Shown: in pieces, positions 1 to 64,000 of the stretch
Layout: every line of letters begins with the position of its first letter
Position numbering within the stretch: position 1 is the stretch's first letter
NCBI RefSeq assembly: GCF_000165505.1
Contig: NC_014633.1
Span: 496,001-560,000 of the forward strand
DNA from: Ilyobacter polytropus DSM 2926
GTDB taxonomy: Bacteria > Fusobacteriota > Fusobacteriia > Fusobacteriales > Fusobacteriaceae
Length of the DNA: 64,000 nucleotides
Direction of reading: 5' to 3'
The notes under the pieces: generated by a model
The model's database searches: none
What the model saw: the letters and a program-made list of their open reading frames with translations, nothing else
Told to the model about the DNA's origin: nothing
Made by a program: the position numbers and the translations under genes

Positions 1-682
1 CAGAAAAGGCAAGGGTGCTCTTGAAGCCTTTGGCCACCTGCAGCGCGGTAACTGCTGGGAATACAATTAGAGAAGATATAAGCATGGTTCCTACGATTCT
101 TATTCCTAGGGCTATTGTGACCGATGTGAGTATTATAAGGAGCTGATTTAAGAGTCTTACATTTAGTCCTTGTGACACAGCGAACTCTTCATCATAAGTT
201 ATTGTGAAAAGATCAGGATAAAATAAGATAACTCCTGCTACAACAGTAACACAGAGGATCCCAGACATGATTATTTCTCCTTTGGTTATAATGAGAATGT
301 TACCGAAAAGAAAACTGAATAAGTCCACGTTAAAGCCCTTTGAAAGACTGGCTATAAGTACACCTAGGGATACTGCAAGGGAAGAAACCAGACCAATTGC
401 CGCGTCTCCGTCGATATTTGCCTTTTCATTTAGTTTCAGTATAAGGAAAGAAGCCATTATGACTAACGGAACAGACACCAGTATAGGTGAAAGAGAAAGC
501 ATTATCCCTAGAGCTACTGTTGCGAAGGCCACATGAGCCAGACCATCTCCTATAAGGGAAAGATTTTTCAGTACTAGGAAAGGTCCTAAAAAAGAGCATG
601 AAAGAGATATAAATATACCTGACAATATTGCCCTTTGTATAAATGAGAAACTCAGTGCCTCTGTTATTTCATTAATGATCAT
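1..682 (-). CDS. Metal ABC transporter permease (ABC-3/ZnuB family), 3' end outside window
   Basis: Inner-membrane permease of a zinc/manganese-type ABC importer, partial: about 227 codons are visible from the ATG at 682 and the frame runs off the left edge. The translation begins MIINEITEALSFSF and is strongly hydrophobic. It carries the family's conserved stretches DGLAHVAFA near residue 45 and GTMLISSLIVFPAVTAL near the end, typical of ABC-3 permeases. The start overlaps the stop of the ATPase gene by 11 bases, so the two are translationally coupled, and the order SBP-ATPase-permease is the usual one for these importers. The metal cannot be decided from the permease. Confidence 0.9.
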   Translation of the reverse strand, partial: MIINEITEALSFSFIQRAILSGIFISLSCSFLGPFLVLKNLSLIGDGLAHVAFATVALGIMLSLSPILVSVPLVIMASFLILKLNEKANIDGDAAIGLVSSLAVSLGVLIASLSKGFNVDLFSFLFGNILIITKGEIIMSGILCVTVVAGVILFYPDLFTITYDEEFAVSQGLNVRLLNQLLIILTSVTIALGIRIVGTMLISSLIVFPAVTALQVAKGFKSTLAFS

Positions 683-1418
683 GGGTATGCCTCCAGCAAA
701 ATTGATGTTGTGAGATTGAGCCAAAGTAAGCCGTCATCTTATCTGACTGGCAAAATTCATCATAATTTCCATAAAAAACAAGAGACCTGTCCAGATAAAG
801 CATTTTTGAGGTATGTTTCCCTATCCCTCCTACATCGTGGGAGACAAAAAGTATAGTGACATTCTCTCTTAAGTTTATCTCTTTTAAAAGTTCATAGAAC
901 TCATTTCTTACCTTTGGGTCTAAAGCTGATGTAGGCTCGTCTAAGAATAAAATTTTAGGTTGTGATACTAGAGCTCTGGCTAAGAGCACCCTTTGTTGCT
1001 GACCTCCAGAAAGGTTTCCTATGGATTTATCTGCTAATTTTTCTATTTTTAGTTTTTTTAAAAGCTCATCTACATTTTTCCATTCTTTTTTTGAAAGATA
1101 GCGTGGAAACCTCTTTTTTCCAAGAAGTCCGGAAGCTACTACTTCTCTAACTTTTCCTGGGAAAGTCTTGTCAACCTTAAAACTTTTCTGTGGAAGGTAA
1201 CCTATCTCTCCCGGACTTATGTTATGGTATTTTATACTTCCTGTAGAACTTTTTATTATTCCGACCATGGTTTTAACAAGGGTAGTTTTTCCAGAACCGT
1301 TTGGCCCTACGATGCCGATATAGTCCCCTGTGGCCACATCAAAAGATATATTTTCCAGAATTCTGATTCCGTTATAAGCTATGTTAAGTTTATCTACAGA
1401 GATGATGATATTATTCAT
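672..1418 (-). CDS. Metal ABC transporter ATP-binding protein (ZnuC/MntB-like)
   Basis: Cytoplasmic ATPase, 248 residues, that energises the metal importer encoded on both sides of it. Walker A is GPNGSGKTT (38-46), the ABC signature is LSGGQQQR (136-143) and Walker B is ILFLDEP (156-162). The protein ends in a short His-rich tail, WRHTHDH, which could bind metal; similar His-rich ends occur in zinc-importer ATPases. The start overlaps the end of the binding-protein gene by 8 bases, and the 3' end overlaps the permease. Zinc or manganese is the likely substrate; the sequence does not settle which. Confidence 0.93.
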   Translation of the reverse strand: MNNIIISVDKLNIAYNGIRILENISFDVATGDYIGIVGPNGSGKTTLVKTMVGIIKSSTGSIKYHNISPGEIGYLPQKSFKVDKTFPGKVREVVASGLLGKKRFPRYLSKKEWKNVDELLKKLKIEKLADKSIGNLSGGQQQRVLLARALVSQPKILFLDEPTSALDPKVRNEFYELLKEINLRENVTILFVSHDVGGIGKHTSKMLYLDRSLVFYGNYDEFCQSDKMTAYFGSISQHQFCWRHTHDH

Positions 1419-2283
1419 TTTTTAGACCTCTTTTCAAATTTTTAAGGTTATCTTCCATTATATCTATATAACCCTTTCCGGATTTTAACTCTTCTTTGGA
1501 TAGATTATGGACGCCATGTAAAAGCAGAATTTTTGTTTGGGTTTCTCTGGCTATAAGCTTTGCACTTTTGGGGTCTATAAGTTCTTCAAAATAAATATAA
1601 GAATCCCCACGTTTTTTTATAGTTTTGATAAGTTCTGCCATACGCCTTGGTGTAGGTTCTGCATCAGGAGAAAAACTTCTGTAAGGAGTAGTAAAGGTCA
1701 GGTTGTACCTCTTGGCAAAATATCCGAAGACCATATGTCCTGAGAAAACAACATCTCTTTTGTCTAGCTCTGACAGCTCTCTGTCTATTTTCTGATGAAG
1801 TCTTATAAGTTTATTTTTGTAAATTCTGGAATTTTCAATATAATATTCACTGTTTTTGGGATCTGTCTTTATAAATGCTGCAGTTATGTTGTCTGCCATC
1901 TTCATAGCAAGGACTGGATCTGTCCATATATGCGGGTCTTTATGATCGCCGTCTTTTATTTTCTCAATTCCCTGGCTGATGTCAGATACAGCAACTGATG
2001 AGGGGAGATTTTTACTCATTCTGTGAACCCAGGGTTCCATGTCTTCACCTGTATAGAGTAAAATATCAGAGGTAGTTATCCTGACCATATCTCTAGGTGT
2101 GGGCTCATAGGAGTGAGCCTCTACTCCAGGCGGCAAGAGAAGAGTAACTTCCGCCTTTTCTTTTCCTATATTTCTGGCAAAGTCATAATTTGGAAATATT
2201 GTGGCTATGACTTTTATATTTTTTCCAAAGGAAAAAGCTGTAAAAAACAGCGTAAGCAACAAAGTTATAAAAAATCTATTCAT
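1411..2283 (-). CDS. Metal-binding periplasmic protein of ABC transporter (ZnuA/TroA family)
   Basis: First gene of the metal importer operon; 290 residues with an N-terminal signal peptide (hydrophobic to about residue 20, ending SFG). Cluster A-I substrate-binding protein. Candidate metal ligands of the family are His57 (GVEAHSYEPTP), His118 (DPHIWTDP) and His183 (FSGHMVFGYFAKRYN), with an acidic ligand near EELIDP (233-237). The His-rich loop of E. coli ZnuA is absent; only a short DGDHKDPH stretch precedes His118. A good ribosome binding site (aggagg) precedes the ATG. No Fur/Zur operator was recognised upstream. Confidence 0.92.
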   Translation of the reverse strand: MNRFFITLLLTLFFTAFSFGKNIKVIATIFPNYDFARNIGKEKAEVTLLLPPGVEAHSYEPTPRDMVRITTSDILLYTGEDMEPWVHRMSKNLPSSVAVSDISQGIEKIKDGDHKDPHIWTDPVLAMKMADNITAAFIKTDPKNSEYYIENSRIYKNKLIRLHQKIDRELSELDKRDVVFSGHMVFGYFAKRYNLTFTTPYRSFSPDAEPTPRRMAELIKTIKKRGDSYIYFEELIDPKSAKLIARETQTKILLLHGVHNLSKEELKSGKGYIDIMEDNLKNLKRGLKNE

Positions 2284-2391
2284 ATATTTCCTCCTTTTTA
2301 ACTATATATAGATTTATTCTAGTAATTTAAAAACATCCTTTATAATTACTTATAAATTCAGAGTAAAACTTTATTTTATTACTGGAAATTT

Positions 2392-2425
2392 TAAAAAAGC
2401 AACCTCGAAAAAATCCCGAGGTCGC
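2392..2425 (-). terminator. Rho-independent terminator of the c-di-GMP operon
   Basis: Read on the minus strand, a GC-rich stem of ACCTCG paired with CGAGGT, flanked by GC/GC pairs, is followed by six T. It lies about 20 bases after the stop of the GGDEF gene. Confidence 0.88.
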
Positions 2426-2446
2426 TAAGTCAGATATATTTATAAT

Positions 2447-3793
2447 TTAACTAATATTATTTGAGTTAGTCTTTTGTCTGTACATATCTTCGTCTGCAAC
2501 ATGGGTCAGTTTGTCGAAATCAGTTTCATCTGTTGGATAAACTGAACTTCCGATACTAGAGAAGATTTTAATTTTTTTATTCTGATGCTGGTAATCTATT
2601 GTTACGGCTTTTCTTATTCTTTCTTTTATAATTTTTACATCTGAGATATCCCCTATATCCGGGATAATAATAAGAAATTCGTCTCCTCCCAGTCTAAATA
2701 CTGCCTCAGACTTTCTACATATTTTCAGTAGCTTGTCTGAGATCAGCTTCAATACCTCGTCTCCTGCCTTGTGTCCATAGGTGTCATTTATACTTTTAAA
2801 TTTATTTATATCTAAAAGTAGTATGAGGACTTTGGTATTATTTCTCTTGGCCTTTTCAAATGCCATCTGGTAGAACTCATCAAGGAAAGCTCTGCTATAA
2901 AGTCCTGTAAGGTGATCATGAATCACTTCATTTTTAAATTTGAATCTCGAAATTATATTGTTGTAAAGAAGCGTTGCCGACAAAAAGGTCAGTAAAATCG
3001 ACACGACAAATTTTAATACAATTTTATCATCTGCTCTTTCCCAACCGTTTATCGGGATAATAGCAGCACTCCAAAGGGTATTGCTGAATTCCATGTCAAG
3101 TATAATAGGGTCCTTTTTAAGTATTGAGCTCTCACCTAAAAACGGATTTTTTCTAAAAGTGTTGTCGTTAAAAAGTGCTATGTGAAGTCTGTTCTGTTTT
3201 TCAGACAAAAGGGCCCTCTCCATAAACTGGTCAGCATCTATTACTATACTCACCTGTCCCCAGTATCCTGTCTCATCATTTACTACTGGAATTCTTATGA
3301 TAAATCCTTTTCCACCCTGTACGAGATCCAATGGTCCCTGTAGAATCTGCTTGAGCTTATATTTTACTTCTAGGACCTTTTCCCCTTGAAGGGGGATATC
3401 CAAAAGGTCTATTCCCACTGCTGACTCATTTCCTTCTTTTGGAAAAACCGATACTATAGTTGTATCTTTGATGGTTGATATATTTCTGATTAAATGCCCA
3501 TCCCCCTGTACTAGATTGGAAAGATATTTGTCAGATTCCTCTGGACGAACCTGAGGATGGGTTTTTAAATAAGCTATATAACCCTTTAGTATATGCTCAT
3601 TTATATTAAAAAAACTCTCGGTCTGAGACCTGTAGTGAAGAAATTTACCTATGGTTTCCTCTCTTTCATGCACATTACTGCTGTAGATCTCATTCTTCAT
3701 ATTAGAATAAAATGTAAATGACAATACAGCGAAGAAAAAAATAGGAATTGCAGCTGCTATGATGTAATATTTTTTAGAGATATTTTTTTTCAC
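2447..3793 (-). CDS. Membrane-bound diguanylate cyclase (GGDEF)
   Basis: Synthesises c-di-GMP from GTP; 448 residues. One transmembrane segment near residues 10-30, a periplasmic sensor region of about 230 residues, a second transmembrane segment near 265-282, then a complete GGDEF domain with the catalytic signature RLGGDEF near 365. The inhibitory-site position reads RKSE instead of RxxD, so product feedback may be weak. It is the last gene of an operon with the HD-GYP protein (27-base gap) and a solute-binding lipoprotein. The periplasmic part resembles a cache-type sensor, but the fold is not assignable by eye. Confidence 0.92.
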   Translation of the reverse strand: MKKNISKKYYIIAAAIPIFFFAVLSFTFYSNMKNEIYSSNVHEREETIGKFLHYRSQTESFFNINEHILKGYIAYLKTHPQVRPEESDKYLSNLVQGDGHLIRNISTIKDTTIVSVFPKEGNESAVGIDLLDIPLQGEKVLEVKYKLKQILQGPLDLVQGGKGFIIRIPVVNDETGYWGQVSIVIDADQFMERALLSEKQNRLHIALFNDNTFRKNPFLGESSILKKDPIILDMEFSNTLWSAAIIPINGWERADDKIVLKFVVSILLTFLSATLLYNNIISRFKFKNEVIHDHLTGLYSRAFLDEFYQMAFEKAKRNNTKVLILLLDINKFKSINDTYGHKAGDEVLKLISDKLLKICRKSEAVFRLGGDEFLIIIPDIGDISDVKIIKERIRKAVTIDYQHQNKKIKIFSSIGSSVYPTDETDFDKLTHVADEDMYRQKTNSNNIS

Positions 3794-3820
3794 GGACTTT
3801 CTCCTTTGCGTAGAATCATA

Positions 3821-5359
3821 TCAATCCTCTTTTAATTCGAGATATATTTTATGAAATTGATCCTGTATATCAGTAAAGGCCTTTAGAATGTCCGGATCGA
3901 AATGTTCAGGTGACGTTCTGCCATCACCTTCTGTTATTATTTTTACAGCTTCCTCATGGGTGAATGCTTTTTTATAAACTCTTTTGCTGATAAGGGCATC
4001 GTAGATATCAGCTATTGTCATGAGCCTAGCAGACAGGGGAATATCTTCCCCGGAGATCCCCTTAGGATAACCGGAACCGTCAAATTTTTCATGATGGCAG
4101 TAGGAGATCTCTTCTGCAAACTTTAAAAAAGTGTTTACTCCGTTTTTTTTCTCGGATTTGATAATGGCATCTCTTCCATAAATAGTGTGTTTTTTCATTA
4201 TTTCAAACTCCTCGTCAGTATACCTTCCTGGCTTTAATAGGATGGCATCTGATATACCCACCTTACCTATATCATGAAGAGGAGCAGACTTTGAAATCAG
4301 CTCGATGTTTTTGTTTGTGAGAGCTTCTCTGAATCTAGGATGATCTTTTAAGTGTTCAGCCAAGGCTTTTACGTATCTTTTGGTCCTCAGAATATGGTTT
4401 CCTGTTTCGTTGTCACGCATCTCAGCTAAGTATGCAAGGCTGTTTATAGTAACCTCCTGTGTGAGTTTAAGTTCTTTGGTACGTTCATCTACTTTCTTTT
4501 CCAGGTTCTGGTTATGCTCTTTTAAGAGTGAGTCTCTCTGGTGGAGTTTGTAGGCCATGGAGTTGAACTCGGTGATAAGGTATCCCATCTCATTTTTAGA
4601 ATTATAATCGATATTGTGGTTGAATTTTCCACTAGAGATTGAACTTATTGCCCTGTTTATTTTTGATATGGGAATAAACAAAATCTTTGTGAGGATAATG
4701 ATCATAAAAATAAGCAGTGTGATACCCAGTGCCACAGTTTTTTCCAAAAAATAAATTTTGGAATTTTTGAGCTCTATCATTGCATTGTCCACATTTGACT
4801 TTAAAAAAAATACCCCACTTATATCTGAGTTGTTTATTCGGCTATACTCAGCCCCCTTTATAGGCATGGCTATGTTGAGTTTTCCTTCTTTAAAATCAGA
4901 GTCAATGTGTCTAAATTTATTTTTATTGATGATCTCTTTCACTGATGGCTCAGGTATTTTTTTTCCGATTTCTTCCTGATAATTTGAGGCGATAACTGTC
5001 TGGTCAGGGCTATAGACACGGATGGTATCAATATCTGGATAGGAACCTGCGTCTTCTATCTGTCTCTGGAGGGTAGCAATATCATAGTTTTCTAGTAAGA
5101 CAGAGGTAGACCAGTTGAGGCTTGACAGAGTAGAGGAAAAATTGTCGATATATTCATTTTCAAAATATTCTTCTGAATAGTTATTCAGCATGGAAAAAGC
5201 CGATAAATTGATAACTATTATGGCAGCTATAATTCCGAGGGATATTTTCATATATATAGAAGAAAAAACTGTACCTCCGTAGAAGTCGAGTTTCTCCTGA
5301 GTCTCTTTTTTGTAGTTTAAAATTTTTTGCCAAATACCGGCAGGTTTTTTCTTGATCAT
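3821..5359 (-). CDS. HAMP-HD-GYP c-di-GMP phosphodiesterase with periplasmic sensor
   Basis: Predicted c-di-GMP hydrolase, 512 residues. Transmembrane segment near 36-58, periplasmic sensor of about 150 residues, second transmembrane segment near 208-230, HAMP linker, coiled coil, then HD-GYP domain. Catalytic motifs are intact: HDIGK near 359, HHEKFDGSGYP near 425, and the downstream ADIYDAL. Its ATG directly follows the TAA of the lipoprotein gene with no spacer, and its ribosome binding site lies inside that gene, so translation is coupled. It precedes a GGDEF cyclase, so opposing enzymes come from one transcript. Confidence 0.93.
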   Translation of the reverse strand: MIKKKPAGIWQKILNYKKETQEKLDFYGGTVFSSIYMKISLGIIAAIIVINLSAFSMLNNYSEEYFENEYIDNFSSTLSSLNWSTSVLLENYDIATLQRQIEDAGSYPDIDTIRVYSPDQTVIASNYQEEIGKKIPEPSVKEIINKNKFRHIDSDFKEGKLNIAMPIKGAEYSRINNSDISGVFFLKSNVDNAMIELKNSKIYFLEKTVALGITLLIFMIIILTKILFIPISKINRAISSISSGKFNHNIDYNSKNEMGYLITEFNSMAYKLHQRDSLLKEHNQNLEKKVDERTKELKLTQEVTINSLAYLAEMRDNETGNHILRTKRYVKALAEHLKDHPRFREALTNKNIELISKSAPLHDIGKVGISDAILLKPGRYTDEEFEIMKKHTIYGRDAIIKSEKKNGVNTFLKFAEEISYCHHEKFDGSGYPKGISGEDIPLSARLMTIADIYDALISKRVYKKAFTHEEAVKIITEGDGRTSPEHFDPDILKAFTDIQDQFHKIYLELKED

Positions 5360-6328
5360 TTAAATATCTCCTTTGACCATTTTGACAACAGTGCTGTCGT
5401 AGAGCTTTCTAGTGTCGATTTTTTTCTTTGTTAGTTTACTTTCAATCATAAATTGGTTTAAATTTTTCAGTTCTTCATCTATTTTTCCAGAAGAAAGTTC
5501 TTCCATGTTTTCATCTATAGAAAAAAATATGAACTTTTCATAGAATTTTTTGAATTCATTTACTGTAATTTTTTCTTTAGAAGCCATTATTTGATAGCCC
5601 TTTTCTGGGTTGTTTTTCACAAATTCCTGTGCCTTGTACCAGGCCTTTACCAGTTTTGAATAGTCCTCAGGCCTTTTGTCTAGAGATTTTTCTCTGGCTA
5701 AAATCACATCGGTGGACATCAACTTTCGGTTGCTTTGCATGAGTAGATTTCCATTTACCTTATCAACTGCAGTGCTTACATAGGGTTCATAGGTAACGGC
5801 TGCATCTACTTTTCCATCTATAAAGAGTTTTGAGGCTTCTTCAAAGGAGGAAACAGAGACAAGCTCAATATCATTTTCACTCATATTATTCTTTCTGAGG
5901 AACTTGTACAGTAAATAGTGTTCATCTCTATCAATTTCTACTGCTATTTTTTTCCCCTTTAAGTCACTGGCACTCTGAATCTCTTTATTGACAACCAGTC
6001 CCTGGTTTCCAAAGATGGTTTCTGTCATGAGTATTATCTTTGACTTTTCACCTTTTCCTGCGTGATATACAGCATTGAAATATGTGGAATGAACAAGATC
6101 GGTTTTCCCCAGGTAAAGTGATGCCATAGAGTCTGACCATTTTGTAAATCTTACTATTTCCACAGGAACATCTTCAAAATATCCTTGTTCTTCTGCAATA
6201 TACCAAAGTTCACACGAAGGCCAGTTGTTGGCCGCGATTCTGATGGGTTTTTTCTCTTTGAAGCAGGAAGCAAACAAAATAATAGTAAACCCAAATATAA
6301 AAGGGAACAAGATATTCTTAATTTTCAT
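5360..6328 (-). CDS. Solute-binding lipoprotein, NMT1/SsuA-like, without transporter partners
   Basis: 322 residues with a lipoprotein signal peptide (hydrophobic segment ending FASC; Cys22 would be lipidated). The body resembles the NMT1/THI5/SsuA-type binding proteins that recognise thiamine precursors, sulfonates or nitrate (for example ANNWPSCELWYIAEEQGYF near the start, and DAAVTYEPYV). No permease or ATPase gene is next to it; instead it heads an operon with HD-GYP and GGDEF membrane sensors. The arrangement suggests it presents a ligand to the periplasmic domains of those enzymes. The ligand is unknown. Confidence 0.82.
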   Translation of the reverse strand: MKIKNILFPFIFGFTIILFASCFKEKKPIRIAANNWPSCELWYIAEEQGYFEDVPVEIVRFTKWSDSMASLYLGKTDLVHSTYFNAVYHAGKGEKSKIILMTETIFGNQGLVVNKEIQSASDLKGKKIAVEIDRDEHYLLYKFLRKNNMSENDIELVSVSSFEEASKLFIDGKVDAAVTYEPYVSTAVDKVNGNLLMQSNRKLMSTDVILAREKSLDKRPEDYSKLVKAWYKAQEFVKNNPEKGYQIMASKEKITVNEFKKFYEKFIFFSIDENMEELSSGKIDEELKNLNQFMIESKLTKKKIDTRKLYDSTVVKMVKGDI

Positions 6329-6920
6329 AGGAACTCATCTCCAAAAGTGTTTTGGTCAAGACTTATATTTCTATCTACATAAATTATATAACAAAAAAAT
6401 CACAAAATTAATTTTTACAATCACTCAATAATACCACAAGTCAACATAAAAATAACCTTAGAATGATAAAAAAACAATATTTTTAACATCTTAGTTAGGT
6501 TTGCTATTTGAAGGAACTTCCGGTAAATCACTGAATTTACCAGGATATAAGGGTAAACAATATTTTTCAACGAATATACACTAATAAAGGACAGGGAAAT
6601 TAACACGAATAAGGATAAAATATTTTGGTCACAGAGGAAGCAGAGAAAAAGAGAGAGTGTCGCAGAATTAAAAACAGAACCATTTACGTTTTATTTTGCA
6701 ATAGGTTTTTTATCAATTTTTATTAGCGGTAAAAGCTATTGACTCTTATATTTTTTTAGATTCGATTATTTTTGAGGATTTCTTAAAAGTAGCAAGTTAA
6801 GTCAAATTATACTATACTTGATATTAGGAATAGTTTGAATTTTATTAAAAATTAATTATTTTATTTGAAAATTAGGTTTTAATTGGGATTGACCGAAAAA
6901 ATCAACTGGGGGAATTGATT
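6329..6920. other. Gene-free intergenic region holding dispersed-repeat copy A
   Basis: About 590 bases between divergent genes. A TATAAT-like box reading on the minus strand, within 6380-6392, could serve the c-di-GMP operon. No credible gene was seen. About 6505-6745 is copy A of a degenerate repeat found again at 53520-53765. Short open frames here lack ribosome binding sites and protein-like composition. Confidence 0.6.
6505..6745 (+). repeat. Degenerate dispersed repeat, copy A
   Basis: Shares with 53520-53765 a common order of blocks: CTGAATTTAC, then an exact 20-base match TAACACGAATAAGGATAAAA (6601-6620 versus 53611-53630), then TTTTGG-CACAGAG, CAGAGAAAAAGAGAG, and a tail ending near ATTGAC. 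Spacing differs by small indels. It is non-coding; the family is not identified. Confidence 0.75.
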
Positions 6921-7313
6921 ATGGAAATTATTGAGCTTAAGACTAGCGGAAAATGTGAGATGGTAGATATAACCAAAAGAATAAAAGAAGCAGTGTATAA
7001 AAACAGATGGAATGACGGAATCCTTGTGGTTTTTTCTATGCACACCACAGGAGGAATCACCATAAATGAATCCTATGACCCTGATGTGCAGCATGACCTT
7101 ATAAGGGCCTTAGATAAGATGGTTCCTGATCTTAACTTCAGACATATGGAGGGCAACTCTGATGCTCACTTAAAAACCAGTTTGATAGGTGCAGAAAGCA
7201 CTCTTATAGTAGAAAAAGGTGAACTTTTACTGGGAACCTGGCAGGGAGTTTATTTTTGTGAGTTTGACGGTGGAAGAGAAAGACGGGTTCTTTTGAAATT
7301 CATAGGTAAATAA
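6921..7313 (+). CDS. YjbQ/UPF0047 family protein
   Basis: 130-residue protein of the YjbQ (UPF0047) family, small trimeric proteins with weak thiamine-phosphate-synthase-like activity reported for some members; the physiological role is uncertain. Family motifs are SMHTTGGITINE in the N-terminal half and HMEGNSDAHLKTSLIGAE in the middle, with conserved His residues, then GTWQGVYFCEFDGGR. The ATG at 6921 is preferred over a TTG two codons earlier because GGGGGA lies seven bases before it. Probably monocistronic. Confidence 0.88.
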   Translation: MEIIELKTSGKCEMVDITKRIKEAVYKNRWNDGILVVFSMHTTGGITINESYDPDVQHDLIRALDKMVPDLNFRHMEGNSDAHLKTSLIGAESTLIVEKGELLLGTWQGVYFCEFDGGRERRVLLKFIGK

Positions 7314-7384
7314 TGTCACAGAGTAAAAAAACTTAAAAATGTCGTATACCGGATATTGCAGTTATAAACCTGAGGAGAATAAAT

Positions 7385-8941
7385 ATGAAGCTAGAAAATC
7401 GGATAAGAGTCTACATATTGACCTTGTTGACATTGAGCCTTGTTATAACATCAGGCCTTTTTATCGAAAGGGAACTTAGACTTATAGAGGATAAGGTGCA
7501 GGGGAATCTGAAGAATGTCAGTTCTCTTTTTGCCAGAGACCCATTTATTCAGAAGAATCTCTATGAAAAAAATCCTGACCTAATACAGAATTATGTGGAA
7601 AGAACCATGGAGTCCCTAGAGGAAATTGACCTTATTGTTGTGGCTGATATGTATGGAAAGCGATTTTCCCACGTAAACAGAGAAAAAGTGGGGAAATATT
7701 TTGTAGGGGGAGATGAAAAAAAAGTAATAGAAACAGGGGAAAGCTATTTTTCCAAGGCCAAGGGTACTTTGGGCATATCTATAAGAAGATTCGAACCTGT
7801 AGAGTATAGGGGGGAACAGGTAGGCTTTGTAACAGTTGGAAAGCTCTACTGGAAAATCCAAAAGGTGAAACGAGGCGTCATAGTTTATTTCACCTCGGCT
7901 CTTGTTATGGTTATACTTTTGAGTTTTATCCCTGCATCGACACTTTCTCAAAGCATCAAAAAGGAGCTAAAAGGATTTGAACCCAATGAGATAGGTAAGA
8001 TATACGAGGAAAAGAAGACGATATTTGAAAGCATCCATGAGGGTATAGTGGCTATAGATCAAAAGGGAAAAATAACACGGATGAACCGAGCAGCCGAATC
8101 AATATTAAATGACAGCAGACTGGATAAGTTAAAGAAAATCGCTGAAGAAACAATTGAAAAAAAGCACGGAATATACGACAGGGAGATAGATCTTCAGAAA
8201 AAAAAGGTTTTCATAAACTCTATACCGATCTTTAAAGATGAAATTCCTCTAGGGGTTGTTCTCACAATGAGGGACAGTGAAGAGGTAAATAAAAGAGCGA
8301 AAGAAATAACGGGATTCTCACAGCTTATAGATTCCCTCAGGGCAAATATCCATGAGTTCAAAAACAAACTTCATGTGATATTAGGACTCTTAGAATTAAA
8401 TGAGGTAGATGAGGCCATAAAATATATAAGCAAGTTAGAAGATGAAGTAGGGGCATCGAGATTTGAAAATGCCGATATAAATGACTCGATACTACTAGCT
8501 CTTCTGACTGGTAAGCTAAATACTGCCATGGAAAAAGGTGTAAAGCTGAAGTTGATAAAGGGTACCTATCTAATGTCTGATCATGGAAGGATAAGCACCA
8601 GCGACCTTGTAATAATAGTGGGGAATCTCATAGAAAATGCACTAGAAGCCTGTGACAGGTCTATGAGAAACGGTATAGAGGTCTATCTCAAGGAAAGTGA
8701 AGATGATATTCTCATAATGGTTTTAGATACAGGTAGGCCCATAGCCTTTGATGTGGAGAAAATATTTGAAAAGGGAGTATCTTCTAAGAATGGTAATACT
8801 AGAGGGTCTGGGTTGGCTCTGGTAAAAGAAAAAATAGACCTCTACGGAGGAGAGATGCAGGTAAATCAAAGAGAGGGAACAAAGACATTTAAAATAAGAA
8901 TCTACAAAGGAGATATTGATGATAAAAGTTATAATAGTTGA
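7385..8941 (+). CDS. CitA/DcuS-type sensor histidine kinase
   Basis: 518 residues. Transmembrane segments near 10-27 and 165-187 enclose a periplasmic PAS/cache domain of the type that binds C4/C6 carboxylates. A cytoplasmic PAS domain follows (about 205-300), then the phospho-acceptor helix (HEFKNKLHVILGLLE) and an ATPase domain with the N box NLIENALEAC and a glycine box near GVSSKNGNTRGSGLAL. Its gene overlaps the response regulator by 23 bases and lies upstream of a 2-hydroxycarboxylate transporter, so it likely senses citrate, malate or a related acid. The exact ligand is inferred. Confidence 0.92.
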   Translation: MKLENRIRVYILTLLTLSLVITSGLFIERELRLIEDKVQGNLKNVSSLFARDPFIQKNLYEKNPDLIQNYVERTMESLEEIDLIVVADMYGKRFSHVNREKVGKYFVGGDEKKVIETGESYFSKAKGTLGISIRRFEPVEYRGEQVGFVTVGKLYWKIQKVKRGVIVYFTSALVMVILLSFIPASTLSQSIKKELKGFEPNEIGKIYEEKKTIFESIHEGIVAIDQKGKITRMNRAAESILNDSRLDKLKKIAEETIEKKHGIYDREIDLQKKKVFINSIPIFKDEIPLGVVLTMRDSEEVNKRAKEITGFSQLIDSLRANIHEFKNKLHVILGLLELNEVDEAIKYISKLEDEVGASRFENADINDSILLALLTGKLNTAMEKGVKLKLIKGTYLMSDHGRISTSDLVIIVGNLIENALEACDRSMRNGIEVYLKESEDDILIMVLDTGRPIAFDVEKIFEKGVSSKNGNTRGSGLALVKEKIDLYGGEMQVNQREGTKTFKIRIYKGDIDDKSYNS

Positions 8942-9587
8942 AGATGATCCCATGGTGAAGATGATAACAGAAAAATTTGTCTCTTCCACCGGGGAATTCA
9001 AGGTTGAGGCCTCTTTTGGAGACGGAGAGGCGGCCTATGAATATATTTCTAAGGGAAAGGGAGACCTTCTCATCCTAGACATGTACCTTCCAGGAATGGA
9101 CGGCCTCACACTGCTTAAAAACCTGAGAGAAAATGAGATATGGATAGAGACCATATTTGTCACTGCTGCAAGCAACCTAGAAGACATAGAGAAGGCTTCT
9201 CAGTTAGGAGCCCTGGACTATCTTATAAAACCTTTTAATTTTGCCAGGCTCAGAAGCTCCTTTAAAAAATATCTAGATAAAAAGGAAACTACCTACGGGA
9301 AAGAATCCCTAACCCAGGAAGATGTAGATAAGATTTTTTTGGGAGACAAGAAAAATGTGGTTACATGTAAAGGGATACATGAGAGCACCTTAAAAAAAAT
9401 AATATCTATTTTAGAAGAAGACAGGTCAAAAGAATGGTCTACCAAAGAGGTTGCCGAAAAAGTAGATTCTAGTGTGGTGACTGTGAAAAAATATCTAGAT
9501 TATCTCACTGAGACTGGAAAGGTAGAAAGTACACTTCATTACAAGAGTGTAGGAAGGCCCCAGTACAAATATAAACTGAATATATAA
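8919..9587 (+). CDS. CitB/DcuR-type response regulator
   Basis: 222 residues: receiver domain with the phospho-acceptor in LLILDMYLPGMDGL and the conserved Lys in LIKPF, and a C-terminal winged-helix region (WSTKEVAEKVDSSVVTVKKY, then GRPQYKYKL) typical of the CitB/DpiA/DcuR group. The ATG at 8919 is chosen over the in-frame TTG at 8916 because AAAGGAGAT precedes it at normal spacing. Partner of the overlapping kinase; its likely target is the transporter gene 276 bases downstream. Confidence 0.93.
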   Translation: MIKVIIVEDDPMVKMITEKFVSSTGEFKVEASFGDGEAAYEYISKGKGDLLILDMYLPGMDGLTLLKNLRENEIWIETIFVTAASNLEDIEKASQLGALDYLIKPFNFARLRSSFKKYLDKKETTYGKESLTQEDVDKIFLGDKKNVVTCKGIHESTLKKIISILEEDRSKEWSTKEVAEKVDSSVVTVKKYLDYLTETGKVESTLHYKSVGRPQYKYKLNI

Positions 9588-9595
9588 ATTATTAA

Positions 9596-9630
9596 AAAAA
9601 GATTGCTAAAAAAAGTGCAATCTTTTTTTA
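9596..9630 (+). terminator. Terminator after the two-component system
   Basis: Stem GATTGC (9601-9606) with GCAATC (9617-9622), A-rich loop, then seven T. It separates the two-component genes from the transporter, which must then have its own promoter. Confidence 0.85.
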
Positions 9631-9863
9631 TTTTAAAAACCTTTTAATTAGTTTAATATTATTTTTTATTCTGAAAATGAATGGTATAACCTTAATAGGA
9701 ACGAAAAAGTAGCAAAAAGAACAAAAGTTACTGCTTTAAAAAGAAATTTAATCATAAAAAGTTTGGGGGGACTTATATCGATTACAGTGTCTATGAAAAA
9801 GTGGCATGAGAACTAAAAGCACAAAAAATTAATAACAAATAAAATTTTCAAAGGAGGAGAAAT

Positions 9864-11171
9864 ATGCAAAATACAGCTGTTTTAGAAAATGAGCAAAGCA
9901 GTCAGTACAAACTTATGGGGATAGAGATGAAGTATTTTATCCCAATCACAATTGTCGTATTTGTAGCGACATATCTAGGAGTTTTACCTAAGGGGATGCT
10001 CGGAGCATTTCCGTTGATGATGATACTAGGAGCAATTTTAAATGAAATAGGGAATAAAACCCCTATAGTGAAAGACTATTTCGGCGGAGGTCCAATTGTT
10101 ATAATATTTGCCTCAGCAGCACTTATCTCCTATGGTGTCATTCCGGAAAATGGGAAAACTATAATGACCTCATTTATGAAGGGTGAAGGATTCCTTAACT
10201 TCTATATAGCTGCCCTTATTACAGGAAGTATTTTAGGTATGAACAGAAAGCTACTGATTAAAGCGGCTCTTAGATATCTTCCAGTTATAATCGGCGGAGT
10301 GGCTTGTGCCATTTTATTAACAGGTGTTACAGGAGCACTTCTAGGTTACGGATTTAAAAAAGCTGTATTCTACATTGCCATACCAATTATGGGTGGAGGT
10401 ATGGGTGCAGGTGCAGTACCACTAGCTCAAATGTTTGGTCAGGCTATGAGTAAAGACCCTGCAGAACTTCTTTCTGTAATGGTTCCAGCTGTTGCCTTAG
10501 GAAATGCAGTGGCAATAGTTGTAGGTGGAATACTAAGTAAAATCGGAAAGAAAAACAAAAATCTAAGTGGAGACGGAAAACTTCTAAAAGACCAGACCAA
10601 CGATATAGGCGGACAAGAAAAAGAAACAGAACTTAAAATCAGTTTTGAAAATATGGGAAAAGGACTGTTGTTTGCATGTACCTTCTTTATATTCGGAAAA
10701 ATGCTTGCAAAATATATAAATCTGCATCCGTATGCTCTTATGATCTTATCTGTAGCTGCAGTTAAAGGAACAGGACTCATAAAAAGAGAATATGAACAGT
10801 GTGCTTCACAATGGTTTCAGTTTATAATGAAGAACTTTACTCCTGCTTTACTTGTAGGTATAGGGGTGGCATATACAAGTCTTGATGCAGTTATAAAAGC
10901 ATTCAGCCCTACTTATATACTACTTGTGTTTACAACAATAATAGGAGCAGTTATCGGTACAGCGATTATAGGACACTTATTGGGATTCTATATGATAGAA
11001 GGATCTATCACTGCTGGTCTTTGTATGGCAAACATGGGTGGTACAGGAGATGTGGCGGTACTTTCTGCTTCAGACAGAATGGAACTTATGCCATTTGCTC
11101 AGATATCATCAAGAATCGGTGGAGCCTTTATGCTCATTCTCACGTCGGCACTGCTGAAATTCTTCTTATAA
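9864..11171 (+). CDS. 2-hydroxycarboxylate transporter family (CitS/MaeP-like)
   Basis: 435-residue membrane protein of the 2HCT family, sodium- or proton-coupled carriers for citrate, malate or lactate. The two family-defining glycine motifs are visible: GGGMGAGAVPLAQMF in the first half and MGGTGDVAVLSASDRMELMPFAQISSRIGG near the C-terminus (given here as its parts). Multiple hydrophobic helices; a charged cytoplasmic loop of about 45 residues lies in the middle. Strong ribosome binding site (aaaggaggag). The CitA/CitB-like genes immediately upstream probably control it. Citrate versus malate cannot be decided. Confidence 0.92.
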   Translation: MQNTAVLENEQSSQYKLMGIEMKYFIPITIVVFVATYLGVLPKGMLGAFPLMMILGAILNEIGNKTPIVKDYFGGGPIVIIFASAALISYGVIPENGKTIMTSFMKGEGFLNFYIAALITGSILGMNRKLLIKAALRYLPVIIGGVACAILLTGVTGALLGYGFKKAVFYIAIPIMGGGMGAGAVPLAQMFGQAMSKDPAELLSVMVPAVALGNAVAIVVGGILSKIGKKNKNLSGDGKLLKDQTNDIGGQEKETELKISFENMGKGLLFACTFFIFGKMLAKYINLHPYALMILSVAAVKGTGLIKREYEQCASQWFQFIMKNFTPALLVGIGVAYTSLDAVIKAFSPTYILLVFTTIIGAVIGTAIIGHLLGFYMIEGSITAGLCMANMGGTGDVAVLSASDRMELMPFAQISSRIGGAFMLILTSALLKFFL

Positions 11172-11220
11172 AAAAAGGAAGGCCCTATACCTTGACGTAT
11201 ACATTTTTGAGGTGGTGTAG

Positions 11221-11463
11221 ATGTCAAAAATTGATTATTTGAGGCATGAGATGGAAAAAAAGGGTTACCATATAACAGAAAGGATCTCAGCTTCAGGTGA
11301 AATTTCTATCCGAGAAGGAAGAGGCGGACATATAATAATGGAGATAGAAAATATTGACCGGGATAAGATAAAAATCCTGTTAAATAATCTTCAATGCAGA
11401 ACAATGATCAGAGTCAAAGATGACGGTAAAATCCAATTTATAATAAAAATGAGCAGTGTCTAA
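11221..11463 (+). CDS. Small protein of unknown function following the 2HCT carrier
   Basis: 80 residues, not recognised. Preceded by a usable ribosome binding site (gaggtggtg) and followed by a terminator whose stem begins at its last codons, so it is very likely a real gene and the last one of the transporter transcript (49-base gap). Mixed alpha/beta composition with no transmembrane segment, signal peptide or cysteine cluster except Cys59. The ISIREGRGGHIIMEIENID segment looks beta-rich. A carrier-associated regulatory or metabolic accessory is possible, but nothing in the sequence shows it. Confidence 0.7.
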   Translation: MSKIDYLRHEMEKKGYHITERISASGEISIREGRGGHIIMEIENIDRDKIKILLNNLQCRTMIRVKDDGKIQFIIKMSSV

Positions 11464-11480
11464 AATGGCACTGCTTTTTT
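11452..11480 (+). terminator. Terminator after the small protein
   Basis: AGCAGTG (11452-11458) pairs with CACTGCT (11469-11475), followed by six T. The 5' arm overlaps the end of the coding sequence. Confidence 0.88.
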
Positions 11481-11528
11481 ACTGGGCGATAAAAAAGAGA
11501 GGGTTTGTACTAAATCGTAGTTATGTGC

Positions 11529-11557
11529 TTGACTAACTATAAAAACTTAAGTATAAC
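11529..11557 (+). promoter_or_regulatory. Promoter for the GGDEF-EAL gene
   Basis: TTGACT (11529-11534), 17-base spacer, TATAAC (11552-11557). This leaves an untranslated leader of about 115 bases. No c-di-GMP riboswitch core was recognised in it. Confidence 0.65.
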
Positions 11558-11677
11558 TATATTATTATTTTAAGATACAGCATGGTTAGAAACCAATTGG
11601 AGTTGTTTTTATCATTGACTTCTTGGGATGTTCTTACTTAACTAAACTACTCGTGGGCAGGATACTTGGAGGGTCAA

Positions 11678-14438
11678 ATGAAATCAAAAAAACAAAAGTC
11701 AAAAAAAATATTGAGAGAAATCAGCAAGCAAATAGTTATAATTTCTTTGCCGATTTTAATCATTTCCAGTCTTTTACTCGGATCAATTTATCGTTATGAA
11801 ATAAAAAGATCTACATCAAATCTGATAGGAAATCTTTCAGGAAAAACTGATGTATTTGAAGATACAGTACAATATCTTTTTGAAGAGACCTTCAGAGACA
11901 TATACATTATAAAAAATTCCAATGAGTTTCAAAATTATGTAAAAAATCAAAACTTTGAAAATAAACTAGAGGTTCAGCACCTTTTTGAAAGGTATATGTT
12001 GAATAAAGAAGATTATCTCCAGGTGAGATTTATAAATCCAAAAGGAGATGAAGTTATCAGAGTAGAAAGAGAAACAGACAGTGGTATTATTGTAAATATT
12101 GCAGACGATGAGCTTCAGTCCAAAAAAAAAGCGTTATTATTTTGGAAATACAATGAGTATAGGGGGATCGGATATATATGTTTCAAATCTTGATCTCAAT
12201 ATCGAACATAAAAAGATAGAAATGCCACATCTTCCTGTAATGAGATTTTCCTCACCTGTGGAAAACAACAAAGGAAAAACCATAGGTATTCTGATAATCA
12301 ATTTTAAGGGATTCAAATTTTTGGATACATTTAGAAATTATCTGAAAATAAATAACCCATTGATCCAAATATCCCTCACTGACAGCAACGGATATTACCT
12401 ATACAACAAGGATGAAAGCAAAAATTTTGGATTTATGTTTGAAGGTGAGGCCAAGAACTACAGACTAGAAAATGAGTCTCCTAAACTCTGGGAAATGATA
12501 AACTCTTCTTCTGAGAAAAACTTTGAGACAAAAGATAAAGTTTTATATTTTAAAAAAATAGACCCTGAATTTAAAGGACATATATATTTTGATAATGAAA
12601 ATTTCTACTGGAATGTGGTGGCCTCTCTTAAAAAAGAAGATCTGCCAAAGCTTTATCCCGATATATTTATATTTAAGAAAAATATAAAACTATATATATT
12701 ATTGGGGATACTGGCTTTGTCAGCAACTATAATCACACTCCTTCATCTAAAAAAAAGGGAGAGTAATCAGCTTTATATGGCAGAGCTTATACTAGGTTAT
12801 GTAGATGAGGCAGTGCTGATAACGGATTCTGCAGGTAATATCCTGGATTTTAATGATGAATTTCTCAATTTTACAGATTTGGATAAAGACGAGATTCTAA
12901 AGTCAGACACAAGCTTATTTGAGCTAAATGTAACTCACCCTGAAATTTATGATGATATAAAGAAAGAAATGAACAAGGGTAAAAAATGGGCAGGGGAACT
13001 CTGGCTCAAGAAAAAAGATAATTCCAAATATCCGGCTATTCTCACTATAAATAATGTGGCAAATCCAAAAAATAAAAATACAGAGCATTACGTATGTGTG
13101 ATAAAAGATCTGACCAGCGAAAAGCAAAGGGAAGCAGAGATAGAATACTTACTAACTCATCATTCAAAGACAAAACTACCAAATGAAAATCTAATGAGGC
13201 AGCTTATAGATGAAGAGATAAAAAATAACAGTGGTTTTAGCCTAATATATATAAAACTTAAAAATTATAATGATTTGGAGATAAAATACACTGATGAATT
13301 TTTGAATCTTATTTATGAAAATATAATCGGGAAAATAGAATCAATTGTCAGTGAAAAGGAAAACATAGCTCATTTATCAACAGATACCTTTATAGCTATA
13401 TGCAAGACCTCTACAAATAAACTTCTTCTCAACAAATCCATGATTGAACTTTTTAAGGGGCTGAAATCAAGCATCACTATAAAAGATATCAGTGTTCACT
13501 TAGAATTTGAAATGGGCTCGGTGATATTCCCGGAACATGGTGATTCCTCTAGAGAACTGCTGAAAAAGGCTCTGTTTTCAATAAGAGCACTTAAATTTCA
13601 TCCAGAGCGTAACTATATAATCTATCACAATAATATCGAAAAAAGTGTGAGAAGGGAGCTTGAGATAGAGGAAAACATAGTTTCAGCAATTGAAAACAAT
13701 GAATTTCAAGTTTACTTTCAGCCTCAGATTGACAGCAACACTGAAACAATAAACGGATTGGAGGCACTGATACGATGGAATAACACGACCTTGGGAAATG
13801 TTTCTCCTATGGAGTTCATACCTCTTGCTGAAGAAAAGGGTATAATAAATAAAATAGATATGTGGGTAGTAGAAGAGGTTGCCAGGCTTACTAAAAAACT
13901 TGGCCTTCACGAACAAAAGGGGATAAAAATTTCCATAAACTTATCTGCTAATGATTTTAAAAATGATTTTCTTGTTGAAGATGTAGTAGCCATACTAGAT
14001 TTCCACGGACTTGATCATAATCAATTTGAAGTTGAACTTACTGAAGGGACGCTGATAAGTGATCATGAATATGTCAGTACAAAATTGGAAGAATTTAAAA
14101 GTTATGGTATAACTGTTGCCATAGATGATTTTGGAACAGGCTTTTCTTCTATGAGTTATCTGAAGAAACTAAATTTTGATAAACTAAAGATAGACAGGTC
14201 GTTTATAAAGGATTACCCAAAAATGGACAACGGCTCTATAGCTGAGGTCATAAGCTACTTGGCTCAGAAACTGAAAGTAAATCTCATTGCCGAAGGTGTA
14301 GAGACTGTAGAGCAACTTAAGTATCTTCAGAGTATAGGGTGTGTCAATATACAAGGGTATTACTATAGTAAGCCTTTATCAGAAAAGGAACTTAAAATTT
14401 ATTTAAAAGAACATTTTGAAAAAAAGAGGTTATCCTGA
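11678..14438 (+). CDS. Cache-PAS-degenerate GGDEF-EAL protein, frame broken at an A9 tract
   Basis: One gene read in two frames. The first 148 residues (transmembrane segment near 20-42 and the start of a periplasmic cache sensor) stop making family sense after QSKKK; the sense continues one frame over as KRYYFG...DIYVSNLDLNIEHKKIEMP. Removing one A from the A9 run at 12122-12130 restores a continuous protein of about 919 residues: cache sensor, second transmembrane segment near 335-358, PAS, GGDEF-like domain with the signature degraded to LSTDTF, and an EAL domain with GLEALIRW, AIDDFGTGFSS, KIDRSFI and IAEGVET intact. The output is therefore predicted to be c-di-GMP hydrolysis. The start is the ATG at 11678 with GGAGGG just before it. 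As sequenced, only transcript slippage or an internal start would give EAL protein. Confidence 0.85.
12122..12130 (+). other. A9 homopolymer at the frameshift
   Basis: Nine consecutive A. Upstream homology is in one frame (ADDELQSKKK) and downstream homology in another (KKKRYYFG); eight A would fuse them. It may be a phase-variable tract, a slippage site or a base-calling error. Confidence 0.9.
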
Positions 14439-14500
14439 GAAACTTTAGAAAGATGTTAATAGAAAAAGCTGATCTAAAAAAATAATAAATGAGGTATGAT

Positions 14501-16141
14501 ATGGAAAAAATATATGATCTTATAATATTAGGCGGAGGCCCTGCCGGTCTTTCGTCGGGACTATATGCAGGGAGAGCCAGACTAGATACTGTTATAATTG
14601 AAAAGGGTATTGCCGGAGGACAGGCTGCTACCACTTCTGATATTGATAATTATCCAGGTGTGAAAAATGCCAAAGGGCCTGAAATTTCTGATGTAATGAG
14701 AAATCAGGCAGAGGACTTTGGTACGGAGTTTATAACCGGAGATATATTAGAAGTGGATTTTTCTCAAGAGATAAAAAAAGTAAAAACAAGCAGCGGAGAG
14801 TATAGGGGAAGAGCAGTGATAATATCCACCGGAGCCAGACCAAAAAAATTAGGCTTTCCAGGGGAAGAAAAATATACAGGAAGAGGAGTTGCTTACTGTG
14901 CAACATGTGACGGAGAATTTTTCACAGACTTAGAAGTATTTGTTATAGGGGCAGGTTATGCAGCTGCTGAGGAAGCTATATATCTCACTAGATTTGCAAA
15001 AAAAGTTACTGTTATTGCCAGAGAGCCTGAATTTACCTGTGCAAAAGCTATAGCCGAAAGGGTTTTGGAAAACAATAAAATAGAGGTTATATTTAACACT
15101 GAAATAATAGAAGCTTCTGGCGACGAGATGGTAAATTACGCCAAGTTTAGAAATAACGTCACAAAAGAAACCTGGGAATATAAGTCTGGGGAAAATTTTG
15201 GTATATTTGTTTTTATAGGATATGAACCTATCACAGAAAAATTTAATGGTCATGTAAAGATGGACGATAAGGGATATATCCCTACAGATGAAACTATGAA
15301 AACAGATATAGAGGGAGTCTATGCAGCTGGAGATCTTCGGCCAAAAATGCTTAGACAGGTAGTTACGGCTGTTGCTGACGGGGCCATAGCAGCTACAGCA
15401 GCAGAAAGATATGTTTCGGAACTTAAAAGAAAATCCGGTGAATCTCAGGATGAAAAATCCAAGCCAAAGGCCCAGGTTGAAAAAGAAGCAGTGAAAAATA
15501 AAAAACTCGGCTTTTTAAAAGGTGAAATAGCTTATCAGTTGAGAGAAGTATTTGAAAAAATGGAAAAAGAAGTAATTTTTGTTACTATTGTGGATGAAAG
15601 TGTAAAAAAATCATTGGAGCTAAAGGAAGTTCTTGAAGAAATAGTCCAATTGGGTGATAAACTGGAACTTGAGGTTTATAAAAAAGGAGAAAATCCTGAG
15701 ATAGAGGAAAAAATAAATGCAGATAAATATCCTGTAGTTGCCCTGCTAGATAGCGAGGGGAGGTATAGGGGTGTTAAATTCCATGGTATTCCTGGAGGGC
15801 ACGAACTCAATTCATTTGTTATGGCAGTTTATAACTTAGCAGGTCCAGGACAGGTTATTAGTGTGGATATTTTAGAAAAAATAAAAGAGATAGACCAAAA
15901 GGTAAATATAAAGGTGGGGGTATCCCTTACCTGTCATCACTGCCCAGATGCAGTTATAGCTGCTCAGAGGCTGGCCATTGAAAATGAGAATATAGAGGCT
16001 GAGATGATAGATGTTCTGCAGTTTGCAGATATCCGATCAAAATATAACATAATGAGTGTTCCGGCCATAATTATAAATGACAGTGAAGTGACCTTTGGTG
16101 CAAAAAAAATAGATGAAATACTCCAAATGCTTAAGAAATAA
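14501..16141 (+). CDS. Thioredoxin reductase/AhpF-homolog flavoprotein with C-terminal thioredoxin-fold domains
   Basis: 546 residues. The N-terminal 310 are a thioredoxin-reductase module: FAD motif LGGGPAGLSSGLYAGRA, redox-active CATC in AYCATCDGEFF, NAD(P)H motif VIGAGYAAAEEA, and AAGDLR. After a charged linker comes a region resembling the double thioredoxin-fold domain of AhpF, with the dithiol CHHC in LTCHHCPDAVIAAQ. That domain is N-terminal in E. coli AhpF and C-terminal here, as in the described AhpF-homolog family. It likely passes electrons to the AhpC encoded 143 bases downstream. The ATG at 14501 is chosen because the earlier ATG at 14489 overlaps the ribosome binding site gaggt. 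Confidence 0.9.
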   Translation: MEKIYDLIILGGGPAGLSSGLYAGRARLDTVIIEKGIAGGQAATTSDIDNYPGVKNAKGPEISDVMRNQAEDFGTEFITGDILEVDFSQEIKKVKTSSGEYRGRAVIISTGARPKKLGFPGEEKYTGRGVAYCATCDGEFFTDLEVFVIGAGYAAAEEAIYLTRFAKKVTVIAREPEFTCAKAIAERVLENNKIEVIFNTEIIEASGDEMVNYAKFRNNVTKETWEYKSGENFGIFVFIGYEPITEKFNGHVKMDDKGYIPTDETMKTDIEGVYAAGDLRPKMLRQVVTAVADGAIAATAAERYVSELKRKSGESQDEKSKPKAQVEKEAVKNKKLGFLKGEIAYQLREVFEKMEKEVIFVTIVDESVKKSLELKEVLEEIVQLGDKLELEVYKKGENPEIEEKINADKYPVVALLDSEGRYRGVKFHGIPGGHELNSFVMAVYNLAGPGQVISVDILEKIKEIDQKVNIKVGVSLTCHHCPDAVIAAQRLAIENENIEAEMIDVLQFADIRSKYNIMSVPAIIINDSEVTFGAKKIDEILQMLKK

Positions 16142-16157
16142 AGGAAGTAAAAAAAAT

Positions 16158-16191
16158 CAGAGCCAGTTCCTATTTAAAGGAGCTGGTTTTT
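16158..16191 (+). terminator. Terminator between the AhpF homolog and ahpC
   Basis: CCAGTTCC (16163-16170) pairs with GGAGCTGG (16179-16186), one wobble, then a T run. ahpC has its own promoter just after it. Confidence 0.8.
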
Positions 16192-16205
16192 GAATTTCAA
16201 CTTTC

Positions 16206-16234
16206 TTGACAAAGTAAGTAAAGAAATGTATAAT
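16206..16234 (+). promoter_or_regulatory. Strong promoter of ahpC
   Basis: Consensus TTGACA (16206-16211), 17-base spacer, consensus TATAAT (16229-16234). No convincing PerR box was seen, though the region just downstream is very AT-rich. Confidence 0.85.
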
Positions 16235-16284
16235 TCATTTAGTTATTATTACAAAAATGAAAACAATGAAAAGGAGGTTTCATT

Positions 16285-16848
16285 ATGTCACTGATAGGCA
16301 AAAAGATAGAAGATTTTAAAGTCCAGGCTTTTCACGATGGTAAATTTAAAGAGATAAGCGATCAGGTATTAAAAGGACAATGGTCGGTGTTTTTCTTTTA
16401 TCCTGCAGATTTTACATTTGTATGCCCTACTGAATTAGGAGACCTTGCAGATAATTATGAAAAATTCAGAGAACTGGGAGCAGAGCTATATTCTGTATCA
16501 ACAGACACCCATTTTGTGCATAAGGCCTGGCATGATGCTTCGGATACTATAAAAAAAATTAAGTTTCCTATGCTTTCTGACCCTACAGGGGCTCTTTCTA
16601 GACAGTTTGGTGTCATGATAGAAGATGCCGGTCTGGCTTTAAGGGGTACATTTATAGTCAATCCAGAGAGAGAGATAAAGGCATATGAAGTCCATGATCT
16701 AGGAATAGGAAGAGATGCTGATGAGTTGTTGAGAAAGGTTCAGGCAGCTCAGTTTGTAGCGGCTCATGGTGATCAGGTTTGTCCTGCAAAATGGAAACCT
16801 GGAGAAGAAACTCTGAAACCAAACTTAGACCTCATAGGAAAACTTTAA
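16285..16848 (+). CDS. ahpC: Alkyl hydroperoxide reductase C (2-Cys peroxiredoxin)
   Basis: 187-residue typical 2-Cys peroxiredoxin that reduces hydrogen peroxide and organic hydroperoxides. Peroxidatic Cys in FTFVCPTELGD (near residue 47) and resolving Cys in GDQVCPAKWKPG near the C-terminus. Length and motifs match AhpC. Strong ribosome binding site (aaaaggagg), its own consensus promoter, and the likely reductase (AhpF homolog) encoded just upstream. A convergent DJ-1/PfpI gene shares its palindromic terminator. Such a pair gives an anaerobe peroxide defence. Confidence 0.96.
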   Translation: MSLIGKKIEDFKVQAFHDGKFKEISDQVLKGQWSVFFFYPADFTFVCPTELGDLADNYEKFRELGAELYSVSTDTHFVHKAWHDASDTIKKIKFPMLSDPTGALSRQFGVMIEDAGLALRGTFIVNPEREIKAYEVHDLGIGRDADELLRKVQAAQFVAAHGDQVCPAKWKPGEETLKPNLDLIGKL

Positions 16849-16850
16849 TA

Positions 16851-16880
16851 AAATATAGGCTCCCTAGGGAGCCTATATTT
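16851..16880. terminator. Bidirectional terminator, perfect 30-base palindrome
   Basis: Every base of 16851-16880 is matched by its reverse complement around the central CCTAGG, with A and T runs on the two sides. It ends both ahpC (plus) and the DJ-1/PfpI gene (minus), whose stop codon begins at its last base. Confidence 0.9.
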
Positions 16881-17431
16881 TATATTATAGTCATCTTCTT
16901 TTTTACCTCTTCTACCTTTTCTGGCCCCACCAAAACCTCTGCAAGCTTCAGTCCAAAATCTATGCCTAAACCTGCACCACTTGCAGTAACAAGATTTCCA
17001 TCTAGAATAACTTTTTCGTTTCCCAAGATACCGTCTTTTATAAGATCCTTAACTCCGTAATGACATATAATTTTCTTTCCTTTTAGCAGTCCTGCATTCT
17101 CTAAAACTGATGGTGCTGCGCAGATAGCACCTAAAAATTTTTCAGAAGAATTTAAATATTCTTTTGAAAGCTCAATGACTTTAGAAGATTTACCTAAGTT
17201 TTCATATCCAGGAGATCCTCCTGGAAGTATGAGCATATCTCCGTCTAAATAATCTTCAGAAGAAAGGAGTTTATCGGCTTCTACAGGTATATTCTGTGAT
17301 GAGACAACTCTTTTTGAATCACCTACAGAAAGGGTGACAACCTCTATACCGCATCTCCTCAGGACATCTACAGGTGCAAGGGCCTCTATAGTTTCAAAAC
17401 CTTCAGCAAGTAAAAGATAAACTTTTTTCAT
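16880..17431 (-). CDS. DJ-1/PfpI family protein
   Basis: 183 residues of the DJ-1/YajL/PfpI superfamily. Family landmarks are the N-terminal Glu in LAEGFETIEALAP, the nucleophile-elbow Cys in LGAICAAPSVLENAGLLKGK, and the later ICHYG. Members act as glyoxalases, chaperones or proposed deglycases; which applies is not decidable here. The ATG at 17431 is chosen: it has aaggagg nine bases upstream, and the 23 residues before it in the open frame are not protein-like. The convergent neighbour is ahpC, which fits an oxidative or carbonyl stress role. Confidence 0.88.
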   Translation of the reverse strand: MKKVYLLLAEGFETIEALAPVDVLRRCGIEVVTLSVGDSKRVVSSQNIPVEADKLLSSEDYLDGDMLILPGGSPGYENLGKSSKVIELSKEYLNSSEKFLGAICAAPSVLENAGLLKGKKIICHYGVKDLIKDGILGNEKVILDGNLVTASGAGLGIDFGLKLAEVLVGPEKVEEVKKKMTII

Positions 17432-17603
17432 GTTGGATTCCTCCTTAAATTTCATCATATATTTATATTTTACTATACTGAACCTTATACCGCCACTCAC
17501 TTATTTTGAAAAGTTAAAACATAAAAAAAGAAAAAAGTGTTTAATTTTGTCTATATTTTATTGGGATCATCTATATGTAAAAAAATAATATATAAAAAAA
17601 ACG

Positions 17604-17632
17604 TTGAAAAAATACCCGTAGAATGGTACTAT
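17604..17632 (+). promoter_or_regulatory. Promoter of the aromatic (aro) operon
   Basis: TTGAAA (17604-17609), 17-base spacer, TACTAT (17627-17632). The start point would be near 17639, giving a leader of about 270 bases before aroF. Confidence 0.65.
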
Positions 17633-17680
17633 TACTTTAATTTAAAACTTCTTATTATCGAAAAGGGACAGGTGGTCTTC

Positions 17681-17734
17681 ATGGCAAGTCAAAATTTAAC
17701 GAACTGGTATTTTTATTATTATTTTAGAAATTAG
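17681..17734 (+). CDS. Aromatic leader peptide of the aro operon
   Basis: 17-residue reading frame MASQNLTNWYFYYYFRN with AGGTGG five bases before the ATG. Codons 17705-17725 are seven aromatic codons in a row: one Trp, four Tyr, two Phe. It sits between a promoter and a terminator ahead of an operon making all three aromatic amino acids. This is the layout of ribosome-mediated attenuation, where shortage of a charged tRNA stalls the ribosome and lets transcription continue. It is expected to respond to Trp, Tyr and Phe tRNAs together. Confidence 0.85.
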   Translation: MASQNLTNWYFYYYFRN

Positions 17735-17807
17735 GATTTGTAGTTGGTGTATATGCCAGAACAAATCCATTTTGTATTATAAAATATAAAATAAAAATTG
17801 GATTTGT
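17734..17807 (+). promoter_or_regulatory. Mutually exclusive hairpin arms in the aro leader
   Basis: GGATTTGT (17734-17741, starting in the leader stop codon), ACAAATCC (17761-17768) and TGGATTTGT (17799-17807). The middle arm can pair with either outer arm but not both, so ribosome position on the leader peptide can select the fold. Confidence 0.7.
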
Positions 17808-17835
17808 ATCAGGGCGGTAATAAAAGGAGAAACAT

Positions 17836-17870
17836 AAACCCCATAGGTGCAAACCTGTGGGGTTTTTTTT
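17836..17870 (+). terminator. Attenuator terminator of the aro operon
   Basis: 13-base stem (17836-17848 with 17853-17865, one wobble) closed by a GCAA tetraloop, followed by eight T. It stands about 40 bases before the aroF start, so it must be read through for operon expression. Confidence 0.9.
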
Positions 17871-17909
17871 ATCTATAAAATTTTAAAAAAATTCAAGGGG
17901 GAAAATAGC

Positions 17910-18926
17910 ATGGTAATCAAAATGAGAAAAGATTCAGGAGAAAAGGAGTTGCTACATTTAGTGGAATTCTTACAAAAGAAAGGTTTAGAGGTAAAGGATG
18001 CTTCTAGCTCAGAATTTAAAGTAGTAGGAGTGGTAGGGGACACTTCTGTAATAGATGTAAAAGATATAGAGGCTCTAAGTGGAGTAGATAAAGTAACAAG
18101 AATCCAGGACCCTTTCAAAAAAGCCAATAGATTAATGAAAAGTGAAGATACAGTAATCGACGTATCTGGAGTAAAAATAGGTGGAGGAACATTTACAGTA
18201 ATGGCAGGACCTTGTTCTGTAGAAACTAGAGAACAGATTTTAGAGGTAGCCAACTCGGTACAAAAATCAGGAGCACAAATTTTAAGGGGTGGAGCATTTA
18301 AACCTAGAACATCACCTTACGCTTTCCAAGGTCTTGAAATGGAAGGACTAGAACTTCTGAAAGAAGCTAGAAAAGAAACTGGTCTTCCGATAGTTACAGA
18401 GATAATGTCTCCTTCTCATGTTGCAAAATTTGCAGAAGAGGTTGATGTAATACAGGTGGGGGCAAGAAATATGCAAAACTTTGACCTTCTAAAGGAACTT
18501 GGAAAAATCGATACGCCTATTCTCTTAAAAAGAGGTATGTCTGCGACTATTGAAGAATGGTTAATGTCAGCTGAATACATAATGGCTGGAGGAAATGAAA
18601 ATGTAATTCTTTGTGAAAGAGGAATAAGAACCTTTGAAAAATACACTAGAAATACCCTTGACCTAAGTGCAGTGCTAGCTGTTAAAAAACTTAGTCACCT
18701 TCCTGTAATCGTAGACCCTAGTCATGCTACAGGAAAAAGATGGATGGTAAAAGACCTTGCTCTTGCAGCTGCAGCAGTTGGAGCAGACGGTCTGATGATA
18801 GAGGTTCACAACGATCCAGAAAATGCTCTTTGTGACGGAGCCCAGTCTCTAGAGCCAAAGGCGTTTGACAAATTGATGAAATCTGTAAACAGCTTAGTTA
18901 CAGCACTGAGAAGCACAGGGGAATAA
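17910..18926 (+). CDS. aroF: 3-deoxy-7-phosphoheptulonate synthase (DAHP synthase, Iβ type)
   Basis: First step of the shikimate pathway: condenses phosphoenolpyruvate and erythrose 4-phosphate. 338 residues: an N-terminal ferredoxin-like regulatory domain of about 70 residues, as in Thermotoga-type enzymes, where it mediates Tyr/Phe inhibition, then the TIM barrel with GPCSVE, RGGAFKPRTSPYAFQG, QVGARNMQNF, CERGIRTFE and VDPSHATGKR. The ATG at 17910 follows aaggggg; the longer open frame upstream runs into the terminator and is not coding. First gene of a seven-gene operon under the aromatic leader. Confidence 0.95.
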   Translation: MVIKMRKDSGEKELLHLVEFLQKKGLEVKDASSSEFKVVGVVGDTSVIDVKDIEALSGVDKVTRIQDPFKKANRLMKSEDTVIDVSGVKIGGGTFTVMAGPCSVETREQILEVANSVQKSGAQILRGGAFKPRTSPYAFQGLEMEGLELLKEARKETGLPIVTEIMSPSHVAKFAEEVDVIQVGARNMQNFDLLKELGKIDTPILLKRGMSATIEEWLMSAEYIMAGGNENVILCERGIRTFEKYTRNTLDLSAVLAVKKLSHLPVIVDPSHATGKRWMVKDLALAAAAVGADGLMIEVHNDPENALCDGAQSLEPKAFDKLMKSVNSLVTALRSTGE

Positions 18927-18931
18927 TAGCT

Positions 18932-19765
18932 ATGAAGATAGCAGTCGTAGGTCTAGGGTTGATAGGAGCATCTGTATCAAAGGGACTTCTTGATAATGGT
19001 CATGAGGTTTATGGAGTTGACATAGATCAGGATGCCATAAACTACTGTGAAAAAAATAAACTTATTTCAAAGGGTTTTTCTGACATGGGAGAGGTACTAG
19101 AAAAATGCAAAATTGTACTTTTTTCTGTATATCCCAAAACCATGATAAGCCTTACTGAAAAATATATAGATAAATTTAAAAAAGGTACAATAGTAACAGA
19201 TGTGAGCGGGGTAAAAAAAGAGGTCGTTGCAAAAATGCAGCGACTGCTTCCCACTGATGTTGAATTTGTAGGAGTTCACCCAATGGCCGGTCGTGAAAAA
19301 ATTGGTGCAGAATATTCTGATCCCAATATTTTTAAGGGAGCAAATTATATAATAACACCTACAGAAGAAAACAGTCCGTCTGCTCTAAAGCTTTTAGAGG
19401 ATATAGGAATAGAACTGGGATTTAAAAAAATTAGTTATTTGACTCCAGAAAGGCACGATGAGATGATAGCTTTTACAAGTCAGCTGACTCATGCGATAGC
19501 AGTAGCACTTGTAAACAGTGATAAGGATCCCGATACATATAATTTTACAGGGGATTCCTACAGAGAACTTACCAGAATAGCCATGATAAATGGTGATCTT
19601 TGGAGCGAACTTTTTTTGGAAAACAGAGAAAATCTTATAGATAGAATCGAGGAATTTCAAGAAAGATTGGATATAATAAAAGAGGCATTGAAAAACAACG
19701 ATAGAAAAACTCTCATTACAGAGTTTGAGAAATCTACTAAAAAAAGACTTACTTTGGAAAAATAA
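18932..19765 (+). CDS. tyrA: Prephenate dehydrogenase
   Basis: NAD(P)-dependent oxidative decarboxylation of prephenate to 4-hydroxyphenylpyruvate, the tyrosine branch. 277 residues: Rossmann motif VGLGLIGASVSKGL at the N-terminus, GVHPMAGREKIGAEYSD near 115, and the helical dimerisation domain with TSQLTHAIAVAL. Monofunctional: no chorismate mutase fusion and no C-terminal ACT domain. It starts 5 bases after the aroF stop. Arogenate as an alternative substrate cannot be excluded. Confidence 0.93.
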   Translation: MKIAVVGLGLIGASVSKGLLDNGHEVYGVDIDQDAINYCEKNKLISKGFSDMGEVLEKCKIVLFSVYPKTMISLTEKYIDKFKKGTIVTDVSGVKKEVVAKMQRLLPTDVEFVGVHPMAGREKIGAEYSDPNIFKGANYIITPTEENSPSALKLLEDIGIELGFKKISYLTPERHDEMIAFTSQLTHAIAVALVNSDKDPDTYNFTGDSYRELTRIAMINGDLWSELFLENRENLIDRIEEFQERLDIIKEALKNNDRKTLITEFEKSTKKRLTLEK

Positions 19766-19775
19766 GGGGGACAGC

Positions 19776-21044
19776 ATGGATATCAAAATAATACCTGGGA
19801 AGTTAAATGGTGAGGTTATAATACCACCTTCAAAAAGCCTTTCTCACAGAGCCATAATAGCAGGGGCTATGGCTAAAGGAAAGAGCAATGTAACAAATCT
19901 TATTATGTCAGACGACATAGAGGCTACTATAGAGGCTATGGAAGCTTTAGGGGTTAGTATTTCTAAGGGTGAACATGAGGTAGATATAGAAGGGACAGGA
20001 ACTCTCGTAAGAAAAGAAAGTACAATTAACTGCAGAGAATCAGGTTCTACTGTAAGGTTTCTTGTGCCTATCTCATTGTTAGCAGATGGGGAAGTGAAAT
20101 TCATAGGTGAGGGTAGGCTAGCTAAAAGACCTCTTACAACTTTTTTCAATATTTTCAACGATTTCGGTGTGAAGTACGAAAGAGGAAAGGACTATCTTCC
20201 TTTGACTATAAAGGGTAAACTTACCGGCGGAAGATATAAGATGAAGGGAAATGTGAGTTCACAGTTTATAACTGGACTCATGTATACACTTCCTAAATTA
20301 AAAGAAGATTCTGTAATAGAGATAACAACACCTTTAGAGTCTATCGGATATGTGGACCTTACTCTGGATATGCTTAAAAAATCTGGAATTGAAATCGAAA
20401 ACAAAGACTATAAAGAGTTTCATATAAAAGGAAATCAGGAGTTTAAACCTGTTAATTATCGTGTAGAGGGAGATTACTCGCAAGGTGCATTCTGGATGGT
20501 TGCAGCGACTTTGGGAGCTGGATTAGACTGCATAGGCCTTGAAAAAGATTCTCTTCAAGGGGATAAAGAGATCCTTGACATAATAACAAAAATGGGTGGA
20601 ATAGTAAAAGATACAACTAAAGGTCTCACGTCGGAATTTACAAAAACAAAAGGTGCAGTCATCGACCTTTCACAATGTCCTGACCTAGGTCCTATTGTAA
20701 CTGTGATGGCATCAGTAAGTGAAGGGGAAACAAGAATAGTAAATGCTCAGAGACTTCGTATAAAGGAATCTGACAGAATTACCGCTATGGTTACTGAGCT
20801 AAATAAAGTAGGTGCCGATATAACAGAAACTGAAGACGGTATGATTATAAGAGGAGTAAAAAAATTAAAAGGCGGAGCAAAGGTATCTAGCTGGAATGAC
20901 CACAGAATAGCAATGGCGATGGCTGTAGCTTCTACTCAGTGTGAAGAGGCTATAATTATAGAGGGTGCAGAGTCGGTGAAAAAATCTTATCCTCACTTCT
21001 GGGATCATTTTAAACAGCTAGGCGGAAAGGCCGAGGTATTATAA
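19776..21044 (+). CDS. aroA: 3-phosphoshikimate 1-carboxyvinyltransferase (EPSP synthase)
   Basis: Joins shikimate 3-phosphate with phosphoenolpyruvate. 422 residues with PPSKSLSHRA near the N-terminus, ESGSTVRFL, GEGRLAKRPLT, the VSSQFITGL region, RIKESDRITAM, and DHRIAMAMA near the end. The substrate-binding GESGST-type motif reads CRESGSTVRF. The ATG at 19776 (after aagggggac) is chosen; the open frame extends upstream inside tyrA. The stop shares one base with the pheA start. Confidence 0.95.
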   Translation: MDIKIIPGKLNGEVIIPPSKSLSHRAIIAGAMAKGKSNVTNLIMSDDIEATIEAMEALGVSISKGEHEVDIEGTGTLVRKESTINCRESGSTVRFLVPISLLADGEVKFIGEGRLAKRPLTTFFNIFNDFGVKYERGKDYLPLTIKGKLTGGRYKMKGNVSSQFITGLMYTLPKLKEDSVIEITTPLESIGYVDLTLDMLKKSGIEIENKDYKEFHIKGNQEFKPVNYRVEGDYSQGAFWMVAATLGAGLDCIGLEKDSLQGDKEILDIITKMGGIVKDTTKGLTSEFTKTKGAVIDLSQCPDLGPIVTVMASVSEGETRIVNAQRLRIKESDRITAMVTELNKVGADITETEDGMIIRGVKKLKGGAKVSSWNDHRIAMAMAVASTQCEEAIIIEGAESVKKSYPHFWDHFKQLGGKAEVL

Positions 21045-22126
21045 TGATTAAAGACTTAAAAACTTTAAGAGATGAAATAGAGGTAATAGATAAAGAGATG
21101 ATAAAACTCTATTTGAGAAGAATGGAGATAGTAAAAGATGTGGCACTTTACAAGCAGGAAAACGGAATGGAAGTTCTTGACAGGTCTAGGGAGCTAGAAC
21201 TTCTTGATAAAACCTCGTCACTTGTTCCGGAAAAAGACTTAAGAGGATACTACAGAGAACTCTTAGAAAAACAGATGGAGCTTTCTAGGGATTATCAGAG
21301 AAAAATTCTTGGTCTCAAAACAAAGGTGGCATACCAAGGTGTAGAGGGAGCATTTCAACATATAGCTCTTAGGGAGATATTTGAAAAGTGCGAAGAGAAC
21401 TCTTATCTTACTTTTGAAGAGGTATTCAGAGCCGTATCGAGCAAAGAAGTGGATTTGGGTGTACTTCCTATAGAAAACTCAAGCACAGGTGAGATCAGTG
21501 AAATTTTTGACCTTCTGAGAAAGTATAACTGTTATATAACAAAGGTACACTCTTTAAAAATAGAGCAGCATCTTTTGGGAATAAAGGGTGCAAAAATTTG
21601 TGACATAAAGGAAGTTTATTCACATCCCCAAGGGTTTCTTCAGTCGTCTAAATTTCTCTATGGAAGAGGATGGAAGGAGATACCATATCACAATACAGCA
21701 GTAAGTGCAAAATATGTCAGTGATCAAAAAGATAAAACAAAGGGCACAATAGGCAGCTATGAGACTGCTAGTCTTTATAACCTCGATATATTGGCAGAAA
21801 GCATAAATACAAATGATCAAAATCAGACTAAATTTATTGTTATATCTTCAGAAAAACCAAAAACAGGAGATACTTGTGCACTGATTCTCACAGTTCCCCA
21901 TGAATCTGGTTCTCTGATGAAAATTGTGGACTCCATAGGTAAACGAGGCTACAATATGCTTAATATAAAGTCAAGACCAGTAAAAAATGTACCATGGGAA
22001 TATTTTTTCTTTATTGAGTTCCAAGGAGACATGGATAACTCAGAAGAACTTATAGAGGAACTAAAAGAAAACAGCCTATCCTTTAAGGTTGTAGGTAGAT
22101 ATCAGAAGCCGGAGGGAATAAAATGA
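21044..22126 (+). CDS. pheA: Bifunctional chorismate mutase/prephenate dehydratase
   Basis: 360 residues making phenylpyruvate from chorismate. An AroQ-type chorismate mutase helix bundle occupies about 1-88 (LKTLRDEIEVIDKEMIKLYLRRMEIVKDVALYK is its first helix, quoted here in part: RRMEIVKDVALYK), prephenate dehydratase about 92-275 (VAYQGVEGAFQH, PIENSSTGEI, SHPQGFLQ), and a C-terminal ACT domain about 280-355 (HESGSLMKIVDSIGKRGYNM), the usual site of Phe feedback inhibition. The start overlaps the aroA stop and the end overlaps the next gene by four bases. Confidence 0.94.
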   Translation: MIKDLKTLRDEIEVIDKEMIKLYLRRMEIVKDVALYKQENGMEVLDRSRELELLDKTSSLVPEKDLRGYYRELLEKQMELSRDYQRKILGLKTKVAYQGVEGAFQHIALREIFEKCEENSYLTFEEVFRAVSSKEVDLGVLPIENSSTGEISEIFDLLRKYNCYITKVHSLKIEQHLLGIKGAKICDIKEVYSHPQGFLQSSKFLYGRGWKEIPYHNTAVSAKYVSDQKDKTKGTIGSYETASLYNLDILAESINTNDQNQTKFIVISSEKPKTGDTCALILTVPHESGSLMKIVDSIGKRGYNMLNIKSRPVKNVPWEYFFFIEFQGDMDNSEELIEELKENSLSFKVVGRYQKPEGIK

Positions 22127-23352
22127 AAAGTCTCCTGAAAGAAAATTCAAAAGACAAAATGGTAGAAGATACTGTATTTAAAGTAGTGGCAGAGGCCATG
22201 AATGCGGTTAAAATCCACGGAGACAAGGTTGTAAACGCAACGTTAGGTTCTCTATCAGACGAAGATGGAAACCTTGTTACGATGAAAAGTGTCTGGGATG
22301 AATATAAAAATATAGATGCAAAGGAACTGGCTTCTTATTCTGCTTCTTTTAGAGGTGAAGCAGATTTTATAGAGGCTGTAGAAAAATGGGTGTTTCAGGG
22401 AGTAAAAAAAGATTTTTTAACTGGAATAGTAGCCACACCAGGTGGTAGTGGGGCAGTGAGTACAACCTTTAAAAATTATCTTGGAAGAGGAGAAACAGTA
22501 CTTTTACCAGAGATAGGATGGGGACCTTACTGGCTTATGGCCAAGGAATTTGGATTTGAAACAGAAGAGTATTCTCTTTTTGACGGAGACGGCTTTAATA
22601 TGCAGTCCTTTATGACAAAATGTGAGGCAATAATGGAGAAACAGGGAAGGCTATTAGCTGTAATAAATGATCCCTGCCACAATCCTACAGGTTATTCTCT
22701 AACGTCAGAAGAATGGAATGATTTAATAAGTTTCATGGATAAGTTGAGTAAAAAAGGACCGGTAGTTCTTCTTGACGATATAGCATACATGGATTTTTCA
22801 AATAATAGAGAAACGATCTCAAAGGCTATGGAAGAACTAAAGGGCAGAAATGAAAATTTTTTGGTTGTTTTTGCTTTTAGTATCTCAAAGACTCTCACAG
22901 CCTATGGTTTGAGGGTAGGTGCACAGGTAGCCGTCTCTTCGTCTCAACAAGTCATAGATGACTTTATAAGGGCAAATGAGATAAGTGCCAGAGCTGTATG
23001 GTCAAACATACCTAAAGGTGGAATGAAACTCTTTGCAAGACTCATACTAGATAAAGACAAAAGAGAAGCTTTAACAAATGAAAGAAACATTTACATAGAA
23101 CTATTAAAAGACAGGTCAGATATTTTTATGAAGGAAGCAGAAGATGTGGGTCTTCCTGTCTATCCTTATAAAGAGGGATTCTTTGTGACACTCAAAGTAG
23201 AAGATAGTAAAAGACAAAAAGAGATTCAGAAGAAGTTAAAAGAAAAGTTAATATACACAATTTTAGTTAATAAGGGTATAAGGGTGGCAGTTTGTTCCCT
23301 TCCTAAAAGAAAGATAAAGGGACTTGCAGGAAGAATAAAGGAGGCATTTTAG
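22123..23352 (+). CDS. Class I/II aminotransferase, probable aromatic aminotransferase
   Basis: 409-residue PLP-dependent enzyme. PLP lysine in FAFSISKTLTAYGLRVGAQ; cofactor-contacting motifs NDPCHNPTGYSLT and VVLLDDIAYMDF. Placed between pheA and aroC in the aromatic operon and overlapping pheA by four bases. It most likely transaminates phenylpyruvate and 4-hydroxyphenylpyruvate to Phe and Tyr, completing both branches that tyrA and pheA begin. The substrate is inferred from context; general aspartate aminotransferase activity is possible. Confidence 0.85.
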   Translation: MKSLLKENSKDKMVEDTVFKVVAEAMNAVKIHGDKVVNATLGSLSDEDGNLVTMKSVWDEYKNIDAKELASYSASFRGEADFIEAVEKWVFQGVKKDFLTGIVATPGGSGAVSTTFKNYLGRGETVLLPEIGWGPYWLMAKEFGFETEEYSLFDGDGFNMQSFMTKCEAIMEKQGRLLAVINDPCHNPTGYSLTSEEWNDLISFMDKLSKKGPVVLLDDIAYMDFSNNRETISKAMEELKGRNENFLVVFAFSISKTLTAYGLRVGAQVAVSSSQQVIDDFIRANEISARAVWSNIPKGGMKLFARLILDKDKREALTNERNIYIELLKDRSDIFMKEAEDVGLPVYPYKEGFFVTLKVEDSKRQKEIQKKLKEKLIYTILVNKGIRVAVCSLPKRKIKGLAGRIKEAF

Positions 23353-23353
23353 G

Positions 23354-24358
23354 ATGAATAGTTTCGGTAGAATGTTCAGGGTATCCATATACGGAGAGTC
23401 CCACGGAAAGGGAGTAGGTGTCCTTATCGACGGCTGCCCGGCTGGTATTCCTGTGGATAAAGAGGACTTTATGGGAGACTTGTCTAGAAGAAAAGCAGGG
23501 GGAGCAGGTAGTACCAAAAGGATAGAAAGTGACGAACCAGTAATTATTTCAGGTATATGTGACGGGCATACAACAGGAGCCCCTATAAATATCCATTTTG
23601 TAAATGGAGATACCAGATCAAAGGATTACAGCCTTTTTAAGAGGATGCCAAGACCCGGACACTCTGATTTTGTGGCAATGAAAAAGTACAATGGAAATAA
23701 TGATATAAGGGGAGGAGGGCACTTTTCAGGAAGACTAACCCTTGCCCTTGTTGCAGCTGGAGTAATTGCCAAAAAAATACTCGCAGGTTCTAAACTCAAT
23801 GCAAAGTTGGTACAGGTTGGGAAAACTGATGTAAGAAATGCATCTGAAAAGGAAATAGATAAGATTCTCACACATGTTCAAGAAAACGGAGATTCAATAG
23901 GAGGAATTGTTCAGTTTACAGGAGTTGACCTTCCTGTAGGCTTAGGAGAACCTTTTTTTGGATCGGTAGAATCTCATATCTCATCTATGATTTTCTCTGT
24001 ACCAGCTGTAAAAGGTATAGAATTTGGTGCAGGTTTTGAAGGGGTAAAGTTAAAAGGAAGTCAGCATAATGACTCAATAATAGATGCCAGCGGGAAAACA
24101 TTGACTAACAATAATGGAGGGATAAATGGAGGGATATCCAACGGAAATCCAGTTGTATTCAGAGTGGTCATAAAGCCGACTCCGAGTATATATATTCCCC
24201 AGGAGACCTTTAATTTTGAAGAAGGAAAGATGGACACCCTGCAGATAAACGGACGACATGATGCATGTATAGCAAAGAGAGCTACTGTAGTGGTAGAAAA
24301 TGCTGCGGCCATAGCATTGGCAGATTTATTTCTTATCAATAAAAGCAGTCAGATATAG
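23354..24358 (+). CDS. aroC: Chorismate synthase
   Basis: FMN-dependent conversion of EPSP to chorismate. 334 residues with the start FGRMFRVSIYGESHG, RPGHSDFVAMKKY, RGGGHFSGRLTLALVAAG and the C-terminal GRHDACIAKRATVVVENAAAI (last quoted in its core). Length slightly below the common 350-390 and all motifs intact. It starts 1 base after the aminotransferase stop. No flavin reductase fusion, so reduced FMN must come from elsewhere. Confidence 0.96.
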   Translation: MNSFGRMFRVSIYGESHGKGVGVLIDGCPAGIPVDKEDFMGDLSRRKAGGAGSTKRIESDEPVIISGICDGHTTGAPINIHFVNGDTRSKDYSLFKRMPRPGHSDFVAMKKYNGNNDIRGGGHFSGRLTLALVAAGVIAKKILAGSKLNAKLVQVGKTDVRNASEKEIDKILTHVQENGDSIGGIVQFTGVDLPVGLGEPFFGSVESHISSMIFSVPAVKGIEFGAGFEGVKLKGSQHNDSIIDASGKTLTNNNGGINGGISNGNPVVFRVVIKPTPSIYIPQETFNFEEGKMDTLQINGRHDACIAKRATVVVENAAAIALADLFLINKSSQI

Positions 24359-24368
24359 GGGCTGATTT

Positions 24369-24884
24369 ATGAATAATAATATTTTTTTAATAGGTTTTAT
24401 GGGATCGGGTAAAAGCACAGTTGGTCATATTCTCTCTGAAAAATTGGGATATTCTTTTGTAGATACAGATAACATTGTAGAAAAAGATTGGGAAATGTCT
24501 ATTTCTTCAATGTTTGAAGAGCACGGAGAAAACTATTTCAGAGAAAGAGAATATAAGGCCCTAAAAAAAATTATAGAAAATAAAAATCAGGTTGTTTCTA
24601 CCGGGGGCGGTATAGTAACATTTGAAAAAAGTAGGGAACTTTTAGAGGGACAGGAGGTATATTATATCGATGTGGATTCTGAGACAGTATATAAGAGGCT
24701 AAAATCTGACAACACAAGACCTCTTCTGAAAAACTGCTCTTTTGAAAAAATGTCTGACCTGTTGTCTTTCAGAAAAAAAATCTATGAAAATACATGTACA
24801 AGTAAAATAGACGGAAAAAAAGATCCCCAAAAGGTGGCAGAGGATATAATTTTTAACATGAGTTTAATTCATGACAGACCTTAA
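24369..24884 (+). CDS. aroK: Shikimate kinase
   Basis: Phosphorylates shikimate; 171 residues. P-loop GFMGSGKSTVG at the N-terminus, shikimate-binding DTDNIVE and the FREREYKAL segment, Walker B-like STGGGIV, and an adenine-lid arginine in DNTRPLL. Last gene of the aro operon, followed after about 50 bases by the trp promoter; no strong terminator was seen between them, so some read-through into the trp leader is possible. aroB, aroD/aroQ and aroE must lie elsewhere. Confidence 0.94.
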   Translation: MNNNIFLIGFMGSGKSTVGHILSEKLGYSFVDTDNIVEKDWEMSISSMFEEHGENYFREREYKALKKIIENKNQVVSTGGGIVTFEKSRELLEGQEVYYIDVDSETVYKRLKSDNTRPLLKNCSFEKMSDLLSFRKKIYENTCTSKIDGKKDPQKVAEDIIFNMSLIHDRP

Positions 24885-24930
24885 AAACAGTGGTTTTTTA
24901 AAGATGAAAATTGAATTTTGAAAAAAACTC

Positions 24931-24959
24931 TTGACTAATAGGCAAAAAAGCTGTAAATT
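24931..24959 (+). promoter_or_regulatory. Promoter of the trp operon
   Basis: TTGACT (24931-24936), 17-base spacer, TAAATT (24954-24959). It precedes the trp leader peptide by about 30 bases. Confidence 0.65.
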
Positions 24960-24990
24960 AATACAAAACAATAGTGAAGGAGGACAAACC

Positions 24991-25071
24991 ATGATGAGAT
25001 TTACTTGGTGGTGGAAGAATAGCATATCAGACCAATCAAATAAATTATCAGGTTTTGCTGCTCTTTCATAA
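24991..25071 (+). CDS. trpL: trp leader peptide with three tandem Trp codons
   Basis: 26-residue frame beginning MMRFTWWWKNSISDQ, with aaggagg before the ATG. Codons 25006-25014 are TGG TGG TGG. Classic sensor of charged Trp-tRNA: stalling here should favour the antiterminator pairing described at 25049-25132. The second half of the frame (to the stop at 25069) carries the antiterminator 5' arm, so a ribosome that finishes the peptide covers it. Confidence 0.9.
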   Translation: MMRFTWWWKNSISDQSNKLSGFAALS

Positions 25072-25132
25072 AAAGGGACTTTTTGGAATATACCAAAACA
25101 ATTATAAGAAAAATTATTGTAAGCAATACCTG
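25049..25132 (+). promoter_or_regulatory. trp antiterminator pairing
   Basis: CAGGTTTTGC (25049-25058, inside trpL) is complementary at nine of ten positions to GCAATACCTG (25123-25132), whose last four bases are the start of the first terminator's 5' arm. Forming this helix would prevent the terminator. An upstream arm, AAACCATGAT around the trpL start, can pair with ATCAGGTTT and compete, giving the standard alternative-structure set. Confidence 0.75.
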
Positions 25133-25155
25133 TTCCCTAGGGAGCAGGTTTTTTA
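25125..25155 (+). terminator. First trp attenuator terminator
   Basis: CCTGTTCCC (25129-25137) pairs with GGGAGCAGG (25140-25148), one wobble and a two-base loop, then six T. Confidence 0.9.
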
Positions 25156-25168
25156 TTACAAATTTTCA

Positions 25169-25198
25169 AAGACCTGACTGAATAGTGGGTCTTTTTTT
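25169..25198 (+). terminator. Second tandem terminator before trpE
   Basis: AAGACC (25169-25174) with GGTCTT (25188-25193), then a run of T to 25198, only 14 bases before the trpE start. It may tighten attenuation. Confidence 0.7.
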
Positions 25199-25211
25199 AT
25201 AGGGGGGAATC

Positions 25212-26567
25212 ATGAGGAAAAAAGTTTTTTTCAGGGGAATAACAAAAGAGATTACAACTAACGATCTGTATCTCAAATTGTCAAATGGCGATAGGGGAAT
25301 ACTTTTCGAAAGTGATGAAAAGGATACCGGTTTTACATTTATAGGTGGAGGTCCTAAAAGGGTATTTGAGGACAGGGTCACTGAATATGTAATAGACGGG
25401 GAGTCTTATAAAAAGGATAAAAGATTTCTAGAGATAATCAAAGAGGCCTTGGACGGTATAGAGGTAGAAAATGCTCCTAAGCCTTATGTTGGTGGAGCCT
25501 ATGGAAACATAGCCTATGATATCATAAGAGACTATGAAAAGCTTCCTATGGGAAATCCATATGATCCTACGGTAGGTGAAAGTGTAATGATGATCTTTGA
25601 AAAGGGTGCAGTTATCAATCACGACACAGGGGAGATGTATTTTACTGCAATAGCAGAAAATGAGAAAGAGGGAAAAGAGCTCCTCGATGAACTAGAAAAA
25701 ACATTAGACAATAATATTGAAATAAAAGCCCTTAACAGCGATTGTGAGGAAATAATAGGAAATACAACTCAGGAAGAGTTTGAAGAAGTAGTTAAGAAAG
25801 CAAAGGATTATATAGTTCAGGGAGATATTTTTCAGGTAGTATTGTCTCAGAGATTCAGGGTTACTAGCAGTAAACATCCCTTTGAAATTTATAAAAGGTT
25901 AAAAGAGATAAATCCATCTCCATATATGTTTTTCTTAGATTATGGAACTCACCAGGTTATAGGTAGCTCTCCAGAGAGGCTTGTAAGCCTGCAAGAGGGA
26001 ATAATAAAAACTGTTCCAATTGCCGGGACAAGACCTAGAGGAAAAAATGAGCAGGAAGATGAGCAGTTTGCGATAGACCTCATGGCAGATGACAAAGAAA
26101 AGGCCGAACACGTTATGCTTGTAGACCTTGCCAGAAACGACATAGGAAAAGTATCTGAAATTGGGACCGTAAAAGTTACAGAGTATATGGAGGTAAAAAA
26201 ATATTCTCATGTAATGCATATAGTATCTCTTGTCGAAGGAGAGATAAAAAAAGGGGAAGATGCCTTTTCAGTAATAGCCTCAGTACTTCCTGCAGGAACT
26301 CTTTCAGGAGCACCAAAGATAAGGGCTATGGAAATAATAGAAGAGTTTGAAAAAGAAAGAAGAGGATTTTACGGAGGAGCAGTAGGTTACATCAACTTTA
26401 ACGGGGATATGGATACCTGCATCACAATAAGGTCGCTTATGCATAAAAATGGGGAATATATATATCAGGCTGGAGCTGGAATAGTGTTGGATTCTGTGCC
26501 AGTAAATGAATATATGGAGTGTAGAAATAAAGGGGCTGCTATAACAAAGATTTTTAGGGGGGAATAA
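25212..26567 (+). CDS. trpE: Anthranilate synthase component I
   Basis: Converts chorismate to anthranilate with ammonia from TrpG. 451 residues. The N-terminal part holds the ES pair (ILFESDEKD) at the position of the Trp feedback site. The chorismate-binding domain contains YIVQGDIFQVVLSQRF, AGTRPRGKNEQED, DLARNDIGKV and PAGTLSGAPKIRAMEI. Somewhat short for TrpE but complete. ATG follows aggggggaa. First structural gene of trpEGDCFBA, which has all seven activities as separate, closely spaced or overlapping genes. Confidence 0.95.
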   Translation: MRKKVFFRGITKEITTNDLYLKLSNGDRGILFESDEKDTGFTFIGGGPKRVFEDRVTEYVIDGESYKKDKRFLEIIKEALDGIEVENAPKPYVGGAYGNIAYDIIRDYEKLPMGNPYDPTVGESVMMIFEKGAVINHDTGEMYFTAIAENEKEGKELLDELEKTLDNNIEIKALNSDCEEIIGNTTQEEFEEVVKKAKDYIVQGDIFQVVLSQRFRVTSSKHPFEIYKRLKEINPSPYMFFLDYGTHQVIGSSPERLVSLQEGIIKTVPIAGTRPRGKNEQEDEQFAIDLMADDKEKAEHVMLVDLARNDIGKVSEIGTVKVTEYMEVKKYSHVMHIVSLVEGEIKKGEDAFSVIASVLPAGTLSGAPKIRAMEIIEEFEKERRGFYGGAVGYINFNGDMDTCITIRSLMHKNGEYIYQAGAGIVLDSVPVNEYMECRNKGAAITKIFRGE

Positions 26568-26570
26568 CTG

Positions 26571-27140
26571 ATGATACTTTTGATAGATAATTATGATTCA
26601 TTTACCTACAACTTATATCACCTTATAGGGGAGCTTCACAGGGATATAAAAGTAGTGAGAAATGACAAAATCACAATAGACGAGATAAGAAAACTCAATC
26701 CAGATGTAATAGTATTGTCGCCTGGACCAAAGGCCCCAAAAGATGCAGGTATATGTCTAGAGGTTGTAAAAAAGTTATATAAGGAATATCCTATCCTTGG
26801 AATATGTCTTGGGCATCAGACTATCGGAGAGGCTTTTGGAGGAGATGTGGTCATCGCCAATAAAGCTGTTCATGGAAAAGTTTCTTATATAAAACATACT
26901 GGAAAAAGTATATTTAAGGGCTTAGAACAGGATGTTCAGATAGCTAGATATCATTCACTTATTGTTGAAAAAGACAGTATGCCTGAAATCTTGGAAATAT
27001 TGGCAGAAACAGATGAGGGTGAGGTCATGGCTGTAAAACATAAAAACTACCCTGTGGTGGGACTGCAGTTTCATCCAGAGTCTATAAATACCCCAAAAGG
27101 GAAAGAAATGATGAAAAATTTTTTGGAAGAGGTGATGTAA
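26571..27140 (+). CDS. trpG: Anthranilate synthase component II (glutamine amidotransferase)
   Basis: 189-residue class I glutamine amidotransferase supplying ammonia to TrpE. Catalytic Cys in LGICLGHQTIGEAFGG, His and Glu in LQFHPESI, and oxyanion region LSPGPKAPKDAGIC. It may also serve aminodeoxychorismate synthase, as in many bacteria with one amidotransferase; no pabB is in the window. Gap of 3 bases from trpE; trpD follows with no gap. Confidence 0.94.
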   Translation: MILLIDNYDSFTYNLYHLIGELHRDIKVVRNDKITIDEIRKLNPDVIVLSPGPKAPKDAGICLEVVKKLYKEYPILGICLGHQTIGEAFGGDVVIANKAVHGKVSYIKHTGKSIFKGLEQDVQIARYHSLIVEKDSMPEILEILAETDEGEVMAVKHKNYPVVGLQFHPESINTPKGKEMMKNFLEEVM

Positions 27141-28148
27141 ATGAGCGATGTATATAGAAAATTGTTGGACGGAAATAGTCTTACTTCAAAAGAGATGTAC
27201 AGTCTTATGGAGGATATATTTGATGGTAAATTATCTGAAGTACAGACTGCCTCTATACTCACAGCCCTCAAAATAAAAGGAGAAACCTCCCAAGAGATAA
27301 TCGGTGGTGCCACCTTTATGAGAGACAGGGCCATAGCCTTTGAAAATGACCAGAACTCCTTTGATCCAGTAGGTACAGGTGGAGACGGAATACACAGTAT
27401 CAATATATCCACAGGAACGGCTTTTATAGCTGCAGCAGCTGGAATAAGAGTTATAAAACATGGAAACAGATCGGTTTCTAGTAAGTCTGGAAGTGCTGAT
27501 GTACTTCAAAGCCTGGGAATGGATCTGACTACAAATAAAGAAAAGATGAAAAAAGCCTTGGAAGAGACAGGAATGTCCTTTTTGTTTGCCCCTATATACC
27601 ACCACAGTATGAAGCAGGTGGCAGGTATCAGAAAGGCTATGGGTGTGAGAACAATATTTAATATTCTCGGTCCTCTTGCCAATCCAGGTAAGGCCAATCA
27701 CATGCTTTTAGGAGTATACGATAAAAAACTCATGGATAATATGGCAGATGCTCTTATAAAAATGGGATGTAAGAGAGCTCTTATTGTCCACGGTATGGAA
27801 GACGGAGCCGACGAAATATCAATAACAGGTAAAACAAGAGTTGTCGAAGTTGAAAACGGAAGAATAAAAGAGTATGAGATATTCCCGGAAAATTTCGGAC
27901 TTAAAAGAGCCACTCTTGAGGATATAAAAGGAGGAGATCCTGATGAAAACAGACAACTCCTTATCGATGCCCTTTCGGGAAAAGAAAGAGGTGCCAAAAG
28001 AGATGTTCTGCTTTTAAATGCAGGAGCGGCACTTTTTATCAATGGAAAGACAGAAAATATAACTGAAGGTGTGAAACTAGCCGGAAAACTTATAGATGAT
28101 GGCATTGTAATGGAAACAGTAAACAGCTTTATCGAGAAGGTGAAATAG
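27141..28148 (+). CDS. trpD: Anthranilate phosphoribosyltransferase
   Basis: 335 residues. Phosphoribosyl-pyrophosphate motif VGTGGDGIHSINIST and KHGNRSVSSKSGSADVLQSLG are intact; the later DGADEISITGKTRVVEV fits the family. Transfers phosphoribose to anthranilate. The ATG directly follows the trpG stop, and trpC begins directly after its stop, so expression is coupled. Confidence 0.95.
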   Translation: MSDVYRKLLDGNSLTSKEMYSLMEDIFDGKLSEVQTASILTALKIKGETSQEIIGGATFMRDRAIAFENDQNSFDPVGTGGDGIHSINISTGTAFIAAAAGIRVIKHGNRSVSSKSGSADVLQSLGMDLTTNKEKMKKALEETGMSFLFAPIYHHSMKQVAGIRKAMGVRTIFNILGPLANPGKANHMLLGVYDKKLMDNMADALIKMGCKRALIVHGMEDGADEISITGKTRVVEVENGRIKEYEIFPENFGLKRATLEDIKGGDPDENRQLLIDALSGKERGAKRDVLLLNAGAALFINGKTENITEGVKLAGKLIDDGIVMETVNSFIEKVK

Positions 28149-28922
28149 ATGATATTAGATGAAATTGTAAAATCTAAAAAAGAATATCTAAAGAAACTAT
28201 CCCTAGATAAAAATAAACTTGCTGAGATAGCAGAAAATATGGATACTCCACCGAGTTTTTATGAAGCTATGAAAAAAAGTGGGCTTTCTATAATAGGTGA
28301 GGTAAAAAAGGCTTCTCCGTCTAAGGGTGTAATAAAGGAAATGTTTGATCACAAGGCTATAGCTGCAGTATATGACACCTGTGTAGATGCAATATCTGTT
28401 CTCACAGAGGTTGAGTATTTCAAAGGAAATCCTAAATATCTGAAGGAAGTTTCAGAGATCACAAAACTTCCTACTTTATGCAAAGACTTTATAATCGACG
28501 AAGCTCAGATATATGAGGCTAGAACTCTTGGAGCCTCTGCAGTACTTCTCATTGTAAGTATTTTAGATGATGAAACCTTAAAGAACTTCATTGCTATAGC
28601 TAGAGAATTGAAAATGGAGCCCCTTGTAGAGGCCCACAGCGGTGAGGAAGTAAAAAGAGCTCTAAAGGCAAAGGCTAAAATAATTGGAATAAACAACAGA
28701 GACTTAAAGACCTTTAATGTAGATCTAAACAACTGCATAGAACTTTCTAAAAATATACCAGAAGACGTACTGGTAATAGGTGAAAGTGGTATAAGTAAAA
28801 GAGAAGATGTAAAAAAACTCAAAGATGGGAAAATAAGCGGTGTCCTTATAGGTGAAGCCTTTATGAGATCCGAAAGTATAAATAAACTGGCCCGGGAATT
28901 AAAGGAGGAATTTAATGACTGA
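28149..28922 (+). CDS. trpC: Indole-3-glycerol phosphate synthase
   Basis: 257-residue TIM barrel, monofunctional. Catalytic Lys region IGEVKKASPSKGVI, then CKDFIIDEAQIYEARTLGA, GINNRDLKTF and VIGESGISKREDV. Closes the indole ring from CdRP. The end overlaps trpF by eight bases. Confidence 0.95.
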   Translation: MILDEIVKSKKEYLKKLSLDKNKLAEIAENMDTPPSFYEAMKKSGLSIIGEVKKASPSKGVIKEMFDHKAIAAVYDTCVDAISVLTEVEYFKGNPKYLKEVSEITKLPTLCKDFIIDEAQIYEARTLGASAVLLIVSILDDETLKNFIAIARELKMEPLVEAHSGEEVKRALKAKAKIIGINNRDLKTFNVDLNNCIELSKNIPEDVLVIGESGISKREDVKKLKDGKISGVLIGEAFMRSESINKLARELKEEFND

Positions 28923-29517
28923 GGCAAAAATATGCGGAATAAAAAATTTCGAAGATGTAAAAATAGTAAATGAATTTAAACCTGATTATATCGGGTTTGT
29001 ATTTGCCAAATCCAAAAGACAGGTAAGTCTTGAAAAGGCTGCTGAACTTTCTAAAAATCTAGATGGGAAAATAAAAAAAGTAGGGGTATTTGTAGATGAA
29101 AGCCCTGAAAAAGTTGCTGAGATTGCAAAGGCCTGTAATCTTGACATATTACAGTTCCATGGAAAGGAAACACCAGAATACTGCAGAAGTTTTGAAAAAT
29201 ATGAGGTATGGAAAAGTTTTACTGGAGATGAAAAGATACTAGAAAATATAAAAAAATATGGTGACTGTGCAGATGCCTTTCTTGTTGATTCTAGTGTCCC
29301 TGGAAGTGGTAAGAAATTTGACTGGAATAATATAAAAGGGTTGTCAGAAAATTATAGGATAATTCTGGCAGGGGGACTAAATCCTGAAAATGTAGCCGAA
29401 GCTTCAAAAAAAGTAAAACCGCAAGTTGTGGATGTGAGCTCAGGTGTAGAGGGAGATAATGGTAAATCGAGAGAAAAAGTGGAAAAATTTATAGGGGAGG
29501 TAAGGTTACATGGATAG
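28915..29517 (+). CDS. trpF: Phosphoribosylanthranilate isomerase
   Basis: 200-residue TIM barrel. Catalytic Cys in [12 protein letters not shown], general-acid Asp in [17 protein letters not shown], phosphate-binding [10 protein letters not shown] and [14 protein letters not shown]. It overlaps both neighbours by eight bases and has a good ribosome binding site (aaaggaggaa) inside trpC. Confidence 0.95.
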
Positions 29518-30688
29518 AAAATTTGGTGATTTTGGAGGGCAGTATGTGCCGGAGACTTTGATGAAGCCTCTTGAAAATTTGGAAAAAGCGTACTTAAAAT
29601 ATAAAAATGACGATGAATTCAACAAAGAACTGAATTATTATCTAAAGGATTATGTAGGAAGAGAAACACCTCTATACTATGCAGCTTCTCTCACAGAGAA
29701 AGTAGGAGGAGCAAAAATATATCTAAAAAGAGAAGACCTTAATCATACAGGTGCACACAAGATAAACAACGTAATGGGTCAACTCCTTCTTGCCAAGAGA
29801 ATGGGAAAAACAAAGGTCATTGCTGAAACAGGAGCAGGACAGCACGGAGTGGCCACTGCCACAGGAGCCGCACTTCTAGGAATGGAGTGTGAGGTATTTA
29901 TGGGAGAGGAAGACATAGTAAGACAGGAGATGAATGTCTTCAGAATGAGGCTTTTAGGAGCTACTGTAAATTCTGTGACGTCAGGGACAGGAACTTTGAA
30001 AGATGCTACAAATGAGGCTATAAGACAGTGGGTTGCCAGAATCGATGATACATTTTATGTTATAGGTTCAGTTGTTGGTCCTCATCCTTATCCGACTATG
30101 GTAAGAGATTTCCAGAGGATAATAGGAGACGAGACAAAGAAACAGATAATGGAAAAAGAAGGTAGACTTCCTGACGCTATAGTAGCTGCTATAGGGGGAG
30201 GATCAAATGCTATGGGTATATTCTATCCTTTTGTCAACGACAAGGAGGTTAGACTCATCGGTGTAGAGGCTGCAGGGGAAGGGGAAGCCACAGATAAACA
30301 TGCTCTTGCGATGCTAAAGGGAAGTAAGGGAGTTATTCATGGTATGAAGACTTATCTTTTACAAGACGATATGGGTAATATAACTCCTGCACATTCTATC
30401 TCCGCCGGTTTAGATTACCCTGGTGTAGGACCTGAACATGCTTATCTATACGATACAAAAAGAGCAGAATATGCTCCTATAGATGATAAAGAGGCCCTAG
30501 GAGGTTTCAAGCTTCTCTGTGAAGTAGAAGGAATTATCCCTGCATTGGAGAGTGCCCATGCAGTGGCTCATGCAGTAAAAGTAGCGAAAGAGATGTCAAA
30601 AGATGAGATTTTAGTAATAAACTTATCTGGACGTGGAGATAAAGATATAAATACAGTATTAGAAGTATATCAAAAGGGGGAGCTATAA
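29510..30688 (+). CDS. trpB: Tryptophan synthase beta subunit
   Basis: 392 residues, PLP enzyme joining indole and serine. PLP lysine in [27 protein letters not shown], the glycine loop [10 protein letters not shown], and LSGRGDKD at the end. Type TrpB1, with a TrpA partner encoded next; stop and start share one base. Confidence 0.97.
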
Positions 30689-31440
30689 TGGGTAGAATTG
30701 AAAATGCACTGAAAAAAGGAGAAAAAAATCTTATAGCGTATCTCACTGCAGGTGATCCATGTATTGAGAAAACTCCTGAGCTTGTACTAGGCATGGAGAG
30801 TGGAGGTGCAGCACTTGTAGAGATAGGTATCCCATATTCAGATCCTCTAGCAGACGGGCCTGTGATTCAGGCTGCTTCTACAAGGGCTCTGTCAAAGGAT
30901 ATTTCCATTGAGAAGATTTTTGATGCAGTAGAAAAAATAAGAAAAGAAAGTCAGATACCTTTGGTTTTTTTAGTCTACTATAATACAATACATAATTATG
31001 GTGGGGAAGAATTTCTTAAAAAATGTGAGGAAACAGGTGTAGACGGCCTTATTATTCCTGACCTGCCAATGGAAGAGCAAAAAGAACTTCCAAAAAATGC
31101 AGCAGTAAGTATAATTCCACTTGTGGCTCTTAATTCAGGTGATAGAATAGAAAATATTGTAAAAGATGCTACAGGATTTGTTTATTGTATTTCCTCATTT
31201 GGAGTTACAGGTACGAGAGATACCATAAGTAATAAAGCTTCTGAAATAGTTTCTGAGATTAAAAAATATACAGATATACCTGTGGCTTTAGGTTTTGGGA
31301 TATCTCACAATAAAATGGTTGAAGATGTAAACAGATATGCCGATGCAGCTATAGTGGGAAGTGCTATTGTCAAGGTAATCGAAAAAACAAAAGGCAGTGC
31401 AAAAGAAGTTGAAGATTTTGTAGCTTCCCTGCTAAGATAA
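30688..31440 (+). CDS. trpA: Tryptophan synthase alpha subunit
   Basis: 250-residue TIM barrel cleaving indole-3-glycerol phosphate. Catalytic Glu in LVEIGIPYSDPLADGPVIQ and Asp in DGLIIPDLPMEEQ; phosphate loop GFGISHNKMV and AIVGSAIVK. Last gene of the trp operon; a terminator follows. Confidence 0.96.
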   Translation: MGRIENALKKGEKNLIAYLTAGDPCIEKTPELVLGMESGGAALVEIGIPYSDPLADGPVIQAASTRALSKDISIEKIFDAVEKIRKESQIPLVFLVYYNTIHNYGGEEFLKKCEETGVDGLIIPDLPMEEQKELPKNAAVSIIPLVALNSGDRIENIVKDATGFVYCISSFGVTGTRDTISNKASEIVSEIKKYTDIPVALGFGISHNKMVEDVNRYADAAIVGSAIVKVIEKTKGSAKEVEDFVASLLR

Positions 31441-31478
31441 GTAAATTTTGAGTAGTATTCAAATCTATATTATTTATT

Positions 31479-31504
31479 GAGGGACCCAAGGGGTCCCTTT
31501 TTTA
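31479..31504 (+). terminator. Terminator of the trp operon
   Basis: GGGACC with GGTCCC around a CAAG loop (31481-31497), then six T. Confidence 0.9.
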
Positions 31505-31516
31505 ATTTCTAAGACT

Positions 31517-31819
31517 TTAATTAAAAATAGAATCATAGTAGCGGTCCAACTTTATCTCTAACTCACTTAGATTAAAAAAACGGGCCCCTCTATACAGTTC
31601 TTTCCCTCTAGAATAGATAATAAGAGCCGGTATTGAAAATACCATAAATTCCCCCGCCGCCTCAGGACATTCATTTAAGTCGATCTTTTGAAAAGTGGCC
31701 TGATTGTATTTTTCAGAAAGTTTTTTGATTTTAGGAAGAAGTGCGTGACATACAGAACATTCTTCACGTGATATATATACAAAAGAAAATTTTTTATATT
31801 TCAATTGCTGCAGATCCAT
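31517..31819 (-). CDS. Thioredoxin-like protein
   Basis: 100 residues with a thioredoxin fold pattern: active-site CSVC in ISREECSVCHALLPKIKKL, and the cis-proline region FSIPALIIYSRGKEL. The dipeptide between the cysteines is Ser-Val, not Gly-Pro, so the redox potential and partner probably differ from standard thioredoxin. No signal peptide. Good ribosome binding site (aaaggag). Single gene between the trp terminator and the M16 protease, on the opposite strand to trp. Confidence 0.87.
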   Translation of the reverse strand: MDLQQLKYKKFSFVYISREECSVCHALLPKIKKLSEKYNQATFQKIDLNECPEAAGEFMVFSIPALIIYSRGKELYRGARFFNLSELEIKLDRYYDSIFN

Positions 31820-31931
31820 AGGCTTTCTCCTTTGTGAAAATTCTTAATATAATTATTTTCATAACCAAGTTATTTTAATAATGTTTATCATTTGTTGTAA
31901 AATTATATGGGATTTTTAGGTAATAAAAGAT

Positions 31932-31973
31932 AAAGAAAAAGTCCGCCTCTATACAGTAAAGACGAACTTTTTC
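31932..31973 (-). terminator. Terminator of the M16 protease gene
   Basis: On the minus strand a ten-base stem (AAGTTCGTCT with AGGCGGACTT, G-U pairs allowed) is followed by TTTTTC. Confidence 0.75.
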
Positions 31974-32033
31974 AGATTATTTCTTATTTACACTCCTTTA
32001 ATATATCACAAGTTAGCTTAAACAGATAAATTT

Positions 32034-34808
32034 CTATTCTGATTTTTCAGGTATCAGTCTTACTTCAATATAATTATCTAAATCCACAGCAGAGTTCATA
32101 AATTTCAGCATATTTTGTCTGCTGAGTGTCTTTTTATATTTTTCAGGAGGGAAAATTCTGAAATTGTCTCCAAACTCCTCTCTCTTACTTATATAATCAA
32201 TCCAGAACTCATTTTTTTTCAAGATGGAGTCATAATTAAAGGCATAGTTTTCAACGACACTTTTTATTATCCTGTCCTCAAAATTTCCCTCTAGAGCATT
32301 TTTAAGAACATTTTTTATCTCCTCAGTAACCATATCAGCTTTTTTAGGGTCGGTGCTGTAAGATATTGTGAGGTAATTTTCCCCAAAGTTAAGGGGACTT
32401 AACTCTGTATCAGCATAGATTGTGTAAATTCCTCCTATTTTTTCTCTTATCTCTTCTAATAAAATCATATCCAGTATTTTTGAAATACCTAGGTATTTTA
32501 CCCTGTTTTCATATGTATATTTCCCTTTATAGGGATAGATCAAATTTACAGATACTTTTTTATCAGTACCTTTTTTTACACTTTCTTTTGTTATTCCCTT
32601 TGGAAAATTAACATCCAAATTTTTAGGAAGCTCTGAAATATCTTTTGAAGGAATTCCAGCTAAATACTTTTGCACAAGATTTTCCATATCCATATCTTTG
32701 GTGCTTCCTACAATGACAGCCTGAAAATCCCCTATACTAGAGAATCTGCCTCTAAAAGCCTCTATAAAATCCTTTTCATTGACCTTATCTAAGTCCTCTA
32801 AGGTCAGTGGCTTTCTTCTTGGGTGGTTCTGAGACACAGTTTCTTTTATTTTATCTCTATATAGTGTCTTAGGTGAATTTTTCCTGTTATTTATACGTTG
32901 TTTTTGAAGTTCCATAAAATTATTGTATATGTCCTTATCAATCTTAGGACTGGTAAGAAATATATTCAAAATTTCTAAGGCAGTGACAAGGTTATCTCTG
33001 TCTGTTTCGATATTTATTCCCTCAGAGTAATCGGATATATAGGGGTGAAACTGTATATTTTTCCCCTTCATAAAAATATCTGTTTCCACAGGAGAAAGGT
33101 TTCCTATGCCAGAGGATATTATTACTGGCAGAGCTAATCTTGATGCTATATATCCCTTTTCATCCATGAGGGAACTTCCCCCCTTGCTGAAGAGTTTTAT
33201 AAGTATTTTATCTCTGTCAAAATCAGTTTCTTTTAGGATTACCTCCATATTATTTGAAAGCTTGTAACGTATAAAATCTTTTTCTTCTTTCTTATCTAGT
33301 ATTTTCCCAGAGGAAAACTCATTTATCTTCAAAACAGGCTTTTGATTATTTTTTTCAATTCCTAATAGTTTTTTATTTTTAGCATGTTCAATTATTTTTT
33401 CTATCTCACCCTTAGAAGGTATATACAGATTTTTCTTTTGAGGTGCAGTTAGAAAAAATGCTTTGTTTGAATTTTCATATATTTCATGAGCCTTTTTCAG
33501 GATATCCTTATAGGATATTTCTTTTATGATCTCGTTGAAGACTTCTGCTTCATTCTCTATATCTGTAAAGATATACCCTTCTAGATAGTCTGCTATTATC
33601 TCAGAGGCAATCTCGCTGTGTTCCTTACTCTCTCTATTTTTATATGCGTTTTCCATATACATTGAAAGTTCGGCTTTTTCTCCGTCTATCTCCCAGGAAG
33701 CAGGGCCATAGACAGATAGTTTTTTCATTTGGGTAATAACTTCAGCTATTCCTGACTGGATATCTTTTTCCTTTAGCATAGCTCCTGTAATCTGCACAGT
33801 ATCGTGTTTTCCAAGGTTTACCAGATAGCTGTATCCCTCACCTATAGTAGGAGAGGCTTTTTTTGAAATACTGTCAAACCGACTTTGAAGAATTCCTGTG
33901 GCAATTTCTTCTATAATGGCTCTTTTATAACTCTCACGGTCTTGTATCGGTTCTAGTCTGTCTTTTGTAAGCACATCAAAGGTTACAGATGTTATCTCTG
34001 GGTCTTTAAAAATTGTAATTTCACCATTTGATTCACCTATTCTATATTCAAGGCTCTTTTTAAAAGTGTATTTTGATTCATAGTTAAAATATTTTTCAAC
34101 AAGAGTTTTTACATGATTTTTATCAAAGTCTCCCACTGCAACTACGGCAATATTTTCAGGGTGGTACCATTTATGATAATATCTCTTAAGCAGTTTTGGA
34201 TTGGCATTTTTTATAATCTCAGGGTCTCCTATTGGAAACCGTTCAGTAAATCTAGATTCACCGTAAACGGCTTTTTTCTGTGCATCTGAAATTCTCTGGG
34301 ATAGTCCCTGCATCAGTCTCCACTCTTCTAGGATAACACCTCTCTCATCTATTGTATCTTTTGGATAAAAAGTAATATCATTAGCCCATTCTTTTAATAT
34401 CTCAAAGGATTTTTCAAATTCCTCTGTTCTGTCTGTTGGAACATGAAGCTTATATATAGTTCTGCCAAAACCAGTAAAGGCATTTAAATCTGCCCCAAAA
34501 TTCATTCCTATAGACTGAAGGTGCTTTACAAGCATATTTCCTGGATAGCTTTTAGTTCCGTTAAAAGCCATGTGCTCTATAAAATGAGCCATTCCAAGCT
34601 GATCTTCATCTTCCTGAAGCGACCCGGAATTGACGATCAATGCAAGATAAGCCTTGTTTTCAGGTTTTTTGTTTTTGTATATATAGTACTTCATACCATT
34701 TTTTAGAGTACCTTGTTCTAGTTCACTTGATACTTTAAGATCGGCAGCATTTAGTCCAGTAAATAAAACTAAAAGCATAGTAATTATAAAAATCTTTATT
34801 TTTTTCAT
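32034..34808 (-). CDS. Periplasmic M16 zinc metalloprotease (insulinase family, PqqL-like)
   Basis: 924 residues with a signal peptide (hydrophobic to about residue 19, then NAADLK). The inverted zinc motif HFIEH is at 75-79 (GMAHFIEHMAFNGTK), with the downstream Glu in ERGVILEEWRLMQ. Two M16 halves, active N-terminal and inactive C-terminal, as in single-chain pitrilysin-type enzymes; 920-950 residues is the common length for the PqqL group. It likely degrades peptides in the periplasm. Clear ribosome binding site (caggaggg). Single gene; no siderophore receptor nearby to match the E. coli PqqL context. Confidence 0.92.
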   Translation of the reverse strand: MKKIKIFIITMLLVLFTGLNAADLKVSSELEQGTLKNGMKYYIYKNKKPENKAYLALIVNSGSLQEDEDQLGMAHFIEHMAFNGTKSYPGNMLVKHLQSIGMNFGADLNAFTGFGRTIYKLHVPTDRTEEFEKSFEILKEWANDITFYPKDTIDERGVILEEWRLMQGLSQRISDAQKKAVYGESRFTERFPIGDPEIIKNANPKLLKRYYHKWYHPENIAVVAVGDFDKNHVKTLVEKYFNYESKYTFKKSLEYRIGESNGEITIFKDPEITSVTFDVLTKDRLEPIQDRESYKRAIIEEIATGILQSRFDSISKKASPTIGEGYSYLVNLGKHDTVQITGAMLKEKDIQSGIAEVITQMKKLSVYGPASWEIDGEKAELSMYMENAYKNRESKEHSEIASEIIADYLEGYIFTDIENEAEVFNEIIKEISYKDILKKAHEIYENSNKAFFLTAPQKKNLYIPSKGEIEKIIEHAKNKKLLGIEKNNQKPVLKINEFSSGKILDKKEEKDFIRYKLSNNMEVILKETDFDRDKILIKLFSKGGSSLMDEKGYIASRLALPVIISSGIGNLSPVETDIFMKGKNIQFHPYISDYSEGINIETDRDNLVTALEILNIFLTSPKIDKDIYNNFMELQKQRINNRKNSPKTLYRDKIKETVSQNHPRRKPLTLEDLDKVNEKDFIEAFRGRFSSIGDFQAVIVGSTKDMDMENLVQKYLAGIPSKDISELPKNLDVNFPKGITKESVKKGTDKKVSVNLIYPYKGKYTYENRVKYLGISKILDMILLEEIREKIGGIYTIYADTELSPLNFGENYLTISYSTDPKKADMVTEEIKNVLKNALEGNFEDRIIKSVVENYAFNYDSILKKNEFWIDYISKREEFGDNFRIFPPEKYKKTLSRQNMLKFMNSAVDLDNYIEVRLIPEKSE

Positions 34809-35026
34809 CTGAGAGATCCCTCCTGTTTTTTATTTGTGTGAATATTTCTTAATAATTAAGCTTATTTCCTGTAAATTAAGAATAACACAATTAAACCATC
34901 AAGTCCATATTCAGATCACTTTTCTTATGTTTTCAATATTTGAAAAATCTGAAAAAAATAAGTTTTAGTAAAATAATACATTATTTTTTCATAATGCTGT
35001 ATAATTTAGTAGTTGGAGGTGACTGC

Positions 35027-35800
35027 ATGTCTTTAAAAAAAAATATTATACTTATAATTTTTCTTGTTTTAGCATTTAGAAGTTTTTCAGTTGGAATATC
35101 TACTTTGATAATAAAGGAGAAAAAATCTAACTATGATATAGATGTAAAGCTTCCCTATCTTATAGGGGATACCAAGGTGGACAAAACAAACAAGGTGATA
35201 ATGGAGCGGCTAAAAGAACTTGAAATTCAGATAGAAAAAGATTCTAAAAAAAACTTTAGAGAATTGACCGACTCAAAAGAGCCTGAGGTTACATTAAAAG
35301 GTGAATATACTGTGAGAGTTAGTGATTCTAAGATGGTTATTTTAATTGTAAAAAACAGGTACTTTTTAGACGGTTATGATGCTCAGATAAGAACCTACAG
35401 TTATACCCTTTCCCCATTAGACGGAGAGTTTTATTCACGGGAGGATATATTCATAAATCCCAGTGAAGGAGTATACCAGGTAAAAAAAATAATTGAAAAT
35501 ATGATTCGTAAAAGGGTCCGCCAGACAAAAATCGGAGAATCTGTAAACATTTACCCAAATGATATAATTTTAGATATTGATTACGGAGGCTTTTATTTAG
35601 AAGATAAAAACCTTGTGGTGGAGCTAATAGTAAAAGGGGCTCCTCCATATTACGACGGATGGGAAAAGTTTAAAATACCTCTAGATCAAATAAAAGATTT
35701 TATAAAATATGATCTGAAAAACAATCTTCAAAGCAGTTCTTTTAGAAATATAAAGTTGAATCAACAGTGGTTTTCAGAGTATAATCAACTGAGAATTTAG
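35027..35800 (+). CDS. Exported DUF3298/DUF4163-like protein (first of a pair)
   Basis: 257 residues with a signal peptide (MSLKKNIILIIFLVLAFRSF, then SVG). The C-terminal half has the pattern of DUF3298 proteins (LSPLDGEFYSREDIF, then DYGGFYLEDKNLVVELI, ending PLDQIKDFIKY), the module found in RsiV-type anti-sigma factors and PdaC-type wall deacetylases. No catalytic deacetylase domain is present. Probable periplasmic protein of unknown role. The ATG at 35027 follows tggaggtg; a TATAAT lies at 35000-35005. Next gene 11 bases on. Confidence 0.7.
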   Translation: MSLKKNIILIIFLVLAFRSFSVGISTLIIKEKKSNYDIDVKLPYLIGDTKVDKTNKVIMERLKELEIQIEKDSKKNFRELTDSKEPEVTLKGEYTVRVSDSKMVILIVKNRYFLDGYDAQIRTYSYTLSPLDGEFYSREDIFINPSEGVYQVKKIIENMIRKRVRQTKIGESVNIYPNDIILDIDYGGFYLEDKNLVVELIVKGAPPYYDGWEKFKIPLDQIKDFIKYDLKNNLQSSSFRNIKLNQQWFSEYNQLRI

Positions 35801-35811
35801 GAGGTTATCCA

Positions 35812-36465
35812 ATGAAAAAAATTATAGTTTTTATTTTTATATTCGCAGTATTTCAAAATATGTTTTCAGTAGAGACAAAAAAATCAAATATAAAACTTGA
35901 AAATCAGTATCTTATGATAGATGGTAAAATACCTGTTTTTTATAATAAAGGAAAATACATCGGTAATTCTAGCAACAAGGTAAAAGGCGGCTTTAGAGCC
36001 CTAATGGAAATGATAAAGATGGAATCAAATAAAAACCGTCTTGAAAATCCAGATAATAGAGATGGTAAATTTATTTTAAAAAGTGATTTTAAGAAGATAG
36101 ATAATGAGAGCAAAATAGACAGTTATCTAGTTAAGACTTTTTATTTTACAGGTGGATCCCACGGCATGATACTAGAAGAAGGGTATAATTTTAAAAACGG
36201 AAAAGAAATTTTTCTGAAGGATATATTTAAAGGCAACATCAACTACAAGGGACTCATCAAACAAAAGGTGGAAGAACAGATAATAAAATACGGAGGGGAT
36301 TTATATTATGCTGATATAAATATTCCCGATGAAGAGTATAGTTTTTATTTTGAGGGTGACTCTTTAGTTGTGTTTTTTAACCCCTATACCCTAGCATCTT
36401 ACGAAGCAGGAATAATAACTTTTGAGATACCAATCTCAGAGATTTCCTCCTTCATGAAAATTTAG
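35812..36465 (+). CDS. Exported DUF3298-domain protein (second of a pair)
   Basis: 217 residues, signal peptide in the first 20 or so (IVFIFIFAVFQNMFSVE). Clear DUF3298 pattern: YFTGGSHGMILEEGYNF, then GKEIFLKDIFKGN, FYFEGDSLVVFFNPYTLASYEAG and FEIPISEISSFM. It lies in the same transcript as the related protein upstream and probably arose by duplication with strong divergence. Function unknown; no enzyme domain seen. Confidence 0.82.
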   Translation: MKKIIVFIFIFAVFQNMFSVETKKSNIKLENQYLMIDGKIPVFYNKGKYIGNSSNKVKGGFRALMEMIKMESNKNRLENPDNRDGKFILKSDFKKIDNESKIDSYLVKTFYFTGGSHGMILEEGYNFKNGKEIFLKDIFKGNINYKGLIKQKVEEQIIKYGGDLYYADINIPDEEYSFYFEGDSLVVFFNPYTLASYEAGIITFEIPISEISSFMKI

Positions 36466-36493
36466 GGTTTATTTAGATAACCCCTTTTTTTTT
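36465..36493 (+). terminator. Probable terminator after the DUF3298 pair
   Basis: Short stem GGGTT with AACCC followed by a long T run (36485-36493). Only five to six pairs, so weaker than others here. Confidence 0.55.
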
Positions 36494-36535
36494 AACTTTA
36501 GATTTTTAAAATTAGGTTGTATTTTTAAAAAAATA

Positions 36536-36564
36536 TTGACACTTCTTTACCTTTGTGGTAAAGT
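36536..36564 (+). promoter_or_regulatory. Promoter of the SAM-riboswitch met operon
   Basis: TTGACA (36536-36541), 17-base spacer, TAAAGT (36559-36564), upstream of the S-box leader. Confidence 0.7.
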
Positions 36565-36630
36565 AACTATCAACAACAGAGAAACAAGTGAACCAGTATT
36601 AAAATATGTAAACCCTAGAATAAAGGGTTT

Positions 36631-36718
36631 ATCCATCAAGAGAGGTGTAGGGACAGGCCCGGAGATACCTCAGCAACCTACCTATTCAGGTGTGGTGCTA
36701 ATTCCTGACAGATGGCAA
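36631..36718 (+). promoter_or_regulatory. SAM-I riboswitch (S-box)
   Basis: Core matches the S-box: AGAGAGGTGTAGGGACAGGC, then CAGCAACC and GGTGCTAATTCC, closed by a P1 stem CCATC (36633-36637) with GATGG (36711-36715). A further hairpin, AAACCC with GGGTTT, lies just upstream at 36610-36630. S-adenosylmethionine binding should favour the terminator at 36741-36777 and switch off metY and the genes after it. Confidence 0.93.
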
Positions 36719-36740
36719 TAGGGCTAATTTTAGAGTAACC

Positions 36741-36777
36741 AACCCTTTCATCTGACTTAGATGAAAGGGTTTTTTTT
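36741..36777 (+). terminator. Riboswitch-controlled terminator before metY
   Basis: 13-base perfect stem (36741-36753 with 36759-36771) and a run of eight T. Expression platform of the SAM-I riboswitch. Confidence 0.93.
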
Positions 36778-36876
36778 ATAAAATCCCGTTGCCTCCATTT
36801 TATCTTATTTTTACAGAGGCTTTATATTAGGCTTTTGTGACACAATTAAACTAATGACATTAAGGGGGAATTAAAC

Positions 36877-38151
36877 ATGGCACACAAATTTGAAACTTTA
36901 CAATTACACGGAGGACAGCAACCAGACCCGACTACTGGATCTAGAGCGGTACCTATTTACCAAACTACTTCTTATAATTTTGAGAGCACAGAACATGCTG
37001 CAAAGTTATTTGCTTTAGAGGAACCTGGAAATATATATACGAGAATAGGAAACCCAACTACAGCTGTACTAGAAGAGAGAATAGCTCTTTTAGAAGGGGG
37101 AGTAGGGGCTCTTGCAGTAGCTTCTGGAACTTCTGCCGTTACTTATTCTATACTGAATGTAGCTAGATGCGGTGATGAAGTAGTTTCTTCAAATAACCTT
37201 TACGGGGGTTCTTTCAACCTTCTTTCAAATACAATCAACGATTTCGGAGTCAAAGCCAGATTCTTTGATCCTGTGAATCCCGAGGAAATAAGAGGTTTGA
37301 TAAACGAAAAAACAAAGGCCGTATTTATAGAAAGTCTTGGAAATCCAAGCGGTGAAGTGTTGGACATTCAAAAAATAGCAGAGATAGCCCATGAAAACGG
37401 TCTTCCGCTAATTGTAGATAATACCTTTGCCACTCCTTATCTTTTGAGACCTTTAGACCACGGGGCAGACATTGTAGTATACTCTGCTACAAAATTCCTA
37501 GGGGGGCACGGGACGACTATAGCAGGACTCATTGTAGACGGAGGAAAATTTGACTGGAAAAACGAAAGATTTACAGCATTTAACGAACCAGACCCAGGTT
37601 ACCATGGTCTAAAGTATGCTGACCTTGGAGCGGCGGCATATATACTAAAGACGAGGGTTAAACTACTTAGGGATACAGGAGCTGCACTTTCACCTTTTAA
37701 TTCTTTCCTGATTTTACAGGGGATAGAAACTCTTTCACTGAGAGTAGAAAGACATGTGGAAAATGCAAGAAAAATTGCTCAGTTCTTAAAAAATAACGAT
37801 GATGTAAACTGGGTTAGTCACCCTGAAGTAAGTGATGATGAAGATCAGCAAAATCTTGTAAAAAAATATCTTCCAAAGGGAGCTTGTTCTATATTCACCT
37901 TCGGTTTAAAAGGTGACAGAGAAAGGGCGGCTAAATTTATAGAAAAACTAGATATCTTTTCTCATCTTGCAAATGTGGCCGACGCCAAGTCACTTATAAT
38001 ACATCCTGCTAGCACTACTCACGGACAACTAAGTGAAGAAGCACTTAAGGAATGCGGTATAGGTACAGATACGATCAGAATCTCTGTAGGACTTGAAAAC
38101 ATCGACGACCTTATAGAGGATCTTCAAAAGGCAATAGAAGCTACCAGATAA
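36877..38151 (+). CDS. metY: O-acetylhomoserine sulfhydrylase (aminocarboxypropyltransferase)
   Basis: 424-residue Cys/Met-metabolism PLP enzyme making homocysteine from O-acetylhomoserine and sulfide. PLP lysine in YSATKFLGGHGTTIAG; also VDNTFATPYLLRPLDHGAD and SLIIHPASTTHGQLSEE. Its length and the insertion around FNEPDPGYHGL favour MetY over cystathionine synthase. Directly behind a SAM riboswitch and ahead of metF and metA, whose product it would use. Ribosome binding site aaggggg. Confidence 0.94.
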   Translation: MAHKFETLQLHGGQQPDPTTGSRAVPIYQTTSYNFESTEHAAKLFALEEPGNIYTRIGNPTTAVLEERIALLEGGVGALAVASGTSAVTYSILNVARCGDEVVSSNNLYGGSFNLLSNTINDFGVKARFFDPVNPEEIRGLINEKTKAVFIESLGNPSGEVLDIQKIAEIAHENGLPLIVDNTFATPYLLRPLDHGADIVVYSATKFLGGHGTTIAGLIVDGGKFDWKNERFTAFNEPDPGYHGLKYADLGAAAYILKTRVKLLRDTGAALSPFNSFLILQGIETLSLRVERHVENARKIAQFLKNNDDVNWVSHPEVSDDEDQQNLVKKYLPKGACSIFTFGLKGDRERAAKFIEKLDIFSHLANVADAKSLIIHPASTTHGQLSEEALKECGIGTDTIRISVGLENIDDLIEDLQKAIEATR

Positions 38152-38185
38152 TTCATAAATTTCAAACATAAAAATAGGGGGCATC

Positions 38186-39052
38186 ATGTTTATAAAAGAT
38201 ATATATGAAAGCAAAAAACCGGTAATATCCTTTGAGATATTTCCTCCAAATGAAAGATATCCTGTGGAAAAGGTCTATGACACCATTGACGAATTGGTGA
38301 AACTTAGTCCGGATTTTATCAGTGTAACATACGGTGCAGGGGGTACTACCCGTGGGAGAACTGTAGAGATAGCATCTAGGATTAAAAAAGTTAACAATGT
38401 AGAGGTTTTGGCTCACCTTACTTGTATAGGGGCAGATAAGGTAGAGATAGACGGAATTTTAGATGAACTAAAGGAAAATGGTATAAACAATGTCCTAGCC
38501 TTAAGGGGAGATTACCCAAATGACGGAAGCATTCCTGAAGGGGATTTTAAGTATGCACACCAACTTGTAAAGCAGATCAAGGAAAGGGGGGGGTTCTCAA
38601 TAGGAGGGGCCTTCTATCCAGAGGGGCATCAAGAAAGCAACGACCTCATGGATCTTTTTCATCTAAAAAGAAAGGCAGAAGAGGGAACTGATTTTCTTAT
38701 CTCCCAGATTTTCTTTGACAACTCTTATTTCTATGACTTCAAAGAAAAAGCAAAAAAGCTAGAGATAGATGTACCACTTGTGGCGGGTATAATGCCAGTA
38801 ACAGACGCTAGACAGATAAAGAGGATAACGGCTCTTTGTGGAAGCTCTATCCCACCAAAATTTCAGAGAATATTAGATAGATATGAAAATAATCCTGAGG
38901 CTCTAAAGGATGCCGGTATAGCCTATGCCGTAGAGCAGATAGTGGATCTTATATCTTCAGGAGTAGACGGAATCCACCTCTATACAATGAATAAGGTGGA
39001 CACTACACAAAAGATAATGGATGCAATAGCAAATCTGAGAATTGCTTTATAG
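38186..39052 (+). CDS. metF: 5,10-methylenetetrahydrofolate reductase
   Basis: 288 residues, FAD TIM barrel making 5-methyltetrahydrofolate for MetH. Motifs ISFEIFPPNERYPVEKV, SVTYGAGGTTRGRT, LAHLTCIGADK, NVLALRGDYP and ISQIFFDNSYFYDF. Monofunctional E. coli-like length. 34-base gap after metY, same transcript. Confidence 0.95.
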   Translation: MFIKDIYESKKPVISFEIFPPNERYPVEKVYDTIDELVKLSPDFISVTYGAGGTTRGRTVEIASRIKKVNNVEVLAHLTCIGADKVEIDGILDELKENGINNVLALRGDYPNDGSIPEGDFKYAHQLVKQIKERGGFSIGGAFYPEGHQESNDLMDLFHLKRKAEEGTDFLISQIFFDNSYFYDFKEKAKKLEIDVPLVAGIMPVTDARQIKRITALCGSSIPPKFQRILDRYENNPEALKDAGIAYAVEQIVDLISSGVDGIHLYTMNKVDTTQKIMDAIANLRIAL

Positions 39053-39064
39053 GGGGACAGTAAG

Positions 39065-39919
39065 ATGTGTTGTATCGCTGGAGCTCCCTCCCTTTCGGGC
39101 AGAGAGAGAGCCGAAAAAGAGGGAATTAGATTTAAAGAAAATAAAGGGGAATTAAAAATTGGTATTATCAACCTCATGCCTTTTAAGGAGGAGGTTGAGT
39201 ACCAATTTTATGCTGTACTGGGAAGATTTGATATAAGTGTGGAAGTGGAGTTTTTGTATCCGGAAAATCATGTTTTCAAAAATACAGACGGCTCCTATAT
39301 AAAGGATAACTATTATCCCCTAGGCGAACTAAATAACAGAAACTATGACGCCATCATAATGACTGGGGCTCCTGTAGAGCTCTTGGACTTTCAAAAGGTT
39401 AATTACTGGGATGAAATAAAAAATCTCATAAAATCTAATAAACTTCCGGCACTTTATATATGTTGGGGAGCTCAGGCAGCTTTATATGTTAAATACGGGA
39501 TAGAAAAATTTACATTAAATGAAAAACTTTTGGGTATATTCAGGCACAGGACAAATAAAAACCCCTTTGTATCTGGTGAATTTTGGGCTCCTCACTCTAG
39601 GAATACCCAAAACAGCAGTAAAGACATAAAAAATGCCGGTCTGAGAATACTTGCAGAATCTGATGAAGCTGGGGTTTATATGGCATCTGATCGTGATTAC
39701 AGAGAGTTTTATATTAGTGGGCATGGGGAGTATCAGAGGGAAAGGCTGAAATATGAGTACAGCAGAGATCAAAATTTATTTCCTAAAAATTATTTTCCAG
39801 AAGACGATCCTAAAAAAGAGCCGCCTATGAAGTGGGACAGTCACAGGAAAGAATTTTACTATAAATGGCTGAGTCACATAAGAGAAAAAAAGTTTAGTAA
39901 TATCTCGGATAAGAGGTAA
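39065..39919 (+). CDS. metA: Homoserine O-acetyltransferase (MetA type)
   Basis: 284 residues, shorter at the N-terminus than the usual 300. Catalytic Cys133 in YICWGAQAAL, His220 and Glu222 in ISGHGEYQ. At the acyl-donor-selecting position the sequence reads GAPVE (Glu105); in characterised MetA enzymes Glu here goes with acetyl-CoA and Gly with succinyl-CoA. Acetyl specificity also fits the MetY partner in the same operon. It lies 12 bases after metF. The annotation homoserine O-succinyltransferase would be the common but probably wrong default. Confidence 0.9.
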   Translation: MCCIAGAPSLSGRERAEKEGIRFKENKGELKIGIINLMPFKEEVEYQFYAVLGRFDISVEVEFLYPENHVFKNTDGSYIKDNYYPLGELNNRNYDAIIMTGAPVELLDFQKVNYWDEIKNLIKSNKLPALYICWGAQAALYVKYGIEKFTLNEKLLGIFRHRTNKNPFVSGEFWAPHSRNTQNSSKDIKNAGLRILAESDEAGVYMASDRDYREFYISGHGEYQRERLKYEYSRDQNLFPKNYFPEDDPKKEPPMKWDSHRKEFYYKWLSHIREKKFSNISDKR

Positions 39920-40012
39920 AATAGATAAAAGAATTTATATAAATTTAAACTCAAAAATTTTAATGTCTGTAAAAAATAACTTAGCATTTTTATAAATGTA
40001 CAGAGAAAAAAC

Positions 40013-40021
40013 GGGGGGGGG
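40013..40021 (+). other. G9 homopolymer in the lysC ribosome binding site
   Basis: Nine consecutive G, five bases before the lysC ATG, in AT-rich DNA. It doubles as the Shine-Dalgarno sequence. Confidence 0.85.
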
Positions 40022-40026
40022 TAAAT

Positions 40027-41220
40027 ATGTCCATTACAGTAGAGAAATACGGTGGAACATCTGTAAAAGACTCTGCACGGCTAAAAGAGATAGCAGCTAG
40101 AATTGCAGAGAGAAAAAAAGAAAACGAGGATATTGTCGTAATAGTATCTGCTCCTAGCGGAATGACTGACAGTCTTATCAAAAGAGCAAAAGAGATTTCG
40201 GAAGTTCCCAAGGGAAGGGAATTTGACGTACTTCTTTCAACGGGAGAACAGGTATCTATAGCTCTCCTTGCAATGGCTCTTAAGGAAGTAGGGGTAAAGG
40301 CAATCTCCTATACGGCTTCACAGCTTGGTATAGTAACCTGTGGAAATCATAATGAAGCTAGAATACAGTCTGTAAATACTGATCTAATAAGAGAAAAAAT
40401 AGCTGAGGGCTATGTAATTATTGTACCTGGATTTCAGGGTGTGTGTGAAGATGGAAATATAACCACTCTTGGAAGAGGCGGTTCTGATACCTCGGCAGTG
40501 GCTATTGCAGCTGCTTTGGGATGTAAGTCAGTGGACATCTATACTGATGTAAACGGTATATACAGTGCAAATCCTCAGATAATACCGGGGGCAATAAAAC
40601 ACAAAGAGGTATCCTTTAGCGAAATGATCGAGCTAGCTGGTTCTGGAGCAAAGGTTCTCCATACGCGAAGTGTGGAGCTTGGGGCAAAATACGGAATAGA
40701 AATTCATCTGAGATCTGCTTTTGACTGGCAGGAAGGAACTTTTGTAAGGAGTGATGAGAAAGTGGAAAGTGCTGTAATTAGAGGAATTAGCGGATTTGGT
40801 AATCTTGTAAGAATAAGTTATAAAAGCGACAAACTACGTCTTTCGGAAACTGTTAATACTATTTCTAAAAAAGGTATAAATATAGATCTTATAACTCATA
40901 CAATGGAAACAAATGGCGGAGATGAGATAACCTGCATAGTAAAAGAGGATTATTTTGAAGAAGCAGTGGAAGCTTTGAATACAATATCTTCACCAGAAGA
41001 TGAAATTCTAGTGGAAAAAGGATTGGCTAAGGTTTCTGTAATCGGTCTAGGGGTAAGATCAAAGGGGATCGCAGCTTCTGTATTTGAAATCTTAGAAAAA
41101 GAGGGAATTGAGATACATGCAGTGTCATGTTCTGAGATCAATATTTCATGCATCATCACAGAGGAGGACTTGAACAAGGCTCAAAATGCCCTGCACAAGA
41201 AGCTTATAGAGGAGGAATAA
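40027..41220 (+). CDS. lysC: Aspartate kinase
   Basis: 397 residues; phosphorylates aspartate, the first step towards lysine, threonine and methionine. Kinase motifs KYGGTSVKDSARL, FDVLLSTGEQVSIALLAMAL (core), GRGGSDTSAVAIAAALG and SGAKVLHTRSVELG; tandem ACT domains in the last 130 residues. Monofunctional, without homoserine dehydrogenase. Its position between metA and metH suggests a methionine-linked isozyme, but its own leader of about 107 bases shows no riboswitch. metH starts one base after its stop. Confidence 0.94.
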   Translation: MSITVEKYGGTSVKDSARLKEIAARIAERKKENEDIVVIVSAPSGMTDSLIKRAKEISEVPKGREFDVLLSTGEQVSIALLAMALKEVGVKAISYTASQLGIVTCGNHNEARIQSVNTDLIREKIAEGYVIIVPGFQGVCEDGNITTLGRGGSDTSAVAIAAALGCKSVDIYTDVNGIYSANPQIIPGAIKHKEVSFSEMIELAGSGAKVLHTRSVELGAKYGIEIHLRSAFDWQEGTFVRSDEKVESAVIRGISGFGNLVRISYKSDKLRLSETVNTISKKGINIDLITHTMETNGGDEITCIVKEDYFEEAVEALNTISSPEDEILVEKGLAKVSVIGLGVRSKGIAASVFEILEKEGIEIHAVSCSEINISCIITEEDLNKAQNALHKKLIEEE

Positions 41221-41221
41221 A

Positions 41222-44200
41222 ATGAGAGAATTACTAAAAGAAAAAATACTTATACTGGATGGAGCTATGGGTACGGCTATTCAGAATTATTCTCTTGAAG
41301 AATCTGACTTTAGAGGAGAACTCTTTTCTCATATTAAAGGAAGCCTAAGGGGCTGCAATGAACTTCTAAACCTTACTAAACCAGAGGTTTTAGAGGAAAT
41401 ACACCTTTCATACTTAGAAGCCGGAGCTGATATAATAGAGACAAACACTTTTAACAGCAATAGAATATCAATGAGAGAATACGGACTGGAGGAAAAATCC
41501 TACGATCTTTCAAAAGCCGGTGCTGAGCTAGCAGTTAAAGCTGCTAGAAAGTATGAATATGATAACAAAAAAAGAATATTTGTAGCTGGTTCCATGGGGC
41601 CTACTAGTAAGAGTGCCTCTATACCAACAGGGGGAGATCCCTTCGGAAGAGAGGTATCCTATTCAGAACTAAAAGCTGCCTATAAAGAGCAGGCACTTGG
41701 CTTATTTGACGGCGGTGTAGATGCCTTTCTTATAGAGACAATATTTGACGGTCTCAATGCAAAGGCTGCAGTCATTGCCATAGAAGAAGTCCTAGAAGAA
41801 AAGGGAGAGAAACTTCCTATAATGATATCAGGGACAGTAGACGTCAACGGAAAACTTCTCTCTGGTCAGAGTATAGAGTCCCTCATCGTGGCAATCGACA
41901 GAGATTCTATTATTTCCTATGGATTAAACTGCTCTTTTGGTGCCAAGGAGCTTATTCCACTAATAAAGAAACTTGGAAAACTTACAAAAAAAAATATATC
42001 ACTTTACCCAAATGCCGGTCTGCCAAATGAAAAAGGTGAATATGACGAGACACCTCACATGACAGGGTCATATGTAAAGGAACTCATAGAAAATAAAGAT
42101 ATAAATATCCTAGGGGGATGCTGCGGAACAACGCCAGAGCATATAAAAGTCATGGCAGAACTTGCTCAAGGCAAATCCCCAAGAAAAACTTCTATGGAAA
42201 ACCTGGCAGGTATTGTATCTGGAAATGATACTGTAAGTCTGCATGAAGAGTTTCTTGTAGTAGGAGAGAGAAATAACGTCTCAGGGTCTAGAAAATTTGC
42301 TAGATTGATTAGAGAAGAAAGCTATGATGAGGCTCTAGACATAGCTAGAACTCAGGTAGAAAAAGGAGCTAAAATTTTAGATATAAATCTAGATGATGCC
42401 CTTCTTGATTCTGTAGAAGAGATGGAAAAATTTATAAGACTTTTGCAAAATGATATGATTTTATCAAAACTCCCTATAATGATAGACTCTTCAAACTTTG
42501 ATGTAATAGAAAAAGGTCTTGAAAATCTCGCAGGAAAAGGTATTGTAAACTCTATCAGTTTAAAAGATGGAGAGCATGAATTTCTGAGAAAAGCAGCAGT
42601 TGTGAGAAAGTTTGGTGCAGCCCTTGTGGTTATGGCCTTTGATGAAAAAGGACAGGCTGTAAGCTCAGAGAGAAAAAAAGAAATCTGTAAAAGAGCTTAT
42701 GAGCTTTTGACTTCAAATAATTTCCCGGCCGAGGATATTATCTTTGATCCAAATGTCCTCACTGTAGGAACAGGAACAGAGGAAGACAGAATGCACGGGG
42801 TAGACTTTATAGATAGTGTTAAATGGATAAAAGAAAACCTTCCCGGTGCAGGAGTCAGCGGAGGGGTTAGTAATCTTTCCTTTGCTTTTAGAGGTAATAA
42901 TATCCTAAGACATACTATTCATAAGATCTTCCTAGAAGAGGGAGAAAAGGCCGGCATGACCATGGCTATAGTAAATCCGGGAGAAGATCCAGGAAACATA
43001 ACTCCTGAGGTTAGAAAAGCTGTGGAAAACCTTCTTGCTGGAGATAAAAATGCAGTAGATGAAATTCTGAATCTCTCATTTGAGAAGTCGGCAAAGAAAA
43101 CCGCAGAAATAAAGCCTGTAACTGTAGAGGAAAGGCTCAAGGATTATCTCCTTAAGGGAAGAAGCCAGGGTATAGAGGACGATATCAAGACTGCTCTCGA
43201 AAAATACTCACCTCTTCAAGTTATACAGGAAGTTCTGATGGAGGGAATGGAAGAGGTAGGAGCTCTTTTTGAAAAGGGTGAACTTTTCCTTCCACAGATA
43301 CTTAGGTCAGCAGCAGTTATGGAAAAAGCTGTGGAGTTCCTAACTCCTCTTATAGAGGCAGGAGGAAAAGAAAAAAATGTAAAGGGAAAAGTCCTTATGG
43401 CAACAGTAGAAGGAGATGTTCATGATATAGGGAAAAATATCGTTGGTACTGTATTAAAGTGTAATGGCTTTGATGTTGTGGACCTTGGTGTTATGGTTCC
43501 TAAGGATCAGATATTAGAAGCTATTCTAAGGCATGATGTAGATATGGTTACATTGAGTGGTCTTATTACCCCTTCTCTTATGGAGATGGAAAAAGTGGCA
43601 GAAATGATGGCTGAACAAAATATGGATATACCCCTTCTAATAGGAGGTGCGGCGGCTTCAGAACTAAGTACTGCAGTAAGAATCGAACCTAAGTATTCTG
43701 GTAGAGTAATACATGTAACAGATGCCTCAGGGACACTTCCAGTGGTATCATCATTGATGTCTGAAAAAAAATCAGATTTTCTTGATGAAAGAAAAAAGAA
43801 AGCAGAGTATCTCAGAGATGCTTATTTGAAAAATAAAAACAAGAAAGAGATGCACTCTTTAGAAGAAGCCAGAAAAAGAAGAAAAAAATTAGACAATGCC
43901 ATAGAGTATCCTAAAGAGATTGGAAAACAATTTATAGAGATAGCGTTAGAAGACTTAGAGCCACTGATAGACTGGGATATGCTCTTACATGCACTAAAGT
44001 CTAAGGGAAATACTCAGGAGAAAAAAGTATTGGATGAATCTAAAGAAATTCTCTCAAAAATGAAAGATATGAACATAAAGGCAAAATGTGCCTTTGGTAT
44101 ATTTAACCTTTTCAAAGATGAGGATACCCTTATAGTCAGTGGAGAGAAAGATTACGAACTGCCTATGGTCAGAAGTCAGATTGGAAATGAGACAATTTCC

Positions 44201-44647
44201 ATGGCTGATTTCTTCTCAAAAGAGGATCATATAGGGGCCTTTGTAATATCTGTGCCTGAGATAGCTGGTAGTGATGATTATGAATCAATTATATATCAGC
44301 TTTTAGGGACTAGGCTTGCAGAAGCGGCATCAGAGTGGATGGAAAAATATGTAAATGACAATATATGGAGGGTGAATATAAGACCAGCCATAGGTTATCC
44401 ATCGGTTCCAGATCATTCTATGAAAAAAGAGATATTTAAACTTGTAGATGGTGCGGAAACTGGTGCTAAGCTCTCGAGTAATTATGCCATGACTCCTTTG
44501 TCATCTGTATGCGGATTATATGTATCTAATCCAAATAGTTTTTATTTTGATCCAGGAAAAATAAGTTATGACCAGCTAAAAGAGTTGGCAAATCTAAGGG
44601 GTCTGTCTGTAGACGATATGAATGCCCTCTTAGGTGGCATAGTATAA
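41222..44647 (+). CDS. metH: Cobalamin-dependent methionine synthase
   Basis: 1141 residues, all four modules in order. Homocysteine barrel with the zinc cysteines (NCSFG and GGCCGTTPEHI, about 235-300), pterin domain from about 335 (VVGERNNVSGSRKFARL), cobalamin-binding cap and DVHDIGKNIVGT near 735, and the C-terminal reactivation domain with the SAM-binding RPAIGYPSVPDH near 1060. Transfers methyl from 5-methyltetrahydrofolate to homocysteine; requires B12, so the organism must make or import it. No metE in the window. Confidence 0.96.
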   Translation: MRELLKEKILILDGAMGTAIQNYSLEESDFRGELFSHIKGSLRGCNELLNLTKPEVLEEIHLSYLEAGADIIETNTFNSNRISMREYGLEEKSYDLSKAGAELAVKAARKYEYDNKKRIFVAGSMGPTSKSASIPTGGDPFGREVSYSELKAAYKEQALGLFDGGVDAFLIETIFDGLNAKAAVIAIEEVLEEKGEKLPIMISGTVDVNGKLLSGQSIESLIVAIDRDSIISYGLNCSFGAKELIPLIKKLGKLTKKNISLYPNAGLPNEKGEYDETPHMTGSYVKELIENKDINILGGCCGTTPEHIKVMAELAQGKSPRKTSMENLAGIVSGNDTVSLHEEFLVVGERNNVSGSRKFARLIREESYDEALDIARTQVEKGAKILDINLDDALLDSVEEMEKFIRLLQNDMILSKLPIMIDSSNFDVIEKGLENLAGKGIVNSISLKDGEHEFLRKAAVVRKFGAALVVMAFDEKGQAVSSERKKEICKRAYELLTSNNFPAEDIIFDPNVLTVGTGTEEDRMHGVDFIDSVKWIKENLPGAGVSGGVSNLSFAFRGNNILRHTIHKIFLEEGEKAGMTMAIVNPGEDPGNITPEVRKAVENLLAGDKNAVDEILNLSFEKSAKKTAEIKPVTVEERLKDYLLKGRSQGIEDDIKTALEKYSPLQVIQEVLMEGMEEVGALFEKGELFLPQILRSAAVMEKAVEFLTPLIEAGGKEKNVKGKVLMATVEGDVHDIGKNIVGTVLKCNGFDVVDLGVMVPKDQILEAILRHDVDMVTLSGLITPSLMEMEKVAEMMAEQNMDIPLLIGGAAASELSTAVRIEPKYSGRVIHVTDASGTLPVVSSLMSEKKSDFLDERKKKAEYLRDAYLKNKNKKEMHSLEEARKRRKKLDNAIEYPKEIGKQFIEIALEDLEPLIDWDMLLHALKSKGNTQEKKVLDESKEILSKMKDMNIKAKCAFGIFNLFKDEDTLIVSGEKDYELPMVRSQIGNETISMADFFSKEDHIGAFVISVPEIAGSDDYESIIYQLLGTRLAEAASEWMEKYVNDNIWRVNIRPAIGYPSVPDHSMKKEIFKLVDGAETGAKLSSNYAMTPLSSVCGLYVSNPNSFYFDPGKISYDQLKELANLRGLSVDDMNALLGGIV

Positions 44648-44649
44648 TT

Positions 44650-44686
44650 GATAAAAGTCCCGTGATTTTTCGCGGGACTTTTATCA
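44650..44686. terminator. Terminator after metH
   Basis: GATAAAAGTCCCG mirrored by CGGGACTTTTATC around a short loop; T run follows inside the 3' arm. Confidence 0.88.
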
Positions 44687-44784
44687 TCCCTAAAATACAG
44701 CAGGAATTTGACTCAAAATTTTATGTGTGATAATATTAGTTTAGAATTAAATTCCTATAGAACGACTGTATTTTAGGAGGCATT

Positions 44785-45207
44785 ATGATCGGAACAAATA
44801 AAGGACATTACGGCCTGATAGCTTTGATTTACATGGCGGGAAACATAGAAAAAAAAGTGAGCGTTAAAGAGGTGGCAGAAAAAGAAAATATTTCAAAAAG
44901 ATATTTAGAGCAGATTTTTTCAGCTCTTAAAAAAAGTGGAATATTGATAAGTGTAAAAGGATCGCAAGGGGGCTATTTACTCTCTAGAAGTCCTAAAGAA
45001 ATAAAGGTGGGAGATGTGCTTAGGGCCTTAGAAGATATCGAGAGTGCAGTACCTAAAAATTACAGAATAGAGGATACAAGTTATACGATACAAAAAGAGG
45101 TCTGGGATACTATAGAAAAGAGTATAAATCAAATAATAGATAATACAAGTATAGAGGATCTTAAGAATAAGCACAATGAAAACAGTGCCAATATTTATTA
45201 TATTTAA
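44785..45207 (+). CDS. Rrf2-family regulator without iron-sulfur cysteines (CymR-like)
   Basis: 140-residue Rrf2 winged-helix regulator: VSVKEVAEKENISKRYLEQIFSAL is the DNA-binding helix pair (core ISKRYLEQIFSALKKSG), followed by GSQGGYLLSR. It has no cysteine at all, so it cannot carry the [Fe-S] cluster of IscR or NsrR. Cysteine-free Rrf2 proteins include CymR, the master repressor of cysteine metabolism in Firmicutes. Being next to the methionine genes supports a sulfur role, but that is inference. Confidence 0.85.
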   Translation: MIGTNKGHYGLIALIYMAGNIEKKVSVKEVAEKENISKRYLEQIFSALKKSGILISVKGSQGGYLLSRSPKEIKVGDVLRALEDIESAVPKNYRIEDTSYTIQKEVWDTIEKSINQIIDNTSIEDLKNKHNENSANIYYI

Positions 45208-45233
45208 ATATGAAAAAGGAAAGCAGTCCATAC

Positions 45234-46109
45234 CTACACAGAGGTTTTTAGGACTTTGCTCTCCTCTTTTTTTATGTAAAAAAACGAGAAAACTGCCACA
45301 AGGGTAATAATTACAGCACCTGATATACTTTTTAAATCCGGTATCTCACCCCATAAAATAAATCCGATAATTCCAGAAGAGATCACACTAAAATAATTAT
45401 AAATTGAGACTTCTGATGCCGGTGCATATTTATACGCCAAGGTTATCATAAACTGTCCTAGGGCTGCAAAGACACCTGTTCCCAGGAGATACAGCAACTG
45501 ATAATTTGAAGGAACTTGGAAATTTAAAAGTAAAAACGGTATGGTCCCAAGTACCGAAACAAGAGAGAAGTAAAATATAATCGTTGCCGGTTCCTCTTTA
45601 CCCTTCAAGTATCTTATTACGGTATAGGCAGCTCCAGCACACATTCCTGAAAAGGCCCCTGAAAGAGCCGGAAGGACTTCTAAGCTAAACTGCGGCTTGA
45701 TTATAAGAAGGGCTCCGGAAAATGCTAAAATCAATGCTGGTATTTGAATTTTTGACAGTTTTTCTTTTAAGAAGATAAATGCAAATATTGTAACAAAAAA
45801 TGGAGAAAGTTTATTTAGCATTGTAGAATCAGCTAATACAAGGTGATTTATAGCATAAAAATTAGCAAATACTCCTAAAAGTCCCATTATAGATCTCAGC
45901 ATTAAAAATTTTTGATTTTCCATTTTTCCAAAAATACTTACTTTAGATTTTTTTATCATGTAAAATGCAACTAGCAAGCTTACCAAATTCCTAAAAAAAA
46001 CTTTTTCAAATACAGGAATATTTCCTGAAAGTTTTACTGTGGCTCCCATGAACCCAAATGCGAATCCAGAAAATATCATAAATAAAATTGCTTTTGTCTT
46101 GTCTTTCAT
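45234..46109 (-). CDS. EamA/DMT-family membrane transporter
   Basis: 291 residues with about ten hydrophobic helices in two repeated EamA halves (FMIFSGFAFGFMGATVKLSG at the start; FSGMCAGAAYTVIRYLKG opens the second half). Drug/metabolite exporter superfamily, often metabolite or amino-acid efflux; the substrate is not predictable. Convergent with the Rrf2 gene, 26 bases apart, with no clear terminator between them. Ribosome binding site aaaggatg. Confidence 0.88.
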   Translation of the reverse strand: MKDKTKAILFMIFSGFAFGFMGATVKLSGNIPVFEKVFFRNLVSLLVAFYMIKKSKVSIFGKMENQKFLMLRSIMGLLGVFANFYAINHLVLADSTMLNKLSPFFVTIFAFIFLKEKLSKIQIPALILAFSGALLIIKPQFSLEVLPALSGAFSGMCAGAAYTVIRYLKGKEEPATIIFYFSLVSVLGTIPFLLLNFQVPSNYQLLYLLGTGVFAALGQFMITLAYKYAPASEVSIYNYFSVISSGIIGFILWGEIPDLKSISGAVIITLVAVFSFFYIKKEESKVLKTSV

Positions 46110-46263
46110 TAAACATACATCCTTTTAAATTTAATAAGACATATTTTACTATAGAATTTAAATTTACGCAAGAATCAATATCAAACAATCAGTAAATAAA
46201 ATCTTTGAGACAAATAAAGCCAGGTATTTAGAACTCATCTTGTAAATTTAGTATAAATATTTG

Positions 46264-46446
46264 TTATTTTCTTGATAAAAATTCCCTTAAAAGTCTGTTA
46301 TTTTCTGAGAGTAACTTTATAATCTCTTCCTGATTGGATACTCTTTTGCTGATATTCCAGTACCATAACCAAAACGACCTAACTACAAGAAAAATCAAGA
46401 AAATTATCAAGAAGGATATTATAAAAGGAAACATACTATCTGTCAT
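46264..46446 (-). CDS. Small single-pass membrane protein
   Basis: 60 residues: MTDSMF, then a transmembrane helix near 6-28 (FPFIISFLIIFLIFLVVRSF), then a charged helical tail with heptad-like leucines (VSNQEEIIKLLSENNRLLREFLSRK, core IIKLLSENNRLLREFL). The ATG at 46446 has ggaggt seven bases upstream, better than the ATG five codons earlier, which lies within that motif. Monocistronic. Function unknown. Confidence 0.7.
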   Translation of the reverse strand: MTDSMFPFIISFLIIFLIFLVVRSFWLWYWNISKRVSNQEEIIKLLSENNRLLREFLSRK

Positions 46447-46579
46447 ATTAATTACCTCCATTTTAAGATATACATCACTTTCTTAAAGTATATCTTAAAA
46501 TTAACTTTAACACAAGTTAAATTGGGCTCTACACTTGAGATGAAAGAAATATAATAAGTTATTTTTATATTTTAAAATG

Positions 46580-46608
46580 TTGACAAAAGCAATTATAGGG
46601 TGTATAAT
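46580..46608 (+). promoter_or_regulatory. Consensus promoter of the cold-shock gene
   Basis: TTGACA (46580-46585), 17-base spacer, TATAAT (46603-46608). It leaves an untranslated leader of about 120 bases, as usual for cspA-type genes whose leader RNA refolds with temperature. Confidence 0.85.
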
Positions 46609-46712
46609 TATTTTGTAATAGAGTAAGCTTAATATCTAATTTCAGTATGTTTTACCTTTGGTTAATACTTGAAAAATTGGTTATATGAGTCATTATTTCT
46701 ATTTAAAAATAG

Positions 46713-46934
<222 letters not shown>

Positions 46935-46949
46935 TTAAATTGATTTGAA

Positions 46950-46974
46950 TTCCTGCCTTAGGGCAGGATTTTTA
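46950..46974 (+). terminator. Terminator of the cold-shock gene
   Basis: CCTGCC (46952-46957) with GGCAGG (46962-46967), then A and five T. Confidence 0.87.
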
Positions 46975-46991
46975 TTTTAGAAGTATATAAC

Positions 46992-47024
46992 AAAAGCCCC
47001 TATAGAATTTTTCAAGGGGCTTTT
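46992..47024. terminator. Terminator of the hydrogenase-like gene
   Basis: AAAAGCCCC mirrored by GGGGCTTTT; works mainly on the minus strand, 15 bases after that stop, and could back up the cold-shock terminator. Confidence 0.82.
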
Positions 47025-47038
47025 GCTATATATATTGA

Positions 47039-48439
47039 TCAGAAAATTCTCTTCGTCCTTCTATTTTTATAGTGAAAATGGAATAGACGCTGACTTTCTT
47101 CTCCTAGTGGTTCTTTTAAGTATTCTGAATATAAGGTCTTTACATCTGGATTTTCCCATGAGCATCTAATTTCACTAGAAGCATCATAGGAATATATTTT
47201 CTCAGCTCTTTTCTGTATTATATCAGGGTCTTCAGATAGAGGTATCCCCCCTCCCCCAACACAACCACCAGGACATGCCATTACTTCTACAAGGTGGAAC
47301 TCAGTTATTCCATCCTTAATCATATCTAAAATAACAGGAACATTTTTTATTCCGTTTACAACAGCAATATTCAGCTTTTTTCCTCCTAATACAACAGAGG
47401 TTAATTTAATTCCGTCCATTCCTCTAAGTTTTTTCAAATCAACTGAAAAAGGATCTTCTCCTATCATGTGTGCCGTATTTCTCAGTATTGCCTCAGCAAG
47501 TCCTCCAGTTACGGCTTTTATTCTAGAAGACCCTGTATCAGACTTCATAGGTTTATCAAAAGTTCCGAACTTTGAATAATTATTTAGATCGATACCCTTC
47601 TTATTTAGAAGAGAGGCAACTTCATTTACTGTAAGCACAAGGTCTACATCTTTATTACCATACTCATCTTTCATGTCAAACCGATTAGCCTCATCTTTTT
47701 TTGCAATGCACGGCATCAGAGCGACTGAAAATATATTTTCTCTAGAAATATCTATTGACTCTTCATAATAACTCTTCGAAAGAGAACCTAAAATTTGTTG
47801 TGGTGATTTACATGGAGATAAAAGACCTAAAAATTCAGGACAAAATTTTTCTGCATAATTTATCCATCCTGTGCATGTAGATGTAAATACCGGAAATGGT
47901 CCGTTTTCATCTAAACGTTTTTTTAAATCGGCACTTGTTTCTACAATATTTACATCAGAGGCAAATCCTGTGGAAAATACTTTTGAAAATCCAATTTCTT
48001 TTAGTGCAGATATAATTTTAGGGCTTGTGTCTGTCCCTGAACTTATTCCGAACCCGTCCCCTATAGTATGTTTAAAGGATGGAGAAAGCTGGGCAACCAC
48101 ATGCTTATTTGGATTATTGAGCTGTTCTTTCAAAAGACTTATATTGCTTTTTTCTTTTAATGCCCCTGCAGTACATACTTTTATGCATTGGCCACAGGAG
48201 ATGCAAAGTGTGGCAGCCATATTCTCTTCTTTTATTCCTACTGTACCGTCTTCTTCAACTTGAAAAACAGAAATTCCCTGAGTATCTTTACAGACTTTTA
48301 CACATTTGTAACATTTGATACACTTGCTTGTATCTCGTGAAAATGTATAGAAAGATTTATCAATCGTTCTGTTTTCTAAATTTTCTGAGCAATTTAACTT
48401 ATTGTCAATTTTATCATTAGACACAGTTTTGTTTTTCAA
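47039..48439 (-). CDS. Iron-only [FeFe] hydrogenase-like protein with altered H-cluster loop
   Basis: 466 residues. Two 4Fe-4S ferredoxin clusters (Cys 40/43/46/50 and 79/82/85/89), the H-domain, and a fused small-subunit tail (SWENPDVKTLYSEYLKEPLG, then LFHFHY). H-cluster ligand motifs: L1 TSTCTGW (Cys189), L2 MPCIAKKDE (Cys244), L3 EVMACPGGCVGGGGIP (Cys389, Cys393). In standard enzymes L1 is TSCCPGW; the first Cys, which relays protons, is Thr188 here while the ligand Cys is kept. Activity is therefore expected to be low or altered, as in sensory or slow groups. Start is TTG at 48439 with ggaggg. No maturase or partner gene nearby. Confidence 0.88.
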   Translation of the reverse strand: MKNKTVSNDKIDNKLNCSENLENRTIDKSFYTFSRDTSKCIKCYKCVKVCKDTQGISVFQVEEDGTVGIKEENMAATLCISCGQCIKVCTAGALKEKSNISLLKEQLNNPNKHVVAQLSPSFKHTIGDGFGISSGTDTSPKIISALKEIGFSKVFSTGFASDVNIVETSADLKKRLDENGPFPVFTSTCTGWINYAEKFCPEFLGLLSPCKSPQQILGSLSKSYYEESIDISRENIFSVALMPCIAKKDEANRFDMKDEYGNKDVDLVLTVNEVASLLNKKGIDLNNYSKFGTFDKPMKSDTGSSRIKAVTGGLAEAILRNTAHMIGEDPFSVDLKKLRGMDGIKLTSVVLGGKKLNIAVVNGIKNVPVILDMIKDGITEFHLVEVMACPGGCVGGGGIPLSEDPDIIQKRAEKIYSYDASSEIRCSWENPDVKTLYSEYLKEPLGEESQRLFHFHYKNRRTKRIF

Positions 48440-48701
48440 TTTTTCCCTCCTGGTCTTTTACAAGATATAAAAATAAACCTTGGTCTTGTGTTTTTCAATA
48501 TTACAAATATTTAAATTAAAGTTAACACACCTTAGTCTAATACTTTAAAATAAATAGTACAAGAAAAAATTTAAAAAATTTCAATTTTAATACTTTATAA
48601 TCAAAAAAAATATTTTAATATTGTATATATCTGTCGGTCTGTGTTATATTTTCAGTAGAGGTTTTTATTATTTAAAATATAGAGACAGGGAGAAGTAAAA
48701 T

Positions 48702-48962
48702 ATGATGGAATATGTTGGATTTATAGCGGCATCACTTACAACTCTTTCTTTTTTGCCTCAGACAATAAAGATCATAAAAACTAAAGACACTAAGAGTATC
48801 TCTCTAGGAATGTATATGATGTTTGTTTTAGGAGTTGCCTTTTGGCTTATTTATGGCCTCTATACAGGTGATATGCCTATAATATTAGCCAATCTGATAA
48901 CGCTCATACTCTCCTCGATAATCCTTGTCTTTAAACTAAATGAATTGTTTGGAAAAAAATAG
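48702..48962 (+). CDS. SemiSWEET sugar transporter
   Basis: 86 residues, three transmembrane helices with the PQ-loop signature in FLPQTIKIIKTKDTKSIS. SemiSWEETs form dimers that move sugars by facilitated diffusion. Length and motif match the family. Possible promoter TTGTAT (48621) with TTATAT (48644) at 17-base spacing. Single gene. Confidence 0.9.
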   Translation: MMEYVGFIAASLTTLSFLPQTIKIIKTKDTKSISLGMYMMFVLGVAFWLIYGLYTGDMPIILANLITLILSSIILVFKLNELFGKK

Positions 48963-49048
48963 GCAAGTCCCATTACATATTTTTGTTCTAAATGGCGTTT
49001 TTCTACTATTATATAATATGCTATTTGATATAAAAATTGGAGGAAGAA

Positions 49049-49771
49049 ATGATAGGAACTTTGGTAAACACAGGAACAATTGTTGTAGGAAGTATAGTCG
49101 GGTCCATGGCTCAAAAAAATATAGAGGAACGTTATCAGGAAAGAATGCTACAGGGAGTGGGTCTCGTGGCTCTTTCTCTTGGAATGACGTGGATTGTCAA
49201 AAATCTGACTAAAAGTTCTTACCCCCTTCTTTTTGTTGCCAGCATGGTTCTAGGGGCCTTTATAGGAGAATGGCTGGACCTTGACCAAAAAGTAAATAAG
49301 CTAGGGGAAAAATATAGAAAAACTGGAGAAAAATCCTTGATAGAAGGCTTAGTAACTGCGGTTCTACTATTTTGTATAGGGACTCTTTCTATACTTGGAC
49401 CGATAGAAAGCTCTCTTAACAATGATAATACTTTACTCTTTACAAATGCAATCTTAGATGGTTTTACATCGATGATATTAGCTTCAACTTTTGGAATAGG
49501 TATAATCTTATCTGGAGCAATACTTTTTATCTGGCAGGGAAGTATATATCTAAGTGCCGGCCTTTTAGGCCCATATGCAACTCCTGAAATAATGGGTGAA
49601 ATTTCCATTATTGGAGGTATTCTTATACTTAGCACAGGAATGAATATTTTAAAAATAACTAAAATAAAAACACTAAATCTTCTTCCTGCTCTTTTGATAC
49701 CTGTATTATATTTTATTCCTATAGTTAGTGAGAATATAGACAAGATTACTCAAATGTTAATTATAAAATAA
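49049..49771 (+). CDS. DUF554 family membrane protein (YdfK/YqgA-like)
   Basis: 240 residues, about six to seven hydrophobic helices, starting MIGTLVNTGTIVVGSIVGS, the conserved DUF554 N-terminus. Central GTLSILGPIESSLNNDNTLL and IFIWQGSIYLSA-like segments (seen as LFIWQGSIYL) also fit. Function unknown; a transport role is often assumed. The ATG at 49049 has tggagga upstream and is preferred over a TTG four codons earlier. Confidence 0.88.
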   Translation: MIGTLVNTGTIVVGSIVGSMAQKNIEERYQERMLQGVGLVALSLGMTWIVKNLTKSSYPLLFVASMVLGAFIGEWLDLDQKVNKLGEKYRKTGEKSLIEGLVTAVLLFCIGTLSILGPIESSLNNDNTLLFTNAILDGFTSMILASTFGIGIILSGAILFIWQGSIYLSAGLLGPYATPEIMGEISIIGGILILSTGMNILKITKIKTLNLLPALLIPVLYFIPIVSENIDKITQMLIIK

Positions 49772-49811
49772 AATTCAATTTCACAGGAAAAATAAGGATT
49801 TTGCAAAGGTA

Positions 49812-49840
49812 TTGACTTCTTTGATTTTATAAGTTATATA
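49812..49840 (+). promoter_or_regulatory. Promoter of the cyclic-nucleotide-binding gene
   Basis: TTGACT (49812-49817), 17-base spacer, TATATA (49835-49840). Confidence 0.6.
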
Positions 49841-49912
49841 ATATATAAGTTCAAAATAATTTTAGTCTAAAAAAATAAAAATACTCCTAAGAAGAGCTGG
49901 AGGGCTTAATAA

Positions 49913-50380
49913 ATGAGTGAAGATAAAAAAGCAGAGATACTTCAGATGATTGAAAAAATATCTATTTTTGGTGGATTAAATACTGAACAAGTAGGGAAGA
50001 TACTAGATCAATCAAACTATCTAATAGTGGCAAAAGATGAAAATGTGATGCTTCAAGGGATGTCTCCTAAAAGCATATATGTTATATTAAAGGGTAGAGT
50101 TGAAGTCTATGAAGAGTCCAATAATAAAATATATCCTATGATGTTTATGGGCGAAGGAGAATGTTTTGGTGAAGTTGAAATACTAGGTATTTTTCCAAAT
50201 ATGGCTTCTGTGAAAACTATGGAAGATACTGAATTCATTGAAATTCCAAAAAATCAGCTTCACAATTTTTCTCATAAGGATATGAAAATATTTAACATAC
50301 TTATACTAAATATGGCGAGAGAGGCTTGCAGAAGGCTAGCTAAGTCGGACAAGTCTTTAATGGAATACATGTGTAAATAA
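49913..50380 (+). CDS. Stand-alone cyclic-nucleotide-binding domain protein
   Basis: 155 residues: a CAP_ED beta-roll (GMSPKSIYVILKGRVEVYEE, then the phosphate-cassette region GEGECFGEVEILGIFPNMAS) and a C-terminal helix. There is no helix-turn-helix, so it is not a Crp-type regulator by itself. The usual Arg-Thr/Ser-Ala of the cassette reads NMAS, lacking the Arg that binds the cyclic phosphate, so the ligand may differ or be lost. Single gene with ggaggg site and a terminator. Confidence 0.85.
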   Translation: MSEDKKAEILQMIEKISIFGGLNTEQVGKILDQSNYLIVAKDENVMLQGMSPKSIYVILKGRVEVYEESNNKIYPMMFMGEGECFGEVEILGIFPNMASVKTMEDTEFIEIPKNQLHNFSHKDMKIFNILILNMAREACRRLAKSDKSLMEYMCK

Positions 50381-50404
50381 AGGCTTGTAATGGCCTTTTT
50401 TTTA
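50380..50404 (+). terminator. Terminator after the cyclic-nucleotide-binding gene
   Basis: Short stem AAGGC with GCCTT followed by a long T run. Confidence 0.6.
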
Positions 50405-50442
50405 TAAATTTACATATATATAAGCTTATAAGGGAGTAGTTT

Positions 50443-50859
50443 ATGGATTATAAAAACTTAAAATTAGGTGATAAAATAGGAAATAAAGATATAGCATTGT
50501 TTTTTCAGTGTACAAATCAGGGGGGCATAAGAAAAAGTAATAAAACTAAAACCGTAGTGCTTATTGCTAAGTTTACTGACTGTCTATATAAACATCGAAA
50601 AGAAAATAATATACTTTATTTTACAGGAATGGGAAAAGTTGGAAATCAGGAGCTTAAAAGACAAAATAAAGCTGTTGTAGAGGCCAAGGAAAATGATTTT
50701 CATCTTCACTTATTTGAAATGCATGAGGAGAAGGTCTATACTTATTGTGGAGAGGTGGAGCTAGCTGATGTTCCTTGTATAGAGGAACAATTAGATGATA
50801 ATGGAAATATTCGTGAGGTTTTCGTTTTCCCCTTAAAAAATATTGAGCAGGTGATTTAG
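50443..50859 (+). CDS. Stand-alone SRA/McrA-N-like domain protein (putative DNA-modification reader)
   Basis: 138 residues. The pattern LYFTGMGKVGNQELKRQNKA, FHLHLFEMHEEKVYTYCGEVELAD and REVFVFPLK matches, as I recall it, the domain found at the N-terminus of many HNH/McrA-type restriction nucleases, where an SRA/PUA-like fold reads modified DNA. Here no HNH nuclease domain follows; the gene ends and an esterase gene begins on the next base. It may be a reader that works with another protein, a regulator, or the remnant of a nuclease. Assignment is by pattern memory and needs a profile search. Confidence 0.5.
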   Translation: MDYKNLKLGDKIGNKDIALFFQCTNQGGIRKSNKTKTVVLIAKFTDCLYKHRKENNILYFTGMGKVGNQELKRQNKAVVEAKENDFHLHLFEMHEEKVYTYCGEVELADVPCIEEQLDDNGNIREVFVFPLKNIEQVI

Positions 50860-51735
50860 GTGCATCTAAAAATAAAAATTCCTATCTCTAAGCTTGAGGT
50901 AAAAGGAGTCGAGGATCACAGAATAAAAATCAGGAATATAAATGTTCAAGGAGTGGAGCGAACATTTGCATATTACACACCGGCTAATTTGAGACAAAAT
51001 TGCCCGGTGATCATTGCTTGCCACGGAGCATACTGGAATCACGAAATTATGAGAAGGGCTACAGGATTTGATTTTGAAAAATTGGCAGATGAGTTTGGAT
51101 TTATCATAGCATATCCTAATTCATTTAGTTCATACTGGTTTGATGGAAGAATATCTTTTTCACATCCAGCTAAAAATCTTGACTTAGATGAAGGAGAATT
51201 TTTAAAGAGAATTATTCATTATATGGCTACTGTCTATGGGGCTAGCAGAAATGATGTCTTTTTTAATGGGTTTTCAAATGGTGGAATGCTTGGGTTTCGG
51301 TTGGCTGCAGAAAGGCAACCTATATTCAGGGGAATGGCTCTCTGCTGCTCACATCTTCCTCATGAAAACTTTTTAAATTTTCAGATAGACAGTTCATCGA
51401 CCCCTATACTCCTTATAAACAGTAGAGGAGACAGGGTTGTTCCCTTTTACGGTGGAGATCTTAATTCTGCTGGGAAAAGTAACGGCATTGTTTACTCATG
51501 TTATGATACCTTCCTTAAAATAGCAGGTATCTCAAAAATGCCTTCAGGAAGAGATTTTGGAGAATATTTACTCTATAGAGATAATAAAAATATACTTATA
51601 GAAGTGAAAAAAGGTGGGCATACCATCCCTCATCCAAAAACTAGCTGGCCTCCGATTTTAGGTAATGTTGCAAATTTTAATTCCACAGAAATAATCTGGA
51701 AATACTTTAAAAAAATTATAGACGGAGATATTTAA
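50860..51735 (+). CDS. Alpha/beta-hydrolase esterase (PHB-depolymerase/feruloyl-esterase-like)
   Basis: 291 residues. Nucleophile elbow GFSNGGM (Ser139), Asp191 in NSRGDRVVPFYGG, and His254 in KGGHTIPHP form the likely triad; PVIIACHGAYWN is the oxyanion strand. Resembles LpqC/carbohydrate-esterase-1-type polyhydroxybutyrate depolymerases, but it has no signal peptide, so it acts inside the cell, perhaps on short hydroxyalkanoate or acyl esters. Start is GTG at 50860, immediately after the TAG of the reader-like gene, which implies coupled translation. Confidence 0.82.
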   Translation: MHLKIKIPISKLEVKGVEDHRIKIRNINVQGVERTFAYYTPANLRQNCPVIIACHGAYWNHEIMRRATGFDFEKLADEFGFIIAYPNSFSSYWFDGRISFSHPAKNLDLDEGEFLKRIIHYMATVYGASRNDVFFNGFSNGGMLGFRLAAERQPIFRGMALCCSHLPHENFLNFQIDSSSTPILLINSRGDRVVPFYGGDLNSAGKSNGIVYSCYDTFLKIAGISKMPSGRDFGEYLLYRDNKNILIEVKKGGHTIPHPKTSWPPILGNVANFNSTEIIWKYFKKIIDGDI

Positions 51736-51756
51736 GTCCCCTAACGGGGATTTTTA
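51735..51756 (+). terminator. Terminator after the esterase
   Basis: TCCCC with GGGGA around a TAAC loop, then five T (51751-51755). Confidence 0.75.
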
Positions 51757-51799
51757 AATAATTTTTTATAAAAAGCCCTATATAAAAAAATATAGAAAA

Positions 51800-52507
51800 T
51801 TATCTTCCCAGCTTACTGTATAAAGACTCCTGCTGCTTTGTTGTGAAGTCAAAATAAATCATTGTATTGTCAACATTTCTGTGTCCGAGTATATACTGAA
51901 CTTCTTTTATATCTAGTCCTTCTTCTGCCATATGGACCCCAGATGTATGCTTTATAGTATGAAAGTGTGCTTTTTCCATGGGGAGGGCAGCAGATTTAAA
52001 ATATTTTTTACATATTTTATTCAGTGTGAATTTAGTTATTGGTAATTTTTTTCTGCTGAGGAAAATATAAGGCGAATCATTGGGGTATCTCTCCATGAAG
52101 TTTTCTAAAAGTATAGAGGTATCCTGAGTTAGTTTCACAGTGTTATTCCGACTTCCCTTTAATCTTCTGCAGAACATCTCTCTTTTATCACTAAAGAAAT
52201 CCTCTTTTTTTATACTTCCAACTTCAGATGCACGAAGTCCACATTCAAATGCTATCAAAAATAAAAGTTTATCCCTCATCCAAAAATAATCTCCGTTATT
52301 TTCTATGGTTTTTATAAGATGTTGGAATTCTTCGTAACGAAGATACTTAATGTCTCTGTTGGCTGTTCGCTTCTTTTTTCGTCTTATTTTTTTTAGTTCT
52401 TCCTTCAACTGTTTTATCTTATCTTCTAAAAGGGTATAAATGACGATATTACTTCTATTCTTATTTAGCTCTTCTTCTAGCTGTTTTATCTGTAGTTCCA
52501 ATTCCAT
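51800..52507 (-). CDS. Short tyrosine recombinase with coiled-coil N-terminus
   Basis: 235 residues. Residues 1-48 form a charged coiled coil (LEEELNKNRSN..., IKQLKEELKKIRRKKKR) in place of the usual core-binding domain. The catalytic domain has Arg92 (GLRASEV), Lys117 (RLKGSRNN), His183, His209 (LGHRNVDNTMIYF) and Tyr218. Box II reads HTIKHT: the normally invariant Arg of HxxR is Lys186. Small size and box II resemble the FimB/FimE-like or XerD-like inversion and integration enzymes. The GIY-YIG gene lies 22 bases upstream in the same direction. Confidence 0.87.
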   Translation of the reverse strand: MELELQIKQLEEELNKNRSNIVIYTLLEDKIKQLKEELKKIRRKKKRTANRDIKYLRYEEFQHLIKTIENNGDYFWMRDKLLFLIAFECGLRASEVGSIKKEDFFSDKREMFCRRLKGSRNNTVKLTQDTSILLENFMERYPNDSPYIFLSRKKLPITKFTLNKICKKYFKSAALPMEKAHFHTIKHTSGVHMAEEGLDIKEVQYILGHRNVDNTMIYFDFTTKQQESLYSKLGR

Positions 52508-52529
52508 GTTGAGTCCCCCTTTTTAAAAA

Positions 52530-53120
52530 TCACATTATTTTTTGAAATATTTCTTCATATATTTCTTTTTTTCTCTGTTCACTTAATCTTTTTTGAGTTG
52601 TATATTTCTCTTCTGATATTGCTTTAAAATATTTCTTGTCAATTTCACTTAAGGTTATCCATTCATCAACATAAATGAAAAGATTTCCATTTTTTGTTAC
52701 TGTTTTTCGTCGTGTCGATCCAATCGCTACACAATATTTTTCATTTGTAGCTTTACAGGATGCTTTTACAGATGAGTATACCTTTTCTGTTCTTGCATTG
52801 ATGACTTCTCTTATCTTTCTATTATTAGTTCTTTCAAAATTTTTTAATCCTTTAGTATTATAACCATATGTTGTTGATGTAGTGTCAAATGTTTTTATAT
52901 AATCAAGTTCTTTTATAAAAGCTTCAGAACGACTTTCTAGTTGTTCTAAAATTTCCCATTTCAAATTTTTTATTCCCCAGTCTCTAATGGCATTATATAG
53001 AGGGTTATTAACACCTTTGTGGGCGTTATTTATATGTGTGTATTTTCTTTGTTTAAAGTCAGTAGTTAATCCAATATACTTTTTTTTATTTGGAAATATA
53101 ATAGCATAAATAAAAAACAC
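52530..53120 (-). CDS. GIY-YIG endonuclease with NUMOD-like DNA-binding segment
   Basis: 196 residues. GIY-YIG motif as FIYAIIF ... KKYIGLT at the N-terminus, with the catalytic Arg region DFKQRKYTHINNA and Glu near SEAFIKELDYI. A later stretch, EKVYSSVKASCKATN, resembles the NUMOD1 repeat of homing endonucleases. It is free-standing, not inside an intron or intein. The GTG start at 53120 is chosen because aaggagg lies seven bases before it; the TTG two codons earlier almost touches that site. Probably a mobile or selfish gene paired with the recombinase. Confidence 0.85.
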   Translation of the reverse strand: MFFIYAIIFPNKKKYIGLTTDFKQRKYTHINNAHKGVNNPLYNAIRDWGIKNLKWEILEQLESRSEAFIKELDYIKTFDTTSTTYGYNTKGLKNFERTNNRKIREVINARTEKVYSSVKASCKATNEKYCVAIGSTRRKTVTKNGNLFIYVDEWITLSEIDKKYFKAISEEKYTTQKRLSEQRKKEIYEEIFQKIM

Positions 53121-53134
53121 AATCAAACCTCCTT

Positions 53135-53320
53135 AATGTCAGAGTCTATAATATAGTTTAACAAATGTCACATATGAAAGTAAAGTATATATTTTTTAGT
53201 TAAAGAATAACTATTTGTTGACCAAAACATCAAATGTCCTAATTTTATTGAGGTTCAAGAAGGAGATAAACACCGTCTTTAATCAATGTCAACTTATAAA
53301 TAAAATGTATTTCCAATGTC
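53135..53320 (+). repeat. Cluster of five AATGTC boxes
   Basis: AATGTC at 53135, 53165, 53233, 53285 and 53315. The last two are part of an exact 14-base direct repeat CAATGTCAACTTAT, 30 bases apart; the first two are also 30 bases apart. They lie immediately upstream of the GIY-YIG/recombinase pair. Confidence 0.6.
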
Positions 53321-53519
53321 AACTTATGTTAGGCTCTTATATCTTTTTTAAGGCCCTTTAAAAAGTATTTTCATATAAACACAAGGAACACCTATTTGAA
53401 TGCGCCAATATGGATTTTAATCAAAAATCCTTATTTTTAACGTAACAAATCTTTCTAAAAGCACTGTTGTTCCTATATATAAAATAATAGGACTATTTCA
53501 ATTGACACGATTGCTACTC

Positions 53520-53765
53520 AAAAGGAATTTAGACAAATTACTGAATTTACAAGGATATTAAAGTCAAAAGATTTTGTCACGAATGAAAATCAATAAAAGG
53601 TAAAAAAAATTAACACGAATAAGGATAAAACCTTTTGGCCACAGAGCATCATAAAAGTGTATGTTGCACAGAGAAAAAGAGAGTGTTTCACAGAGTTAAG
53701 ACGAAAACTAGATACGATTTCTTTTGCGAGAGGTTTTCGATCTTTTTTCTTTTGCCATTGACAAA
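53520..53765 (+). repeat. Degenerate dispersed repeat, copy B
   Basis: Matches 6505-6745 in block order, with the exact 20-base core at 53611-53630 and CACAGAG / CAGAGAAAAAGAGAG blocks. The block AATCCTTAG-AAAAAATCGA (53792-53810) matches copy A's flank (6761-6782) in the opposite orientation, so the element is mosaic. Confidence 0.75.
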
Positions 53766-54284
53766 ATAAGCGTTAAGAATAACCGCAGTGAAATCCTTAG
53801 AAAAAATCGACTGTCTGAGCGTAGCGAGTAGCCATAAAATAACGAGTTACACGAGTATATTTTATGGTTCTCAGAAACTTGTTTTCTAAGTTTCCTTATT
53901 ACTATTGGATTTTCAAGGTTATTTAACTGATTTTTCACAGGCTTGAATTTTTGGTTATGCCCTGACCGAAGGGAGGAAATGCCCTTGGGGTGCTTTTCTT
54001 TCAAGAGAAAAGTAACGAATACCGATAAATTCAATATTTTATTTTAAACTCAATGAAAAATATTAGTTTAGTTATTCTTAAAGAATCACTAATTTGTATT
54101 TTGTCCAGATTTATTTTTACAGGACTTTTTTAGAGTTCTGATCTTATTTTCTCAAATAAGAAAAAAACCGGCAATAAGCCAGTTTTAATTTTCAAATTTC
54201 ATTCAAGAGAAATTCTAGCAATACTCTTATGTTCATAAAATTCACTCTACAATTTGTTATTTCCTATATTTCTAATTTCAAAAA

Positions 54285-54941
54285 TCAATCTACATAAAAA
54301 CTACTTCTTTTTATAAAATTATTTATATATGTCGCAGTTCCTATTCTTTTATGAATCTCTTTATGTCCCAGTGGAAGTATCAAAAAATCTTTCAGTCCTC
54401 CCATCATAACCTCATCAACCTCTATACGTCCGTCATTTTTCTGGTTTAAAAATCTTCCTAAAAAAAGATTGGATTCACTTCCAGCAATGGCGGCAATGTC
54501 CACCCCTATTCCCTTATAAACATTCAGTTTTTCCATATTTTCACTCTCAAGAGACTTTAAGGTTTTAAATATCTTACTCATAAAAGGAAAATATTTTTTT
54601 GCCAGATCAGCAAGCTTACATCCCATATTAGGTGAGGCTACTAAAACTACCTTGTCCACTATCCGCCTTATTCTTTTGTCACTGAGAGCACCTCTTATCA
54701 CAAGTCCCCCTGTACTGTGGCCGATAAGTATTATCTCTTCCCTTTTATTCACGCCACTCCTTTGGAGTCCAAATAAAAACTCTTTTAGATGCGAGATAGA
54801 GTGCTCTACTTCTTGAAAAAGAAGGGGTAGATTAAGGTACTCAACTTTATAATCTAATTCTTCTAGATATTCTCCTAGGGTATGCATATCTTTTTCAGTT
54901 TTATTATAACCGTGTATCAGAATAACTCTGTAACTGCTCAT
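54285..54941 (-). CDS. Lipase-like alpha/beta hydrolase
   Basis: 218 residues with VILIHGYNKTEKDM at the N-terminus and the nucleophile elbow LIGHSTGGL (Ser76), as in triacylglycerol-lipase-like or PGAP1-like serine hydrolases. VVLVASPNMGCKLA continues the pattern; the terminal His is likely in PLGHKEIHKR. No signal peptide, so cytoplasmic. Substrate unknown. Single gene. Confidence 0.82.
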   Translation of the reverse strand: MSSYRVILIHGYNKTEKDMHTLGEYLEELDYKVEYLNLPLLFQEVEHSISHLKEFLFGLQRSGVNKREEIILIGHSTGGLVIRGALSDKRIRRIVDKVVLVASPNMGCKLADLAKKYFPFMSKIFKTLKSLESENMEKLNVYKGIGVDIAAIAGSESNLFLGRFLNQKNDGRIEVDEVMMGGLKDFLILPLGHKEIHKRIGTATYINNFIKRSSFYVD

Positions 54942-55066
54942 AAAAATACCATCCTTTTCTAAAGGCTTTGTAAAAATAACTATGTATAGTTTATTTGTTT
55001 ATAACGAATTTGTAAAGTACTCTTTTCAATTTATGAATTCTTTAACTTTTATTTTGTACGTATTCT

Positions 55067-56392
55067 CTAGTTTACAGGAAATCTTATTTCAACAGTAGTT
55101 CCCTCTCCTACTTCACTTATAAAAGACAAATCCAATTTTAGAATATCTGCAATACTTTTTACTATAGACAAGCCTAACCCGTGTCCTCCTAGGTTTCTAT
55201 TTCTAGACTGCTCTGCTCTGTAAAATTTATCAAAAATCCTAGTCTGCTCCTCTTCAGTAATCCCAGCTCCATTATCCTTTATTTTTATTTTAGCACTACC
55301 TTCATTTAATATAGAAATATTAACACTTTCCCCTCCACCGTATGCAATAGCGTTATCAACTATATTTTTTATAAGGTGCTTCAATAAATCTTTATCAGAA
55401 TCTATAATAAAATAATTTTTAATATAATTTATATGCTGACTGGGGTGAATAATTTCCATTTCTTTTATTACTTCTTCAATCAGACCTCCCAATTCTACTT
55501 CCTCTTTTATAACATCAATATTATCCTGTTTTGCTAAAAATAGAAGCTTTTCTATAAGTGTCTCCATATTCCTAACCTCGTCATAGATGGATTCTATGGC
55601 TTCTTGAGAAACTTTTTTATTTTTACCACCCCACCTTTTCAGCAGGTCAATATAACTTCCTATTATAAATATAGGCGTCTTCAGTTCATGTGATGCGTTA
55701 TTTATAAAATCTATCTGTGAAGATGCTTGATTTTCCAATCTCTTCAACATTTTTTCGTATGAGTAAAGTATATTAGAAAATTCTACAAAAAAACTACTTT
55801 TTTCAATTTCCATTTCAAATGATCTAAGATTTATGTTATTTGTAGCTTCTTCCAATTTTTTTAACTGGGGTACTACCGTGCCATAAAAAGATTTTGATAT
55901 AAACAAAGCTGCTCCAGAGAATAAAATAATTACACATGATAATAATTTTAGAATTTTGCCCATGAAATACTTTTCTCGGCTCATCCCCCTTATTATAGTA
56001 AGAACAATCGTCTCATTGTTTAGTGCTTTTATTTTTTTACTCAATAAAAAATAATCTTCGTGCCCTATCTCTTGTATTTTATCTGTTGTTTCTGTGATTT
56101 TTATATTAGGAGTTCCTTCCTCCTTATATTCGACCCCTTTATGGTTTAATACTATATAAAGTTCATTTATTTTCGGACTTTCTTTTAAGGCCATATTGTA
56201 AAATTCCTCTATAACCTGATGTTCTGGCTCCTTCATCTCATCTTTAATAAAATTTTCTGCAGTAGTAATATCTTTTTTAGATTGTTTTACAAAATAACTC
56301 CAAATAGAGTATATGAAAACACCGTAACCTGTAACAGAAATAAATATCAAAATCATAAACTTTTTCCAAAGTTCTTTTGAAAATGTTTTCAT
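55067..56392 (-). CDS. Sensor histidine kinase (OmpR-system type)
   Basis: 441 residues. Transmembrane helices near 12-35 and 145-168 frame a periplasmic sensor of about 110 residues; H box FINNASHELKTPIF, N box KHLIKNIVDNAIAYGG, G1 KIKDNGAGI, F/G2 FDKFYRAEQSRNRNLGGHGLGL. It starts 3 bases after the regulator stop. Its divergent neighbour cluster modifies lipid A, which suggests an envelope-stress role like PmrB, but the sensor has no recognised Fe(III)-binding ExxE motif. Confidence 0.92.
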   Translation of the reverse strand: MKTFSKELWKKFMILIFISVTGYGVFIYSIWSYFVKQSKKDITTAENFIKDEMKEPEHQVIEEFYNMALKESPKINELYIVLNHKGVEYKEEGTPNIKITETTDKIQEIGHEDYFLLSKKIKALNNETIVLTIIRGMSREKYFMGKILKLLSCVIILFSGAALFISKSFYGTVVPQLKKLEEATNNINLRSFEMEIEKSSFFVEFSNILYSYEKMLKRLENQASSQIDFINNASHELKTPIFIIGSYIDLLKRWGGKNKKVSQEAIESIYDEVRNMETLIEKLLFLAKQDNIDVIKEEVELGGLIEEVIKEMEIIHPSQHINYIKNYFIIDSDKDLLKHLIKNIVDNAIAYGGGESVNISILNEGSAKIKIKDNGAGITEEEQTRIFDKFYRAEQSRNRNLGGHGLGLSIVKSIADILKLDLSFISEVGEGTTVEIRFPVN

Positions 56393-56395
56393 AAA

Positions 56396-57073
56396 TTAAC
56401 TCTCCTTTTTTAACATGTATCCGAAACCTCTTACTGTATGAATAAGTTTTTTTTCTCTAAAATCCACTTTTTTTCTGAGAGATTTTATGTACACATCTAC
56501 TATTTTTTCTCCTCCATTATAGTCATATCCCCATATATTATTTAGAATCTTTTCCCTAGATAAAACTATCTCTCTGTTTAATATAAGATAATGAAGAAGA
56601 TTAAATTCTGTCTTGGTAAGGGATATTTCTTCTTCTTGAACAATAACTAATTTTTTATTTAAATCCAGTCGTATTCCTTCATAACTAATCACCTGACCTT
56701 TGTCAGAAAACTCCTTATTGTGCCTAAGTGCCACTCTTATTCGGGCCAAAAGCTCTCCAATTATAAAGGGCTTTGTTATATAGTCATCTGCCCCTAAATC
56801 TAATAGATTTATTTTGCTAAAAGTCTTATCAGTTGCTGTAAGCACTATTACCGGGACATCTGATTTTTTTCTTATCCGACGGCAAACCTCTTCACCAGAA
56901 AGTTTGGGAAGCATGAGATCAAGGAGAATTATGTTATAAAAATTTTCCCCGAACAACTTTAATGCCATTATACCATCAGAAGCAATATCCACAGAATAAC
57001 CTTCATGTTCTAGCTCAAGCTGGAGATATCTGCTTATTTTTTTTTCATCTTCTATAATTAATATTTTTTTCAT
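56396..57073 (-). CDS. OmpR/PhoB-family response regulator
   Basis: 225 residues: receiver domain (IIEDEKK, phospho-acceptor in NIILLDLMLPKLSGEEV, Lys in DDYITKPF) and winged helix (LTKTEFNLLHYLILNRE, then DVYIKSLRKKVDF and TVRGFGYML). The ATG at 57073 is chosen because ggaggt precedes it; the upstream open frame is low-complexity. Divergent from the glycosylation operon with a 149-base shared upstream region. Confidence 0.94.
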   Translation of the reverse strand: MKKILIIEDEKKISRYLQLELEHEGYSVDIASDGIMALKLFGENFYNIILLDLMLPKLSGEEVCRRIRKKSDVPVIVLTATDKTFSKINLLDLGADDYITKPFIIGELLARIRVALRHNKEFSDKGQVISYEGIRLDLNKKLVIVQEEEISLTKTEFNLLHYLILNREIVLSREKILNNIWGYDYNGGEKIVDVYIKSLRKKVDFREKKLIHTVRGFGYMLKKES

Positions 57074-57222
57074 ATTATAAACTACCTCCAAAATAATTAT
57101 AACATCAATATACAGTAAGATAATAAAAAAATAGTAAAAAAACAAGATAAATTTTTACCAAATATTCATCTTTGCAAAATATAATCAAACTATAAAAAAA
57201 TATAAATAATGGGGGGATGCAG

Positions 57223-57942
57223 ATGCAGAGAATATCAGTCATAGCACCGGTATACAATGAAGAGGAAAATATAACACGTTTTATAAAAAAAGTTGAGGAT
57301 GCAATTCGAAAAGATTTTGTATCCTATGAAATTATCCTTATAAATGACGGAAGTACAGACAAAAGCAGAGAGATACTCGATAAGGAAGCTTCTCAAAATG
57401 CTCATGTAAAAGTCTTTCATTTCACTAGAAATAACGGTCAGACTGCCGCTTTGGCTGCGGGTTTTGAAAAATGTTCTGGAGATATTGTGGTTACCATGGA
57501 TTCTGATCTTCAGACAGACCCGGAAGATATCTATACTCTTTTGCCATATCTTGAAAATTATGACATGGTAAACGGCAGAAGAGCATCAAGAGAGGACGGA
57601 ATCAAGAAAAAAATCTCTTCTCTGGTTGGAAATGGGGTCAGAAATCTTATAACAGGGGACAACATACAGGATACAGGCTGCCCTCTAAAATTATTTAAAA
57701 AGGAAGTTGCCAAAAGCTACGTATTATTTGAAGGGATGCACAGGTTCCTTCCCACCCTTGCAAGACTCAGGGGGTTTAAGGTTGTTGAGGTCCCTGTGAG
57801 GCATTATGACAGAGAGTTCGGAGTTTCAAAATATGGAGTTTGGAACAGGCTTTTTAAAGGACTAAAAGATGCCTTTGCTGTAAGATGGATGAAAAATAGA
57901 ATTTTAAAATATGAATTTGAGACTGGAGGAAATCAAAAATGA
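57223..57942 (+). CDS. Family 2 glycosyltransferase (DPM1/ArnC-like)
   Basis: 239 residues, cytoplasmic face enzyme transferring a sugar to a polyprenyl phosphate. Motifs VIAPVYNEEENI, INDGSTDKS and the metal-binding DSDLQTDPED; the C-terminal YGVWNRLFKGLKDAF. It lacks the C-terminal membrane helices of full ArnC. It would make the lipid-linked donor for the two ArnT-like transferases downstream. The ATG at 57223 is preferred because the G6 site overlaps the earlier one at 57217. First gene of the cluster. Confidence 0.92.
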   Translation: MQRISVIAPVYNEEENITRFIKKVEDAIRKDFVSYEIILINDGSTDKSREILDKEASQNAHVKVFHFTRNNGQTAALAAGFEKCSGDIVVTMDSDLQTDPEDIYTLLPYLENYDMVNGRRASREDGIKKKISSLVGNGVRNLITGDNIQDTGCPLKLFKKEVAKSYVLFEGMHRFLPTLARLRGFKVVEVPVRHYDREFGVSKYGVWNRLFKGLKDAFAVRWMKNRILKYEFETGGNQK

Positions 57943-58214
57943 AACCTTTTTTAATACTGGGATTTATAGGCCAGGCTTTTTTTTCCATGAGATTTCTAGT
58001 TCAGTGGCTGGCCAGCGAGAGGGCAGGCAAGAGTGTAATCCCTCTTTCCTTCTGGATATTTAGTATAATGGGAAGCTTTTTCCTTCTGATCTATGCCATA
58101 TACAGAAAGGACCCTGTATTTATACTGGGTCAGGCTCCGAATCTCTTTATCTATACAAGAAACCTCTACCTCATAAAAAAAGAGAGGCTGGCAGGAGGTC
58201 GTGATGCAGGCTAG
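57939..58214 (+). CDS. Lipid-A-biosynthesis N-terminal domain (LABN) membrane protein
   Basis: 91 residues, three hydrophobic helices: LGFIGQAFFSMRFLVQWLASERAGKSVIPL (core FSMRFLVQWLASE) and the SFWIFSIMGSFFLLIYAIYR segment. This is the LABN domain, found fused to or beside glycosyltransferases that act on lipid A; PQ-loop-like topology. It overlaps the GT2 by four bases and the first ArnT-like gene by eleven, so the three are coupled. Confidence 0.9.
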   Translation: MKPFLILGFIGQAFFSMRFLVQWLASERAGKSVIPLSFWIFSIMGSFFLLIYAIYRKDPVFILGQAPNLFIYTRNLYLIKKERLAGGRDAG

Positions 58215-59814
58215 AGAGAGAAAAAATCTTCTTTATCTTTTTTTCTACGGAATGATAACCCTGTTTCCAGATCTTTGGGCTGGCAGAGTTGGGATAATGG
58301 AAGCCAGAAATTTTGTCACTGCCAGAGAGATGGTACAAAATGGGAACTGGATCATCACCACCATGAACGGTAAATTCAGATTTGAAAAACCTCCCTTTCC
58401 CACATGGCTGACAGCTTTATTTATGAAATTTTTTAACACAACAACCAATGAGTTTGTCCTCAGACTTCCAATTGCAATATGCACCTTGGGACTAATTTTT
58501 CTGATCTATTTCCTAGTAAAATCAGCTACAGAAAATCCTGAATTGGCTTTCATATCAGGATTTGTAAGCACCACAACCTTTATGATAATAAAACTTGGAA
58601 ATGATAATGCCTGGGATATGTTCCCCTATATTTTTATGTTTGGATGTGTTACATATATTTTTATAGGTTTAAAATCCTTGAACACAAGGGATTTCATAAT
58701 CTCCGGTGTCTTCATGGGAGCGTCACTCCTCAGTAAAGGGCCCATACCTGTCTATGGCATGATGTTACCATTTTTTGTAGCATATTCTGTAACCTATGGG
58801 TTTTCAAATATAAGAGTTAGCTGGAAAAAAATATCTCTTACTATTATTATAGGAGTGAGCTTAGCTGCTTTATGGCCTGCAGCGATTATGCTAACTCAAA
58901 AAGATCTCTTTATCTCTGTCATGAATAAAGAGGCTTCTACCTGGTCGAACAAACATGTAAAAAGCATATTTTACTATTTTGACTATATTATTTATATAGG
59001 TGTATGGATGATTTTTGCTTTGGCTTCTTTTTTCAAAAAATGGTCAGAAAAAAGAAGCCCAGACAATAAATTTTTCTCAATGCTTTTTTTATGGAATCTG
59101 ATAACTTTTGTTTTGATATCTTTAATAAAAATGAAGAAAAAAAGATACGGAGTTCCACTGTATATACTGACTCCTATGATGGCCTCACACCTCATCTTTT
59201 ATTTCATGAACAAAGACTGGAAAGAGCTTGTAAAAAAAGAAAATTTTATAATAAAAATCCATACCATACTTATGGTCACAATATCGATTTTAATTTTCCC
59301 TATGTTTTACTTCAAAGGATATAGAAGTGGATATATAGGAATCATATATTTATCATTTATTGCAGTGGTGTTTTTATTCTTTTCATACGAGTTTATAATG
59401 GGATTTACTGAAAAAAGGAAAATAAAGCAAATCCTTTTTCTGACGGGTTTTTTAATGATTACAATCAATATCTCAGTAACATGGTTTGTACAAAAGTATG
59501 TAAAAACAGAATACAGGAATGAATATAAATATTTGAGTACTCTCAAAAGTTCAGGACCACAAGAATACCCCATCTATACATTTGATGATGACGAAATCAC
59601 AAATGTGTGGAATGTAGGGCAAAAGATAGAATTAATCGGTGATCTTCAAGAACTTCCCAATAATTTTTTTGTTTTAGACGACAGAGAAGAACCGTTAATA
59701 AAGGAAAAATTTAGGACTGAATTTATAATTAAAAGTAAAAATACATATTATAAATATGAAGATGAGGATAAAGTTATCTATTTATATAGAATGGCTAAAA
59801 GTACAAAAAACTAA
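58204..59814 (+). CDS. ArnT/PMT-like GT-C glycosyltransferase (first copy)
   Basis: 536 residues, about eleven to twelve transmembrane helices plus a soluble C-terminal domain. The first periplasmic loop has the PMT-family pattern (GIMEARNFVTAREM, then RFEKPPFPTWLTALFMKF). Transfers a sugar from a polyprenyl carrier to lipid A or protein on the periplasmic side; the sugar is unknown. The ATG at 58204, five bases after aggagg, is chosen over the GTG at 58201. Probably a paralogue of the next gene. Confidence 0.9.
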   Translation: MQARERKNLLYLFFYGMITLFPDLWAGRVGIMEARNFVTAREMVQNGNWIITTMNGKFRFEKPPFPTWLTALFMKFFNTTTNEFVLRLPIAICTLGLIFLIYFLVKSATENPELAFISGFVSTTTFMIIKLGNDNAWDMFPYIFMFGCVTYIFIGLKSLNTRDFIISGVFMGASLLSKGPIPVYGMMLPFFVAYSVTYGFSNIRVSWKKISLTIIIGVSLAALWPAAIMLTQKDLFISVMNKEASTWSNKHVKSIFYYFDYIIYIGVWMIFALASFFKKWSEKRSPDNKFFSMLFLWNLITFVLISLIKMKKKRYGVPLYILTPMMASHLIFYFMNKDWKELVKKENFIIKIHTILMVTISILIFPMFYFKGYRSGYIGIIYLSFIAVVFLFFSYEFIMGFTEKRKIKQILFLTGFLMITINISVTWFVQKYVKTEYRNEYKYLSTLKSSGPQEYPIYTFDDDEITNVWNVGQKIELIGDLQELPNNFFVLDDREEPLIKEKFRTEFIIKSKNTYYKYEDEDKVIYLYRMAKSTKN

Positions 59815-59858
59815 AATAGTTTAAATGGGTTTTATTTTATTTGAAAGGAATTGAGTTT

Positions 59859-61442
59859 ATGAAAAACAGAAAAATACTAGTATTTATTATAATGGCACTA
59901 CTTGTTTATCCGTTGTTTTTCTTCAGAGACCTTACACCTGACAATGAGCTGAAGTATATAAGCATCGTAACAGAGGCACTGGATAAAGGAAATATCTTTG
60001 CTTTTTACAATCATGGAATCCCCTATGCAGACAAGCCTCCCCTATACTTTTGGATCATCATGATGGTAAAGAACATAATGGGAAGCTACAGTGTCCCTGC
60101 AATTGGAATATTCAGTCTTTTACCGGCCCTTTTGATACTTATAGTAATGAGCAGATGGTCTTCCTCCGTCCTTGACGAAGGAGATCAGACTCTGGCATCA
60201 GGGATGCTCTTCACCACCGCTATATTCCTTGGAGGCGGACTTGTTCTGAGGATGGATATGCTCATGACACTGTTTATCGTACTTGCGCTATTCAGCTTTT
60301 ATAGGTGCTATACAGAGACTGGAAAGTCCTGGGAGCCTTATCTTGTATGGGTGTGGATCTTTCTTGCACTGTTTACCAAGGGGCCTTTGGGAATACTCAT
60401 TCCGCTGGTATCTATAATTGTATTTCTTACAGCTGAGAAAAAACTTTCTAAAATAAGACAGTATCTTCCATTAAGAGGACTTATTATTCTAGTTAGTCTA
60501 ACAGTCATCTGGCTTTCCTTGGTATATTTCGAAGGGGGAAAGGGTTACCTTTATAACCTCACAGTAAAACAGACTGTAGGAAGGGGGGTAAACTCCTTCA
60601 AACACAAAAGACCTTTTTATTATTATTTCACAGGATCTCTAGCAAGTTTTCTTCCTTGGTCTCTTTTTTATGTCACTACTTTTATCCTGGGAATAAAAAA
60701 CAGAAGCAATGCAGGTCTTCTGGAAAAATTCTTTAGAACAGTTGTAATATCTACTTTCATCCTGCTTTCTTTTATAAGCAGCAAGCTTGAAATATACCTA
60801 CTTCCAGCTTATCCCTTTGTGGCTTTTCTATCTGTGTTACAGTTTAGGAGACTGTCAAAGGAAAAATACTGGAAATGGTGTGCGGCACTTCCTGGATTAT
60901 TACTGTTTTTAATATTCCCTGGAATTTTTGCGGCTGCATTTTTAAATAAACTACCCTTTGAAATAACTTTTTTATTTTATAGTGGCTTGCTGTTTGTCTC
61001 TTTAGCAGGTATATATTCCCTTTTACATATAGAAAAGGGGAATTTTAAAAAATCATTTTGGGGAATTATTTTTGGGATGTTGTTTCTTATTTTTTCCATT
61101 TCTATGAATCTTGAAGACTTAAACAGCGAAATAGGGCTAAAGGCTCTCGCTGAGAAGGGACAGGAAATAAAATCAAAAAAAATAGCATCCAGCTTTTATG
61201 CATTTAATTTTGAAAAATCAGAAAATATGGATGTCTATCTCCATGAGCCAGTTATAAATATTAATGATTTGGATAGCTTACATAAGGTTATCAGAGAGAA
61301 AAATATAATCCTTTTTGTAAGAACAAAAGATATTAAAAGAAATCAGGAGCTAAAAAATACTTTAAGTAATTTCAATAAGTTTAAGATAGGAAGCAACTAT
61401 CTATATCAAGTATCATCAGAAGAAAGTGAGGTTATCCCATGA
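59859..61442 (+). CDS. ArnT/PMT-like GT-C glycosyltransferase (second copy)
   Basis: 527 residues, multi-spanning, with the catalytic-loop pattern LTPDNELKYISIVTEAL and YADKPPLYFWIIMMVKN, closer to E. coli ArnT spacing than the first copy. DNE supplies the acidic residues expected of the active site. The ATG at 59859 is chosen over a TTG six codons earlier. 44-base gap after the first copy; the two probably modify different positions or use different donors. Confidence 0.9.
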   Translation: MKNRKILVFIIMALLVYPLFFFRDLTPDNELKYISIVTEALDKGNIFAFYNHGIPYADKPPLYFWIIMMVKNIMGSYSVPAIGIFSLLPALLILIVMSRWSSSVLDEGDQTLASGMLFTTAIFLGGGLVLRMDMLMTLFIVLALFSFYRCYTETGKSWEPYLVWVWIFLALFTKGPLGILIPLVSIIVFLTAEKKLSKIRQYLPLRGLIILVSLTVIWLSLVYFEGGKGYLYNLTVKQTVGRGVNSFKHKRPFYYYFTGSLASFLPWSLFYVTTFILGIKNRSNAGLLEKFFRTVVISTFILLSFISSKLEIYLLPAYPFVAFLSVLQFRRLSKEKYWKWCAALPGLLLFLIFPGIFAAAFLNKLPFEITFLFYSGLLFVSLAGIYSLLHIEKGNFKKSFWGIIFGMLFLIFSISMNLEDLNSEIGLKALAEKGQEIKSKKIASSFYAFNFEKSENMDVYLHEPVININDLDSLHKVIREKNIILFVRTKDIKRNQELKNTLSNFNKFKIGSNYLYQVSSEESEVIP

Positions 61443-61537
61443 AAGTAATATTTTCTAATTTACTAACCTTGGTACTTTGGATTTTATTCATCCCAATGTA
61501 TATTGTAGGAAAAGCTCTGATAATCTTTGATCTATAA
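61439..61537 (+). CDS. Possible 32-residue membrane peptide coupled to the second ArnT-like gene
   Basis: Frame beginning ATGA overlap with the stop of the preceding gene; translation MKVIFSNLLTLVLWILFIPM... is one hydrophobic helix ending FDL. Composition and coupling suggest a small membrane protein or the remnant of a larger one; no independent ribosome binding site is needed in this arrangement. Not recognised. Confidence 0.4.
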   Translation: MKVIFSNLLTLVLWILFIPMYIVGKALIIFDL

Positions 61538-61662
61538 TAAATGTTTAACGAACAAAAAAATAAAGTTATCCAGCATTAGATTAAGACTTAGGTCTACTTG
61601 TATTTATAAAAACTTAATATATAAAAAAAGGTTATTTGAATAATCGAAATCAAGGAGGGAAA

Positions 61663-62643
61663 ATGATTATTATTACTGGAGGAGCAGGGTTTATAGGCTC
61701 ACATCTTTGTGAAAATCTTATAAAAAATGGAGAAAAAATAATCTGTATAGACAATTTTAATGAATATTATGATCCTATGATTAAAGAAAATAATATTAAA
61801 ACGCTTATATCAAATGATAGATTTCAACTGTTTAAAGGAGATATAAGGGATATGCCTTTTTTGGAAAAAATTTTCTCTGAAAACAGAGTAGAAATGGTAA
61901 TTAACTTAGCGGCTATGGCAGGGGTAAGACCATCTTTGGAAGATCCTTTGTTGTATGAAGAAGTTAACATTAAAGGCTTAATGAATATTCTTGAACTGTG
62001 TAAAAAATATAAAATTAATAAATTTATTCAAGCATCTTCTTCGTCAGTTTACGGAAATAACAGTAAGGTTCCTTTTAGTGAAAATGACGTAGTTGATTAC
62101 GCTATATCTCCTTACGCAGCAACTAAAAAATCAGGAGAAATTCTAGGACATGTATTTCATCACCTTTATAATATAGATATGATTCAACTCAGATTTTTTA
62201 CTGTTTATGGTCCAAGACAAAGACCTGATTTGGCAATACATAAATTTACAAAATTTATTACAGAAGGAAAAGCAGTACCTGTTTACGGGGATGGGTCTTC
62301 AGAAAGAGATTATACATATATAGATGATATCCTAGACGGGATAATAAAAAGTATCGATTATTTAAGAGAAAACCAAGGTATTTATCATATATTGAACTTA
62401 GGAGAGTCCGAAACAATTTCTCTAAATAAAATGATTCAAGTTATACAAGATGAGCTTGGAATTAAAGCGATCATAAATCACCTTCCACTACAACCTGGAG
62501 ATGTAAACAAAACTTATGCTGACATTTCTAAAGCAAAAAAACTCTTAGGATACTCTCCTAAAACTAATTTTAAAATTGGTATAAAAAACTTTATTTCTTG
62601 GTATCAAGAATTTAATGAATTAAAAAAGACCTCTCTTCGATAG
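61663..62643 (+). CDS. NAD-dependent nucleotide-sugar epimerase (UDP-glucuronate 4-epimerase-like)
   Basis: 326 residues, extended short-chain dehydrogenase: TGGAGFIGSHLCENLI, catalytic SSSSVYG and YAATK, then RFFTVYGPRQRPDLAIHKF, which is typical of uronate 4-epimerases such as CapI/LpsL. It may supply UDP-galacturonate for lipid A or polysaccharide decoration by the upstream transferases. Strong site (aaggaggg). The 220-base gap from the second ArnT-like gene allows its own promoter. Confidence 0.9.
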   Translation: MIIITGGAGFIGSHLCENLIKNGEKIICIDNFNEYYDPMIKENNIKTLISNDRFQLFKGDIRDMPFLEKIFSENRVEMVINLAAMAGVRPSLEDPLLYEEVNIKGLMNILELCKKYKINKFIQASSSSVYGNNSKVPFSENDVVDYAISPYAATKKSGEILGHVFHHLYNIDMIQLRFFTVYGPRQRPDLAIHKFTKFITEGKAVPVYGDGSSERDYTYIDDILDGIIKSIDYLRENQGIYHILNLGESETISLNKMIQVIQDELGIKAIINHLPLQPGDVNKTYADISKAKKLLGYSPKTNFKIGIKNFISWYQEFNELKKTSLR

Positions 62644-62701
62644 ATGAGTTCAAGTTAGTTGGTTTGATGAGAGTGTCCAAAATATTCTGTAAATAGTATT
62701 T

Positions 62702-62738
62702 AAATAAAAAGCTTCCTGTATTATACAAGGAAGCTTAT
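62702..62738 (-). terminator. Terminator between epimerase and TetR gene
   Basis: AAGCTTCC (62709-62716) with GGAAGCTT (62729-62736); on the minus strand followed by TTTTTATTT, so it ends the TetR gene and may also serve the epimerase. Confidence 0.8.
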
Positions 62739-63364
62739 TATCTTTTACCTAGCTTCATTCTAGAACCTATATCAGTTATAAAGAAATCAGCAAATCTAAA
62801 CATGAGATTTCTTTTCAGTTCTTCGTTATCAGAATAATTTACCATTATGGTTTCTAGGCCTTTCAAAAAAACCTTTGCAGAAACTTTTACAATCTCAGTA
62901 TCTTCCTGGCTCAATTTTGAATTTCTTAAACCTAGCTCCGCCGTATATATAGAGTTTTCTATAAACTTCAGCTCTAGGTTTTTTTCAAATTTATCAAATT
63001 TAGACCCGTGACTTTTTTCAAAAAGTATCTCGATTGTTCTTTTGTTTTTTAAGGATAATTCTAAAAGCTTTTCCAAAAATTCCAACACTTCTTTCCTTAA
63101 ACTATCACTGTAAGACTTATCAGTAGATAAATATTTTATTTTTAAGCAATTTGAAAATAGATTGGACAACTCTACTGCAACATCTTCCACGATATCTTTA
63201 AATATAGCTTCTTTATTTTTATAATATCGGTAAATATTTCCAACTGGAACTCCTGAATTATCAGAAATAGTACTCATAGTGGCTTTTTTAAAACCCTTTT
63301 CGTAAAACTCTTCAAAAGCTGCTCTATAGATTTTTTCCTTTATTTCCTGCTTTTTGACCTGCAT
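62738..63364 (-). CDS. TetR-family transcriptional regulator
   Basis: 208 residues. N-terminal helix-turn-helix: AAFEEFYEKGFKKATMSTISDNSGVPVGNIYRYYKNKEAIF (core VPVGNIYRYYKNKEAIF). The C-terminal ligand domain is not assignable. Its target is not evident: convergent with the epimerase, upstream neighbour a cupin-like gene in the same direction 208 bases away. Confidence 0.9.
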   Translation of the reverse strand: MQVKKQEIKEKIYRAAFEEFYEKGFKKATMSTISDNSGVPVGNIYRYYKNKEAIFKDIVEDVAVELSNLFSNCLKIKYLSTDKSYSDSLRKEVLEFLEKLLELSLKNKRTIEILFEKSHGSKFDKFEKNLELKFIENSIYTAELGLRNSKLSQEDTEIVKVSAKVFLKGLETIMVNYSDNEELKRNLMFRFADFFITDIGSRMKLGKR

Positions 63365-63572
63365 CTATACCCCCTGATGTCCTATTTCATAGAATAAATC
63401 AGTTCTAACAAATAATTTTATTATACCTCTCTCTCTTTGTCAAATAATTTTATTCCTTTATAAAATTTACATGAAAATATTTTAATAAAAGTTTATAGTG
63501 CAGAAAAAAGAAATTAAAAAGAGTTAAAAATTATATTTTCATATGGAAATAACCCCTATACCAATACAGTTA

Positions 63573-63995
63573 TCAAATTTGGTCCTTATATCCCTCTCTT
63601 AGTACGTAAAATTCCCCAGTGACAAGATCTAGATCGTAGATATTAAAGTTAGTCTTTATATCAAATCCTTTTTTTCTCATGGCGAAATTAAGTGATGCAG
63701 AGCCTTTTTCCCCGCTGGTTATCCTGTGAAAAACCTGAGTTGGCCATGAGAGCATAACTCCCCCCTCATAAAGAAGTTCACCGTTTTTATATATTCTGTC
63801 AGGATGAATTTCAAAGGTTACAATCTTCCCATGGTCTTTTGTGTAAAGTTCCACTGTCCTGTACCCGTTGAGAACCAGTAGATTGTCTCTTTGAAAGGGA
63901 TGAAAATACCATGGTCGTTTCACATTCCCTATCTCCCCGGGAGATATTGCATCATTCTCATGAATAACCCTGTCTACTGACACTGTTTCTTTCAC
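63573..63995 (-). CDS. Cupin-like protein of unknown function, start near window edge
   Basis: At least 140 residues. The GTG at 63995 is a possible start, but the frame stays open to the right edge (preceding codon ATA), so the true start may lie outside. Beta-rich with cupin-like pattern: RPWYFHPFQRDNLLVLNGYRTVELYT (core WYFHPFQRDNLLVLNG), FEIHPDRIYKNGELLYEGG and WPTQVFHRITSGEKGSA. Possible metal-binding His but no complete cupin motif. Function unknown. Confidence 0.65.
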   Translation of the reverse strand: MKETVSVDRVIHENDAISPGEIGNVKRPWYFHPFQRDNLLVLNGYRTVELYTKDHGKIVTFEIHPDRIYKNGELLYEGGVMLSWPTQVFHRITSGEKGSASLNFAMRKKGFDIKTNFNIYDLDLVTGEFYVLREGYKDQI

Positions 63996-64000
63996 TATTT

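Follow-up and report, generated by a model that had tools for sequence, protein, structure and literature searches.

A probable ribosome-mediated transcription attenuator with mixed aromatic codons ahead of the aroF operon of Ilyobacter polytropus

Background

The enterobacterial attenuators trpL, pheL, pheST and hisL use a ribosome that stalls on codons for the product of the pathway to select between an antiterminator and a terminator, and each of them answers to one amino acid. An untranslated trpL leader terminates.

AroR is a leader peptide that precedes the aroF operon of Corynebacterium glutamicum (Neshat et al. 2014, via PMC11802643; also PMC4046766). As summarized in PMC11802643, its sensing codons are Phe-Tyr-Phe only, with no Trp, stalling raises transcription, and the leader is reported to respond to limitation for Phe and not for Tyr. 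A second published case is the uORFC-13-1 motif of Acholeplasma, a candidate found upstream of aroF, with a terminator adjacent to a short frame of aromatic codons that is described as coding for at least one Phe (PMC8632094). The trpB motif (RF04312, SRC-39-1) is found in Fusobacteria and has a hairpin whose 3' shoulder can oppose the next terminator; its authors regard it as a strong riboswitch candidate and do not rule out a classic attenuator (PMC11109978). Our search of the literature for aromatic or fusobacterial leader attenuators returned only the cases cited here, and a 2010 survey of attenuators (cited by PMC4833913) may list more.

The locus described here lies in the window, meaning the whole stretch of 64,000 nucleotides of I. 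polytropus DNA that was analysed. It has a short frame with codons for the product of its operon (by predicted translation) and an intrinsic terminator ahead of the first gene, as leader-peptide attenuators do. AroR is the closest tested system, since in both cases adjacent Phe and Tyr codons stand before a DAHP-synthase operon, a likeness that is a functional resemblance only, AroR belonging to another phylum. Given the AroR precedent, an aromatic leader before aroF is known, and the variants at this locus are the mix of Trp, Tyr and Phe codons, unlike the one amino acid of each enterobacterial leader, and a chain of RNA pairings that is on by default: the untranslated leader is predicted to read through, unlike trpL. 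The locus shares the opposed terminator with the trpB motif, and the aromatic frame and adjacent terminator with uORFC-13-1, the RNA of which is different.

The aroF leader and its operon

Table 1. Positions of the leader, its RNA segments and the downstream genes in the window
Feature	Position	Strand	Remarks
Probable promoter	17604-17632	+	Putative; -35 TTGAAA 17604-17609, extended -10 TG.TACTAT 17627-17632, spacer 17; hexamers also in both congeners
Shine-Dalgarno AGGTGG of leader frame	17670-17675	+	5 nt 5' of ATG; kept in L003 and L004
Leader peptide frame MASQNLTNWYFYYYFRN	17681-17734	+	ATG 17681, stop TAG 17732-17734; predicted translation
Sensing codons TGG TAT TTT TAT TAT TAT TTT (W Y F Y Y Y F)	17705-17725	+	Read from the sequence
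Arm 1 GGATTTGT	17734-17741	+	First base is the last base of the stop codon
Arm 2 ACAAATCC	17761-17768	+	Partner of arm 1 (stalled state) or arm 3 (termination state)
Arm 3 GGATTTGTATCAGGGCGGT	17800-17818	+	Core GGATTTGT 17800-17807; partner of arm 2 or of the terminator 5' arm (antiterminator)
Intrinsic terminator	17836-17870	+	5' arm (arm 4) 17836-17848, 3' arm (arm 5) 17853-17865, 13 pairs, then T run
aroF	17910-18926	+	DAHP synthase (NF006421/TIGR01361); first gene under the putative control
Remainder of operon	18932-24884	+	tyrA-like prephenate dehydrogenase 18932, aroA 19776, chorismate mutase/prephenate dehydratase 21044, aminotransferase 22123, aroC 23354, aroK 24369
Separate Trp-only leader MMRFTWWWKNSISDQSNKLSGFAALS	24991-25071	+	Precedes trpE and has terminators; also present in the congeners G001 and G002; serves as a comparison for the aroF leader within the window

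The aromatic run of the aroF leader comprises four Tyr codons, two Phe codons and one Trp codon. It is the sole short frame in the window that follows a Shine-Dalgarno sequence and has at least six aromatic residues in eight, where dinucleotide shuffles give 0.05 such frames per window. A run of seven behind a Shine-Dalgarno sequence appeared in none of 60 shuffles of the window, which bears out an earlier note on this DNA that had pointed to seven aromatic codons with their own ribosome binding site. The promoter proposed in the same note is present as a promoter-like pair of hexamers (Table 1), and the promoter scan alone is at chance level (4 found, 3.5 expected). The next-ranked aromatic frames in the window are at 51621 (minus strand, five of eight), followed by the trpE leader.

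Rfam gave no known leader above threshold at this site. The T-box (RF00230) had no match there, and it is not the aromatic control, because the only two copies in the whole genome are weak and precede Asn genes. These two sub-threshold T-boxes (L133, contig C2, 76647-76894 and 78580-78809) stand before asparagine synthase-like and asparaginyl-tRNA synthetase-like genes. A SAM riboswitch (RF00162, 68 bits) lies at 36630-36718 of the window.

The order of the genes in the operon is the same in G001 and G002 and largely so in G006, a genome from a different genus of the family. In the window, trpEGD with its own leader comes after aroK. The genome has 3.13 Mb in three contigs, and the contig of 961,624 bases that carries the window is presumably the large plasmid of I. 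polytropus. A second aroF, 75% identical to that of the window, is encoded on the chromosome, with no evident leader upstream. Elsewhere in the window, two overlapping frames on the same strand (11666-14438; 175 and 779 amino acids) resemble a single sensor GGDEF-EAL protein that a frameshift near 12.1-12.2 kb has divided.

RNA arms and folding

An arm of eight nucleotides occurs three times, in alternating sense, ahead of the terminator, and a triple arm of this length with at least three G+C was absent from all 5000 shuffles. The arms and their folds confirm the mutually exclusive hairpins and the 13-pair terminator before aroF that the earlier note had described, with arm positions that differ by at most one base. 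That note had judged the pairing of arm 3 with the 5' arm of the terminator (3:4) to be not strong. The pairing is more extensive than this, joining about 17803-17818 to about 17838-17852, and the hairpin has an energy of -8.6 kcal/mol in the window and -10.8 in G006. At -21.4 the terminator is thermodynamically much stronger, so 3:4 needs to win by forming first, through the order of synthesis.

When the RNA ends before the 3' arm of the terminator, 1:2 plus 3:4 folds in all four species, and when arm 1 is hidden the fold is 2:3 plus the terminator. Counting against the switch, minimum-energy folds of the full-length RNA retain the terminator even when arm 1 is free. In a duplex test, 3:4 is no better than shuffles in the window (z -0.2), with a z of -2.3 in the other genus. 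It is the weakest part of the mutually exclusive antiterminator in the window, which is nevertheless present.

The downstream edge of a ribosome is taken to lie at P-site +15. With this assumed footprint, stalls at the Trp codon through the fourth Tyr codon cover none of the eight bases of arm 1 and a stall at the last Phe codon covers two, whereas a ribosome at the stop codon covers all eight.

Conservation in relatives

Both congeners keep WYFYYYF, in the leaders MATQNFTNWYFYYYFRN and MTSQNFTNWYFYYYFRN, the run being identical in the three species. In G006 the leader ends in NSFWYFYYFINTDL and the run is FWYFYYF, with two synonymous changes of Tyr codons from TAT to TAC. A third genus has the leader MVMKGFRYWYELKSNQIS after a near-perfect Shine-Dalgarno sequence (six genomes), and a fourth has leaders ending in NYFYFKFYFRSL and KYFFYFSNFKSL. 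Trp is kept in all leaders of the three genera near the window (WYFYYYF, FWYFYYF and FRYWY). The earlier note had proposed a search for W/Y/F runs upstream of aroF in relatives and would have taken their absence as evidence against an attenuator; the runs are conserved.

Among 61 genomes of the family, the 1-2-3 arm pattern occurs only in that of the window, the two congeners and G006, once in each and upstream of aroF, and the reversed pattern, as a control, had no match in the Fusobacteriaceae genomes searched. The three arms are invariant across the two genera. In both, 11 nt separate arm 1 from the last aromatic codon, even though the arm begins inside the stop codon in the window and immediately 5' of that codon in G006. 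This retention of frame, arms and spacing in three species and a second genus supports the pairing logic suggested earlier, in which an early stall would lead to 1:2 and arm 3 would oppose the terminator, and the placing of an attenuator ahead of the whole aromatic operon.

Covariation between the arms, also proposed as a check, held for some of them. Pairs changed on both sides between the genera number two columns in the inner 1:2 stem, one of which includes a mismatch in G001, and two in the terminator, while 2:3 and 3:4 have one-sided changes only. The covariation appears supportive, not strong, and it is thin because the 1-2-3 arms are known in only four genomes of two genera. In the genus with the FRYWY leader, the arm right after the stop codon (AACAGGTT) is able to pair with either of two tandem terminators, which by sequence is the same logic in a different RNA. 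The leader is similar and the arms are others, suggesting that the peptide content has been kept while the RNA arms were rewired.

Aromatic leaders before aroF extend well beyond the family. A frame with a Shine-Dalgarno sequence, an ATG and at least six aromatic residues in nine is found upstream of 28 of 80 named aroF loci, nearly all of them from Bacillota (0.08 expected from shuffles), and at least five in nine are found at 35 of the 80 (0.61 expected). The loci with such leaders include Clostridium, Oscillospiraceae, Lachnospiraceae and Acholeplasma. In the clostridial leaders the conserved sequence extends beyond the aromatic run (FWGFYFSAGY, FTYFYGKAYFGLAE), and the leaders of several relatives are without Trp. 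The Acholeplasma leaders, MFINQAYYYFYQM and MIHLNSYYYFYHM, match uORFC-13-1 in place and taxon (PMC8632094). Thirteen aroF loci, the majority with no leader detected, gave no match when scanned against Rfam. Judged by these sequences, aromatic leaders before aroF are widespread, and the uniqueness that the earlier note had implied for a mixed aromatic leader does not hold, as such leaders occur frequently in Clostridia and in other Fusobacteriaceae and have been published in two cases.

Leaders at loci resembling the trpB motif

In a permissive Rfam scan, the 2:3 hairpin and terminator of the aroF leader match RF04312 (17758-17874) with 36 bits, and the G006 copy has 49.5 bits, both below the gathering threshold of 59 bits. 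In the alignment, the P1 hairpin followed by a terminator is present in the aroF leader, and the ATCTATG core found in many other RF04312-like loci is missing. The aroF element would work like these loci and is not filed as a member of the family.

RF04312-like copies have the stop codon of a leader peptide 13-39 nt upstream. In Fusobacteriaceae, a frame with a Shine-Dalgarno sequence and an ATG ends 5-45 nt upstream of the match at 33 of 36 loci (0.27 expected), loci that are not independent because many of the sub-threshold ones are mutually orthologous. Of the three loci missed by this rule, one has a His leader that starts with GTG, another an HHHHH leader whose Shine-Dalgarno sequence is weaker, and the third an HIHHHH leader. 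At every locus, the pairing of the arm after the stop codon with the 5' side of the hairpin is stronger than in shuffles (mean z -3.6), and so is that of arm 3 with the terminator arm in 89% of loci (mean z -2.2).

The leader codons (His, Trp, Tyr, Pro or aromatic; L140 and L144-L173 among the loci) fit the next gene, with gene names taken from reading translated starts and not from a family search. HHHHH leaders precede an amino-acid-binding transporter protein in many genomes, RHHHHH and similar leaders precede hisZ-like genes, WQSHWI and WQSH precede a tryptophan-type transporter binding protein, and VNPTVPRVDLH and VNRQPIPPR precede a PutP-like symporter. In the I. polytropus genome itself, MNRKINYNGYYYYYH with a Shine-Dalgarno sequence and a terminator stands before a tyrS-like (tyrosyl-tRNA synthetase-like) gene (L137, contig C1, 1891235-1891340, minus strand), and this leader is kept in the two congeners (L138 and L139). 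The leader MMKLSTYWQDYYYYYYYCINNLYNKQVDRF at L187 (G024), which precedes a TrpX-like binding protein by about 317 nt, has a Trp codon and then seven Tyr codons in a row.

The only above-threshold trpB motif reached, in Fusobacterium vincentii (NZ_CP084075.1, L174 1427-1618, 68.5 bits), has a Trp leader, MKQILTTTMRYWQNWHR, with AGGAGG before its start, that ends about 20 nt before the motif. For about 1.4 kb downstream no gene is obvious on the same strand apart from a frame of 94 amino acids opposite a larger minus-strand gene, and this copy is possibly an orphaned attenuator. No further above-threshold motif was found in 389 broadly sampled genomes (E 1e-7) or in 391 of another class (E 1e-6), samples that may miss member-rich groups and whose controls gave no signal. 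On an Enterococcus gallinarum plasmid (L176 2659-2887), an above-threshold 'Enterococcus sRNA 2410' begins at the end of an aromatic leader, MKLLLSPQLNIAYFSYFR, and the two stand ahead of an ABC transporter operon. A Streptococcus suis plasmid (L175 2619-2879) has the leader MLQMCQNHSANHTYFYGYFR at the corresponding place. On the evidence of the leaders at the RF04312-like loci, the trpB motif is probably a leader-peptide attenuator.

Mechanism and alternatives

The aroF leader is very probably a ribosome-mediated transcription attenuator of five RNA segments. A shortage of tRNA charged with Trp, Tyr or Phe would make the leading ribosome stall within the sensing codons. Its downstream edge would end before arm 1, leaving that arm free to pair with arm 2. 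With 1:2 formed, arm 3 would be free to pair with the 5' arm of the terminator, and by this antitermination RNA polymerase would go on to transcribe the genes of the entire common and Tyr/Phe pathway, beginning with aroF. With all three amino acids plentiful, the ribosome would reach the stop codon and sit on arm 1, so that 2:3 and then the terminator would form. An absent ribosome should give read-through, like a stalled one, and a completed leader termination. We infer the start of transcription, the coupling, the stalling and the relative weight of the three amino acids in the cell; the frame, arms and terminator, with their spacing, are there and conserved. By its codon content the leader may sense Trp, Tyr and Phe, all three, as the shared aromatic sensor of the earlier note would.

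It is quite possible, though on balance we doubt it, that the response of the attenuator is confined to one or two of these amino acids, with Phe or Tyr the likeliest and the remaining aromatic codons as bystanders; this is a narrower form of the same mechanism and is compatible with it. The reported response of AroR to Phe and not Tyr (PMC11802643) argues for such narrower sensing, as do the preponderance of Tyr and Phe in the run, the separate Trp leader at trpE and the lack of Trp in the aroF leaders of several relatives. However, Trp is retained in all leaders of the three nearby genera, and a stall at the Trp codon leaves arm 1 free on geometrical grounds. A different sensing step, in which the aromatic nascent chain would stall the ribosome on a small molecule, as in TnaC, and not through uncharged tRNA, would account for the conservation of clostridial leaders past the aromatic run. 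Such an arrest peptide is very unlikely here, since Ilyobacter-type leaders are short, their residue order differs between genera and mainly their aromatic content is kept.

That the hairpin and terminator form a metabolite riboswitch or a protein-binding element, as proposed for the trpB motif, with the frame incidental, draws on the sub-threshold RF04312 match and on the authors' listing of the family as a strong riboswitch candidate (PMC11109978). It is extremely unlikely: what has been conserved is a frame whose codons match, and not an aptamer, such frames accompany nearly all of the RF04312-like loci, and the only above-threshold locus reached bears a Trp leader. TAT and TTT codons are common in the DNA of the window and the promoter scan does no better than chance, both of which would suit a chance frame in A+T-rich DNA before an ordinary terminator; the probability of this is practically negligible, as the shuffles of the window gave no such run and conservation in two genera contradicts it.

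Conclusions

The aroF and trpE leaders would document classical attenuation in Fusobacteriota, a phylum for which little of it is described in the literature searched; the entry enzyme of the pathway would have a mixed aromatic sensor and the Trp branch a sensor for Trp alone. We lean towards a broader reading, in which the aroF leader may be one version of an attenuator module that extends across Fusobacteriota and some Bacillota. The module would have exchangeable sensing codons (His, Trp, Tyr, Pro or mixed aromatic) and a stop-side arm that sets the 1:2/2:3/3:4/4:5 chain, with read-through when untranslated, and the trpB motif (more than 900 members) and the 'sRNA 2410' family would be its fragments and not riboswitches or small RNAs. 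If this is true, looking for a ligand of the trpB motif may be misguided, since the upstream leader peptide would be the sensor, and the substrates of uncharacterised transporters would be predicted by the codons of their leaders.
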